The notes beneath the pieces are model-generated. The model was not told where the DNA came from. It was given only the letters and a program-made list of their open reading frames with translations, and made no database searches. Positions 1-35,260 of a DNA stretch of 35,260 nucleotides are shown one piece after another (positions within the stretch are counted from its first letter, which is position 1; each line of letters begins with the position of its first letter). A program made the position numbers and the translations under genes. This DNA comes from a virus. Location of the stretch: positions 1 to 35,260 of the IMG/VR virus record IMGVR_UViG_3300031576_000197. One strand, given 5' to 3'.

Positions 1-92
1 TGGAGTGCGTTGAGTGCGTGGAATGCGGGGAATGCGGGGAGTGCGTGGAATGCGTTGAGTGCGTGGAATGCGGGGAATGCGGGGAGTGCGTG
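1..92. repeat. Terminal direct repeat (copy 1 of 2), circular overlap
   Basis: Bases 1-92 are identical to bases 35169-35260. The overlap lies entirely inside the 9-bp minisatellite and joins the 5' half of a gene (from 34932) to its 3' half (to 972) in one frame. This fits a circular or circularly permuted molecule linearised by the assembler at a low-complexity repeat. A true short direct terminal repeat is less likely because a gene would be split across it. The repeat could also have misled the assembler about copy number. Confidence 0.85.
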
Positions 93-252
93 GAGTGCGG
101 GGAGTGCGTGGAGTGCGTGGAATGCGGGGAATGCGGGGAGTGCGTGGAGTGCGGGGAGTGCGTGGAGTGCGTGGAATGCGGGGAATGCGGGGAGTGCGTG
201 GAATGCGAGGAGTGCGTGGAATGCGAGGAATGCGTGGAATCCGTGGAGTGCG
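1..252 (+). repeat. 9-bp minisatellite, 3' portion (28 units)
   Basis: There are 28 consecutive in-phase 9-bp units of the form DKGARTGCG, each encoding X-(S/N)-A with X = W, G, L or R. A single unit (235-243) has CCG in place of GCG. Higher order is visible: a 45-bp block (X order W-G-G-W-L) occurs twice near the start and a 54-bp block (W-G-G-W-G-W) twice at 64-171. With six more units at 35115-35168, the array has 34 units (306 bp). It is G-rich and clearly more GC-rich than the surrounding genome. All three forward frames are open because the unit has no stop in any frame. Confidence 0.95.
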
Positions 253-972
253 CTTGACTATGATTTTGATTGCTGTGTTTTTGCGTTTGAGTACTGCGAA
301 AATCCTGATGCCAACTTGCCTCCAAATAATAATGATAAGATTTATCTTGAATATTGTGAATTGCTTATGCGGGCCAAAGAGGCTGGTCTTGGATACAGAG
401 TCGAGTGGGATGATTGTCTGTATCTTGTTCCAACTCCTGTGGTAAGGATCGACAATCAGAATCGATATCATTCTGAATCCGAGCCTGCAATAAGATGGAA
501 GGGAGGCAGAGAATTTTGGTTCTACAAGGGCGTTAAAGTTAATGAACAGATTATTCTCAGGCCAGAAACCCTAACAAAGAAAGATGTAATCGAGGAGGGG
601 AACGAGGAAGTCAGGCGCGTTATGATTGAGCGAATTGGCAACGAAAAGATAAACAAATTAATGGATTTCGAAGAAGTGTCAAAAGATTCGTGTGGAAGGC
701 TTTTACGGTGCCAGATCGGTCAAGACACCTACACGTACGCTCATGTTATTTGTCCATCAACAGGACGTGAGTATTATTTGCAGGTTCCTGCTACGCTTCA
801 AGATTCAATCGACGCAATGGCCCTTGCCAAAGCTACGACGTGGGAAGAGTGGAGTGAGAATGAGGAGCGAGTAATCTGGCCGAAATCTGGTACAATGGAG
901 ACCTGCCAACAAGCGGTGGCGTGGACATTCGGCGTTAAAGCAGAGGATTTTACCCCTATTTACGAAACTTAA
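1..972 (+). CDS. DUF6745-like protein, 3' part (C-terminal 323 residues)
   Basis: Together with 34932-35168 this forms a 402-residue protein. Residues 62-163 are the tripeptide-repeat tract and 164-402 the conserved core. I recognise features of the DUF6745 family: a [11 protein letters not shown] segment near residue 235, [11 protein letters not shown] near 282, and a C-terminal QAVAWTFGV near 383 followed by a short acidic end with a final ET. The biochemical role of the family is unknown to me. The GHSH-motif gene lies just upstream, and I recall similar small genes next to DUF6745 genes in cellular genomes (from memory, not searched). No signal peptide or membrane segment is visible, so it is probably cytoplasmic. 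The linear start inside the repeat is an artefact of where the contig was cut. Confidence 0.75.
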
Positions 973-984
973 AAAACTAAACAT

Positions 985-1068
985 ATGGAACCACAATCAA
1001 TTTTGGGACTTATAGTCATCATTATCGGAATAGCGATAGTATGCGCCTACATCATAGAAGCTCATTAA
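985..1068 (+). CDS. Tiny single-span membrane peptide (27 aa)
   Basis: The ORF starts 12 nt after the stop of the DUF6745-like gene. After MEPQS it is almost wholly hydrophobic (ILGLIVIIIGIAIVCAYII), ending in EAH. The upstream sequence has the A-rich leader used by other genes here (TAAAAAACTAAACAT). It would form one transmembrane helix. Function is unknown; small phage membrane peptides can be lysis accessories or inhibitors. It resembles the 26-aa peptide at 2240-2320 in size and character, which supports both being real. Confidence 0.5.
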   Translation: MEPQSILGLIVIIIGIAIVCAYIIEAH

Positions 1069-1121
1069 CAACTTAATAGTATGGCAGCCATCTTAGAGGG
1101 AAAAAACCAAGGGTAAATTAG

Positions 1122-1137
1122 GGTAACATAAGTTACC
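1122..1137. promoter_or_regulatory. Perfect palindrome, candidate operator
   Basis: GGTAAC-ATAA-GTTACC, two perfect 6-bp arms with a 4-bp centre, lies in the 98-bp gap before the gene at 1167. GGGTAA also occurs 10 bp upstream (1111-1116), one helical turn away. No U-run follows, so this looks more like a protein-binding site than a terminator. No convincing promoter could be assigned next to it. Confidence 0.35.
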
Positions 1138-1166
1138 TGTGACAAGAAAGCCATAATTAATTATAT

Positions 1167-1442
1167 ATGAACGAACAAATTAACGACACTATCCCGCCAG
1201 TCGAAGAACCGACCGAAAAAGACCTAAGTGGTGTTTTAGCCGAGTTACAGTTTAGTCTCATATTCGACGACCTGAATATGAAGTTCAACTCTATAGTTGA
1301 GTTACAGAGTGTGCCAAGATTCAAGAACGCCAAAGATAAACTTATCGAGTCAGCTGGCGTAGAGAAGTACTATGACGTAATCGAGGAGATGATTTATGCT
1401 AATCGTGGTATGATCAAGCCTTTTCTTCACAGATACAAATGA
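1167..1442 (+). CDS. Hypothetical protein (91 aa)
   Basis: This is an acidic N-terminus (MNEQINDTIPPVEEPTEKD) followed by a predicted helical region with hydrophobic periodicity, ending FLHRYK. No domain is recognised. It begins a tightly packed set of four small genes (1167-2124) that overlap or nearly touch; its stop overlaps the ATG of the next gene (ATGA at 1439-1442). The start has an AT-rich leader and no Shine-Dalgarno. Probably cytoplasmic; no signal or membrane segment is visible. Confidence 0.7.
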   Translation: MNEQINDTIPPVEEPTEKDLSGVLAELQFSLIFDDLNMKFNSIVELQSVPRFKNAKDKLIESAGVEKYYDVIEEMIYANRGMIKPFLHRYK

Positions 1443-1654
1443 AGCCCAACTATAAGCCAATTAAGGAATATACACCGTTCTGTCCAGCGTGCGAGGAACG
1501 CCTATCTGGTAATAACTCAATCCTACTTCCTTACTGGTGTGGCTGCGGTGTATGGCAAAGTGACTGGAATAATCCTTTAGATTTCACAATTATTCCGCAC
1601 AGTAGTAAAGTAGACTATGCAACAACAACCCAAAACTATGCAGAACAAGAGTGA
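1439..1654 (+). CDS. Small zinc-ribbon-like protein (71 aa)
   Basis: Two cysteine clusters are visible: CPAC near residue 15 and WCGCGVW near residue 33. Together these look like a four-cysteine zinc ribbon in a compact protein. Partner and role are unknown; phage zinc ribbons often bind nucleic acid or protein. It is translationally coupled to the preceding gene by an ATGA overlap. Its tail is overlapped for 38 bp by the next gene in another frame. The C-terminal stretch after residue 55 is low complexity. Confidence 0.65.
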   Translation: MKPNYKPIKEYTPFCPACEERLSGNNSILLPYWCGCGVWQSDWNNPLDFTIIPHSSKVDYATTTQNYAEQE

Positions 1655-1883
1655 CCTGTCCGATGGACTATTTGCTGATTATGAGGCTCTGATAGATGAA
1701 GCAATGCAGATGCCTTCCGGTGACGCCAGAGGTAATGTCTACTCTGCACTGCACGATGTCAGAATGGAGATAATCAAGCTTGATATACTTGCTGTGAGCG
1801 GCGTAGAGACCACCAGGCAGGAGCATGTTGTTGCGACAAGGCTTAACAAAGCGCGTTCTTTAATGGGTAAACTTAAACAATAA
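1617..1883 (+). CDS. Hypothetical helical protein (88 aa)
   Basis: A mostly helical sequence with a segment of regular charge pattern (LFADYEALIDEAMQM) and a basic C-terminal helix (ARSLMGKLKQ). No family is recognised. Two start codons are possible: 1617 (overlapping the previous gene by 38 bp) and 1638, which gives MQNKSDLS and a 17-bp overlap. Neither has a Shine-Dalgarno, so the start is uncertain. The next gene follows after one base. Confidence 0.6.
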   Translation: MQQQPKTMQNKSDLSDGLFADYEALIDEAMQMPSGDARGNVYSALHDVRMEIIKLDILAVSGVETTRQEHVVATRLNKARSLMGKLKQ

Positions 1884-1884
1884 G

Positions 1885-2124
1885 ATGGAAAAATCAGTTA
1901 AAATCAGAGAGGTAGAGAATGGATACATTGTAACCATCCCTTATCTACGCGACGAGAATATATATGATGAGACGGAAGAAGTGATTGAAGGTGATCCAGG
2001 AGAAGAAGATACATTGAAAAGATTACTATTTAAGGTGGCAGAACACTTTGGCGCCCAATACGACAAGTACAAATCAACAAATCTTAATATTACTTTTGAT
2101 AGCAAAGGCCACAAAGCTGATTAG
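1885..2124 (+). CDS. Hypothetical acidic protein (79 aa)
   Basis: A beta-strand-like N-terminus (SVKIREVENGYIVTIPYL) leads into a strongly acidic middle (DETEEVIEGDPGEEDT) and a helix (LKRLLFKVAEHFG). No family is recognised; it could be a small phage modulator. It is the last gene of the 1167-2124 cluster and is followed by inverted repeats and a promoter rather than by another close gene. Confidence 0.6.
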   Translation: MEKSVKIREVENGYIVTIPYLRDENIYDETEEVIEGDPGEEDTLKRLLFKVAEHFGAQYDKYKSTNLNITFDSKGHKAD

Positions 2125-2140
2125 GTTTTTGTCTATCTTA

Positions 2141-2180
2141 AGATCAGGATTGATCTGCCAATTACCTGGCAGCTAATTGG
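2141..2180. promoter_or_regulatory. Two adjacent inverted repeats upstream of a promoter
   Basis: The first is AGATCA-GGAT-TGATCT (2141-2156). The second is CCAATTA-N9-TAATTGG (2158-2164 and 2174-2180), which also contains an alternative CTGCCA/TGGCAG pairing (2155-2160 and 2167-2172). They end 4 bp before a -35 box. No U-run is present. They may be operators for a regulator, or a weak factor-dependent end for the upstream cluster. Confidence 0.4.
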
Positions 2181-2184
2181 TCAC

Positions 2185-2214
2185 TTGACTTTTCATCATG
2201 CACTATGGTATGAT
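2185..2214 (+). promoter_or_regulatory. Sigma70-like promoter
   Basis: TTGACT (2185-2190), an 18-bp spacer, then TATGAT (2209-2214). Transcription would start near 2221, about 19 nt before the ATG at 2240, matching the short leaders at the other promoters in this genome. It probably drives the membrane-peptide, membrane-protein and lysozyme-like genes downstream. Confidence 0.6.
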
Positions 2215-2239
2215 ATAGATAACTTAAAAATTAATCTAT

Positions 2240-2320
2240 ATGTCACCAGCTATTATGATCATTAAATGCATAACCGCATTCATGCTCGTGGCATTTGTGA
2301 TACTTATAATCATCATTTAA
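2240..2320 (+). CDS. Tiny single-span membrane peptide (26 aa)
   Basis: MSPAIMIIKCITAFMLVAF followed by VILIIII: a single hydrophobic segment with one lysine. It is the first ORF after the promoter at 2185-2214, with a leader of about 19 nt, which argues for real expression. It has no Shine-Dalgarno, like the rest of the genome. Together with the anchored protein at 2391 and the lysozyme-like gene at 2834 it may belong to an envelope or lysis set. Function is unknown. Confidence 0.5.
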   Translation: MSPAIMIIKCITAFMLVAFVILIIII

Positions 2321-2390
2321 CAAAACAAAAAATGAAAAACAAAGACCCAACTCAAAACAGTAAACCCAAATAATATTTAATTTAAAAAAA

Positions 2391-2768
2391 ATGAAAACAG
2401 AAACAAATAACACAGACAACATTACGTCAAGTAAAGCCAAGAAAACAGTTATATTCCTAGTGGCCTTTGTGGGCGTCATAGCCATTGGGGGCCTTATTGC
2501 TAGCATGTTCCTAACCACAACAGTAGACGCCAAGGACAAGCCAGAAATACTTTTTAAGGTCGAGGAGTGGGGTACCACTTATCAAGCTATTGTTAATGAG
2601 CGCAATGCGCTTGCTAAAAAAGAATGCGAATCAATTAAAGAAGGTTCACGTCTTAAGATGTCATCAGCGGGTCTTGATCTTATAGCTTATCTTAAGACCG
2701 ACTTGGATAGATGGGAAGAACAAAAGAATCGTGATTGTTCTAACGCTATCTATAACTTGGATTTCTGA
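2391..2768 (+). CDS. Membrane-anchored protein (125 aa)
   Basis: Residues 1-17 are polar with lysines, and residues about 19-42 form one transmembrane segment (VIFLVAFVGVIAIGGLIASMF) followed by TTTVDA. The segment could be an uncleaved signal anchor or a signal peptide. The remaining 80 residues are soluble and charged, with two cysteines (near residues 78 and 115) that could pair outside the membrane. Topology (N-in, C-out) suits an envelope protein. Possible roles include a spanin-like or superinfection-exclusion factor, but no motif settles this. The leader is A-rich (TTTAAAAAAA before the ATG). Confidence 0.6.
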   Translation: MKTETNNTDNITSSKAKKTVIFLVAFVGVIAIGGLIASMFLTTTVDAKDKPEILFKVEEWGTTYQAIVNERNALAKKECESIKEGSRLKMSSAGLDLIAYLKTDLDRWEEQKNRDCSNAIYNLDF

Positions 2769-2770
2769 TC

Positions 2771-2799
2771 GAAGCTGGGGTAGCTTCTAAAACTACCCC
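2771..2799 (+). promoter_or_regulatory. Mutually exclusive hairpins between two genes
   Basis: GAAGCT-GGGGT-AGCTTC (2771-2787) and GGGGTAG-N9-CTACCCC (2777-2799) share bases and cannot form together. The second has a strong GC stem but is followed by TTCTCG, not a full U-run. It sits 3 nt after the stop of the membrane-protein gene and 34 nt before the lysozyme-like gene. It may be an imperfect terminator or an RNA switch that lowers expression of the downstream gene. Confidence 0.4.
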
Positions 2800-2833
2800 T
2801 TCTCGTGCCCTCCCTCGTAAGAACACACCCATT

Positions 2834-3151
2834 ATGCAGAAGAAAACTGAAACGGTCAAAAATGGGTATGACATTGACAAGCTTGCTAGATGCGTGGCTA
2901 AGCACGAAACAGTATCCTGCACTAAGGGAAGTGCCAAGTATAACAATTGTCATGGTATCATGCAGTGGGACAAGAAAGGCAATAGGAGCTTTAGAAGATA
3001 TAAAACGAAAGAGGATAGCTATGAACACTTTAAGGCTATATGGCAGAAATCTTACGGCGGATTACCTAACCTTGCCAAGGCTAAGAAGTATAGCGGAAAC
3101 GACAGAGCTAATATATGGCTGGCAAACGTAAATAAATGTTATTCTGAATAA
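2834..3151 (+). CDS. Lysozyme-like / transglycosylase-like cell-wall hydrolase (105 aa)
   Basis: The layout fits small lysozyme-fold enzymes: a helix with a likely catalytic glutamate (LARCVAKHET, E25), then CHGIMQWDKKG near residue 39, a YKTKEDSYEHFKAIW segment (57-70), and a final motif (YSGNDRANIWLANV). In the SLT/glucosaminidase superfamily such proteins cleave the glycan strand of peptidoglycan. Four cysteines (20, 29, 39, 102) could form disulfides, which would suit an extracellular site, but no signal peptide is visible. The assignment rests on motif order, and the family is divergent. It lies in the plus-strand arm, separate from the M23/holin pair of the late arm. Confidence 0.55.
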   Translation: MQKKTETVKNGYDIDKLARCVAKHETVSCTKGSAKYNNCHGIMQWDKKGNRSFRRYKTKEDSYEHFKAIWQKSYGGLPNLAKAKKYSGNDRANIWLANVNKCYSE

Positions 3152-3176
3152 AGAATGTATAATTTAAAAAACTGAA

Positions 3177-3407
3177 ATGGTATTAATCAAAGCAAACAAT
3201 AAGCTAAAGATGATTCTGGGAAAACTAAATGTTAGCCAAATCACAGTATGCCGCTCACTAAAGTTGCATCGTAACACTGTATACGACTGGTGTAGGAATC
3301 GCAGACAACCCAACCATTACAACGTAGAGCGACTTATAAGACTATTATTTCCTAAATGTATTGACTGGCGCAGGAAAGCTAAGAATCTTTTCCATATTAA
3401 TTTTTAG
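3177..3407 (+). CDS. Small helix-turn-helix DNA-binding protein (76 aa)
   Basis: Residues about 19-44 (SQITVCRSLKLHRNTVYDWC and following) have the spacing of an XRE/Cro-type or transposase-like helix-turn-helix, with the recognition helix near RNTVYDWCRN. The protein is strongly basic (RNRRQP, RRKAKN). It probably binds DNA as a regulator. The leader is TTTAAAAAACTGAA with no Shine-Dalgarno. A second small HTH gene is at 34398. Neither is clearly a lysogeny repressor, as no oligomerisation or cleavage domain is present. Confidence 0.55.
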   Translation: MVLIKANNKLKMILGKLNVSQITVCRSLKLHRNTVYDWCRNRRQPNHYNVERLIRLLFPKCIDWRRKAKNLFHINF

Positions 3408-3416
3408 AACAAACAG

Positions 3417-3692
3417 ATGACAAAAAAATCCAACCCAAGGCCAGAAATTAAATTAAAGTTACTCGGAGACATCACGCCTGACAAACCCATAAAATGTCTG
3501 GTTAAACTTTCTGGGAATCCAGATCATATGCGTATAATGCTCTCGGTGCTAATCAAGAACCTACAACAAGCAGTCGGAACCGACAAAACCAACTGGCTAT
3601 GGGCAGAAACATTTATGACGTTCAACAAGGACAAAGATCTACCTAAACCAATTCCGGTAGAAGAGGTTAAACCTGAGGAGTCTCAGCTGTAG
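3417..3692 (+). CDS. Hypothetical protein (91 aa), last gene of the plus arm
   Basis: No family is recognised. Basic N-terminus (MTKKSNPRPEIKLK), a central region that looks like mixed strands and helix, and a proline/glutamate-rich tail (KPIPVEEVKPEESQL). The last 26 bp overlap the 3' end of the convergent holin-like gene on the other strand. The proline/glutamate tail is thus encoded by DNA that also encodes the holin C-terminus. Confidence 0.6.
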   Translation: MTKKSNPRPEIKLKLLGDITPDKPIKCLVKLSGNPDHMRIMLSVLIKNLQQAVGTDKTNWLWAETFMTFNKDKDLPKPIPVEEVKPEESQL

Positions 3693-3900
3693 TATCTGTC
3701 ATATACTTGTGGCAAAGATTAACAACTATACTCCACGATGCCGTAGCAATAGGTGTCCATACACCAAAATCAGCATTACCGATAATGCCAGATAAGTACG
3801 TTATAAAGGCTCCAGTCATCGCAATGATTGCGCCCTTGAACACCTTAAGCAGGTCTTGCTGGCTAAGGTTGTACTTCTTTGAACCAGATAATTTTTTCAT
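3667..3900 (-). CDS. Holin-like small membrane protein (77 aa)
   Basis: A lysine-rich N-terminus (MKKLSGSKKYNLSQQD) precedes two hydrophobic segments: KGAIIAMTGAFITYLSGII (about 23-41) and VWTPIATASWSIVVNL (about 48-63). This two-span layout fits small phage holins that let endolysin reach the wall. It lies immediately downstream of the M23 endopeptidase gene (4-bp gap), the usual holin/endolysin pairing, at the end of the late operon. Its 3' end overlaps the convergent gene by 26 bp. Its start is followed upstream by the usual A/T-rich leader. Confidence 0.65.
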   Translation of the reverse strand: MKKLSGSKKYNLSQQDLLKVFKGAIIAMTGAFITYLSGIIGNADFGVWTPIATASWSIVVNLCHKYMTDTTAETPQV

Positions 3901-3904
3901 AGTA

Positions 3905-4393
3905 TTAAGTTATTAAGTCTCCTGACGGGCCAAATCCATACTTACCGTATAGCTCGCGTAAGTACATAATAGGGTCTGTATTCCAACCTTTATAGGTAGC
4001 AAGCGATCTAGCCATTATTCTGTCCAATAGCTTTTCTGGTTTTTTAAAGACGATTATCTCGTAGTGCAGATGAGCTGAAGTTGTCTTTGCCCCACTGTTT
4101 CCTGTAATACCGAGTACCTGATTACGCTTAACCTTTTGCCCTTCTGTGACGTCCACCTGCTTCATATGTGCGAATACGTGAATTGATCCAGAGGCTATAT
4201 CACATAGGTATATAACCTTACCCATCTCTTTCTGTTCGAGTATCTTTACAATTTGGCCAGTAACTGGAGATGGCAACGGTTCAAAGATATAATTCAGATC
4301 GACTCCCGTGTGGCCTTTAATAATATTGTAAAAACCCCGAGGCTTCTTTGACCTATAATGATTCCAGATAACAGCTTCTAATATATGTTTCAT
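3905..4393 (-). CDS. M23-family peptidoglycan endopeptidase, likely endolysin (162 aa)
   Basis: A zinc endopeptidase of the LytM/M23 type that cuts peptide cross-links in the cell wall. Visible ligands and catalytic residues: H28xxxD32 in GHTGVDLNY, H76 in VFAHM, and H108-L-H110 in SAHLHYE. The glycine-containing beta-roll between them (PVTGQIVKIL and GQKVKRNQVLGITGNSG) is typical. No wall-binding domain or signal peptide is present, so export would rely on the adjacent holin-like protein. It could alternatively be virion-associated, as it directly follows structural genes. The C-terminal 40 residues are outside the core. Confidence 0.85.
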   Translation of the reverse strand: MKHILEAVIWNHYRSKKPRGFYNIIKGHTGVDLNYIFEPLPSPVTGQIVKILEQKEMGKVIYLCDIASGSIHVFAHMKQVDVTEGQKVKRNQVLGITGNSGAKTTSAHLHYEIIVFKKPEKLLDRIMARSLATYKGWNTDPIMYLRELYGKYGFGPSGDLIT

Positions 4394-4398
4394 GTGGT

Positions 4399-5328
4399 TT
4401 ATTGAGGGAATAAAACTGTCTCTTTAAATTGTAAGTTTGAAGTCGTTGGCGTGAACGAAGCACCGGGGATACTAGTCTTTCGAAAGAAATCCTCGTACTC
4501 CTGTGCAGATCTCTTGGCGCCAGTGCTGTCATACCTCTGTAGATTAGAGGTAGTTATCTTGTGTTGTTGAACCGCAGCCTCGTATTCTTTCTGGCGTTGT
4601 TCAGCGACTGGAGACCTGCCAAATAAATCCACCGTTTCAGTCCGGTTCGCAAGAGCTTTTTGAGTATCAAGTACACGCTGATAAGCTGAAATATTCTCTT
4701 CCCTCGCCCTCTCATATGGATTGAGTGTCTGCTCTTTAGCAATCTCTGGGTGTTCTTGCAGGTATTTGTTGATGTATTGCTGTGTTCCCCCATACGAAAA
4801 ATACTTTTCTCCACGCTTAGCAGCTTCTGCAATTTGCTGTCCACCAAAGGCCTCTGCTGGATTCCATCTACCCTGATTAACTCCAGCCTGAAACAGTACC
4901 TGCTGGGCGACATAGTTAGGAATACTTAGGACTTGTCCGCCTATATTCACCTTGGCTACGCCACCTTGGACTGATGGATTTTGATTTCCCATAAAGGAAG
5001 TACCAACATTACTAAAACTTACTTCCGGTAAACTAACCGTTTTAGCTGTGTCTATCTGTCCCTCTGGTGTGTAATAGGTTGCAAGGTTGACAGGAGCGAA
5101 TGATTGACTTACACCTTGACGTCCGGTATTTACCTGCTGCTGGTATGCAGCATTCTCTGCCAGCGTGACCGCTGCTGGCTTGGTGTAGGTCGGTGGAGTA
5201 AGGAACGATAGCTTATCGGCGTTCTTCATTACGTCGTTGTATATTGTACTTACCGCCGAAAACGCGTTGGACTTAGTGGGTTCGACCAGAGCTGTATATT
5301 GGGCTGTAATGGTATCTATTGCGCTCAT
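4399..5328 (-). CDS. Putative virion protein (309 aa), near the ejection proteins
   Basis: No enzymatic motif is recognised. The N-terminal third is alanine/serine-rich and helical (MSAIDTITAQYTALVEPTKS), the centre is polar with many Gln and Asn, and a charged helical region follows (YERAREENISAYQRVLDTQK). It starts 1 bp after the 1421-residue protein stops, so the two are coupled. Position and composition suggest an internal or tail-associated protein co-ejected with the genome. A shadow ORF in another frame (4554-4913) was ignored. Confidence 0.6.
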   Translation of the reverse strand: MSAIDTITAQYTALVEPTKSNAFSAVSTIYNDVMKNADKLSFLTPPTYTKPAAVTLAENAAYQQQVNTGRQGVSQSFAPVNLATYYTPEGQIDTAKTVSLPEVSFSNVGTSFMGNQNPSVQGGVAKVNIGGQVLSIPNYVAQQVLFQAGVNQGRWNPAEAFGGQQIAEAAKRGEKYFSYGGTQQYINKYLQEHPEIAKEQTLNPYERAREENISAYQRVLDTQKALANRTETVDLFGRSPVAEQRQKEYEAAVQQHKITTSNLQRYDSTGAKRSAQEYEDFFRKTSIPGASFTPTTSNLQFKETVLFPQ

Positions 5329-5329
5329 G

Positions 5330-8300
5330 TTATTTGGCTGTTATTTCGTCATGCTTCTTTGTAATATACTTCTCGTACTCAGGATAGTCGTCGTATAACT
5401 GATTAAGTCTTTTGTTAGCTCGTTCGGGGTCTATCTGTGCAAGATCATTTAGGGTTGTAATCTCCTGACGTATGGTATTTTGAATCTTACTTTTCCCCTC
5501 TATCTTATCGACCTCGGCATCATATCTATCGTTAATATATTTCTCGTAGGAAGGATATTTATCATACATTTCGTTCAGTATTTTATTGGCTTCTTCCACA
5601 GAAGACCCCGCTACTCTTGCGGCTTCACGCACCTTTTGTCTTATCAAGGTTTGATTCTCGTCTAGATCAAAATCTGGATCCCTGTATTGTTCAGTCTTCT
5701 CAAATTCACCTACCCCTTCTTCCCTTACCTTCACGCCAGTTAAAGCTTCAGTTATAGCGGCTGGAACACTTTCTTCTTTTTCTGCTGCTCTTACGCTTTT
5801 CTGTAACGGTACACCAGCAAGTGGTACAAGCTGTGGCGCCAGATAGGTAAATATATCAGCGAACATATTGCCAGCACCCTCATCTGGGTTGAAGATCTGT
5901 TTGCCAGTAAATGGATTCTGATTCTTGATAAATATATTATATATATCCTGAGCCGGAAACGACGCTAGTCCCGGTACACTTCCCTGTACATACCCGTACA
6001 GCTGGTCTGGCAACATTTCACTTAGCGGTTCTCCTTTTTTCTTCTGGCTTCCCTTAAACATATCAGAGAATGGCGTATAGCTTCCAAAGTCTACCGATAT
6101 CAAGTCACCGTCTTCACTCCTTCCAACTGTAATCTTGCCATCTCTGAATAACCTAGTGTATGCCATTTGTTTCTCCTCGTTAGTCATTGGTAGCGTGCCG
6201 CTTTCTATAAGTGTTGAACCAACTGCAAACGGGATACTAAGCGGCATAGAAGTTTGTAGTGGTTTTTCAATGAAGGATTTTAGTAGTTCTGGATAAACTT
6301 TATATCTCCAAGTCATGAACGGTACGCCAATCAAACTCTGTCTGAATTTCTTTATTAGCGGATTCACGTCTCCATAATCTGGCGTAACCCTTCTAGCTTG
6401 GACCACTGCTGCTTCAGGCGTCAGGCCCTTCTGTCTAAGCTTCTTGTAATTAGCCATCAGGAAAAGATTGTCTCCAAGTTGATACTTGTCACCAAGCCAA
6501 CTATCAAGTGCACGCCATTTGTCTAAAAGCTTATTAGGGGATTTACCAAGTTGTTGCTTCACGATGTCATCAAGAGTTTGCCCAAGTTCTTGTTTAAGAC
6601 CAGTGTCACCTATCTGGCCATAATTCAGTAGTTCGTCATAGAAATCATCCTTGTTTTTTAAGGATTTATAGGCGTCTGATATTTCAACAAATCCACTAGG
6701 ACTGAAGAAATTGTGTCCTAAAATAGATTGAGAAACAGCAAAGTTTGATGCCATATTCCTGACTTGGCCACCTATATTTCTTGACGTAAGATTTCCCTTA
6801 ATGAAATTATTAATGGCATTCATCGTCTTTAGAAATTTACCCGACTTTTGTTTTTCTAGCTCAAGATATTCAAAAACATCTTCCCTAAGATATTTGCCCT
6901 TTAGGGTTCCATACTGGTCAGAGCTTAGTTTTATCCATTTATCAGCTTGATTTGCAGGTATAGTATCTTTCATCGCATCCGTCTCAGAGAGTCTTGCCAG
7001 AAACTCTTGATTCATTCTGGCCTGTTTGAGCTCCAGTAGAGTTCTCGCAACCAAATATTCAGGGTCTTTAATTTCACCCAGAAAATCTCGGATTGCCATG
7101 TCAACCTCTCCCTCGCCCAACTTTCTTTTCTTAAGAAAGTCTCCTTCAGTTTTTATACCGCTTGGCTTTATACCAACTGGAACATCTTTGACATTACCCA
7201 TCAATATATCGGTAATAACTTTTTCAGCCTCTCTACCGTCAAGATTACGCTCTTTTATTAAGGCGTTCTTTAGATGATTATAGCTTTCAGCCAATGGCTG
7301 AAACTCAGGCGACCCATGGACTGAATATAGTCTACGAATATAGCTTCCCATATTCTTAAAATAGACCTCTGGGTCAAGCTTGCCAGCCTGTACTTGTCTT
7401 AGTCCTTCTATGTCTATCTCTCTACGTATGACGTCTAGTGTTTCTTTAACTCCAGGTTCTAATCCTTCAACTTCTTTACCCCTTATATATTCTCCGGCTA
7501 GTTTCTTTTGACTATCATCAAGTTGCTTCAATGGCTCAATGATCTCTTGTATACCAGTCATTTCTCTGGTCTCTGCCCTTTTCTTCTCTGTAATAATTTT
7601 AAAAAGACTATCTTCAATATTTTGTTGTTTTTTAAATGTGTGATTGACACCTTCTTTAAATCCTTTGGGTAACGCATCAATCGCCTTATAAGCAGCCCAT
7701 CTGAGACCTTTTAGTGGCACTGATAAAACCTTATCTAATTGCTCAACAATTGGATTAATAAGACCACGCCTAGCAGGCCCCATGTCTTTTAATATCTCAT
7801 CAGCCTTACTGTATTCACCCTTGGCAATAGATTCCTCAATAGCCTTACGCTTTGTAACTTCTTGTTCCATATCTCTAAGTATTCCAGATCTTGCTCCTAC
7901 GTCTTCACCAAATTCCTTTATTGCAGGGACTCCAGTAACTCCCTGTAAGCTAGTCATTCGCCCCCGCTCCACAAAGCCCTGATCGCGCATTGTTTTGTGT
8001 AGCAATCTCGCTTCGGAAAACAAATCTCTGCCATATAAGTTCCCTACCAGTGAAGTATTAAGAAGCGTATCCTGCACTTCTCGATTGTTAAGTGTTGACC
8101 CCTTAGCTTCCTCAGCCTCTTTTAAAGATGTTTCAAACTTAGACGCAACTTCGGATGGTGATACGTTCTTAAACAATGGTGTTCTTGTCATAATCCTTCC
8201 CAACCCCTCCATTCCTCCTCCTAACAAAATCCCCAAGCCAAAGTCTGCTATACCATATTCTTGTCCAGTCGCCTTCCTAACGCCAGCCTCTACCATCTCT

Positions 8301-9595
8301 TCGCCAACATTTTGTACGACATATGACGTCAGTATAGGATGCTCAGAAAGAAACGTTCCTACCTTAGGAATACCCTTTAAGGCCTGTCCAACCTTGGCAG
8401 CCACAACACTATATGTTGGGACACCGCCAGCAAACTGACTTACTATATTTACAGCATTACCAATACCTTCGTTAAATTCTTGCAGTTCCTTATTCTCTTC
8501 AAATGTAGGTTCTTGTCTTGCTAGTTTCTTGGATGCTACTTGAGATACAATCCCAAAGCTCATACCGTCTAAAAACCCTCGCACAGCTTCCTTTGGTAGA
8601 TCAATTAAAGCCTCTTTAAGAACTGCCTCCCTTTCTTCGGTAGGAGTCTCAACATACTTCCTAACAACAGAGTCAGGAAAATACTGATTAGCACGCAATC
8701 CGCCCGGATCAGCTAGCTGTTCGGCTAATTTGTTTCTCTGGTCATCAAGGTATTGATTGTATTCTGCAACTTCCTCTTGGTGTACTCGAGTATTTAAAGA
8801 CTGTCTCTCTGTGTCTGGCAGTTTATTAAAAGCTTCTCTTGCATCCTTCTCAATACCGGCTGCACCAGCTGCTGCGTATTGTATAGACTTGGACGGATCT
8901 TTAGAAGCCTCAGTTGTGAACTGCTGTTTATATATCTCAAAAGCCTTTTGTTCACTGGCAGATTTTTGACGTAATTCATCAATAAACTCCTTTCCTTTTT
9001 CAATTGTTTCCAAAACTTGACTTGGCTTGATTTCCTTTTTCAAAAATGGCTTGGCAATATCTAATCCTGTTTTTACATATGGAGCTAGTGGCGTTGCTTC
9101 AATTTCCTCTCCCGTGGTCTCACCAATAGATGTATCTTTATAAATCGGTTCCTGCTCGCCAAACTTCTTTATTTCTTTACCAGTTAAACGCGCAAGTTCT
9201 TGTCCCTCAGACTCACCAAGTCCGGCTGTCTTAGCTCTTCGGGTAAGATCAGCAATTCTTTCGTCCTGTTTCTGAATAGCGGTTGCGAAAGTGGATGCGG
9301 CTTGGGGAATTGCTCTAATACCAGATTGTATCTTTGTTAATAAATTCTCAGGCGGGTGCTTGCTAAGCATTGACTGTAAGTCTGTACTGATGACGGAAGT
9401 ATTTTCTGCTGGATGCTTTGCCATAAACTCATCAAGGCTCAGTGTCGGCTTCTTTATGATTGGCTTTTTCACGCTCTTCTTAAGTGCTTCTTGCTTTTTG
9501 GACTCAGCCACAAATTTCTGTACTGTTGGAGCTGCTGCCTTAGCGGTCTCCTGCAATGCGGTCTTACCTAATTCAAGAAAATAATTATTAGCCAT
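5330..9595 (-). CDS. Very large internal virion / ejection-type protein (1421 aa)
   Basis: At 4.3 kb this is the largest gene. Long charged and helical stretches dominate (DELRQKSASEQKAFEIYKQQ near 210-230; repeated Glu/Lys-rich segments). A glycine/alanine hydrophobic region lies near 380-470, and a segment TWRYKVYPELLKSFIEKP falls near 1095. The tail holds two similar copies of a helix ending YDxYPxYEKYI (near 1355 and 1405). The layout fits podovirus inner-core proteins that are injected with DNA and may form a conduit (T7 gp16-like role), but I see no transglycosylase motif. Gene position beside the CHAP-bearing protein supports an ejection role. Function is inferred. Confidence 0.65.
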   Translation of the reverse strand: MANNYFLELGKTALQETAKAAAPTVQKFVAESKKQEALKKSVKKPIIKKPTLSLDEFMAKHPAENTSVISTDLQSMLSKHPPENLLTKIQSGIRAIPQAASTFATAIQKQDERIADLTRRAKTAGLGESEGQELARLTGKEIKKFGEQEPIYKDTSIGETTGEEIEATPLAPYVKTGLDIAKPFLKKEIKPSQVLETIEKGKEFIDELRQKSASEQKAFEIYKQQFTTEASKDPSKSIQYAAAGAAGIEKDAREAFNKLPDTERQSLNTRVHQEEVAEYNQYLDDQRNKLAEQLADPGGLRANQYFPDSVVRKYVETPTEEREAVLKEALIDLPKEAVRGFLDGMSFGIVSQVASKKLARQEPTFEENKELQEFNEGIGNAVNIVSQFAGGVPTYSVVAAKVGQALKGIPKVGTFLSEHPILTSYVVQNVGEEMVEAGVRKATGQEYGIADFGLGILLGGGMEGLGRIMTRTPLFKNVSPSEVASKFETSLKEAEEAKGSTLNNREVQDTLLNTSLVGNLYGRDLFSEARLLHKTMRDQGFVERGRMTSLQGVTGVPAIKEFGEDVGARSGILRDMEQEVTKRKAIEESIAKGEYSKADEILKDMGPARRGLINPIVEQLDKVLSVPLKGLRWAAYKAIDALPKGFKEGVNHTFKKQQNIEDSLFKIITEKKRAETREMTGIQEIIEPLKQLDDSQKKLAGEYIRGKEVEGLEPGVKETLDVIRREIDIEGLRQVQAGKLDPEVYFKNMGSYIRRLYSVHGSPEFQPLAESYNHLKNALIKERNLDGREAEKVITDILMGNVKDVPVGIKPSGIKTEGDFLKKRKLGEGEVDMAIRDFLGEIKDPEYLVARTLLELKQARMNQEFLARLSETDAMKDTIPANQADKWIKLSSDQYGTLKGKYLREDVFEYLELEKQKSGKFLKTMNAINNFIKGNLTSRNIGGQVRNMASNFAVSQSILGHNFFSPSGFVEISDAYKSLKNKDDFYDELLNYGQIGDTGLKQELGQTLDDIVKQQLGKSPNKLLDKWRALDSWLGDKYQLGDNLFLMANYKKLRQKGLTPEAAVVQARRVTPDYGDVNPLIKKFRQSLIGVPFMTWRYKVYPELLKSFIEKPLQTSMPLSIPFAVGSTLIESGTLPMTNEEKQMAYTRLFRDGKITVGRSEDGDLISVDFGSYTPFSDMFKGSQKKKGEPLSEMLPDQLYGYVQGSVPGLASFPAQDIYNIFIKNQNPFTGKQIFNPDEGAGNMFADIFTYLAPQLVPLAGVPLQKSVRAAEKEESVPAAITEALTGVKVREEGVGEFEKTEQYRDPDFDLDENQTLIRQKVREAARVAGSSVEEANKILNEMYDKYPSYEKYINDRYDAEVDKIEGKSKIQNTIRQEITTLNDLAQIDPERANKRLNQLYDDYPEYEKYITKKHDEITAK

Positions 9596-9603
9596 ATTCG
9601 TTA

Positions 9604-12021
9604 CTAAGATGTAAAGCTTCGTCTTCCACCGCTACTACCACCACTTGTTTTGCTCTCCAACGTATTAATATATTGCTGCTGATTCTCTGGACTCAAGTTG
9701 CTAAAGTCTTTCCAGAATGCAGACTTGACGTCAAATACATTTGTATTATTGGTAAGATCAAATATCCTTTGTTGCATGTTAGTCAAAGAAGATTGTGGTT
9801 TTTCGACCGATTGATTGGTTTGAATCTTGTCTGCTTCCTGCATGACTTGCGCAATCTCGTCTTTGCTTAACCCCAACGATTTAATCTCTTTAAGTTTCTT
9901 TGTGTAATCTGTAGCACTGGCTAGGTCTTTGGCTATATTAACTATAGCCGGATTCTTTCCGCCCTTTATTGAGCCTTCAAGTTTAGTCTTACCTTTTGGC
10001 GGGAACGCAAAACCAACCAAGTCGCCATCCTTAAGACTTCTAGTTCTAGGGATTGGTGGATCGGGAATATTTGGATTCCTGTCCCCAATGTTTGCCTCCA
10101 TAGTGTCGAATGTCCCATCAGGATAAACCGCTGTTACGATACCTGTATGACCATACTTTCCAACGGTAGTAACAAAGGCCATACCAGGCTTAATCTTATC
10201 GGTGAAATTATCTTTACTAACTTGACTAGTAAGATAACCGTTTCTTTTAATAAGAGCTGTTTTGTCTTGGATACTATTGCCCATACCATCTCTACCTCCA
10301 GCAGGTAATCCCCAGAATCTATTAACGAACTCCCCACACTGCATAGGCTTCTTGGAACTGATTATCAACTTGCCTCCCTTGTACGAACTCTTGATGTTTT
10401 CTAGTGAATTGATTGGGACGTAGGCATCTGTAGAGTTGCCCTGTATATCAAAGTATGACGATTCTGCATCTTTTAATTTGCTATAGTTCTCGGCTGTTTG
10501 ACTTTGTTGATATTCAGTTTGAGCTTTTTTGTAGGCTAACTCAGCACGATACATTGGGTCATCCATGTCCTCTATACCAAGAAGCTGTTTTGTTCTCATT
10601 ATCTCGTCTGGTGACGCACCTGAACGATACATGTTAGCTACATAATCAGCCTTTTCTAGATCGGCATTAACAATTCCTCTGGCTTCTCTATCCAGTTCAT
10701 AAGATAATTTTCCGAGCTCAGCACGCTTTTTGTTTGTATCCAAATCCTTGTCTTGCATGACCATTTGTGCTCTCTCGTTAAAGCTCATCAGTGTCTCAAG
10801 TGGTAGACCAGTAGATGCCGACATACTCTGTAATGATTGCGGTGTTAAAGCCACACCGCTTGTAACCATGTCCTGCATAAAGCCAATACTATCTTTCATA
10901 GCAGATAGCTTATCTTTCTCTTGTTGGGAAGAAACCTTTGCTTTGGCCGATTGATGTAATATGTCAATCAACTCTGGTGGGGCGCCAGGCATACCCTCTT
11001 TTAGGTAGTTAATAACATCATCACTTACATATCCAAGAGAATCATCTTTTTGTAGCATCTGTAAGTACTCTCGTGTGTTTTTTTCTTTTTCCTGCTCTTG
11101 TTTTAAAACTTTCTCATAGGCCTCAGATGCAGCTTGTTTTTGCTTCTCAATATTATTCTGGATTCTGGCAATATCTTCTGCTCTTCCACCGATTAGGTTA
11201 GCCTGCTGTTCTTGCTGTAGGCGGTTCAACTGATCAAGCTTTTCGTTCAAATCTCTCATTCCTCTGTCATATTGATTTCGGATAGTGAGCTCTGCTTGAT
11301 CTTTAGCTAGTACGTTTCCCTTAGAGACAACACTTTCTCTACCTGCCAACAGGTTGGCCTGAGCACCGGCTATATCGGCCTCAGTCTTTTGCGCTAGATC
11401 ACCTTTTGCTTCCGATATCTTCGTCTCAAGGCTTGATTTCTCTTTTGTCTGCTGGTCTTTGAAAAGCTTGGCAGCCTCTTCAAACGACGCAGGAGTAGCT
11501 TCTGATGAGACATTGGTAATCCCTTTAGAGTTATAATAGTTGGCAAGCCACCTACTTCTTGTGTAAGGGTCGTCACCAGCCAATTCAATCGCCTCTGCCT
11601 CACTTGAAGGTATATAATCTGGATTAGGTCTATTATCTTTAAACGCACCAGCTGGAGCGCCAGCAAACATGTTGACATCAGTAGTTGGCACAGTAGATGT
11701 TTGTCCAGGTGTAATACCAGCAGTTCCTGCTGCTGTGCCACTAGGTGTACCGGTTGTTCCCGTTGTCGTGTTCCCAAGTGTTGAAGTTTGGGATGTACCA
11801 AATGATGCCTGCCTCAGTTCTGGTATGGATGTGGCATTAGGCACAAATGATTCTCCACCCTGACTTGGGCCTTGTAGCGAGATATTTTTACCCCGATAAA
11901 CAACTTCAGCACCACCTGATGGAGTTTGTGTAAATCCCGTTACACCTGACGACGACTGCTGAGCAAGCAATGCTTCACGCCGTTCCTTTGCTGCCTGAAT
12001 TCTTGGGGCTAATGTAGCCAT
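9604..12021 (-). CDS. Virion protein with CHAP-like peptidoglycan hydrolase domain (805 aa)
   Basis: Domains in order: a low-complexity Ser/Thr/Gly/Pro-rich N-terminus to about residue 150; a long coiled coil (about 165-330) rich in Glu, Lys and Gln; a helical region; a CHAP/NlpC-like amidase-endopeptidase at about 550-670; and a Ser/Gly tail. Catalytic candidates are Cys in QCGEFVNRFWG (near 560), His in KYGHTGIVTAV (near 622) and Glu in MEANIG (near 640). It probably cuts the wall locally during DNA entry and is likely ejected or tail-associated. It lies between the 109-aa gene and the 1421-aa internal protein in the late operon. Confidence 0.75.
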   Translation of the reverse strand: MATLAPRIQAAKERREALLAQQSSSGVTGFTQTPSGGAEVVYRGKNISLQGPSQGGESFVPNATSIPELRQASFGTSQTSTLGNTTTGTTGTPSGTAAGTAGITPGQTSTVPTTDVNMFAGAPAGAFKDNRPNPDYIPSSEAEAIELAGDDPYTRSRWLANYYNSKGITNVSSEATPASFEEAAKLFKDQQTKEKSSLETKISEAKGDLAQKTEADIAGAQANLLAGRESVVSKGNVLAKDQAELTIRNQYDRGMRDLNEKLDQLNRLQQEQQANLIGGRAEDIARIQNNIEKQKQAASEAYEKVLKQEQEKEKNTREYLQMLQKDDSLGYVSDDVINYLKEGMPGAPPELIDILHQSAKAKVSSQQEKDKLSAMKDSIGFMQDMVTSGVALTPQSLQSMSASTGLPLETLMSFNERAQMVMQDKDLDTNKKRAELGKLSYELDREARGIVNADLEKADYVANMYRSGASPDEIMRTKQLLGIEDMDDPMYRAELAYKKAQTEYQQSQTAENYSKLKDAESSYFDIQGNSTDAYVPINSLENIKSSYKGGKLIISSKKPMQCGEFVNRFWGLPAGGRDGMGNSIQDKTALIKRNGYLTSQVSKDNFTDKIKPGMAFVTTVGKYGHTGIVTAVYPDGTFDTMEANIGDRNPNIPDPPIPRTRSLKDGDLVGFAFPPKGKTKLEGSIKGGKNPAIVNIAKDLASATDYTKKLKEIKSLGLSKDEIAQVMQEADKIQTNQSVEKPQSSLTNMQQRIFDLTNNTNVFDVKSAFWKDFSNLSPENQQQYINTLESKTSGGSSGGRRSFTS

Positions 12022-12022
12022 A

Positions 12023-12352
12023 TTATAATAACTTAGATAGTGCTGTTTTGATTTCGTCTAAAGTTGCTGACCCGTTATCCATTTTCACCTTAAGTTCATC
12101 GCGTTCTGTTTTCTTTTGACTGACCTCGTCTAGTGCCTGTTGTTCTGCGGCCTGTCGATCAGCCAAGCGGGTAGAGTTTACGGTTGTTACGGTACCGTCT
12201 TCGCTTACAGACCAGTCGAGGATACCGCTTCTCACTCCTTCTAATTGTTCAGGAGTAATCTCGCATTCTGTTGACCTTCTGCCATTCTCGGTAACCGGCC
12301 ACTCGCAATCTGTAATCGTTCCGTTGGGATTTTTAATAAAGTAATGTTTCAT
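12023..12352 (-). CDS. Hypothetical virion-associated protein with C-terminal coiled coil (109 aa)
   Basis: The N-terminal half looks like a small beta domain (KHYFIKNPNGTITDCEWPV, then DWSVSEDGTVTTV). The C-terminal half is a charged coiled coil (RQAAEQQALDEVSQKKTERD). Its position directly after the 671-aa fibre gene suggests a fibre accessory or chaperone role. No tail-fibre-assembly motif can be shown. The gap to the next gene is 1 bp. Confidence 0.5.
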   Translation of the reverse strand: MKHYFIKNPNGTITDCEWPVTENGRRSTECEITPEQLEGVRSGILDWSVSEDGTVTTVNSTRLADRQAAEQQALDEVSQKKTERDELKVKMDNGSATLDEIKTALSKLL

Positions 12353-12356
12353 ATTT

Positions 12357-14372
12357 TTATAAAAGGGCTACAAATGTTATAGTGAACGGCAATACTCCAG
12401 GATTAGCGGCACTAGCCTGTCTAGATACTGTTCTCGTGAATCTAAATGTTTCTGCGTTAACCGGCGTCCAACTCAAGCTGAATGATATAACGCTATTAGG
12501 CGCAGCAGTTGCGGCCACCCCGGCGCTAACCGTAGTACCCTTGAGTAACGTAATTGGCGCCTGACTAGGGTGACGCAAGCGTCTAAAGTATGAAGAATAG
12601 TTTTGAGCTGGAGTGTAATAGCTCTCACCAAGGAGTTGCAAAAAGTTAGTTGCTGCAAGACTAAAGTCTATACCACCAGATGCGTTTATGTCGTACTGAA
12701 TCAACATTAAGGTAGGACGTATACCAAGTGTAACGTCTGTAGTAACAGTTGCACTAACATCGAAGTCGATTGACGTACTAATAGTTCCATATACCATCTT
12801 TTGAGCTGAATGAATTGCGACCTCGGTTAGCGATTGAACTGTACCAATACGTGAGACGAATGTAGGAGGAGTTAATGTAAGGGCACCACCGGTAGATAAG
12901 AAGACAGGTTCACCTTGTATTGTTCTCATCTTCACCTTAAATCTGTAATCGGCAGTTGCATCGGCTGTCCAAGTAGAACCACTGTTTGAAGACACGACTC
13001 TTGTCCCACCCGCATATACATCGGTGTTTTGATAATTCCAAGAATAGTTATTACCGGCAAGAGCAGCCGCATTACTGAGTACGATAGCATATTCGGTACC
13101 AGGTGTAGTTAGTAACACCGGAGACAGTACAAACTCGTTATCGCCATTCGCCATGTTTGCTGTACTCAAAACGCCACTGGTCAGTGCGGCACCAGTGGGT
13201 AAGCCTCCAGAAGTAGCATAAATTTCTGCTGTGTAGGTACCAGTCGGTACGCCATTAGAAGTAAGATTTAAAATAACTGACCCAACATTTGTCTCGTTTG
13301 TAGCTGGAGTGAATGTCTGGCCTCTCCAGTTCGTGCCAAACACCTGATCGGTTGTAACATTGCTTGAACCATTCTGTTGTGCTGTAAAGAAAGTTCTTCC
13401 CTGACTAAGTTCAGATGCCAGACTTGGCACAGTGACAACTGACCCCAGCGGAGCATAGTTGAATGTATTGCCCGCACCCGCCGCTGAAGTGGTGGCAATA
13501 CCCGCAGGGACAAATGCCGTATTCAAAGCAGCCGATGAAGCCACGCCCAGTCTCTCATTATCGAACGCGACGGCATTACCACTAGCTATCGCCGCATTTG
13601 CAGTACCAACGGTGTTTAAATTTTCAATAACAAGTGCGCCGAAATTAATAAAACTTGAGTCAAGTTGACCACTCCCATTAAGCACGGGTACCTTACCAGC
13701 GTCTGGAGCACCGGCCGATGTGGCAACAAATGTTGTTGTATCGGTTAGATCAATACTGATTGTACCAGAAGAAACCGTAACACCATCACCACCAACTACA
13801 CCGGCACCAGTACCGAAAGGCGTACTAGATACACCATCGTTTGAAAATATCCATTGGTTGGTAGCAGCATCATATCTAAAATAAGGTTTATTAACGTCAG
13901 CATTAAAGGCAGCAACAGTTATATCAACATCAGTTCCATTACCAATGTTCCAACTTGTTCCACCGGATGCGATTCCACCAGTCATAGCTGCAATCATGAG
14001 CTGGAATAATACCGCGGAGACGTTACAATAAACAGGACTGTCTTGGTCAAAAGCGGCTGCAAGTGTACCGTCGCCAGTTGTGTAATCAATTCCAGACAAT
14101 CGTACGCCTCTTATAACCCCAGAGATTGTCAATCCGTCAACACTAACAGAGCCAGGAGGAGCATAGAAAGTCTCCACATATCCGCCGGCATTCTTCATTC
14201 CCCCTAAGAAGTTACCAGTAATTACAGTATTTGTTTCGTCCTTAAACGGTGCTGTAAGATTAAGCGTTGTATCAGAAGCGGTGATAGGAGATGCAAGTCT
14301 AGGATTAGGAGCTTCTGGCCTTTGCCATTGGCCTATTTCTATATCTGCCGGAAACATTGTTGCGTCTGCCAT
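12357..14372 (-). CDS. Tail fibre / appendage protein (671 aa)
   Basis: The sequence is long, with beta-rich, Thr/Gly/Ser/Ala-rich composition and very few charged residues, typical of fibre shafts. The N-terminus (MADATMFPADIEIGQWQRPE) could be a virion-attachment region. A jelly-roll-like segment lies in the middle (GQTFTPATNETNVGSVILNL; EYAIVLSNAA), and a C-terminal beta domain ends ITFVALL. Its place after the nozzle gene matches podovirus fibres or spikes. No catalytic depolymerase motif is obvious, so receptor binding is inferred. Confidence 0.65.
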   Translation of the reverse strand: MADATMFPADIEIGQWQRPEAPNPRLASPITASDTTLNLTAPFKDETNTVITGNFLGGMKNAGGYVETFYAPPGSVSVDGLTISGVIRGVRLSGIDYTTGDGTLAAAFDQDSPVYCNVSAVLFQLMIAAMTGGIASGGTSWNIGNGTDVDITVAAFNADVNKPYFRYDAATNQWIFSNDGVSSTPFGTGAGVVGGDGVTVSSGTISIDLTDTTTFVATSAGAPDAGKVPVLNGSGQLDSSFINFGALVIENLNTVGTANAAIASGNAVAFDNERLGVASSAALNTAFVPAGIATTSAAGAGNTFNYAPLGSVVTVPSLASELSQGRTFFTAQQNGSSNVTTDQVFGTNWRGQTFTPATNETNVGSVILNLTSNGVPTGTYTAEIYATSGGLPTGAALTSGVLSTANMANGDNEFVLSPVLLTTPGTEYAIVLSNAAALAGNNYSWNYQNTDVYAGGTRVVSSNSGSTWTADATADYRFKVKMRTIQGEPVFLSTGGALTLTPPTFVSRIGTVQSLTEVAIHSAQKMVYGTISTSIDFDVSATVTTDVTLGIRPTLMLIQYDINASGGIDFSLAATNFLQLLGESYYTPAQNYSSYFRRLRHPSQAPITLLKGTTVSAGVAATAAPNSVISFSLSWTPVNAETFRFTRTVSRQASAANPGVLPFTITFVALL

Positions 14373-14420
14373 ATCTTTTTAGTTTATTCAAGTAAATTAT
14401 AATCCTATTTGCAATTACTA

Positions 14421-16211
14421 TTAAGTTAATTTGACAATTTTTCTTCGTCTGATTTGAGCTTTAATTCTGCCCATCATAGAAAACCAGTTAATAATATGAG
14501 GCACCTTGTCATTAGTAGTTAATCTAATACGTACTCTTTGGAAGTTAGATATACGGACAGAACATCCGTCAAAGCTTTCCACTACGTTAGCAACATCGAC
14601 ATCGCCACCCCATGAAGACGTACCCCATGAAGCAACGCCAAATCCATCACTGATATTGTTACCGCTCTGAACAGTCCAGAGCCACGTAGTTTTATCAAGG
14701 ACGAAGTTTCCATTTCTGTCGTATATATCAAACGCTATCTTGACCTGTGTGCTGCTTGACAAGAATCCCTGTATGAAGAATCTCGTTAGGATTTGTCTTG
14801 TCTCCAGATTACCCATCTTAATCTCTTGATAGAACTCAGTCCAAATTTCGTCTGTGTCGTCCTGATAACCAGAGAACACTTTATAAAGTTTTGTAAACAA
14901 GGATGAGCCAGCATAAGGAACGCCCAGCACATCAACAAATCTTGAAATATTCCAGCCACTAAAGAAAGAAAAAGCCTTAAAGTCTAAATTGTAAACAATG
15001 ATCAGATTATTAGTATTGGAGTCCTTGGCACATGTTATGAGTATGAGCTTTCTAGTTGGGTCATATGCAATATCAGAATTAGAAAAGTCTACATCGTCAA
15101 AATATGTGTTACCAAGCAATACGCTTTCTTGGACTTCTTGTTGAGAGAATGGAACATTGCTTTGTCCAAGCGACATTATATTCCACAAACCTGCTTCGTT
15201 AACATAGAACAACCCCTTATCAGTCACAAGAGAAGCAGCTCCTCCAAAGTCTTGTTTCTGCATCACGGTTGTATCAACCTTGGTAAGGACACCACCAACA
15301 TCAATCGAGTCAATTGTAAAAGCCCATTTGCCGAAATCCCCAAACACTATAATATTGTTTCCCAAAAACTCTATAGACCTTACAGGGCCAGCGTTTCTGT
15401 AGCTGACCTTTCCAGCGGCAGTGGCAGTCGTACCAGTAGTCCATCCGTCAAACGGTGGATTTACTCCAGTATCTACCTGCGCATAGTAAGTACCAGCTGC
15501 ATCGTCTCTTAATCTTCCGGCAATAATTCTATTACCAATTACCTGCAATACTCCCGCTACAGGAGCAGCAGCTATTGTTGTGTAAACAAAACTAAGTGAA
15601 CCATTTACCGTGGCTGAACCTCCAGATGAATCGGTTATAATTTCTCCGTTTTGAAATGTACCACTTATAGTACCAAGTGTTAGCGTACCAGTCACGCCAG
15701 CATCAGCATCTTCCAGTATTACAGCAGTTGCGCCAGACGTACCACCTGTAAGTATAGCTCCTAGTGTAAAGTTAGCTGTTTGCGCGTTATAGTTAAGAGT
15801 TTGAGAGATACGTCCTATCTTTTCATTTTCGTTGGCGACAAAGAAATAATCACCATATCTCTTGCCATCAACACTCGTAGCAGCGGCGGAATATGTATTT
15901 ACCACGGTCGATGTGCCGTTAGATATTCTAAATATAGCTACCTTATCAGAAAAAGCATAGACTATTAAGTCATCTGTATATGCCTCTGCCATTAGAACCG
16001 GCTGTGTCACCACTGAGCCGAGTACCGACTGTAATCCCTCTCGCTTGATCAAACCGCCATCTGTTGTGATGTAATAATTTTTAATATTTAAAGCAAACTC
16101 TGGAGATAGCAATTGTGGAAGGTCACGCAGATCAACTCCACGCTTACCTAAAAAGGATGTAGCTTGTTGGTTATTGTTTCTGATTTTCGCTCTAAGTGGT
16201 TGATATGTCAT
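14421..16211 (-). CDS. Tail nozzle / stabilisation protein (P22 gp10- or T7 gp12-like) (596 aa)
   Basis: The N-terminal segment RGVDLRDLPQLLSPEFALNI and the following GGLIKREG motif resemble podovirus tail nozzle/stabilisation proteins, which begin with a short conserved strand-turn that cites the list of elements and then fold as a beta-propeller-like nozzle. Repeated beta strands follow throughout. The C-terminus is basic (AQIRRRKIVKLT). It directly follows the adaptor gene without a gap, the expected order adaptor then nozzle. Assignment is by motif and order, not by search. Confidence 0.65.
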   Translation of the reverse strand: MTYQPLRAKIRNNNQQATSFLGKRGVDLRDLPQLLSPEFALNIKNYYITTDGGLIKREGLQSVLGSVVTQPVLMAEAYTDDLIVYAFSDKVAIFRISNGTSTVVNTYSAAATSVDGKRYGDYFFVANENEKIGRISQTLNYNAQTANFTLGAILTGGTSGATAVILEDADAGVTGTLTLGTISGTFQNGEIITDSSGGSATVNGSLSFVYTTIAAAPVAGVLQVIGNRIIAGRLRDDAAGTYYAQVDTGVNPPFDGWTTGTTATAAGKVSYRNAGPVRSIEFLGNNIIVFGDFGKWAFTIDSIDVGGVLTKVDTTVMQKQDFGGAASLVTDKGLFYVNEAGLWNIMSLGQSNVPFSQQEVQESVLLGNTYFDDVDFSNSDIAYDPTRKLILITCAKDSNTNNLIIVYNLDFKAFSFFSGWNISRFVDVLGVPYAGSSLFTKLYKVFSGYQDDTDEIWTEFYQEIKMGNLETRQILTRFFIQGFLSSSTQVKIAFDIYDRNGNFVLDKTTWLWTVQSGNNISDGFGVASWGTSSWGGDVDVANVVESFDGCSVRISNFQRVRIRLTTNDKVPHIINWFSMMGRIKAQIRRRKIVKLT

Positions 16212-16859
16212 TTAAAAAACATCAAATTGATTTTCTGTGTAGTAAACACTAGGGCTTACCCTTATATGGTCTAGTATCTCACTAAGCGCTCTCACAAATC
16301 TCGCATCAGCAAAAGACTCCATTCCCACCTCCTCATCCCAGTCTGAGTAAAGAACATCTAGTGCTCTCACAATATACAGCCTAAACTGAGACGGTATTAT
16401 CTCTTGTCCTAGCGCTGTCTTGTCAAAAGTGAAGTAATCAGATAAAGAAGTAAATTCTGGAGGAGAAGGGTAATATCTTAACAAATATTGTTTATTCTGA
16501 GTCGGTTGCGGTGTGAATACTATATTGCCATTATTCAAATAATAACCCCACTGACTTGATCCAAATGGCACATAGTTAACCGGTGTTTCCGACACAATAC
16601 CGTTGTTGACTTCATATAGACCCGTACCCCACATGGTTAAGCTGTCTATATTTGTTGGTAGCGCATATGTATCTTGGTTGGCTACAACGTTATAGTTTTG
16701 AGTCTGATAAAAAACATCTGGAGATGTATGAGCTAACTTCCTCCAAAAGAAATGAAGCAGGTAATTACACCACTCAATGAACGTCGTATTGTCGACGTCA
16801 GAGATATCCTTTTTCAATCTCGCGAATGAGTCTTTAACGTTTTGTAGTGAGAGAGCCAT
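16212..16859 (-). CDS. Head-to-tail adaptor (T7 gp11 / P22 gp4-like) (215 aa)
   Basis: A helical N-terminus (LQNVKDSFARLKKDISDVDN) is followed by a beta-containing centre and a segment AADVLYSDWDEEV-like (ALDVLYSDWDEEVGMESF). The length and layout fit tail tubular protein A/gatekeeper-type adaptors that sit below the portal. It abuts the nozzle gene at 16211, as in many podoviruses. The aromatic YYPSPPEF segment near residue 130 is also seen in this protein class. I did not identify individual interface residues. Confidence 0.55.
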   Translation of the reverse strand: MALSLQNVKDSFARLKKDISDVDNTTFIEWCNYLLHFFWRKLAHTSPDVFYQTQNYNVVANQDTYALPTNIDSLTMWGTGLYEVNNGIVSETPVNYVPFGSSQWGYYLNNGNIVFTPQPTQNKQYLLRYYPSPPEFTSLSDYFTFDKTALGQEIIPSQFRLYIVRALDVLYSDWDEEVGMESFADARFVRALSEILDHIRVSPSVYYTENQFDVF

Positions 16860-16864
16860 ATATT

Positions 16865-17041
16865 TTAGTAGCTATATTTCTTTCTTGCCTTGGCAGCCAT
16901 CTTCGCCATTTTCTTTACACCATGCTTCTTAATCCCAATCGCGGCAGCAACAGCAGCTGGATTCTTTGCCCCAGCCTTCTTTGCCTTCGCCATAATCTTT
17001 TTAAATCTTCCGCCTCCACCTAGCTTCATTGACGTACCCAT
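16865..17041 (-). CDS. Small lysine/glycine-rich basic protein (58 aa)
   Basis: MGTSMKLGGGGRFKKIMAKA, then KNPAAVAAAIGIKKHGVKK and a lysine-rich end. It is strongly basic, with a helix that could bind nucleic acid or the DNA in the virion. I recall small phage proteins with a similar GGGGRFKK...NPAA(V/L)AA..G.KK pattern, of unknown function. It starts 12 bp after the stop of the small membrane protein gene upstream and ends 5 bp before the adaptor gene. Confidence 0.65.
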   Translation of the reverse strand: MGTSMKLGGGGRFKKIMAKAKKAGAKNPAAVAAAIGIKKHGVKKMAKMAAKARKKYSY

Positions 17042-17053
17042 ATGTTTAGTTTG

Positions 17054-17296
17054 TTAAGTATTATTATTATGAACTTTGTGAGCATAGGCTCTCATCAAGT
17101 GTTGATTGGTCTGCTCGGATATCTTGACCTGATTATCAACAGATTCCTTAAGAGAAACGGTTGCCTTTGTGTTAGTATCAATTGTTGTCTGCATACTTTT
17201 GATTAACTCAAGCTGTTTCATGATTACGATTATCAGTGCTACCAGTGCGCCCATACCAATCCCTAATTGTCCAAATTCTTTGATAAGCTCCGCCAT
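17054..17296 (-). CDS. Small single-span membrane protein with coiled coil (80 aa)
   Basis: One hydrophobic segment (LGIGMGALVALIIVIM, about 11-26) is followed by a polar coiled coil (LIKSMQTTIDTNTKATVSLK) and a His-rich end. The layout resembles BhlA/UviB-type small phage holins or tail-associated membrane peptides. It lies in the structural arm, well away from the M23/holin-like pair at 3667-4393, so it could be a second holin-type protein or a structural factor. No motif decides. Confidence 0.5.
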   Translation of the reverse strand: MAELIKEFGQLGIGMGALVALIIVIMKQLELIKSMQTTIDTNTKATVSLKESVDNQVKISEQTNQHLMRAYAHKVHNNNT

Positions 17297-17302
17297 TACC
17301 GG

Positions 17303-17479
17303 TTAAGTTAAATCATACTCTTTTGCCGTTAGATTCGCTGTTACCTGCGTGGTAATATCCGCATCAGACGTAACTGTGTCAAAGCTGAATGCCTCGTTTA
17401 TCTCGACACCATCTAGAAAACACCTCACTAATGCTGTCTCTGGGTCAAATGCTCTGTCTATACTTAAGGTTAGAACCAT
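17303..17479 (-). CDS. Small hypothetical structural protein (58 aa)
   Basis: MVLTLSIDRAFDPETALVRC, then FLDGVEINEAFSFDTVTSDA, and a polar C-terminus. It looks like a small beta-rich protein with alternating hydrophobic residues. It lies in a gap between longer genes, with close spacing on both sides (6 bp and 17 bp), so it is probably part of the late operon. Role is unknown; it may be a small fibre- or baseplate-associated subunit. Confidence 0.6.
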   Translation of the reverse strand: MVLTLSIDRAFDPETALVRCFLDGVEINEAFSFDTVTSDADITTQVTANLTAKEYDLT

Positions 17480-17496
17480 TGTTTATATTTTAGAAA

Positions 17497-17805
17497 TTAT
17501 TCTCTCTCTAATGCAGTCCATTCCACTTCACCGGTAAAGTTGGTTTGGAAGTTTATAGTGAATCCTGTCTTAGATACCGAGGTAGTATATGCCGGGGCAG
17601 TTGCATTACTCATAAGGGTTAATGCAATTCGTGGAGTTTTAAGAAATGCAAACGGGAATGTTACAGCTGTTTTTTTTGACGAGACAAACGTACAGCTTCC
17701 ACTTTGCATGTTTCTTCCTTTCACCAGAATGTCGTCAGCCTTAAAGTCGGCTCTTTTTTGTTGGCCTGATTCTTCATCTATCCCGATCATTTTTAAATTA
17801 GCCAT
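17497..17805 (-). CDS. Lectin-like structural protein (H-type-lectin-like pattern) (102 aa)
   Basis: The C-terminal 60 residues show the pattern VTFPFAFLKTPRIALTLMSN, then VSKTGFTINFQTN and VEWTALE. Phe-x-Phe/x-Pro, a Gly-Phe strand and a terminal Trp-x-Ala are reminiscent of H-type lectin folds, which bind sugars. The N-terminal 40 residues are more polar. It may mediate host surface recognition. The assignment is moderate because the family has low sequence identity. It sits in the receptor-binding cassette. Confidence 0.45.
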   Translation of the reverse strand: MANLKMIGIDEESGQQKRADFKADDILVKGRNMQSGSCTFVSSKKTAVTFPFAFLKTPRIALTLMSNATAPAYTTSVSKTGFTINFQTNFTGEVEWTALERE

Positions 17806-17811
17806 ATATCT

Positions 17812-18948
17812 TTAAATTAAATATCCTATCAGGTCTACCGCTAGAGTTGCAGTCGTTGCAGTATAAGCTGTATCTATACCGAATTTAATAACATTTGTGG
17901 CGGCTCCGCTTGCCTTAGTCCCTAATGCGGTATATTGAAAATGCTCACTTGTTGCATCAAGTCCAGTCAAAGCTTGTGAAGTGTAAATATCATCCTCACC
18001 GGCGGCTATGCCAATACCAGCTATCCCAACGGTTGTGAAACCAGTAATTGCAGTTAAACGCACAACTGCTCCAATTATTATTGCTGTTTTCCCGCTAGGC
18101 ACTGTGTATAAGTTTGTCGTCCCTGTTGCTGTTCCATCAATTCCCGTAGTAGTAGACAAAACCCCCACAGCAGACAAACTGTTTCTTGCGGCTTCTGCTG
18201 TACTTGCTCCTGTACCACCATCTGCAACCGCTACATCGCTACCCCCTGATACATAAACCGTTCCAGAAACATTCTGTAAAGTTAAGGTTTTACTTGAACT
18301 TGCCAAAGCTGAAGTATCTAGACTATAAATTAAAGCGGTACCTGCTTTGAATATTTTAACAATGCCGTCAACTCCGCCACCAAATCCCGCACCAGGTTTA
18401 ATTTCTACATCTCCACCATTAGATACACCCGATAGAGCACTCCCACCTTGAATACTTATTTTACCAGCACCGCCACCACCCGAAGCTGGACCGTTGCCGC
18501 CTGTCAAGTTTACTGATCCTGACACTGTATTATTTCCCTGACCACCCGATATAGTTACCAAACCACCTACGCCCCCAGTACCAGCGGCGCCAGCAGTTAT
18601 AAATATATGACCACCTTCGCCCGCTGATGCTCCTCCTACTCCACCAGATATAGCTATTTCGCCACCTGCGCCAGTTGTATTCCCGTTACCAGAAACAATG
18701 TTTAGAAACCCACCTGAAGAAGTTGCAACCGTTGCATTAGCGGCAGTCAAATCTAGACTTGAACCGTCACCCCCTGAGTTTATATCAACACCCGCAGGCC
18801 CAGCAATACTTGCGATTTGAGTCATTGAAGTAATATCGCCATTTGCTCCACTTACAGCTGCCGACAAGTTCGTCCTTGCATCTGATGCTGTAGTCGCACC
18901 AGTGCCTCCCTCTACTACCTCATATTTTGTTCTAACAATTGTACTCAT
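17812..18948 (-). CDS. Glycine-rich fibre protein (378 aa)
   Basis: Two copies of a phage-fibre motif, VVEGGTGATTASDARTNLSA (about 11-30) and VADGGTGASTAEAARNSLSA (about 240-260), bracket the core. The core (about 80-190) is Gly-rich with repeating GG-x-I/V strands (GGEIAISGGVGG; GGHIFITAG; GGLVTISGG), which suggests a beta-helix. The tail is a beta domain ending AVDLIGYLI. It is probably a trimeric fibre shaft and tip, attached near other receptor-binding genes. No catalytic site is seen. Confidence 0.6.
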   Translation of the reverse strand: MSTIVRTKYEVVEGGTGATTASDARTNLSAAVSGANGDITSMTQIASIAGPAGVDINSGGDGSSLDLTAANATVATSSGGFLNIVSGNGNTTGAGGEIAISGGVGGASAGEGGHIFITAGAAGTGGVGGLVTISGGQGNNTVSGSVNLTGGNGPASGGGGAGKISIQGGSALSGVSNGGDVEIKPGAGFGGGVDGIVKIFKAGTALIYSLDTSALASSSKTLTLQNVSGTVYVSGGSDVAVADGGTGASTAEAARNSLSAVGVLSTTTGIDGTATGTTNLYTVPSGKTAIIIGAVVRLTAITGFTTVGIAGIGIAAGEDDIYTSQALTGLDATSEHFQYTALGTKASGAATNVIKFGIDTAYTATTATLAVDLIGYLI

Positions 18949-18957
18949 ATTTAAAAA

Positions 18958-19683
18958 TTATGGTTTTAAGATTCTTTCAGGGAAATCAGTTGCACTAAAC
19001 GCTGCACTTCCCGCTAATGCCCCATCATTATTAGAACTCGATAAATCATTCGCAGTTGAACCAGACCCATCATTTAACGGCCAAAACAATTTACTGCCTG
19101 TCGGGATTATGTTTCTATAATACAAATCCTCAATTTCAGTACTTGATAAAATACGATCGTAAAGCAACACTTGCATACAATCTCCTTGGATAGGGAAATT
19201 GTTTGGTGATGAGTCGAACTTGCAGACAGCAGGCGTTGTGTCAGACAAAGAAAGTGTTCCTGCTGTGTTAGTTTTGTTGGGGACAAGAACGCCATTGATA
19301 TAAACTTTTGACCCAGCAAAAGGAGAAAGAGTAGAATCTTTAGTTAATATAAAATGCATCCATTCATTCGGATGCCAAACATTCCTTTCTGTCACAACAT
19401 CTTGAAGTCCTGCATGTGAATTAGATACTGAGCGATAATACTCTAATGCGCCATAAAGCGTCCCCTCGTTCATCAAAAACGATTGCGCGGTTCCTCCTGT
19501 TGGGCCACCGATTCTAAAAGGACACTGCAAACTTACAGGGTCAGATACCTTCACCCAACACGCAAGTGAAATATCAATATTACCAGTGCCTATCCCGGCA
19601 TTATTCATAGCTTCTACAACTGCATTGCCTGCAATTGTAGAGTTAACACTTCCCCCATTTTTACGGATAATATATCTAGGCAT
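18958..19683 (-). CDS. LamG / concanavalin A-like domain protein (241 aa)
   Basis: A jelly-roll LamG-type signature runs across the protein: ISLACWVKVSDP, then NEWMHFILTKDS, KVYINGVLV, and the terminal YDRILSSTEIEDLYY. This order (ACWVK; W-H-x-x-x-T; YINGV; L-Y-D-R-x-L-S/T-x-x-E-I) is a classic sign of LamG/ConA-like glycan-binding domains. It begins PRYIIRKNGGSVN. It is probably a receptor-binding or adhesin component of the tail. Its ATG overlaps the TAA of the previous gene (TAATG), so the two are coupled. Confidence 0.7.
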   Translation of the reverse strand: MPRYIIRKNGGSVNSTIAGNAVVEAMNNAGIGTGNIDISLACWVKVSDPVSLQCPFRIGGPTGGTAQSFLMNEGTLYGALEYYRSVSNSHAGLQDVVTERNVWHPNEWMHFILTKDSTLSPFAGSKVYINGVLVPNKTNTAGTLSLSDTTPAVCKFDSSPNNFPIQGDCMQVLLYDRILSSTEIEDLYYRNIIPTGSKLFWPLNDGSGSTANDLSSSNNDGALAGSAAFSATDFPERILKP

Positions 19684-19925
19684 TATGCTATTGTTATATA
19701 CTTAGGTTTCTCGGTCGGATCTCCAGGTTCTGGATTTGGCTCAACTTCAGCATTCCATTCTTTACAAGCTAACATGATTTTATTATGAATGTCTTCCCCA
19801 ATCGGAAAGAAATAATTATACCCTTCAGTTTTTCCTGTATCTGAAAAAAAGAATCCATCCACACATGTTCCATCTACTTCATCCATAACAGCCGGATTTT
19901 CGTTGACAATCATGTATTGGGCCAT
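19683..19925 (-). CDS. Hypothetical protein upstream of the LamG gene (80 aa)
   Basis: MAQYMIVNENPAVMDEVDGT, then a segment rich in aromatic residues (GFFFSDTGKTEGYNYFFPIG) and a proline/glutamate-rich tail (NPEPGDPTEKPKY). It starts immediately after the large fibre gene and is coupled to the LamG gene. It may be a small fibre-tip or adaptor subunit. No family is recognised. Confidence 0.55.
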   Translation of the reverse strand: MAQYMIVNENPAVMDEVDGTCVDGFFFSDTGKTEGYNYFFPIGEDIHNKIMLACKEWNAEVEPNPEPGDPTEKPKYITIA

Positions 19926-21962
19926 TTATTTATATCTTATGTGACAAAATACATCTGCTGCCGCTCCTGTCGTAAACGTCCCCTGCGTAGTGGAAAAAGC
20001 CATATTGATACCAGATGAGAAAGACTCACCACCTTGTCCAAAAAAGTCTGTACCTAATATGACTGTCCCGTTTGTCGGCACAGGTATGCTCACCTGAGGG
20101 ATCGCACCACCTGCAACTGTACCAGCCGAATTATGAAGTTGTAAGAATCTTTCAGACGCATTAAGGTTCTTAACCATTAAACTAAACACGTTCCCAAGAC
20201 TTGCTTTTACATTGACATTTGCTGAGGCTCCGAAGTTTTGGAATTGTGTATAAGCGTACGTTGTAGCTGCTAGAGGTTTGACTTGAACACCTAAAACTTG
20301 ATTAGTTAAATCTTCACCTGCAATAGTAGACTGCAATGTAACCCTCAGATTTCCATTTGAATCTGCCTGTAAATCCGCACGGTCTCCGCTTGCATAAGTT
20401 GGCTGTACAAGATTATAAACTGCTCCCACTTTCACTGGCGCACCAGCATCTACTCCATTATCCGAAATGTTACCAACCACTCTTTGATTGCCAGCCAAAT
20501 CAACTGCTATTGCGGAATAATCACCATCAGTAGAAGTGCTAGTTGCATTTGTATCATTACGGACACCCAAAGACATAACACCAGTATCTCCTGATGCGTG
20601 AACTGCATCTTCAGCCTTACCAAGATGAGCAGCTGAAGTACCAGGAGTTACTGAGGTAGTAACTGAGGAAACTGCCACAGTTCCACTAACTGGTTGTGTA
20701 GTAGCACTACCATCCACTAAAAGTGCACCTGCTGCTGTAACTTGAGCAATGTCTGTGCCATCTGTAATTTTAGTTTGTTGAGTGCCGCCTGTAAGCGTTG
20801 CATCTAAAGCTAATCCTCCAGTTGTGCCAATGTTTGAAGTAACTGTGCCGTCTACTGTTATTGAGTTGCCACCGTCCTGTATGTTGACAGCGGAAGCACC
20901 AGCAGCATTATTCACTGTGACATCTCCTATATCTACTCCAGGCTGAGCTGTTGCCAAAACGCTAAGTTCATTCGCTACTGTAACATTTGTGCCTCTTTCG
21001 TTACCTGCTGCGTCTCTGATCTGTGTATATAAATTTCTATTACCTGACATCCTCAAAGCCCCTCCATCTCCTTCGTCTACTGAATCAGGAGCTGTATCAT
21101 CAAATACCGCACCAGCTGGAGTAATACTTGTAACTGCTGGAGTGAAAGCTGTGTCATCTACCATGGATGTACCACCACTCGAGCCAGTAACCCTCAACGC
21201 ACCTGTAGAATCAGTCGTAAGTGGAATGTAATCACCTGTTGTACCCGCGAGAGGTGTACCCGCATCATTGCGTACTGCAAGCGCCATCGTGCCAAGGTCT
21301 CCACTTGTATGGGCAGTGTCTTCCGCAAATTGTTGACCTCCGCCTCCACCTGTTACCCTTAAGTTACCACTGGAATCTGTAGTTAAAGGAATATAATCAC
21401 CATCTGCGCCTGCAAGTGAACCGCCAGCATCGTTCCTAACAGCAAGTGCCATAACGCCAGTGTCTCCTGACGTATGCGCTGCATCTTCAGCTTTACCCAA
21501 ATTTGTTGCTCCTGTACCGGGAATTTGCGATGAAACAGCAACTGTACCATCTACAGTAATAGAATTTCCACCATCTTGGATATTGACCGCGCTTGCACCT
21601 GCTGCGTTATTTACAGTCACGTCCCCTATGTCAACACCAGGTTGTGCCGTAGCAAGTACATTAAGTTCACCTGCTGCGGTTACTGTAGCGATATCTGTTC
21701 CATCAGTAATCTTAGCTGGCCATGCTCCTGCTGTAGCTGCCGCAGTTCCCTGATTCGATATTACAGTACCATCCACAGTAATAGAGTTACCCCCGTCCTG
21801 AATATTAACTGCTGATGCACCAGCTGCATTTGTGTTCGTAGTTGATACTGACGTTTGGTTGGAGGCTATGACTACTGGTACGCTATTCGCCATGGTCTGT
21901 TGCCCATTCTCAATTGCATCCCCACTACTATCTTGTATTTTTACTTTTGTTAAAAACGCCAT
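19926..21962 (-). CDS. Long repetitive fibre protein (678 aa)
   Basis: A repeat-built fibre. The element AAGASAVNIQDGGNSITVDG occurs three times (near residues 46, 120 and 360), twice preceded by GVDIGDVTVNN, and KITDGTDIAxVTAAG occurs twice. A second repeat family contains HTSGDxGxMALAVRNDAG and GDYIPLTTDS, in three or four diverged copies. Copies are near-identical in protein but differ at many third codon positions. The C-terminal 130 residues form a different, non-repeated domain (ASANVNVKASLGNVFSLMVK), probably the cap or receptor-contact region. It is likely a tail or head fibre. Confidence 0.65.
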   Translation of the reverse strand: MAFLTKVKIQDSSGDAIENGQQTMANSVPVVIASNQTSVSTTNTNAAGASAVNIQDGGNSITVDGTVISNQGTAAATAGAWPAKITDGTDIATVTAAGELNVLATAQPGVDIGDVTVNNAAGASAVNIQDGGNSITVDGTVAVSSQIPGTGATNLGKAEDAAHTSGDTGVMALAVRNDAGGSLAGADGDYIPLTTDSSGNLRVTGGGGGQQFAEDTAHTSGDLGTMALAVRNDAGTPLAGTTGDYIPLTTDSTGALRVTGSSGGTSMVDDTAFTPAVTSITPAGAVFDDTAPDSVDEGDGGALRMSGNRNLYTQIRDAAGNERGTNVTVANELSVLATAQPGVDIGDVTVNNAAGASAVNIQDGGNSITVDGTVTSNIGTTGGLALDATLTGGTQQTKITDGTDIAQVTAAGALLVDGSATTQPVSGTVAVSSVTTSVTPGTSAAHLGKAEDAVHASGDTGVMSLGVRNDTNATSTSTDGDYSAIAVDLAGNQRVVGNISDNGVDAGAPVKVGAVYNLVQPTYASGDRADLQADSNGNLRVTLQSTIAGEDLTNQVLGVQVKPLAATTYAYTQFQNFGASANVNVKASLGNVFSLMVKNLNASERFLQLHNSAGTVAGGAIPQVSIPVPTNGTVILGTDFFGQGGESFSSGINMAFSTTQGTFTTGAAADVFCHIRYK

Positions 21963-21973
21963 AATATAAATAA

Positions 21974-22417
21974 TTAATAAATAAACCAGTTAGCTCCATC
22001 AGAAATAATTCCAACTGCGCCATAATTACTATCAATAATAAAACTAGCGTCTCCATCAATTGTCTGTACAAGAACAGGCGACAAAGTAATATTGTTTGTT
22101 TGCGCTCCTCCACTTTCATCTTTAATAATAAAATATTTTCCGTCACCAGCAGTAACAGCGCTTGGTAGGGTTAAAACACGAGGTGCAGCAGTTGATGTCA
22201 CACCAATATATTGATCTGAAACTAATATTGTATAGTCCACCGCCGTATGAACTGTAGACAAAACGGTGGTGCCCGGGATATTAGCTGTATTTATAAAGTC
22301 AGCAACTGTAATTTTCTTGGTAATGGGTACACCACTTGGGTCATCCACTATACACAACAGATCATCGTCTGAAATCGTTGTGGTCGCTGGTAATGCACTT
22401 ATTTTTGTGTCTGCCAT
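21974..22417 (-). CDS. Fibre / decoration-like protein (147 aa)
   Basis: It starts MADTKISALPATTTISDDDL, a segment seen at the N-terminus of many phage fibre or structural proteins. The second half has a beta pattern with RVLTLPSAV, YFIIKDESGG and ISDGANWFIY. The protein at 23451-23879 has the same sequence of features (VVTLPNPV ... FAIIDAQN ... CDGEKWQV), so the two may share a fold. It starts 10 bp after the preceding 52-aa gene. Role is structural by context. Confidence 0.55.
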   Translation of the reverse strand: MADTKISALPATTTISDDDLLCIVDDPSGVPITKKITVADFINTANIPGTTVLSTVHTAVDYTILVSDQYIGVTSTAAPRVLTLPSAVTAGDGKYFIIKDESGGAQTNNITLSPVLVQTIDGDASFIIDSNYGAVGIISDGANWFIY

Positions 22418-22427
22418 TGTTTTAAAT

Positions 22428-22586
22428 TTATGAGCTTTGTTCTTTCCTTAAAAAGTTACCATTCTCTTCCAGTAGCATATCTCCCGTTTCAAGCAGTATC
22501 CTGAAAGTTCCAACTGGTACTGAGCCACCAGGCACCTCCATACCGCTCCCAACAAATCCAAACCAAAATTTATATACTCCAAACAT
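22428..22586 (-). CDS. Small hypothetical structural protein (52 aa)
   Basis: MFGVYKFWFGFVGSGMEVPG, then VPVGTFRILLETGDMLLEEN and a short charged end. The middle, with alternating RILLETGDMLLEENG, resembles the short LLLE-repeat segments in some phage tail proteins. It fills a gap of about 175 bp between 21974 and 22593 with close spacing on both sides, so it is very probably a real gene of the late operon. Function is unknown. Confidence 0.65.
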   Translation of the reverse strand: MFGVYKFWFGFVGSGMEVPGGSVPVGTFRILLETGDMLLEENGNFLRKEQSS

Positions 22587-22592
22587 ATAATT

Positions 22593-22856
22593 TTAGAAAA
22601 ATGCTACTATGCCTGTTGCTGTTGTCCCTGTTGATAATATCTTGTCGGTTGCAATTGGGTATACCGCACCTGCCGCTGCAAGGGTAAAGATAACAGTATC
22701 ATCCAAGTCATTCTTCACAGTAAGATCGCCGGACACAGCCACATATATACCTTTAGTCTTAGAAGGTTCCCCGTCATATTTTAGTAGTTCAGTATCAGAA
22801 GGTGTGACTGCAACGAACTTATACGAAGGGTCAATTGATGTTCCACTTTGAGCCAT
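22593..22856 (-). CDS. Small conserved-type phage structural protein (87 aa)
   Basis: The pattern FVAVTPSDTELLKYDGEPSK then GIYVAVSGDLTVKND, VIFTLAAAGAVYPIA and TGTTATGIVAFF matches a family of short phage proteins that I recall but cannot name (often described only as phage structural or hypothetical). It is beta-rich with no charges in the core. It is likely a decoration or fibre-tip subunit. It starts after the usual A/T-rich leader (TTTTAAAAGATATGG). Confidence 0.6.
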   Translation of the reverse strand: MAQSGTSIDPSYKFVAVTPSDTELLKYDGEPSKTKGIYVAVSGDLTVKNDLDDTVIFTLAAAGAVYPIATDKILSTGTTATGIVAFF

Positions 22857-22873
22857 ATCTTTTAAAAGTTAAT

Positions 22874-23407
22874 TTATACAATTCTTGTGATTGCAACCTG
22901 TTCAGTTCCTGGATTAACATCATTGAAGCTGCAAATAAACATTGATACTGTGCCAGCTAGTATAGGTGCAATAGGGCCAAGCGGTGAAACCATACCAGTC
23001 CCAAGATTCAGAGTAATATCTTCACCTGATCCAAAAGTAGAAAAGTTTAATATGAAAAGTTGAAAGACAGTACCAGCTTGTACACCAGGAAGTTGTGCTA
23101 CTAATTCTGCTGCAGTTGGCGTAGTGTCAGTTCGTGGCGCACCATTTGGAAAACGAGCAAAACCTGTCATTGGGGCCATCAAAAATAAACTCGCTAAATA
23201 AGTTACGTCATTAGGATCAGCAACAAATGAAGGAGTAATGACCGGAAAAACATTCGCAAAAGCAGAGCCACTCAAACTTAAGCTACCAGCTAAACTCAAA
23301 CTGTTAATTTGGGCACTTTCAGTTACCAGTTCTAAAGATTGTATCTTATTAGCAGACACTTGGTATGCATTTGTTTCCCCGCTGTATCGTCCCGTAGTAT
23401 TAGACAT
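22874..23407 (-). CDS. Putative capsid decoration / structural protein (177 aa)
   Basis: The N-terminal region is polar (MSNTTGRYSGETNAYQVSAN), followed by a Ser/Leu-rich segment (INSLSLAGSLSLSGSAF) and a beta-rich C-terminal half with QLFILNFSTFG and TGMVSPLGPIAPILAG. It has no cysteine-rich or enzymatic motif. The gene follows two after the coat gene, a usual place for decoration or head-fibre proteins. Function is inferred from position and composition. Confidence 0.5.
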   Translation of the reverse strand: MSNTTGRYSGETNAYQVSANKIQSLELVTESAQINSLSLAGSLSLSGSAFANVFPVITPSFVADPNDVTYLASLFLMAPMTGFARFPNGAPRTDTTPTAAELVAQLPGVQAGTVFQLFILNFSTFGSGEDITLNLGTGMVSPLGPIAPILAGTVSMFICSFNDVNPGTEQVAITRIV

Positions 23408-23450
23408 ATTTTAATTGATTAAGTAAGGGGGAGGTTTACTCCCCCTCTAA

Positions 23451-23879
23451 TTATGTGATTATTGGTAATTTACTTAAACTACCAGAATAATGTGTTACTT
23501 GCCATTTTTCACCGTCACAGTAGAGCTCTGCATAGTTACCGACTGTGTCTGGAAGATCGACATATTCTCCAGTATCAACATCACCGTTTAGTGCAACAAC
23601 GCCACCTGGATATGGATAGATACTTATGTTTTGAGCATCAATAATAGCGAATCTAATAACACCTTCACGGCTTTCAACAGGATTAGGTAAAGTAACAACA
23701 AGCGCACCACCGGATCCTTCATTGTTAATAACTGTAAACAAGTCATCTTGTGTTAATACAGTGTCACTAACAATTGCTCTTACTGGCGCATTTGCGCAAT
23801 CAATGAAAGGTACAAACACTAAGTTTACGCTTTCCACTGATCTAACTCTGCCGAGAAATCCTGGATTCTTTAAAGGCAT
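23451..23879 (-). CDS. Fibre / decoration-like protein (142 aa), related to 21974-22417
   Basis: Shares its strand order with the 147-aa protein at 21974-22417: GALVVTLPNPV, then IRFAIIDAQN, a YPYPGGVVALNG turn, and AELYCDGEKWQV. The first gene after the coat gene (19-bp gap), which suits a decoration or head-fibre protein. The start is MPLKNPGFLG with a TAAAAAC leader and no Shine-Dalgarno. Confidence 0.55.
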   Translation of the reverse strand: MPLKNPGFLGRVRSVESVNLVFVPFIDCANAPVRAIVSDTVLTQDDLFTVINNEGSGGALVVTLPNPVESREGVIRFAIIDAQNISIYPYPGGVVALNGDVDTGEYVDLPDTVGNYAELYCDGEKWQVTHYSGSLSKLPIIT

Positions 23880-23898
23880 GTTTTTATTTGGTTAAGGA

Positions 23899-25053
23899 TT
23901 AAGCGTTTACTGTTAGCTTGTATAGTCTTCGTGCATCTCTTGAGAACACTTTAGTGCCATACAATTCCTTGCCCTTTAGATACACGCCAAATTGTTTAGG
24001 TTTAGGTGTAGTTTCAAGAGTAGGCATGATTTGTGCAGCTAAAGCGATTGCGCCTTTAACTCCAAACAAGATAGAAGTTGTTTCAGTTCCGAAAAGGTTT
24101 GAAGCAGAAGCAAATGAAGAAGAGGCGTTGATTTTGCCAAGACCACTCAAGGTAGCTACATCAGCAACGAATGCAGATAGAACAGCTCTTTGATTTTTAA
24201 GTACGGTTCGGTTATCAGAAGACACATCAACGAAGCCTGTGCCAGTACCGGCGATAGCGTTGATAGTATTTGTCTGAGTACCAGCCACACCGCCGGCAAT
24301 TGTGATTTCACCAGGATTAGCAGCAGCCGCTACATAAGTCCATGTTACTCCCCATATAGTGATAGTATCACCAGGAGTTGGGTTGACAGCTAGTGTGAAT
24401 GGCACAGAAGAAGGGATGTTATTTGAGCAGTACACGTCAAATCCATGAGCGAATCCTTCAAATCCATTTCGTAGAGTTGAGTCAGCCACTTGGAAACCAT
24501 TTGCTACAAAAGTTGAAGCAAGAAGGTTCTTGAATTGTGGGCCCATGATAGCGAATTTCTGCATACCAGTTGTGTATGCGTTGGCTTGGAATAGAGAAGT
24601 ATCTGCATCAAGCATAGCTTGATACATAGAAGAACCGTTTAGAGTTCCACCTACTGCAGATAAAGCGGCAGTGTTAACGCCAGTAGTAATCAGCGTTCCG
24701 TCCATGTTATTTCGAAGTTGATATGCCATCTGCTTAGACATAGCTAATTGATAATCAGCTTCAGCCTGAGCTCTTTCCATATCGTCGATGTTGACCAAGA
24801 CGCCTTTCTTTTGATCGATTGTAAGAACAGAAGATACAGCAGTCATTGGTTGCTCAGTCAAATCAGTACCTGGAATGTAGTCTTCTAGGTAGACATCTGA
24901 AAGAGTTGGGAATTCAATTTCTTGACCAGAACGTTGAATATCCACACTAAATTTGGTTCTTGCGACTTCCATCGCAATTAACATATTGTTCAAGTAGTCC
25001 TGAACATATGGTTCCCATTTTTTGGGATTTAATACACTTAAATTATTTGCCAT
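23899..25053 (-). CDS. Major capsid (coat) protein, HK97-fold-like (384 aa)
   Basis: The sequence looks like a P22/podovirus-style coat protein: N-terminal helical arm (LNPKKWEPYVQDYLNNMLIA), an E-loop-like region (FPTLSDVYLEDYIPGTDLTE), a spine-helix region (VNIDDMERAQAEADYQLAMS), and a core with KFAIMGPQFKNLLAS. The segment near 218-290 (PTPGDTITIWGVTWTYVAAA; GTQTNTINAIAG) is beta-rich and may be an insertion domain. Length is in the usual range. It lies right after the scaffold-like gene, the expected order, and is expected to be a very abundant virion protein. Confidence 0.75.
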   Translation of the reverse strand: MANNLSVLNPKKWEPYVQDYLNNMLIAMEVARTKFSVDIQRSGQEIEFPTLSDVYLEDYIPGTDLTEQPMTAVSSVLTIDQKKGVLVNIDDMERAQAEADYQLAMSKQMAYQLRNNMDGTLITTGVNTAALSAVGGTLNGSSMYQAMLDADTSLFQANAYTTGMQKFAIMGPQFKNLLASTFVANGFQVADSTLRNGFEGFAHGFDVYCSNNIPSSVPFTLAVNPTPGDTITIWGVTWTYVAAAANPGEITIAGGVAGTQTNTINAIAGTGTGFVDVSSDNRTVLKNQRAVLSAFVADVATLSGLGKINASSSFASASNLFGTETTSILFGVKGAIALAAQIMPTLETTPKPKQFGVYLKGKELYGTKVFSRDARRLYKLTVNA

Positions 25054-25115
25054 AGTTGTTAAGATTGTTAGTAATTCACAATGCTTAACAGACCAGCTAC
25101 ACTATGATTTTGGCT

Positions 25116-25811
25116 TTATTTCCTAGGGCCTCTGTTGTTGGAATATCCCCCCTTGGCTAAAAGCTTCTCATAAGCAGCGACTCTACTCGTAGAATCTCCT
25201 TTACTTACGAAGTCAGGATCTTCTACGGAAGGCTCTGGCTGAGTGGCGTTTCCGACTGGAATAGCCATCTTCTTTAGTTGTTCTCTTTTGAAACTATCAG
25301 TTGACTTTGAGACGACCTCATAGAACTCAATAGCTTCTTCAAGCGCAGCAACATTGCCAAGGCCCTTGGCTAATAAAGAATTAAACTTGGTTTGGATAAG
25401 AGCTTGATCTTCTGAGTCAAGACCTTTCTTGTTGAGATCATCACGCATTTTCTCGAATTGAGATTTTTGTGTATTGATACTTTCTTCTTCCCTAATTTTT
25501 CGCAGTCTGGCATCTACCAAAGCGTCAATATCTTGAGACTGTTGGTATTTACCTAACCTCTCGGCAAGTAGGCTTTTGGCCCATGCCATAGCGGGAGGAA
25601 GCTCATCAAGGCTGGCTTTACCAGAAATGATTTTGCCCGTCCACGAATCAAGCATCTTTTCTTGATTAGCGACAGTAGCGTCTTTTTTCTCTTGCTCACC
25701 TTGTTTGGTGTCACGAGAGTCTCCTTCTACCTCAGAGGTATTTATACTGTTTGTTTCGGCCTCAGATGAGGCGTCAAACAACTCAGTTGTTGACTGTGTA
25801 GTGTCAGACAT
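25116..25811 (-). CDS. Scaffold-like protein (231 aa)
   Basis: A disordered acidic N-terminus rich in Ser, Thr, Glu and Asp (MSDTTQSTTELFDASSEAET) precedes a helical middle with coiled-coil character (ARLRKIREEESINTQKSQFE) and a basic C-terminal segment (AAYEKLLAKGGYSNNRGPRK). A basic helical C-terminus that binds coat is a known feature of scaffolds such as P22's. Its place directly before the coat gene fits. No protease motif is seen, so the scaffold is presumably released rather than cleaved. Confidence 0.65.
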   Translation of the reverse strand: MSDTTQSTTELFDASSEAETNSINTSEVEGDSRDTKQGEQEKKDATVANQEKMLDSWTGKIISGKASLDELPPAMAWAKSLLAERLGKYQQSQDIDALVDARLRKIREEESINTQKSQFEKMRDDLNKKGLDSEDQALIQTKFNSLLAKGLGNVAALEEAIEFYEVVSKSTDSFKREQLKKMAIPVGNATQPEPSVEDPDFVSKGDSTSRVAAYEKLLAKGGYSNNRGPRK

Positions 25812-25855
25812 ATTGTTCTGTTATTTAAAAAGATCATTGCGGATTCATTGTAGTA

Positions 25856-26245
25856 TCAATATTCAGCTAATTCCATTTCTTTATCTATTTGTTCTTGACT
25901 CTTCTTGGAAGTGTATTCCTTATAGGCGTTCTCAAAGAATGTAGGGAAAATCGCTAAACCAACCTGAAACTTATCCATCTGCATGGGAGTATATTTTTCT
26001 GTCATGGCAAACTCCAACAACTTCGTCTCAAAAATAAGTTGAAGGTTGTGACCATGCTCTTGCCAGAACTCGGCAAACTCTCTAAGAGCTTTCTCCTCCC
26101 CCAGTAGCTTCTCGTGGTAACTCGCTTGGGGTGTTTTGAGTTGTCTTCGCTGTTTCAGCCTTAGCCTTTGCACGAGATCGTCTAGCCGCTGTGCGAGCTT
26201 TTGGTACCACTTTAACGAATGGTTGTTCTTGTTTAGGTTGCTCAT
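25856..26245 (-). CDS. Hypothetical protein, possibly made by frameshift from 26082-26342 (up to 129 aa)
   Basis: The unique part (after 26082, about 74 residues) is helical and charged: QLIFETKLLEFAMTEKY, then QMDKFQVGLAIFPTFFENAY and a final KSQEQIDKEMELAEY. The only in-frame ATG upstream (26245) would overlap the previous gene by 164 bp, and the residues there look like a shadow of its basic tract. The next in-frame ATG is far inside (MTEKYTPM). The frame is +1 relative to the upstream gene. It may be read as the C-terminal half of a fused protein, or start at a non-AUG codon. Conserved function is unknown. Confidence 0.5.
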   Translation of the reverse strand: MSNLNKNNHSLKWYQKLAQRLDDLVQRLRLKQRRQLKTPQASYHEKLLGEEKALREFAEFWQEHGHNLQLIFETKLLEFAMTEKYTPMQMDKFQVGLAIFPTFFENAYKEYTSKKSQEQIDKEMELAEY

Positions 26246-26342
26246 TGTGTTCGATTAATTCGTGATACAGAGGGTTGAAACGATTCTTGTAGATAAGATC
26301 TTCAATACCGTCAGCCTTGTATCTAATTTTGATAGTTTCCAT
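26082..26342 (-). CDS. Small protein after the portal gene (86 aa)
   Basis: METIKIRYKADGIEDLIYKN then NPLYHELIEHNEQPKQEQP, a basic Ala/Lys/Arg tract (KARTAARRSRAKAKAETAK) and a short end TGGGESS. The basic tract may bind nucleic acid. It starts 9 bp after the portal gene ends. It ends in TAG at 26082-26084, ten bases after a purine run GGGGGAGGAG (minus strand, 26093-26102), which is rare in this genome and looks like a Shine-Dalgarno. This could stimulate a +1 shift at TCT-TAG-A into the downstream frame. Confidence 0.6.
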   Translation of the reverse strand: METIKIRYKADGIEDLIYKNRFNPLYHELIEHNEQPKQEQPFVKVVPKARTAARRSRAKAKAETAKTTQNTPSELPREATGGGESS

Positions 26343-26351
26343 AAAAGTTAA

Positions 26352-28124
26352 TTAAAATGCGGCTACAGGATTCTTACGTGTCCTGCTGTTTATTTCAAGC
26401 ACATCTGTCTCAGAAGGCAGGATACTCTCTGATAATTCTCCACCCGCTTGAGGACTCGGAAGGGCTGGAGGCGCTGGCGGCCGGAAAGAGGATGTATCTA
26501 TCTCTGTGTCGTTGAGTTCGGCAATACGCTGCACAAGCGACAAGTACTGAGGGGAACCTGGAGGCAATAGAGGAAGCACCCTTGAGATCTGAGCTTGCCG
26601 CATAATATTAGACGGTATAGCGCCAGACCTTGAGTTAACCTTAATAAAATACTTATGCTTATTAAGCTCATCAGTATAATCTCCAAGCGTGAACTGATCC
26701 ATTCTCATCATCTTTTCTCCAGTATCAATCTTGACTGGCATGTTAATAACAGTCTTATTTTTTTTGGAAATAAACTTTTTGCTCATGTCTAATAATATTT
26801 CCAAAGCAAACTGGAACTCAGAAGCATTGTACTCCATAATTTGTTTAACAAATGCATTAGAGTTTTCTTCCTCAGCGATAATTTGCGTAGCTGTAACATC
26901 ACTACCTTTTTCGATGTCGTCAAGGTTAATACCAAGTCGTCTAATTTCACGGCTCATCTGGTCGTACAAGAATTGATACTCGTTAAGGGCGGACTGGGTA
27001 AGCAGGGACTGTGCTTGTACGCGTCCTGAACCCGGATTAGATGGGTCATATTCAAGTGGTATAAGTGGTTTTTTACCCTGTGATCTACCCTTAATAGCTT
27101 CACGTAGGGAGTTAAAGAACGCAGAAGCTTGTCCCTGAGGAACGTTAACAAGGGTTACTGGATAGACTGAATCCTCGGCGTGACCATACGCCATGTTCAT
27201 AAGTTTTCGGTTGAGTAGCGCGAATCGATATAGCAGATTCCCTAAGCCATAATTGAAAAAACCTCTTGATGAAGGCATGCACATGAACTGTCCGATTGGG
27301 ATATATGGCTTATTGTCCTTCATGAAAGGATACTTGTCACCCGTGACTTTATCTATCACAGTACAGGCGGAACCACCGACAATCACATATTCCTTTGTGT
27401 CAAGGTTGTAGTAATAACCAATTTCGGTTAAATCGTCTAGACGCGTAGTCTGTTGATAGCTTCTGCCGGTTTCAGCTTCTATATGTGAATCCATTTCTCG
27501 CGGGATAGTACCGCTTGTGCCGTTCTTTTTAAGTTTAGGATAGAGTCTAATAGCTTGTTGCCAAGACATGGAAAAGACAGCCAAAGCCTCAGTTGCGCTT
27601 CTGCCGTATCCGCCTGCTCTTATAGATGTAGCATAAGGGTCTACATACACATTAGAATTAGGAATTGGGTTGAAGACAATAGGTATATCTGAATTCTCTT
27701 CAGGATTGGAGCCGAATGTATAGAATCCATCCCCGTAAAGTAACTGATTCCAAAACACACCCCCTTTGTCGCGCACACCGGAAATAAGTCCAGACTTGTC
27801 AGCAATAAAACTGGTACCATAAGTCATAATTTTTTCGATTGCTTCTGGTCTACCGACCCCGTGCAGCTGGAAGTCTAGGGGTTTCATTTTGTTCATAGTG
27901 CGCCACATGGCTTGCTGAAGCATTTGAGCTGTAACCTTCATAGCGCCTGAAGGAGTAGCAATGTTGAATCCCTCCTCAAATAGAGAGGCTATAGCAATAT
28001 TCTTGGTATCGTAATCTCTTTTAATTTCAACGTTGCGATTGATAAGATCAAGCATCTTCTTGACGGCAGGATCCTGCATACCGTTCACAACCTTGCCACT
28101 GCGATTGGATTGGGTTTCGTCCAT
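26352..28124 (-). CDS. Portal protein (P22/T7-like head-tail connector) (590 aa)
   Basis: Forms the dodecameric DNA portal at one capsid vertex, where terminase docks. Length (590) fits a podovirus portal. The order terL, then portal, then scaffold and coat is standard. Recognisable portal-like features are the N-terminal helical wing (DLINRNVEIKRDYDTKNIAI), a VNPNPNSNVYVDPYAT-like segment (IPNSNVYVDPYATS), and GDKYPFMKDNKPYIPIGQF in the clip region. A helical crown region follows (RREIRRLGINLDDIEK). The C-terminus is a Pro-rich tail. Assignment is by context and layout, with no crystal-defined residues checked. Confidence 0.75.
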   Translation of the reverse strand: MDETQSNRSGKVVNGMQDPAVKKMLDLINRNVEIKRDYDTKNIAIASLFEEGFNIATPSGAMKVTAQMLQQAMWRTMNKMKPLDFQLHGVGRPEAIEKIMTYGTSFIADKSGLISGVRDKGGVFWNQLLYGDGFYTFGSNPEENSDIPIVFNPIPNSNVYVDPYATSIRAGGYGRSATEALAVFSMSWQQAIRLYPKLKKNGTSGTIPREMDSHIEAETGRSYQQTTRLDDLTEIGYYYNLDTKEYVIVGGSACTVIDKVTGDKYPFMKDNKPYIPIGQFMCMPSSRGFFNYGLGNLLYRFALLNRKLMNMAYGHAEDSVYPVTLVNVPQGQASAFFNSLREAIKGRSQGKKPLIPLEYDPSNPGSGRVQAQSLLTQSALNEYQFLYDQMSREIRRLGINLDDIEKGSDVTATQIIAEEENSNAFVKQIMEYNASEFQFALEILLDMSKKFISKKNKTVINMPVKIDTGEKMMRMDQFTLGDYTDELNKHKYFIKVNSRSGAIPSNIMRQAQISRVLPLLPPGSPQYLSLVQRIAELNDTEIDTSSFRPPAPPALPSPQAGGELSESILPSETDVLEINSRTRKNPVAAF

Positions 28125-28126
28125 AG

Positions 28127-29494
28127 TTATAATTGGTCATTTGTAGTCTCGTACATTGTATCACCAAGCACTTCATATTCCATGTTTTGACTTGACAGAT
28201 TGTATTGTTGTATTGCTAGCAGCAGATCGTCTTTGACTTTGAGGGTTGGAAGCGATGTTGCAAGCGCCTGAAAAGCATCGGCGAAGTTAGACGACCAGTC
28301 ATGGTAGGGTCTGTCCTCGAATACGCCACGTTCTTCTATCCAGCGTCTTCTATATATCCTCAGGGCTTCGATAAGTTTTGTGCACTTCTCAGCATCAAAC
28401 CAGCATCTAGGCATAATCTCACGGGCCTTCTGGATGTCACGGTTCTTGTCATTGGTGCGTATGAGTACTTCCACCTCATAACCTTCATCCTTCAAAACTT
28501 GTGCAAAACTTCTTAAAGAGTCAGGAGCACGCTTGTTACCGTCGTGAGGTAGTTTCATGCTAGCGTACTTATAACCCCTCTCTTTGAGCAGGAAGACATA
28601 ATAGTCAAAACCTTTGTTGGTGCCGTACACAAGATCAATAACCTTAATCTCAGCGCCCTTTATCTGATAGAAGATACCTACCTGTTCATCGTTAATTCCA
28701 AGGTCCCAAGCTACATATACTGGTTCATATTGCCACATGATAATATTACCTATCCTGTTTTCTGTATCGGCTTGCTTAATATCGCTCTCGAAATATGCGC
28801 CCTTGATAGAACCAGTCGCCCAATCGCCCCATCGCCACTGCCTCTTAAGATCATCTGGCAAACCTTCTAACCAAGAGACGTATGAAGGGTCAGCTTTTGA
28901 TAAAGACGGGTTGTCATCGATAGTAGCGTGGATATAGACACGACTGCGTCCATCCCTCTCAAAAGGTATACCCATAGGCGAAGGGTCTATGAATCGTTTC
29001 TTTACCCACTCTTGGCCTACATTGCCCGGATTGCCAGTACAGAAAACCATAGGCTTTACGCCGGCAAGTGTAGAACGACAAGAGGATATGAGCTTGAGGT
29101 ATGATTCCTCTGCTGGTATTTGGGGGAGTTCTTCAATAAGGATGCGCTGATACTCGTGACCCTGATACTTGGTATAAGAGTTGGCATCTTTAAGATGGCC
29201 GGTGATGATTTTATAACCACTAGGGAAATGAAACTCAGCCACTTGACCTACCTTCTTGGCACCAAAGTGGGAATATATAGCCTCAGCTCTGTCAATCCAG
29301 TCCTTAAGATCTTCAGAATACTTCCTTATAACAAGCGATCTAGCGTTGGGAGAGTCTTTAATGTAGAGCAACCATAAGATGCCCGCCATAGTCTTGCCGC
29401 CTCCTCTACCGCCACCATAAAAGATCTCATTGGCCGTCTGAAGTAGAGCTATCTCTTGTTTCCGGTGAGGACGCAATATCGTTGACTGGGACAT
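28127..29494 (-). CDS. Terminase large subunit (455 aa)
   Basis: The DNA-packaging motor. The N-terminal ATPase has a Walker A motif GGGRGGGKT at residues 27-35 and a Walker B ILIEE at 118-122 (acidic pair E121/E122). The C-terminal RNase H-like nuclease has the first acidic residue at D264 in VAWDLGINDEQ, with a later Asp in the segment DWSSNFADAFQAL near residue 416. Length is typical. It overlaps the small-subunit gene by 68 bp in another frame. Packaging strategy (headful or site-specific) cannot be inferred from this sequence alone. Confidence 0.95.
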   Translation of the reverse strand: MSQSTILRPHRKQEIALLQTANEIFYGGGRGGGKTMAGILWLLYIKDSPNARSLVIRKYSEDLKDWIDRAEAIYSHFGAKKVGQVAEFHFPSGYKIITGHLKDANSYTKYQGHEYQRILIEELPQIPAEESYLKLISSCRSTLAGVKPMVFCTGNPGNVGQEWVKKRFIDPSPMGIPFERDGRSRVYIHATIDDNPSLSKADPSYVSWLEGLPDDLKRQWRWGDWATGSIKGAYFESDIKQADTENRIGNIIMWQYEPVYVAWDLGINDEQVGIFYQIKGAEIKVIDLVYGTNKGFDYYVFLLKERGYKYASMKLPHDGNKRAPDSLRSFAQVLKDEGYEVEVLIRTNDKNRDIQKAREIMPRCWFDAEKCTKLIEALRIYRRRWIEERGVFEDRPYHDWSSNFADAFQALATSLPTLKVKDDLLLAIQQYNLSSQNMEYEVLGDTMYETTNDQL

Positions 29495-29804
29495 ATATTT
29501 GTAGTGGTTGTATTAAATTAATACCGTCTCCAAGATCACCCTTTGGAAGGCCATCTATGTAATTCCATATTAGTTTCATACTTGGAACGTCGCCTTCTTC
29601 TACGGCTTTTCTGTAGGCTCTTTCGACAAACACCCTTTTATTGGTCTTGGTTGTCTCTTTGGAGTGATTCTCCTTAAGAAATTGCTTCATTAAGAAAGTC
29701 AGAGACTCTTCCTCAAGTGGTCTTCCCTTTGGATTTCCTGACATTCCAGCTTTCCATTTATGGCCCCATACTCTACCCTTGGCAGATCCTTTACTCTTTT
29801 CCAT
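29427..29804 (-). CDS. Terminase small subunit (125 aa)
   Basis: Recognises packaging DNA and hands it to the large subunit. Position directly before terL and the N-terminal motif AGMSGNPKGRP match small terminase/DUF5681-type proteins. The middle is helical (ESLTFLMKQFLKENHSKETT), and the C-terminus is polar and overlaps terL by 68 bp. It is the first gene of the late arm, about 19 nt after the predicted transcription start. Confidence 0.75.
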   Translation of the reverse strand: MEKSKGSAKGRVWGHKWKAGMSGNPKGRPLEEESLTFLMKQFLKENHSKETTKTNKRVFVERAYRKAVEEGDVPSMKLIWNYIDGLPKGDLGDGINLIQPLQIYVPVNDIASSPETRDSSTSDGQ

Positions 29805-29817
29805 GTTATTTCCTTGT

Positions 29818-29835
29818 TATACTAACGAGAGTATA
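29818..29835. promoter_or_regulatory. Inverted repeat overlapping the late promoter -10 box
   Basis: TATACT (29818-29823), 6 bp, then AGTATA (29830-29835). The right arm is the minus-strand -10 element itself, and the left arm lies near the transcription start. A dimeric protein binding here would block RNA polymerase at the late promoter. A similar palindrome (TAGTACA-GCG-TGTACTA) is inside the promoter at 33238. Confidence 0.4.
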
Positions 29836-29858
29836 CAACTTAGGTGACATTCAATCAA
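29830..29858 (-). promoter_or_regulatory. Late-operon promoter (minus strand)
   Basis: On the minus strand: TTGATT (29858-29853), a 17-bp spacer, then TATACT (29835-29830). The transcription start would be near 29823, and the ATG of the terminase small subunit is at 29804, a leader of about 19 nt. This would drive the structural arm. Confidence 0.6.
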
Positions 29859-29888
29859 ATTATGTTACTAAGTCTGCGGTGATATTAC

Positions 29889-29916
29889 TTGCAAACAAAT
29901 AGCTTGATGTTATAGT
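29889..29916 (+). promoter_or_regulatory. Promoter for the leader ORF / short RNA
   Basis: TTGCAA (29889-29894), a 16-bp spacer, then TATAGT (29911-29916). Its start near 29923 lies about 16 nt before the leader ATG at 29939, the same spacing seen at the other promoters here. The transcript would end at the terminator at 29977. Confidence 0.5.
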
Positions 29917-29938
29917 CTTTTTGTACGGGAGAATTTGT

Positions 29939-29986
29939 ATGGAAGCACTAACCAATCTGGGGGTTGGTGCTTTTTTTGAGTTGTGA
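29939..29986 (+). CDS. Leader peptide (15 aa) overlapping a terminator
   Basis: A 15-codon ORF (MEALTNLGVGAFFEL) with a GGGAG Shine-Dalgarno-like sequence (29927-29931) 7 nt before its ATG; most other genes here lack such a sequence. Its codons run straight through the terminator hairpin and U-run. Ribosomes on it would therefore disrupt the hairpin, letting transcription go on into the replication initiator. This would be an attenuation-like leader. The ORF could also be fortuitous. Confidence 0.35.
   Translation: MEALTNLGVGAFFEL
29944..29977 (+). terminator. Intrinsic terminator (plus strand)
   Basis: AGCACTAACC (29944-29953), an 8-nt loop, GGTTGGTGCT (29962-29971), then T7. The stem has 10 bp with one G-U wobble. 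It is upstream of the initiator's own promoter and downstream of a promoter at 29889, so it ends a short RNA of about 55 nt. No plus-strand gene other than the leader ORF precedes it. Confidence 0.8.
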
Positions 29987-30009
29987 ATTATTCAAGATAT
30001 TAGTATACT
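29981..30009 (+). promoter_or_regulatory. Promoter of the replication initiator gene
   Basis: TTGTGA (29981-29986), a 17-bp spacer, then TATACT (30004-30009). Transcription would start near 30016, about 16 nt before the ATG at 30032. The -10 region is part of AGTATACT, a short palindrome similar to those at the other regulated promoters. Confidence 0.6.
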
Positions 30010-30031
30010 GTTTTTGCACAATCGCTCTTAA

Positions 30032-30844
30032 ATGCCTTCCAACATTAAGATAGCGGTGAGCTCGGAAGGCAGCCGCTATCTTTTTTATTTAAATCTTATG
30101 CTAGACCTCACAGATCATATTATACGCAAAGCGTACTGTCTCAGCCTACACGAGTATGCAGTTCTAATAGAAATCTATTACTTGTCGCACAACAACAAGT
30201 TTGGCGGGTGGTGTATCAAAAGTAAAGACAACATAGCCGAAACGCTTGATATTGGTCGAGATACTGTTTTTAGCGCAATCAAGAAACTCGAAGCAATTGG
30301 ACTAATAGAACGCGGCACCGAGTTAAAGAACACTATAAGAACAACTGATAAATTCAATTCCGTAGTATCTGCTCGTTCTGGATACGCCTTTTCCGTAAAG
30401 ACTGAAGACGAAGAAATTAAAACAGTAGCTCCTGAACATTCCCGACTCACCGTCGGAAAAACCGACGCCCTACCGTCGGAAAAACCGACGCCCACCGTCG
30501 GAAAAACCGACGCTAATATATACATTAAATATATACAAGATAATATATCTTCTAAAGAAGATACTAAAATTAGAACCTATGGGAACCAGGATATCTCTAA
30601 AATGCTTGATGCTCTTAAGCGAACTATAGGGATAGATGCCTTTGCCGATTCCTCTATAGAGAGAAACATTGCAAAGCATTGTGTTACGTTAATGGATAAA
30701 CTCGGCGTAGAAGAATTTCGCCGCCGGCTTGACATAATCCTTGACGATGGTTTTAAGCGGAGAAACTGCAATCGAATCAAGTATGTCTATAACGAGATCA
30801 AGGGATTTATTGACATAAAATCAAATAGCATTAATTCTTACTAG
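30032..30844 (+). CDS. Winged-helix replication initiator-like protein (270 aa)
   Basis: Residues about 38-105 form a winged helix-turn-helix (LHEYAVLIEIYYLS, KSKDNIAETLDIGRDTVFSA, then IGLIERGTELKNTIRTTDKF), the type used by phage O-like and plasmid Rep initiators. A linker of about 140-165 encodes three 18-bp iterons, so the gene contains its own binding sites as lambda O does. The C-terminal 80 residues are helical and basic (DGFKRRNCNRIKYVYNEIKG), possibly a helicase-loader contact region. It probably recruits host replication proteins, as no phage helicase or polymerase is present. First gene of the early arm with its own promoter; a general regulator is an alternative. Confidence 0.65.
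   Translation: MPSNIKIAVSSEGSRYLFYLNLMLDLTDHIIRKAYCLSLHEYAVLIEIYYLSHNNKFGGWCIKSKDNIAETLDIGRDTVFSAIKKLEAIGLIERGTELKNTIRTTDKFNSVVSARSGYAFSVKTEDEEIKTVAPEHSRLTVGKTDALPSEKPTPTVGKTDANIYIKYIQDNISSKEDTKIRTYGNQDISKMLDALKRTIGIDAFADSSIERNIAKHCVTLMDKLGVEEFRRRLDIILDDGFKRRNCNRIKYVYNEIKGFIDIKSNSINSY
30450..30512. repeat. Three 18-bp palindromic iterons, likely replication origin
   Basis: Three identical copies of CCGTCGGAAAAACCGACG at 30450-30467, 30473-30490 and 30495-30512, with 23- and 22-bp spacing (about two helical turns). Each is an inverted repeat (CGTCGG/CCGACG) with an A5 centre. Copies 1 and 3 are read as TVGKTD, copy 2 in another frame as PSEKPT, so the identity is conserved at the DNA level, not the protein level. 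An AT-rich stretch follows immediately (30514-30580), as in lambda ori where O iterons lie next to an AT-rich region. They are likely the binding sites of the initiator in whose gene they lie. Confidence 0.75.
30514..30580. other. AT-rich DNA-unwinding candidate next to the iterons
   Basis: Directly 3' of iteron 3, with runs such as TAATATATACATTAAATATA and a small inverted repeat ATCTTC-TAAA-GAAGAT near 30547-30562. In origins of the lambda and plasmid iteron types, an AT-rich region beside the iterons melts first. The stretch is also coding (YIKYIQDNISSKEDTKI), which uses AT-rich codons. Confidence 0.5.
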
Positions 30845-30845
30845 T

Positions 30846-31175
30846 ATGACAAAAGCAATACAACAATACGAGCCACAGCTTCTTATTGAGCTAAAATGTG
30901 GACGCAAGCTAATAACAGCAAAGAAGCACGAAGAGGCTATCTTACGCGACATCGACAGCAAAAGATTCATACGAATTGAAGGGGTAACCGTCAATGTCCT
31001 AGAAATTAAAACCATTGAAGCAATGGGAGGGGAATACGACATTCTTATGGGGTTAACAGAGGATCAACGCAACAAAGCGTTAACTAGATTCAAGCAATAC
31101 GAACTCAATACAGGTAACAAACCGTCCACCGAGTGGCGCTCAAAATGGATACAAACAAACATTCTTAAAACTTAA
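30846..31175 (+). CDS. Hypothetical protein (109 aa) after the initiator
   Basis: MTKAIQQYEPQLLIELKCGR then a beta-strand/helix mix (KRFIRIEGVTVNVLEIKTIE), a helical region LTEDQRNKALTRFKQYELNT and a short basic end. No known domain is recognised. It starts 1 bp after the initiator gene stops, so the two are coupled; a helicase-loader-like partner of the initiator is a speculative possibility. No ATPase motif is visible. Confidence 0.55.
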   Translation: MTKAIQQYEPQLLIELKCGRKLITAKKHEEAILRDIDSKRFIRIEGVTVNVLEIKTIEAMGGEYDILMGLTEDQRNKALTRFKQYELNTGNKPSTEWRSKWIQTNILKT

Positions 31176-31186
31176 GCAACAACTCG

Positions 31187-31450
31187 ATGAAGAAACTCGA
31201 CATCTTAGATGGTAAGGAGAAGGCGATTATCGCTTATGCCTTATCAGACTTTCTTGCGACCACAGACTCTCTGGCCAAAAGCTTGTCAAAGATAAGTAAC
31301 TCAATTTCAGCGGCACCTACCGGCATAGCAGATACGCTAGCAGACTTACGTGCTAACTCTATCATAGGACGTCAGCTATTCCAGAAGCTCGACCTCGGCT
31401 GTACCTGCGAAGAAGCCATGAACGAGAAACATAACGCGTCAACTGATTAG
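31187..31450 (+). CDS. Hypothetical helical protein (87 aa)
   Basis: MKKLDILDGKEKAIIAYALS, then a Ser/Leu-rich helix (LAKSLSKISNSISAAPTGIA) and a C-terminal region with two nearby cysteines (LGCTCEEAMNEKH). No family is recognised. It is separated from the following gene by a promoter, so it is the last member of the initiator transcript. Confidence 0.55.
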   Translation: MKKLDILDGKEKAIIAYALSDFLATTDSLAKSLSKISNSISAAPTGIADTLADLRANSIIGRQLFQKLDLGCTCEEAMNEKHNASTD

Positions 31451-31452
31451 TA

Positions 31453-31481
31453 TTGACCACTAGTACATCACGCGCTATACT
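31453..31481 (+). promoter_or_regulatory. Sigma70-like promoter with operator half-site
   Basis: TTGACC (31453-31458), a 17-bp spacer, then TATACT (31476-31481). Predicted start near 31488; the ATG at 31505 is about 17 nt further. The spacer begins with the half-site TAGTACA at 31461-31467, at exactly the same distance from the -35 box as in the promoter at 33238. Confidence 0.65.
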
Positions 31482-31504
31482 CTAGTTCGAGATTAACAAA
31501 CAAT

Positions 31505-31831
31505 ATGTACTCAGCAATTAGGACATTCAATCACTTCAACCACTCAGACGTTTACCAGTATCCGGTAGTAGACACACAGGAGAAAGCGCTTGAGCTAATG
31601 AAGAGGGCTATTAAGGATTCCGCGGAAGCGTTCTGTACTATGGACTTGGTATCTGCAAGAGTTGACATGATCAAGTTCTCTCCAACTCCTTATACAGATT
31701 ACGAAGGTTATCCTGAATATTCTGACAAAGAACTATACTTTTGGAGAGTTGACAGGAATGGCACTTACACCGACAACATCAACATTAAGCAGTGGGAGAG
31801 ATTTAACAATCCCTTATATTGCCGTGTATGA
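31505..31831 (+). CDS. Hypothetical protein (108 aa)
   Basis: The protein is rich in aromatic and acidic residues: MYSAIRTFNHFNHSDVYQYP, ALELMKRAIKDSAEAFCTMD, then SPTPYTDYEGYPEYSDKELY and a terminal WERFNNPLYCRV. No family is recognised; the compact aromatic layout suggests a small globular protein, perhaps an anti-host factor expressed early. It is the first gene after the strong promoter at 31453 with a short leader. Confidence 0.6.
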   Translation: MYSAIRTFNHFNHSDVYQYPVVDTQEKALELMKRAIKDSAEAFCTMDLVSARVDMIKFSPTPYTDYEGYPEYSDKELYFWRVDRNGTYTDNINIKQWERFNNPLYCRV

Positions 31832-31950
31832 TGAACTCTATATTCTCTCTTATCTGTTTCGCCGCCTGTTACTACTCCTCGAAGATTAAGCATGATCTGG
31901 TTGCTTTTATCATGTTAGTGATAGGTGTCGTGTTCCTTACCGCACGTTAA
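31828..31950 (+). CDS. Small membrane protein (40 aa)
   Basis: Starts with an ATGA overlap on the previous gene's stop, so it is coupled. MMNSIFSLICFAACYYSSKI KH is followed by a second hydrophobic segment (DLVAFIMLVIGVVFLTAR). Two hydrophobic segments separated by a short basic loop (KIKHD) form a likely hairpin in the membrane. Function is unknown; together with the peptides at 985 and 2240 it makes a third tiny membrane protein in this arm. Confidence 0.55.
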   Translation: MMNSIFSLICFAACYYSSKIKHDLVAFIMLVIGVVFLTAR

Positions 31951-31985
31951 GCTCCTTACCGTAAGTTAAATTATAATATAAAAAC

Positions 31986-32159
31986 ATGAACAATATAAAT
32001 ACATTCACTACAGATATGGAGAGACGTGCCTATAGACAAGGAAGAATAGATGGAGCAGAAGACGAACGAAAGGAAATACTTTTTCAGATTAACGATCTTG
32101 AGACGCAGTTAACCATCCTTATCCAGCTAATACGTACAAAAATTAATAACGATAATTAA
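31986..32159 (+). CDS. Small helical protein (57 aa)
   Basis: MNNINTFTTDMERRAYRQGR, then IDGAEDERKEILFQINDLET and QLTILIQLIRTKINNDN. A predicted long charged helix and a hydrophobic C-terminal part suggest a coiled coil. It has an AT-rich leader (TAATATAAAAAC) and abuts the next gene (1 bp after its stop). No family is recognised. Confidence 0.55.
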   Translation: MNNINTFTTDMERRAYRQGRIDGAEDERKEILFQINDLETQLTILIQLIRTKINNDN

Positions 32160-32160
32160 T

Positions 32161-32943
32161 ATGAATAACCCAGAATTCTTAATAGATTATCCAAGTTCAC
32201 CAAACGGTAAAGCATATATAGGAACCGCCAAGAGGCCCCTTATGCCAATTAAAGACGGACACGGATTTGAGGGTGTTCTCCTTCAAGACGCCAGGAGAGA
32301 ATTTATCCAGTGTGCATCATGTGGCGTGTGGCGAAAAATAATCACCCAAAGACATCTTCAAGCGTGCAGCCAAGGAATGCTTCAGACAACATCAGACTAT
32401 AAACACAAATACGGCTTATACATGAAGCAGGGATTGGTTTCTGATGTTACATCACTAAAATTGACTCAGGCTTGCTTAAAAAATAAATCTAAAAAGAATT
32501 GGTTTACCTCAGCCACGCCCATACCAATCCCACAAAAGGGCTATATTCGATCTAAACGCCAGCATCAAAATATATATGGGACTTGCCCTGAGCAACTTAA
32601 GGCGAGAACGAAGGAGTTCATAGTAGCTAACAGAGAATTCCCAAGAAGTTCAAATCGTGGAGGTGCACTCTACAAGGCCATCTACCGCCAATTTGGTTCC
32701 ATCAATGGCGCCCTAAAAGAATACGGTCTGCCTACTTTTGTGAAAATAGGGACAAGTTACACGTACACCTTCCCAAACGGTAAACAAATAAGCTATAACA
32801 TTAATCGATTCAATCAGCGTGAAGCTTTTTTTGAAAAGATGATTGAAGAATGTGAATTTTTCAATGAAGAAAACCTACAAACAACTCAAAAAGGAACTGG
32901 ATACCAAGTTCAGTCAATACGTCAGGAAGCTCAGAAGTGTTGA
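32161..32943 (+). CDS. MucR-like zinc finger plus HEAR-like domain protein (260 aa)
   Basis: A zinc-finger motif, C51xxC54 ... H65xxxC69 (IQCASCGVW; HLQACS), is followed by YKHKYGLY, the pattern of Ros/MucR-type fingers. A second region at about 144-193 (QLKARTKEFIVANREFPRSS ... RQFGSINGALKEYGLPTF) fits the homing-endonuclease-associated repeat, with the FGSxNxALxxxGL core. Both are DNA-binding modules. The gene ends in a polar tail overlapping the start of NinG by 80 bp. It may be a DNA-binding regulator or a nuclease-associated factor; no HNH residues are within it. Confidence 0.6.
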   Translation: MNNPEFLIDYPSSPNGKAYIGTAKRPLMPIKDGHGFEGVLLQDARREFIQCASCGVWRKIITQRHLQACSQGMLQTTSDYKHKYGLYMKQGLVSDVTSLKLTQACLKNKSKKNWFTSATPIPIPQKGYIRSKRQHQNIYGTCPEQLKARTKEFIVANREFPRSSNRGGALYKAIYRQFGSINGALKEYGLPTFVKIGTSYTYTFPNGKQISYNINRFNQREAFFEKMIEECEFFNEENLQTTQKGTGYQVQSIRQEAQKC

Positions 32944-33241
32944 CGGATACTGCGAATGTATTACCTGTGGGACAAAACTTCCATGGAACCGCATACAGGC
33001 AGGCCACTATATATCCAGAGTCCACCTAGGAACTCGTTGGGATACGCTCAATGTCCATCCTCAATGCGTAGCCTGTAACGTCTGGAAGAGAGGAGCTCAT
33101 GACACATATGCCCTCAAGCTTATTAGCATGTATGGTCCAGACATACTTAACGACCTGAATACCCGCAAACACTCAAATACCAAGTTCACACGTTCCCAAC
33201 TACAAGAACTAATTGATAGCCTGTCAACTCATCTCTCTTGA
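32864..33241 (+). CDS. ninG: NinG-like recombination endonuclease (125 aa)
   Basis: NinG (Rap) of lambdoid phages is a zinc-containing Holliday-junction endonuclease. Here C30, C32 and C35 (YCECITCGT), then AGHYISR (H48) and VHPQCVACN (H65, C68, C71) match the NinG/HNH layout, and TRWDTLNVHPQC is close to its signature. The start at ATG 32864 is preferred to the TTG at 32843; both overlap the previous gene. Its neighbours (zinc-finger/HEAR protein and a possible annealing protein) fit a recombination cassette. Confidence 0.75.
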   Translation: MKKTYKQLKKELDTKFSQYVRKLRSVDGYCECITCGTKLPWNRIQAGHYISRVHLGTRWDTLNVHPQCVACNVWKRGAHDTYALKLISMYGPDILNDLNTRKHSNTKFTRSQLQELIDSLSTHLS

Positions 33242-33266
33242 TATTTAGTACAGCGTGTACTATACT
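33238..33266 (+). promoter_or_regulatory. Promoter with a palindromic operator between its boxes
   Basis: TTGATA (33238-33243), a 17-bp spacer, then TATACT (33261-33266); the predicted start near 33273 is about 18 nt before the ATG at 33291. Between the boxes lies TAGTACA-GCG-TGTACTA (33246-33262), a perfect 7-bp-arm palindrome. A repressor dimer there would block the promoter. The same half-site occurs in the 31453 promoter. Confidence 0.65.
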
Positions 33267-33290
33267 TGATTTGTATTTTAACCCAGATAC

Positions 33291-33557
33291 ATGTCCAATA
33301 TGACCAAGAACCTAGTTGATAGGTTCGACTACTACAAGCCAGTGATGAGACCAAGTGACCGTAAGTGCGGAGAGCAAGTTATTGCCCTGCTGGATTATGA
33401 CGCCGCCGATACAGTTGACATAGAAGAACTGACAGAGATCATTAACTGGTATGAGGAAAACTGCGTAGCCTCTCATCCGTCTCTTCGGATAAAGGCCGAA
33501 GAGCTAAAAGCCCAATTCTTTAATTTACAACAAACTTTAAAATCATGGAAAAATTAA
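33291..33557 (+). CDS. Hypothetical protein (88 aa)
   Basis: MSNMTKNLVDRFDYYKPVMR, then REGEQVIALLDYDAADT-like acidic stretch (QVIALLDYDAADTVDIEELT) and a helical C-terminus (LRIKAEELKAQFFNLQQTLK). No family is recognised. First gene of the recombination/accessory operon, it overlaps the next gene by 13 bp. A second in-frame ATG at 33300 is possible. Confidence 0.55.
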   Translation: MSNMTKNLVDRFDYYKPVMRPSDRKCGEQVIALLDYDAADTVDIEELTEIINWYEENCVASHPSLRIKAEELKAQFFNLQQTLKSWKN

Positions 33558-34087
33558 AAACAATCGAAATTCAGGGGAAACCGTATGTTACGGTTAACGT
33601 AAGAATACAGGCGTTCCGCAAGGATTGGCCAGAGGGGCAGATCATCACCCGTATAATAACCAGTACAGATAACGCCGCTCAAAGGGTAAAGTGCTTGATC
33701 TATCTTAAGCAAGAAGATAAACGTCCGGTTGCCGTGGGACATTCAGAAGAATATAGAAGCGAGAAAGGTATTTTTGCCGACTCAATTATAGAGGTAGCAG
33801 AAACCTCGGCGATTGGTAGGGCACTAGGGGTGCTAGGCTACGGCATAGACGAGGCTGTTGCTTCCGGTGACGAGATGATCGTTAAAACTTCAAAAGCCCC
33901 CAAAGTCGCAAAGCTGATGGCTAGGGATGGTTCTGGCGAACTAAAGAGTGGTCACAAGAACGGCAAGGAATGGTATGCAGTATTTGGCAATGAAGGCCCA
34001 AGATGGCTTAAGAAAGAGGAGTATCTTGAGCTACTGCCAGAGGTAGAGGATATGCCAAAGCCAGAATTAAATGATTTAGATTTTTAA
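33545..34087 (+). CDS. Possible single-strand annealing / Rad52-like protein (180 aa)
   Basis: The layout resembles phage single-strand annealing families of the Rad52/Sak-like type: an N-terminal KPYVTVNVRIQAFRKDWPEG, then a strand-rich centre with VAVGHSEEYRSEKG and a helix with VAETSAIGRALGVLGYGID. The motif (E-T-S-A-x-G-R-A-L) is recurrent in phage recombination proteins. The C-terminal tail is basic, then acidic (LPEVEDMPKPELNDLDF), like SSB-type tails. NinG is next to it, supporting a recombination module. Other possibilities are an SSB-like protein. Confidence 0.5.
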   Translation: MEKLKTIEIQGKPYVTVNVRIQAFRKDWPEGQIITRIITSTDNAAQRVKCLIYLKQEDKRPVAVGHSEEYRSEKGIFADSIIEVAETSAIGRALGVLGYGIDEAVASGDEMIVKTSKAPKVAKLMARDGSGELKSGHKNGKEWYAVFGNEGPRWLKKEEYLELLPEVEDMPKPELNDLDF

Positions 34088-34401
34088 TGAAATTAGAACT
34101 CCATAACATACAGATAGGAACCATAAAAACCATGGCGGATGGTTCAATCAAGATGGATATATACACACGTGAATTATCGCCAGAGCAAATGGTGCAAGTC
34201 TTCGCTCTTAGGAAGCATGAAGGAGAGTTTGACCTTAGCGCTGTATACGATGGAGAAGCAGAGAGCAAGACCAAATCGGCACGTCTAAGGGCGGTGGTCT
34301 ATAAGGCTTGGGAAATGAATACAGATAGAAGCAAGACATTCGAGTTATACTACAACGAACAAATGGAGAAAATAATTAACCACTACAAGGATAAGCTATG
34401 A
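34087..34401 (+). CDS. Conserved-type phage protein (104 aa), recombination context
   Basis: MKLELHNIQIGTIKTMADGS then DIYTRELSPEQMVQVFALRK, SARLRAVVYKAWEM and a C-terminal YYNEQMEKIINHYKDKL. I recall phage proteins with this arrangement downstream of annealing-type genes, of unknown function. Start overlaps the preceding stop (TAATG). Probably a partner of the neighbouring recombination genes. Confidence 0.55.
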   Translation: MKLELHNIQIGTIKTMADGSIKMDIYTRELSPEQMVQVFALRKHEGEFDLSAVYDGEAESKTKSARLRAVVYKAWEMNTDRSKTFELYYNEQMEKIINHYKDKL

Positions 34402-34598
34402 GAGATCTAGGACATCGCATCAAGGAACTAATGGACAAACGCAAGATGAGGATATCTGATTTGGCTGCTCTGATGAAGGTACACCCACAAACGGTTAAGG
34501 CTTGGAGGGCTGGAGCTGTACCGTTACCGAAACACCGCAAACTACTGGTTATAATCTTCGAGACAAAGAACATTTTTTATGTAAAGGAAAACAATTAA
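34398..34598 (+). CDS. XRE-family helix-turn-helix regulator (66 aa)
   Basis: Residues 16-38 (MRISDLAALMKVHPQTVKAW) form a clear XRE/Cro-type helix-turn-helix, with the recognition helix near HPQTVKAWRAG. The protein is Cro-sized, with no C-terminal oligomerisation or cleavage domain. It could control the operator-like palindromes at 29818, 31461 or 33246 (inference). It starts in an ATGA overlap with the preceding gene. Confidence 0.7.
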   Translation: MRDLGHRIKELMDKRKMRISDLAALMKVHPQTVKAWRAGAVPLPKHRKLLVIIFETKNIFYVKENN

Positions 34599-34612
34599 CA
34601 ACTTTAAAAAAT

Positions 34613-34921
34613 ATGAAAATATATGCAAGACACGGAGATGTAGCCTTTATCAAGGGCAAGAACGACAAAAAGTTCACCAAGAAAAAGGATAAGAAGGTTG
34701 CTCTTGGCGAAGTTACCGGCCATTCGCATCAATTCTTAATGGATGGTGTGGATGTTCTGGTAGATGTATCTCAACCTAACTGGGGAAGAGCCCTTGAGGT
34801 AGAATCTCCAGTCGTGATAACTCACGAAGAACATAAGCCGATTCCGTTTGAACCAGGAGAGTATGTTGTAAGACACCAACGAACTTACTCCAGTGTTGGG
34901 CTGTCAAAGGTACTAGACTAA
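34613..34921 (+). CDS. GHSH-motif protein next to the DUF6745 gene (102 aa)
   Basis: RHGDVAF (6-12), GEVTGHSH (32-39) and THEEHKPI (70-77), then a Gly-Glu-Tyr-x-Val-x-x-x-Gln-Arg segment (GEYVVRHQRTY). Four His residues (37, 39, 71, 74) could bind metal. I recall proteins with RQGDVLx, GEVTGHAH and HEEHxPI adjacent to DUF6745 genes in many bacteria; their role is unknown to me. The ATG at 34613 is chosen over an upstream start because of the leader ACTTTAAAAAAT. It starts only 10 bp before the DUF6745-like gene's ATG region, implying joint expression. Confidence 0.65.
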   Translation: MKIYARHGDVAFIKGKNDKKFTKKKDKKVALGEVTGHSHQFLMDGVDVLVDVSQPNWGRALEVESPVVITHEEHKPIPFEPGEYVVRHQRTYSSVGLSKVLD

Positions 34922-34931
34922 TTAAAACAAA

Positions 34932-35260
34932 ATGAATTACTCACAAAAAACAGCTGATCTAATTGAGAGAATGTGTAGAAATGTGGAGCGACTTGATTTT
35001 GATCTTAAGAAAGGCTTGGCCGAGGAATTGATTATGAAGACGTATGATCTATTTGGCCTCAAAAGACCTTTAAAAGTAGTTTGGTGTATAGATATTTTTG
35101 ATGAAAAGTTTGCGAGGAATGCGAGGAATGCGTTGAATGCGAGGAGTGCGTGGAGTGCGGGGAGTGCGTGGAGTGCGTTGAGTGCGTGGAATGCGGGGAA
35201 TGCGGGGAGTGCGTGGAATGCGTTGAGTGCGTGGAATGCGGGGAATGCGGGGAGTGCGTG
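34932..35260 (+). CDS. DUF6745-like protein, 5' part (continues at 1-972)
   Basis: The first 61 residues ([20 protein letters not shown], then a helix and [11 protein letters not shown]) match the N-terminal helix-then-VVWC/SP pattern I recall from DUF6745 proteins. The tripeptide repeat begins at residue 62 (35115). Joining at 35168/1 keeps the same frame, giving 402 residues. Leader AATTAAAACAAA has no Shine-Dalgarno. The repeat sits between the N-terminal segment and the conserved core, like a flexible or fibrous insert. Confidence 0.7.
35115..35260 (+). repeat. 9-bp minisatellite, 5' portion (6 unique units plus overlap)
   Basis: In-phase units from 35115: X residues R-R-L-R-W-G (35115-35168) and then the units that also appear from position 1. 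AGG (R), TTG (L), TGG (W) and GGG (G) are the only X codons, each one or two changes from the others. The edges of the array carry the R/L units and the centre W/G, as if it has expanded from the inside by slippage. Confidence 0.9.
35169..35260. repeat. Terminal direct repeat (copy 2 of 2)
   Basis: Identical to bases 1-92, so the unique circular length is 35,168 bp if the overlap is real. The junction can slide in units of 9 bp within the minisatellite, so the true array length may differ by several units. Confidence 0.85.

Follow-up and report, generated by a model that had tools for sequence, protein, structure and literature searches.

A 9-bp coding minisatellite within a phage DUF6745 protein is probably kept by selection on the peptide that it encodes

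The stretch of viral DNA analysed here, hereafter the window (35,260 nucleotides, IMG/VR record IMGVR_UViG_3300031576_000197), starts and ends inside a tandem repeat with a 9-bp unit, and the question is to which gene this array belongs and what maintains it. A preliminary description, made from the sequence alone, had seen in it a hypermutable minisatellite coding for a tripeptide repeat. The present analysis indicates, with a probability of roughly 0.6, that the array is a coding minisatellite which occupies the central part of a phage DUF6745 protein and is maintained by selection acting on the amino-acid sequence. The best reading of the compared sequences is a combination of unit copying with selection for a mixture of Trp, Gly and Arg (W/G/R) at one residue. 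The preliminary description had captured half of this feature: it missed the DUF6745 protein whose gene is interrupted at the ends of the contig, the conservation of the array across phages and the singular behavior of the first base of the unit.

The window is the genome of a tailed phage, as judged by its matches to a terminase and a major head protein. The record is circular and its cut falls inside the repeat, positions 35169-35260 being an exact copy of positions 1-92 (92-bp end overlap). After removal of this overlap, the array gene reads 34932→35260/93→972 on the plus strand as one open frame of 403 amino acids. The encoded protein comprises, in this order, a conserved N-terminal domain (amino acids 1-60, positions 34932..35111), 34 X-(S/N)-A units (amino acids 62-163) and a C-terminal DUF6745 domain. 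The first part of the array lies at 35115..35260, which includes the duplicated end, and the second part at 1..252, the total of 34 units being obtained once the 92 bp are subtracted. The N-terminal domain is 56-75% identical to that of six phage relatives carrying the same fusion of array and DUF6745. The C-terminal domain (253..972, stop codon included) belongs to Pfam DUF6745 (PF20530) with E=4.1e-17 and 62.6 bits, the curated cut-off being 27. The circular join is sound, because the N- and C-terminal halves are joined alike in relatives with uncut contigs. The exact number of units is unsafe, since arrays of this kind are frequently broken or collapsed during assembly; contigs L066, L082, L089 and L137 end, like the window record, in or beside the array. 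At a distance from this gene, three tandem units of 22-23 bp, each containing an inverted repeat (GTCGG AAAAA CCGAC), were detected by Tandem Repeats Finder at 30448-30513; they are iteron-like and lie in an ORF (30032-30844) which resembles a helix-turn-helix replication protein.

Tandem Repeats Finder reports periods of 9 (28.0 copies, 85% matches) and 54 (4.7 copies, 91%) at 1-252, and periods of 9 and 45 at 35111-35260. The units are in frame and their length is a multiple of three, and both the program and the unit codons confirm the 9-bp coding minisatellite that had been described. The 34 units, or 102 residues, had been placed at positions 1-252, which hold 28; the number is nevertheless recovered when the circular ends are joined. 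The X codons of the window are TGG (15), GGG (11), AGG (5) and TTG (3), the Ser/Asn codons AGT (18) and AAT (16), and the Ala position is GCG in all units but one, which is CCG. The proposed higher-order blocks of 45 and 54 bp are present in the middle of the array (longest repeated run of 10 units, p=0.0025 against shuffles), and the internal expansion suggested at the same time is supported as well. Edge units had been considered more diverged. AGG and CCG are indeed located at both edges, but AGG cannot be regarded simply as divergence because units with this Arg codon are ordinary in the relatives.

A single-protein search using the C-terminus of the window returned no viral relative; alignment and repeat-pattern searches succeeded. 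Relatives were first found by searching DNA for a degenerate form of the repeat, then in larger number with alignments of the two flanks, and the alignment of the DUF6745 region retrieved 19 DUF6745 loci in viral contigs. Eighteen distant IMG/VR relatives share the layout of N-terminal domain, X-Ser-Ala array and DUF6745, with 14-32 units each. The comparison set consists of 19 arrays spanned on both sides, window included, of 14-34 units each and 462 units in total, these lengths being derived from assemblies that often break at arrays. No near DNA match to the window was found in the phage records, and a scan of genome contigs with the phage-subfamily alignment gave no confirmed relative. 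The matches listed from a repeat-pattern scan of the genome contigs were mostly low-complexity frames outside recognisable genes.

Unit number and order differ in every relative (14-34 units), in line with the comparison across related phages that had been proposed as a check. Four arrays, including that of the window, show block duplication, with longest repeated runs of 8-10 units (p 0.002-0.0125). Within one phage population, the hypermutability claimed at the outset is only suggested, by the sequences of L072 and L082. These two contigs represent the same phage from two samples and are the only near-identical pair. About 3.6 kb to the right of the array are identical and all 3 differences, among them a base-1 substitution that turns AGG into GGG, fall inside the array, at a contig edge where they may be an assembly effect.

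A further pattern concerns the position of the variation within the unit. In most arrays eight of the nine bases are essentially invariant and base 1 varies, giving TGG and GGG plus either AGG or CGG. Over the 462 units, X is R in 144, W in 140, G in 140 and another residue in 38 (W/G/R in 424). Averaged over the 19 arrays, entropy reaches 1.48 bits at base 1, as compared with 0.07-0.22 at the other bases; at the third base of the Ser and Ala codons it amounts to 0.07 and 0.08 bits, and base 1 is the higher in 19 of 19 arrays. Eleven of the 19 arrays show no variation at all at bases 4-9; a few (L067, L076 and L079) follow the rule more loosely. Between phages, the codons of the fixed part differ. 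All six Ser codons (AGC, AGT, TCA, TCC, TCG, TCT) and all four Ala codons (GCA, GCG, GCT, GCC) are found as the majority codon of one array or another. The flank tree requires at least 6 changes of Ser class, between AGY and TCN, on well-supported branches, and the class differs within the sister pairs L064/L094, L068/L077, L070/L080 and L069/L078. Even in the closest pairs, the four-fold sites of the flanks are near saturation (25-58% identity), whereas those within an array are nearly always identical. Homogenisation within each array is therefore rapid and much younger than the divergence of the phages and, the codons being different from one phage to another, it is the peptide and not the DNA which is conserved. 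The same design written with different codons in 18 relatives argues in turn for a pattern kept by selection at the protein level.

The same data allow the alternatives to be weighed. A DNA-level element, such as an origin, a packaging site or a recombination site lying in a gene by chance, could be invoked on account of a strand rich in G and poor in C in the window and of the contigs that break at the array. However, the DNA unit is wholly different between phages (TCCGCA, AGTGCT, TCTGCG and others) for the same peptide and, apart from the GG in the X codons, no DNA motif is conserved across arrays; this explanation is rejected. A targeted mutator, comparable to a diversity-generating retroelement and rewriting base 1 of each unit, would explain why this base exceeds by far every other one in variability in all 19 arrays. 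It is nevertheless very unlikely, since the substitutions are not restricted to template adenines, base 1 being T, G and only one of A and C and the other adenines of the unit mostly constant, and since no RVT_1 (reverse transcriptase) match exists in the window record, which may be incomplete. The Arg codons are also difficult to reconcile with recurrent random mutation: AGG and CGG occur together in 1 array of 19, as compared with 16.3 expected from shuffles. Arg being encoded by one or the other and almost never by both, the Arg units of one array share one founder. This pattern points to copied founder units rather than to site-specific hypermutation.

Neutral slippage in a tolerant linker, with the array as a by-product of replication and X drifting freely, deserves a closer look. 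The low complexity of the array, its unfolded state in structure prediction, the differences in length and order among all relatives and the occurrence of DUF6745 relatives devoid of array are all compatible with it. Under such drift, however, synonymous sites should vary like base 1, and yet base 1 requires at least 41 substitutions and the two synonymous sites together 5 (binomial p=5e-15). Drift would hardly retain Ser across the AGY/TCN switches either, or limit X so largely to W, G and R when Leu, Ser and Cys also lie one step from TGG. When neutral block copying was simulated, no more than 1.7% of runs arrived at the state that 13 of the 19 real arrays show; these simulations are crude (fixed block sizes, selection absent) and are to be taken as a guide only. 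Neutral slippage is consequently strongly disfavoured and improbable. At the opposite extreme, an RVD-like modular code can be imagined by analogy, in which each W, G or R would contact one target element and reshuffling would retarget the protein. Repeats that are identical but for one hypervariable residue, a scrambled order and a balanced composition are what such a code would produce. It remains doubtful given a unit of only 3-4 residues, and given the four arrays with higher-order repeats, which resemble block duplication and not a chosen order. A broader proposal would see in the phage DUF6745 arrays a one-residue code that can be reshuffled (W/G/R/E in each unit of 3-4 residues) and is tuned in order and length against host or rival-phage targets; the copying of units would generate it, and it would have arisen de novo on many occasions. 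This proposal is similarly tentative and rather improbable.

In the preferred reading, a coding minisatellite under protein-level selection, units would be copied and deleted in blocks by slippage or unequal recombination, erasing synonymous variation, and selection would repeatedly restore and keep the mixed W/G/R set at the single variable residue. The array might then constitute an arm of variable length, possibly helical, between two folded domains. Such a putative arm could offer its partner a tunable mixture of side chains, some aromatic, some small and some basic; the product of the neighboring TGHxH gene described below is perhaps a candidate for this partner, or else a host factor.

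The helical nature of such an arm, suggested by the preliminary description, is possible but weakly supported. In the AlphaFold2 prediction (L064 with 17 sequences), the N-terminal domain and DUF6745 are well folded but the array is unfolded, with a pLDDT of 21-33. In its favor, X shows a weak periodicity across the 19 arrays, near 70 degrees per unit, 60 being expected for an alpha-helix (p=0.035 corrected for all angles, 0.28 without the four block-repeat arrays). A long helix, with a pLDDT mostly of 33-72, is predicted by AlphaFold2 for the L209 family, in which spacings of 3 and 4 residues are mixed. Searches with Foldseek and VIA-align gave no fold match of use (best E 0.22; best Z 4.8).

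The TGHxH gene is located directly upstream of the array gene (34613..34921, plus strand). Its listed ORF extends from 34502 to 34921 with a TTG start, and the ATG at 34613 is likely the true start. The protein carries the signature GDV...GExTGHxH...HEEH...QREY, whose His/Glu pattern suggests a putative metal site; no Pfam or NCBIfam family was found above cut-off. Homologues stand beside DUF6745 in many phage relatives, in Microcystis phages and on plasmids of Deinococcus and Streptomyces; a similar gene adjoins DUF6745 in Methylobacterium. The window ORF itself matches the DUF6745 neighbor in L010, L012, L007 and L328. On L009, L010 and L012, which are plasmids of Methylobacterium, Deinococcus and Streptomyces, the gene pair is found next to genes of the STM4011/4012/4014/4015 families, an uncharacterised cluster. 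Among 529 bacterial genomes from two phyla, 13 DUF6745 matches were obtained. The array is absent from the readable bacterial proteins and from those of the Microcystis phages, and it is therefore not essential to the DUF6745 domain. Neither the array protein nor its TGHxH neighbor nor the other array families gave a match in PADLOC. The literature search returned no paper on DUF6745 and nothing close on coding repeats in phages, and gp174/gp175 do not appear in the main text of the Ma-LMM01 transcriptome paper (PMC5780444).

The synonymous sites can be read here as a clock within the array itself. They show a young, homogenised array in which one residue nonetheless stays mixed in every lineage, and the array is for this reason a clean test of the interplay between selection and repeat turnover. 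The finding also points to an uncharacterised phage module of two genes, the TGHxH protein and DUF6745, shared with bacteria, and the array would account for the breaking of several viral contigs at this gene.

Comparable arrays occur in other viral proteins. At the same place, other phage DUF6745 proteins contain tetrapeptide arrays of the form [W/G/R/E]-S-(S/N/Q/E)-L, namely S-S-L in L006 (28 units), S-Q-L in L456, S-N-L in L395 and S-E-L in L446, and a T-D/S-L array is present in L376; in L006 and L456 the variation is restricted to the first codon. W/R/E/G-S-A(A) arrays are also borne by an Imm5_like (PF21805) protein (L140:11923-12588, minus strand) and a DUF7666 (PF24703) protein (L003:7939-8574), both in viral contigs; these differ by their C-terminal position, their mixed 3/4 spacing and their domains. 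C-terminal W/R/E-S-A(A) arrays exist as well in an unnamed viral protein family (L209:8050-8967, L177, L143, L183), that of L209 being nearly a strict heptad (ARSAAWS). Within Pfam DUF6745, the phage protein shares its C-terminal domain and TGHxH neighbor with Deinococcus and Streptomyces plasmids and Microcystis phages, whereas the bacterial members that were read have ordinary non-repetitive sequence at the position of the array. A collagen-like triple helix was discarded, every third residue being fixed as Ala and not Gly. The repeats of TAL effectors are near-identical and differ at a designated hypervariable residue, which is also true of the phage array; they are helix-turn-helix units of 33-35 residues, however, while the phage unit has 3-4 residues, one of which varies. 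Coding minisatellites, or variable-number tandem repeats, are known in proteins such as mucin and filaggrin, with which the phage array has in common in-frame tandem units, block duplications and concerted evolution. It differs from them in varying almost only at one base of the unit, with its synonymous sites homogenised, and in that many lineages have rebuilt the same peptide from different codons.

Follow-up and report, generated by a model that had tools for sequence, protein, structure and literature searches.

In all likelihood, the window (the whole 35,260-nt stretch of viral DNA analysed here) carries the replication origin of a tailed phage inside the gene for its own initiator. Three copies of ACCGTCGGAAAAACCGACGC, identical over 20 bp in all three, lie in the middle of a winged-helix initiator gene, starting at 30449, 30472 and 30494 (start-to-start distances of 23 and 22 bp). 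Judging from the sequence, the initiator very probably binds these iterons within its own gene. The origin would be of the same kind as lambda O/ori and pSK41-type repA/ori, with a protein that stands outside the Pfam families Phage_rep_O and RepA_N. The features of the region are as follows.

29981–30009, + strand: weakly supported sigma-70-like promoter match, TTGTGA-17-TATACT, ahead of the initiator
30033–30086, + strand: leader with a terminator-like hairpin, its loop GGAAGGC complementary to GCCTTCC 5' of the stem
30098–30844, + strand: replication initiator gene, 248 aa, with HTH_36 and PHROG matches
30098–30370, + strand: predicted N-terminal winged-helix DNA-binding domain, residues 1 to about 91 (from the predicted model)
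30377–30550, + strand: iteron-carrying low-confidence linker, residues 94–151 (pLDDT under 50)
30449–30468, + strand: iteron 1
30472–30491, + strand: iteron 2, in a reading frame other than that of copies 1 and 3
30494–30513, + strand: iteron 3
30512–30581, no strand: AT-rich stretch, candidate DNA unwinding element
30578–30841, + strand: C-terminal helical domain, common to two phage contigs with other N-terminal domains
30846–31175, + strand: small downstream gene, function not assigned

A preliminary description of this DNA had reported three identical 18-bp palindromic iterons at 23/22-bp spacing. Copy number and spacing held, but the identical run extends over 20 nt in all three copies (22 nt between copies 1 and 2), and the perfect palindrome of each iteron measures 17 bp, with two 6-bp arms flanking AAAAA. 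The 18-mer, found at 30450, 30473 and 30495, has no other copy in the window even with 3 mismatches allowed (0.01 expected by chance). Copies 1 and 3 are read in the same frame and copy 2 in another; identity is thus kept across reading frames, which argues that these linker codons act mainly as DNA. The earlier proposal of selection on DNA was borne out when the protein was synonymously recoded 5000 times, as the longest triple repeat reached 9 nt compared with the 20 observed across two frames. In a stricter test, in which the gene's own codons were shuffled and a repeat counted only if its spacing was not a multiple of 3, the initiator gene gave p = 0.002, and the lowest value among 13 other window genes was 0.013. 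The AT-rich stretch that had been described after the iterons is also there: positions 30512–30581 are 80% AT, a value matched by only 0.15% of the window's 70-mers. As at lambda-type origins, direct repeats about 20–24 bp apart are found within the initiator gene, with an AT-rich stretch of putative unwinding function beside them.

For the initiator, a start at ATG 30098 is more likely than one at the upstream in-frame ATG 30032, because the latter is placed in the hairpin leader. The protein matched HTH_36 (PF13730) with an E-value of 2e-5 and 24.7 bits, just below the Pfam curated cut-off of 25, and among PHROG families it matched a DnaD-like helicase loader (E 2.7e-9), a replication initiation protein (8.5e-9) and an O-like family (1.1e-7). 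No match was obtained to the Phage_rep_O (PF04492) or RepA_N (PF06970) profiles, or by tblastn of the initiator against 50,697 phage records. A predicted model (m9267901eded3) contains a winged helix, with blocks of residues 1–90 at pLDDT 62–86. Fold matches of this N-terminal domain were generic winged helices, the DnaD N-terminal domain (Z 8.8) standing level with MarR-type regulators; RepA_N N-terminal domain (NTD) structures were absent from the best 50 fold matches listed, which excludes nothing. PDB sequence searches with the initiator and with sets A3 and A5 returned generic winged helices only, or nothing credible. The C-terminal domain showed no convincing match to any known family, and its model (pLDDT 61) was too poor for a fold search.

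We gathered relatives of the N-terminal domain by the protein and its alignments, not by DNA, and obtained eight further distinct ones; L122 is the same contig as L045, which was first met in a DNA pattern search, and the others were not chosen by DNA. In 9/9 distinct relatives, window included, iterons lay at 0.41–0.52 of gene length, with repeat significance of p 0.001–0.018 in each. The arms differed from gene to gene and were near-uniform inside each gene: TCTCGG-AAAAT-CCGAGA in L122, ACTGCC-AAAAT-GGCAGT in L125, AGTCTAAAATTTAGACT in L123 with near-relatives of that sequence in L153 and L156, CAGTACAG-T/A-TTCTGTACT in L157, and GGTGCAAAATTTGCA in L160 with a related imperfect form in L126. 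Such change between genes combined with agreement within genes is what coevolution of each set of sites with its own binding protein would produce. The suggestion that homologous initiators would keep the iterons therefore holds in a refined form, with place and spacing retained and arms specific to each gene. Among the relatives inspected by eye, an AT-rich run comes after the iterons. Repeated peptides encoded by a gene make the per-gene shuffle test conservative; L126 gave p 0.45 with in-frame spacings allowed and p 0.002 with them removed. The window's 18-mer also occurs as single copies in two other phage initiator genes (L005 and L007). A further match, in L006, looks like chance and lies inside a gene that, from a reading of its sequence, we take to be an RNA-phage replicase.

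A natural domain swap bears on which part of the protein the sites follow. The C-terminal 82–88 residues recur in L004 (66% identity) and L148 (65%), with an overall range of 65–70%, and the N-terminal domains of the three proteins are unrelated in sequence. That of L004 is DUF1376-like, consistent with a single DUF1376 match in the Pfam scan, and that of L148 is Lin1244-like by inspection. Neither gene contains TCGG iterons; in L004 no repeat reached significance, and the repeats of L148 are its own CAACAAGTGTTGAACA, in frame at a spacing of 21 bp. Because these genes share the C-terminal domain yet lack TCGG iterons, the sites follow the DNA-binding domain, as expected if that domain binds them. 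The same kind of exchange has been described for plasmid pPR9 versus pSK41 (PMC5703833). The small gene downstream of the window's initiator has a relative downstream in L148 (36% identity) and a weak resemblance in L004 (26%).

The sites might instead be operators at which the initiator protein would repress its operon. Winged helices are commonly repressors, the best fold matches here are MarR-like regulators, and tandem TCGG-W5-CCGA pairs do occur in non-coding, promoter-like phage stretches, mostly at 28–30 bp (L016, L028 and L062). However, the window's sites are found within the coding sequence, about 350 bp past the start of the gene; the PHROG families that the protein matches are those of helicase loaders and replication initiators; in two relatives the initiator is immediately followed by a gene for a DnaB-type helicase; and the known proteins of this layout are initiators. 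We therefore consider operators in place of an origin very unlikely; autoregulation on top of origin function is possible.

Binding by another host or phage factor, with the placement in this gene due to chance, is less likely again. Iteron binding by the initiator is itself a prediction, which leaves room for such a factor, but all nine genes with this N-terminal domain carry iterons, and the two genes related to the window's in the C-terminal domain alone lack the TCGG type. Hardly credible, finally, is the view that the repeat is maintained for the peptide it encodes (VGKTDA / SEKPT), or that it expanded without any function. TVGKTDA does appear twice in the linker, but copy 2, in another frame, encodes a different peptide, the 20-nt identity is never approached under synonymous recoding, the relatives' iterons at the same place encode other peptides, and the model gives the encoded region very low confidence, which would suit a disordered linker.

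An origin within the initiator gene has known counterparts. Lambda has four iterons (TCCCTC-AAAAC-GAGGGA) at spacings of 20, 24 and 23 bp in gene O, with an AT-rich tract next to them. The preliminary comparison with lambda O is upheld in its order of parts: an N-terminal DNA-binding domain, iterons with a GC arm, A tract and GC arm, an AT-rich stretch and a C-terminal domain. In both, iterons with an A-rich centre between two arms occur every 20–24 bp along the linker-encoding portion of the initiator gene, followed by the AT-rich tract. By contrast, the iteron sequence and the copy number (four versus the window's three) differ, the window protein has no PF04492 match, the C-terminal domains are not recognisably related, and a P-like loader gene was not found in the window.

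Further counterparts are staphylococcal RepA_N initiators of the pSK41/pWBG749 type, which likewise combine a winged helix with mid-gene palindromic iterons that have a central A tract and a period of about 22–23 bp. The pSK41 boxes (GTGTC-AAAAG-GACAC) lie about 22–23 bp apart in mid-repA, and pWBG749-type iterons have the core GTCGGAAAAACCGA in common with the window. When the 79-bp iteron block was searched blind among plasmids with blastn, the top-ranking records (E 4e-3 to 0.2) were without exception staphylococcal replication initiator A genes, which carry GTCGGAAAAACCGA iterons at about 22–23 bp. These systems differ from the window in being plasmids rather than phages and in their C-terminal domain, and the window protein lacks a PF06970 match. 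The NTD of pSK41 Rep, a winged helix, is reported to be the part that binds such boxes, and the RepA_N C-terminal domain to interact with DnaG (PMC5703833); RepA_N iterons are described elsewhere as semi-palindromic, with the repeats converging toward a poly-A tract (PMC7145576). The pPR9 replicon, whose Rep has a phage-like NTD of pfam13730, is reported to replicate autonomously (PMC5703833). Like the window protein, a pPR9-type chimera joins an HTH_36-type domain to a foreign C-terminal domain, a likeness in domain make-up taken from the published description (PMC5703833). We considered whether the staphylococcal blastn matches were themselves chimeras of this type and dropped the idea, as the N-terminal half of L008 matches solved RepA NTD structures.

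Next, we asked how general the TCGG core is, searching for TCGG-W5-CCGA twice within 5–20 bp, with two arm sets of the same composition as controls. The pair occurred at 63 viral loci, compared with 9 and 3 for the control sets, and the viral spacings peaked at 23. A PHROG replication initiation family was matched by 23/37 proteins, 31 of the 37 coming from the viral pattern search. Among GTDB genomes the pattern was found at 37 loci, with a spacing of 23 (33 times) or 22 (7 times). The 24 open reading frames (ORFs) scanned, 23 of them from GTDB loci, comprised 18 RepA_N, 3 Phage_rep_O and 3 HTH_36 proteins. When Phage_rep_O genes were picked by family, significant repeats in mid-gene or linker were present in 4/8 loci (L138, L140, L142 and L145; p 0.002–0.004), but only one of these four has the TCGG core, and the family-picked genes mostly use other arms. 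Since the search itself selects the core and Phage_rep_O genes mostly use other arms, the TCGG core is best described as frequent, not universal.

Some pattern matches are clearly not origins but non-coding, operator-like pairs at 28–30 bp. In L016, L028, L042, L062, L011, L058, L070 and L072, TTCGG-W5-CCGAA pairs stand at 28–29 bp, usually where there is no long ORF and beside promoter-like sequence; these are probably repressor operators rather than origins. In L027 (4958–6142, minus strand), an iteron-bearing initiator apparently matches DnaA_N (PF11638), the DnaA helicase-interaction domain, and so appears to be a winged-helix initiator fused to DnaA domain I.

As had been noted, no helicase is visible: DnaB_C matches were absent from the records of the window, L004 and L148 (the window record is possibly incomplete), and Pfam scans of the window genes searched showed neither helicase nor primase. 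In L122 and L125, a DnaB-type helicase gene overlaps the end of the initiator, and in L123 a PriCT_1 primase gene lies there. The helicase frame behind the L122 initiator (3783–5534) has one internal TAG, which could mean that the gene is broken, that the stop is recoded or that the sequence contains an error. Within this small sample, the type of C-terminal domain goes with the presence or absence of a phage helicase. The GC skew of the window turns near 33 kb, with no turn at 30.5 kb, and the AT skew flips at about 30 kb, where gene direction also flips.

The N-terminal winged helix would bind the three iterons, probably as one dimer per palindrome, and, by analogy with lambda O and pSK41 RepA, the distance of about two helical turns between iterons would align the bound proteins and strain the AT-rich neighbour until it opens. 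The C-terminal domain may then recruit a helicase or primase, presumably a host protein. The helicase would most likely be the host's, because the record yielded no DnaB-type helicase; replication proteins could also lie outside it.

More broadly, the winged helix and linker iterons may be a single cassette with its own specificity, which phages and plasmids combine by exchange with one or another C-terminal recruiting domain, and a common iteron code (TCGG, five A/T, CCGA, about 22–23 bp) may be used repeatedly by initiators from three Pfam families, in phages, prophages and plasmids whose hosts are distant from one another; we consider this idea about as probable as its contrary. If true, cassette exchange would change origin specificity in a single recombination and leave the recruiting domain unchanged. 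For uncultured phages, an origin would become readable, as repeated 17-mer palindromes in a winged-helix gene would mark both initiator and origin from sequence. The recognition code also becomes testable, because arm sequence and DNA-binding domain change together across relatives. Records with versus without a phage helicase point to two ways of engaging the replisome.

Upstream of the initiator, the hairpin leader could be a kissing-loop attenuator (terminator) of initiator expression. The same topology, with other sequences, precedes the initiators of L122, L125, L126, L123, L153, L156 and L157, with loop complementarity of 7–9 nt to a segment or hairpin loop farther 5'. It recurs in L004 (4325–4365) before the first small gene of an operon; in L160 it is not visible by eye, and L148 has a hairpin without clear loop pairing. 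A four-sequence alignment showed compensatory changes in the stems and in the loop–loop pairing, mostly between two sequence groups. No Rfam family matched the leader at the gathering threshold, and the best weak match, SQ2397 (E 1.5, 16 bits versus 100), was not accepted. Promoter-like sites in the region numbered 6, compared with 2.9 expected. A second terminator-like hairpin (29941–29976) precedes the putative promoter at 29981, within the divergent intergenic region. At the contig start, from position 10 to about 300 of the window, a short tandem repeat encodes GNAGSAW-type repeats ahead of a DUF6745 domain.

Follow-up and report, generated by a model that had tools for sequence, protein, structure and literature searches.

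A GHSH-DUF6745 gene pair shared by phages and bacteria carries an in-frame array of variable short repeats in most sampled phage members

What is encoded by a phage gene pair whose second member has a tandem repeat at its centre and is divided between the two ends of a sequence record? The window, i.e. the whole stretch of DNA analysed here, is the 35,260-base IMG/VR virus record IMGVR_UViG_3300031576_000197, in which head, packaging and lysis genes are present (terminase, E=2e-40; major head protein, E=6e-30). The layout given in a first-pass annotation is found in full, namely a His-motif ORF of 102 residues at 34613-34921 (plus strand, as are all features of the pair), a gap of 10 bases and a 402-residue DUF6745 ORF that runs from 34932-35168 into 1-972. 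The first and last 92 bases of the window are identical (1-92 and 35169-35260), and trimming this overlap yields the single open frame, with an ATG at 34932. Residues 1-60 of the product (34932-35111) have a comparable part in relatives and are followed by an array of 9-nt units encoding X-S/N-A tripeptides (X = W/G/R/L), which occupies 35112-35260, runs on across the contig junction at 1-252 and makes up the central part of the protein. The conserved C-terminal domain (NEEVRRVM...CPSTGREY...AVAWTFG) lies at 442-972. TRF detects the array on either side of the junction (35111-35260 and 1-252), which is far beyond chance. Since the overlap falls entirely inside the repeat, the copy number in the window (about 33 units after trimming) is unreliable; on its own, the overlap does little to prove circularity. 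The complementary halves of one gene at the two contig ends do, however, support a genome that is circular or circularly permuted. Elsewhere in the window, three copies of a 23-bp unit are found at 30448-30513, inside ORF 30032-30844.

The first protein of the pair, GHSH, features the motifs TGHSH (...GEVTGHSHQF...) and HEEH (...ITHEEHKPI...). It matches phrog_27831 (E=6e-9) and no Pfam or NCBIfam family. Four histidines (H37, H39, H71 and H74) are invariant across 71 relatives, as are G32 and E33, and the AF2 model is compact and all-beta, with a pLDDT of 90.7. The four histidines are putative metal ligands, and GHSH is probably a metal-binding beta protein. Sequences of solved structures gave nothing significant, and the model matched no PDB entry in Foldseek (best E 0.26) or in the VIA fold search (best Z 3.0). 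The cereblon thalidomide-binding-domain fold appeared among the VIA rows at Z scores of about 2.3-2.9, which are too weak, and was rejected.

The second protein is a DUF6745 member, as the first-pass annotation had proposed: an HMM search matches it to PF20530 with E=8.3e-17 and 61.6 bits, above the curated cut-off of 27 bits. The match covers residues 227-355 plus the C-terminus (442-828 and 889-969 in the window), and its two pieces span model positions 58-206 of 206; in an annotated Deinococcus member the match starts at position 66. DUF6745 is named in none of the papers searched, has no significant counterpart among sequences of solved structures, and a scan of viral_contigs with the C-terminal domain of the window alone gave no close relative. 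In the model of an array-bearing homologue (L111), the N- and C-terminal parts are confident and the array is modelled as helical at low confidence, with a pLDDT of about 42-79; no PDB match was obtained with this model (best Foldseek E 2.1; best VIA Z 3.8). Several candidate similarities were discarded. Matches to Plasmodium HRP and to a type II nicking enzyme reflect low-complexity similarity to the array, and XopL-type matches of the Deinococcus protein reflect LRR similarity and are far under cut-offs. Proteins of the window match no PADLOC defence model, and the PADLOC match of L111 (E=4e-4) is confined to the low-complexity array and is not credible.

GHSH and DUF6745 form a conserved, recurrent two-gene module in bacteria and phages. 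Bacterial loci were collected by scanning genome_contigs with bacterial C-terminal domains, and viral loci by scanning viral_contigs. Among the best 80 of 544 bacterial relatives, GHSH is immediately upstream of DUF6745 at 74 loci and downstream at 2; among the best 80 of 93 viral relatives, 42 loci have a gene that the contig start does not truncate, and GHSH is upstream in 34 of these and downstream in 3. The pair that the first-pass annotation placed in cellular bacteria thus recurs there. In a Pfam-based sample of 146 cyanobacterial genomes, strong GHSH matches occur at 14 places, 13 of which adjoin DUF6745 (coordinates were read by hand), and additional DUF6745 paralogues are found without GHSH. 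The Obscuribacterales MAG G003 (L071) has 13 DUF6745 matches and two GHSH matches, so that the families are able to separate and expand. Other arrangements were also observed. In MW202476 (L006), an unannotated GHSH-like ORF (6438-6860) lies immediately 3' of the array-bearing DUF6745 gene. In L110, the entire pair is duplicated head to tail (5953-7491 and 7534-9072); the copies are identical over 1,539 bp, array included, and the second copy may be a recent duplication or, given this exactness, an assembly artefact. In L003, a protein encoded upstream of the GHSH gene (3626-4414) shows sub-threshold matches to Kyano_Gp96 and DUF6745 and may be a remote relative of the partner.

The surroundings of the pair differ between bacteria and phages. 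At least two of STM4012-STM4015 are present in the fetched flanks of 65 of the 80 bacterial loci (best 80 of 544), whereas queries with STM4012-4015 gave 0 matches at 152 viral loci. In annotated plasmids, GHSH-DUF6745 adjoins STM4015-4014-4013-4012-4011, an association that goes beyond the first-pass annotation. STM4013 matches sulfatase/phosphodiesterase models and STM4012 matches radical SAM/HemN; STM4013 or STM4015 is mentioned in passing in two Salmonella papers. The phage retains the pair alone, as it might if the pair competed with the bacterial GHSH-DUF6745-STM4011-4015 system or served as its decoy, mimicking the host pair and titrating or redirecting its partners, possibly by being an altered substrate for the radical-SAM enzymes; we consider this unlikely, as viral arrays are unlike the bacterial LRR-type segments described below.

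In phages, the neighbours of the pair resemble, by reading, RecT/ERF, YqaJ-type exonuclease, helicase and DnaB. In the cultured Microcystis phage Ma-LMM01, the pair corresponds to gp175 and gp174, has no array and lies between the DNA polymerase gp178 and the uracil-DNA glycosylase gp173. Both gp173 and gp178 are middle-phase genes (PMC5780444), and gp174 and gp175 are absent by name from the main text of that paper. In prophiGD102-1, a prophage of a Mycobacterium abscessus isolate, the module (GHSH, gp37; DUF6745, gp38) is flanked by a RepA-like gene on one side and WhiB genes on the other; other genes occupy this position in prophiGD27-1 and CCUG48898T-2, and tblastn found DUF6745 in none of the other M. 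abscessus prophage records. The module therefore behaves as an accessory cassette in M. abscessus prophages, in keeping with the mobile module envisaged in the first-pass annotation. The role in host takeover or phage conflict suggested there is possible.

Arrays were called with a simple self-similarity score and a threshold in 82 viral and 80 bacterial DUF6745 genes. An in-frame array is present in 67 of the 82 viral genes (the window and MW202476 included) and in 0 of the 80 bacterial genes, the best 80 of 544; since these are the genes nearest the query, rarer bacterial types could have escaped notice. A further 34 genome loci yielded a single array (L277), on a contig (L278) with ORFs resembling phage portal and terminase by eye. 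The array, hence, is phage-specific in the samples examined, a point absent from the first-pass annotation. No array exceeds the threshold in about 18% of viral members, and the pair of the cultured Microcystis phages, including Ma-LMM01, likewise lacks one. The module thus does not depend on the array. Its bacterial counterpart is an LRR-type segment in Deinococcus, Methylobacterium and Planctomycetes, judging by the sequence pattern and by weak matches to LRR models, and a non-repetitive, helix-like segment in actinobacteria. Different repeats were also noticed on some of the viral contigs. A distinct 12-nt array, one frame of which reads G-[S/Y/D/N], occurs elsewhere on the contig in L112 (10078-10401), L233 (1940-2244) and L209 (10017-10260), and is possibly a second hypervariable repeat family; in L241, an AAA-W/R-type array (3827-4001) maps to a separate site on the same contig as the GHSH-linked array.

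Array units are mostly 12 nt long, others being 9 or 18 nt, and arrays range from about 8 to 71 units. The typical 12-nt unit encodes [R/W/G]-[A/D]-S-V, and other backbones feature Q-L, Q-V, N-L, S-L, A-A, A-V or A-T in place of S-V; 9-nt units encode [D/A]-A-[R/L/Q] or, in the window, [W/G/R/L]-[S/N]-A. Each unit varies at one or two codons only, which typically encode Arg/Trp/Gly and then Ala/Asp, and identical residue sets recur on differing backbones (SV, QL, QV, NL, SL, AA, AV and AT). For instance, in the 45 units of prophiGD102-1, CAG CTC is invariant, and the two variable codons are GGG/CGG/TGG and GAC/GGC.

Comparison of units with their consensus revealed 1693 nonsynonymous and 44 synonymous codon differences, where 456 synonymous ones are expected. 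To count distinct variants, each codon variant present in at least two units was scored once, near-duplicates were removed, and L151 (phase slip) and L157 (out of frame) were excluded. The 58 non-redundant arrays contain 202 nonsynonymous and 7 synonymous distinct variants (binomial p=3e-18). With prophiGD102-1 added (59 arrays), the counts are 205 and 7, for a crude omega of about 10.6 (95% bootstrap 6.1-35), a calculation that assumes independent codon variants and equal mutation rates. Some arrays may be related by descent. Most of the arrays (53/59) lack any synonymous variant, and transversions outnumber transitions by 125 to 52 in the 59 arrays. The arrays are thus strongly biased towards nonsynonymous change, even though the variants of any one array depend partly on one another.

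The first-pass annotation had pictured the array as a linker or fibre, set between two conserved parts, whose copy number could change without breaking the frame. Its position and in-frame variation are confirmed: two near-identical phage contigs, L139 and L140, carry 39 and 58 units, a difference of 171 nt, between flanks that are 99.6-99.7% identical, although assembly collapse is conceivable. The identity of the protein, the pairing and the accessory behaviour stand as well; the mere linker or fibre is too weak a description, because the content of the array, and not its length alone, is strongly biased towards nonsynonymous change. An array acting as a flexible or length-tuned spacer, with neutral content, a unit number that may matter and units kept similar by homogenisation, would account for its low-complexity composition, its low model confidence, its range of lengths and the copy-number change between L139 and L140. 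Neutral content, however, predicts about 54 synonymous distinct variants where 7 are observed, and variation keeps to the same one or two codons across differing backbones. We regard a spacer as unlikely.

The variation keeps to fixed nucleotides, in many cases the first base of an NGG codon and the fifth base of the unit, and could also be produced by directed mutagenesis that rewrites the variable codons at set positions, similar to the action of diversity-generating retroelements (DGRs). Random mutation at base 1 of NGG should nevertheless mix Arg codons, and 0 of 59 Arg-containing array columns feature two of them. Moreover, DGR variability is adenine-specific, whereas the variable bases of the arrays include G/T/C sets without A, such as CGG/TGG/GGG in prophiGD102-1. 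On account of the unmixed Arg columns, directed mutagenesis was rejected, and we consider it very unlikely. Each Arg-containing column has one Arg codon, so that the variants apparently arise by copying and shuffling a small set of units and are not newly mutated. Drift should leave variable silent sites, and random mutation of NGG should yield both AGG and CGG in a column; the observed pattern is instead consistent with copying and shuffling of units combined with selection for side-chain diversity.

The array appears to be unstable in unit number, although two other near-identical pairs with complete arrays (L112/L113 and L144/L145) show no unit-number difference. Among 80 viral contigs (best of 93), breaks within the DUF6745 gene fall on the array side in 38 and on the opposite side in 1. 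At 72 viral GHSH loci, a contig end lies within 1.5 kb downstream in 25 and upstream in 7, and many of these ends are visibly within the array. As in the window, at least three other IMG/VR contigs start and end in or beside the DUF6745 gene. In 3300037742_000079 (L129, L208), 3300044691_000230 (L136, L200) and 3300021437_000030 (L142, L239), the array-side half and the GHSH side occupy opposite ends of the contig. The array would explain why many phage contigs end in the DUF6745 gene, and end overlaps within it should not be read as exact genome ends. Metagenome assemblies are the source of the viral_contigs arrays, in which many contigs terminate, as would be seen if the array were an assembly artefact or a DNA-level element only, e.g. 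a packaging or replication signal. Arrays, however, occur at one gene position, in frame and free of stops, with a bias at the protein level, and one is present in gp38 of prophiGD102-1, the prophage of a bacterial isolate; we regard this explanation as very unlikely.

We give about an even chance to the reading that the array is an exchangeable recognition segment or surface under diversifying selection, a proposal drawn from the sequence patterns. The conserved C-terminal domain of DUF6745 would do a job common to the phage and bacterial versions, and the N-terminal/central segment would serve as an exchangeable recognition scaffold, which is LRR-type in some bacteria, non-repetitive and helical in actinobacteria, and an array of 3- or 4-residue units in most sampled phages. 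Slippage or unequal recombination may create and shuffle the units, whose exposed positions would keep side chains of contrasting chemistry (for example Arg/Trp/Gly or Asp/Ala) under diversifying selection. Each phage would thereby show its own binding surface to a variable partner. As the genes lie among replication and recombination genes, the putative partner is most likely a host factor encountered in early or middle infection.

Bacterial DUF6745 proteins resemble those of the phages in having a C-terminal domain above the PF20530 cut-off and an upstream GHSH; they differ in that an LRR-type or non-repetitive segment replaces the array, absent from all 80 loci (best of 544), and in that STM4011-4015 usually adjoin. 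TAL effector repeats are units of about 34 residues that form helical hairpins and carry two adjacent variable residues, the rest being near-invariant. Adjacent variable residues in a near-invariant repeat are likewise a feature of the phage arrays, but unit size does not fit: array units are 3 or 4 residues long, compared with the hairpin or zinc-finger units of about 28-35 residues typical of TALE and PRDM9 repeats. The zinc-finger array of PRDM9, a coding minisatellite whose recognition residues are under positive selection, parallels the phage arrays in evolution only, through near-identical units, few differing residues and copy-number turnover (PMC3890296). PRDM9 units are DNA-binding zinc fingers, whereas ligand binding by the 3-4-residue units is only putative. 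The BACON-domain repeats of crAss-like phages are also evolving tandem repeats in a phage protein, but their units are whole domains (PMC6949934). More tentatively, and at less than even likelihood, phages may have made a conserved bacterial protein into a modular, quickly reshuffled recognition array of 3-4-residue units with one or two variable residues apiece, a short-unit functional analogue of TALE or PRDM9 arrays that would gain its diversity from unit shuffling without dedicated mutagenic machinery.

The protein pair is common to phages and several bacterial phyla, and three orphan families, DUF6745, GHSH and the STM4011-4015 radical-SAM cassette, are placed in one shared context. The prophage prophiGD102-1 and the cultured, array-free Microcystis phages make the recognition reading testable. 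If true, it would represent a compact, shuffling-based diversification of a phage binding protein that is distinct from diversity-generating retroelements.
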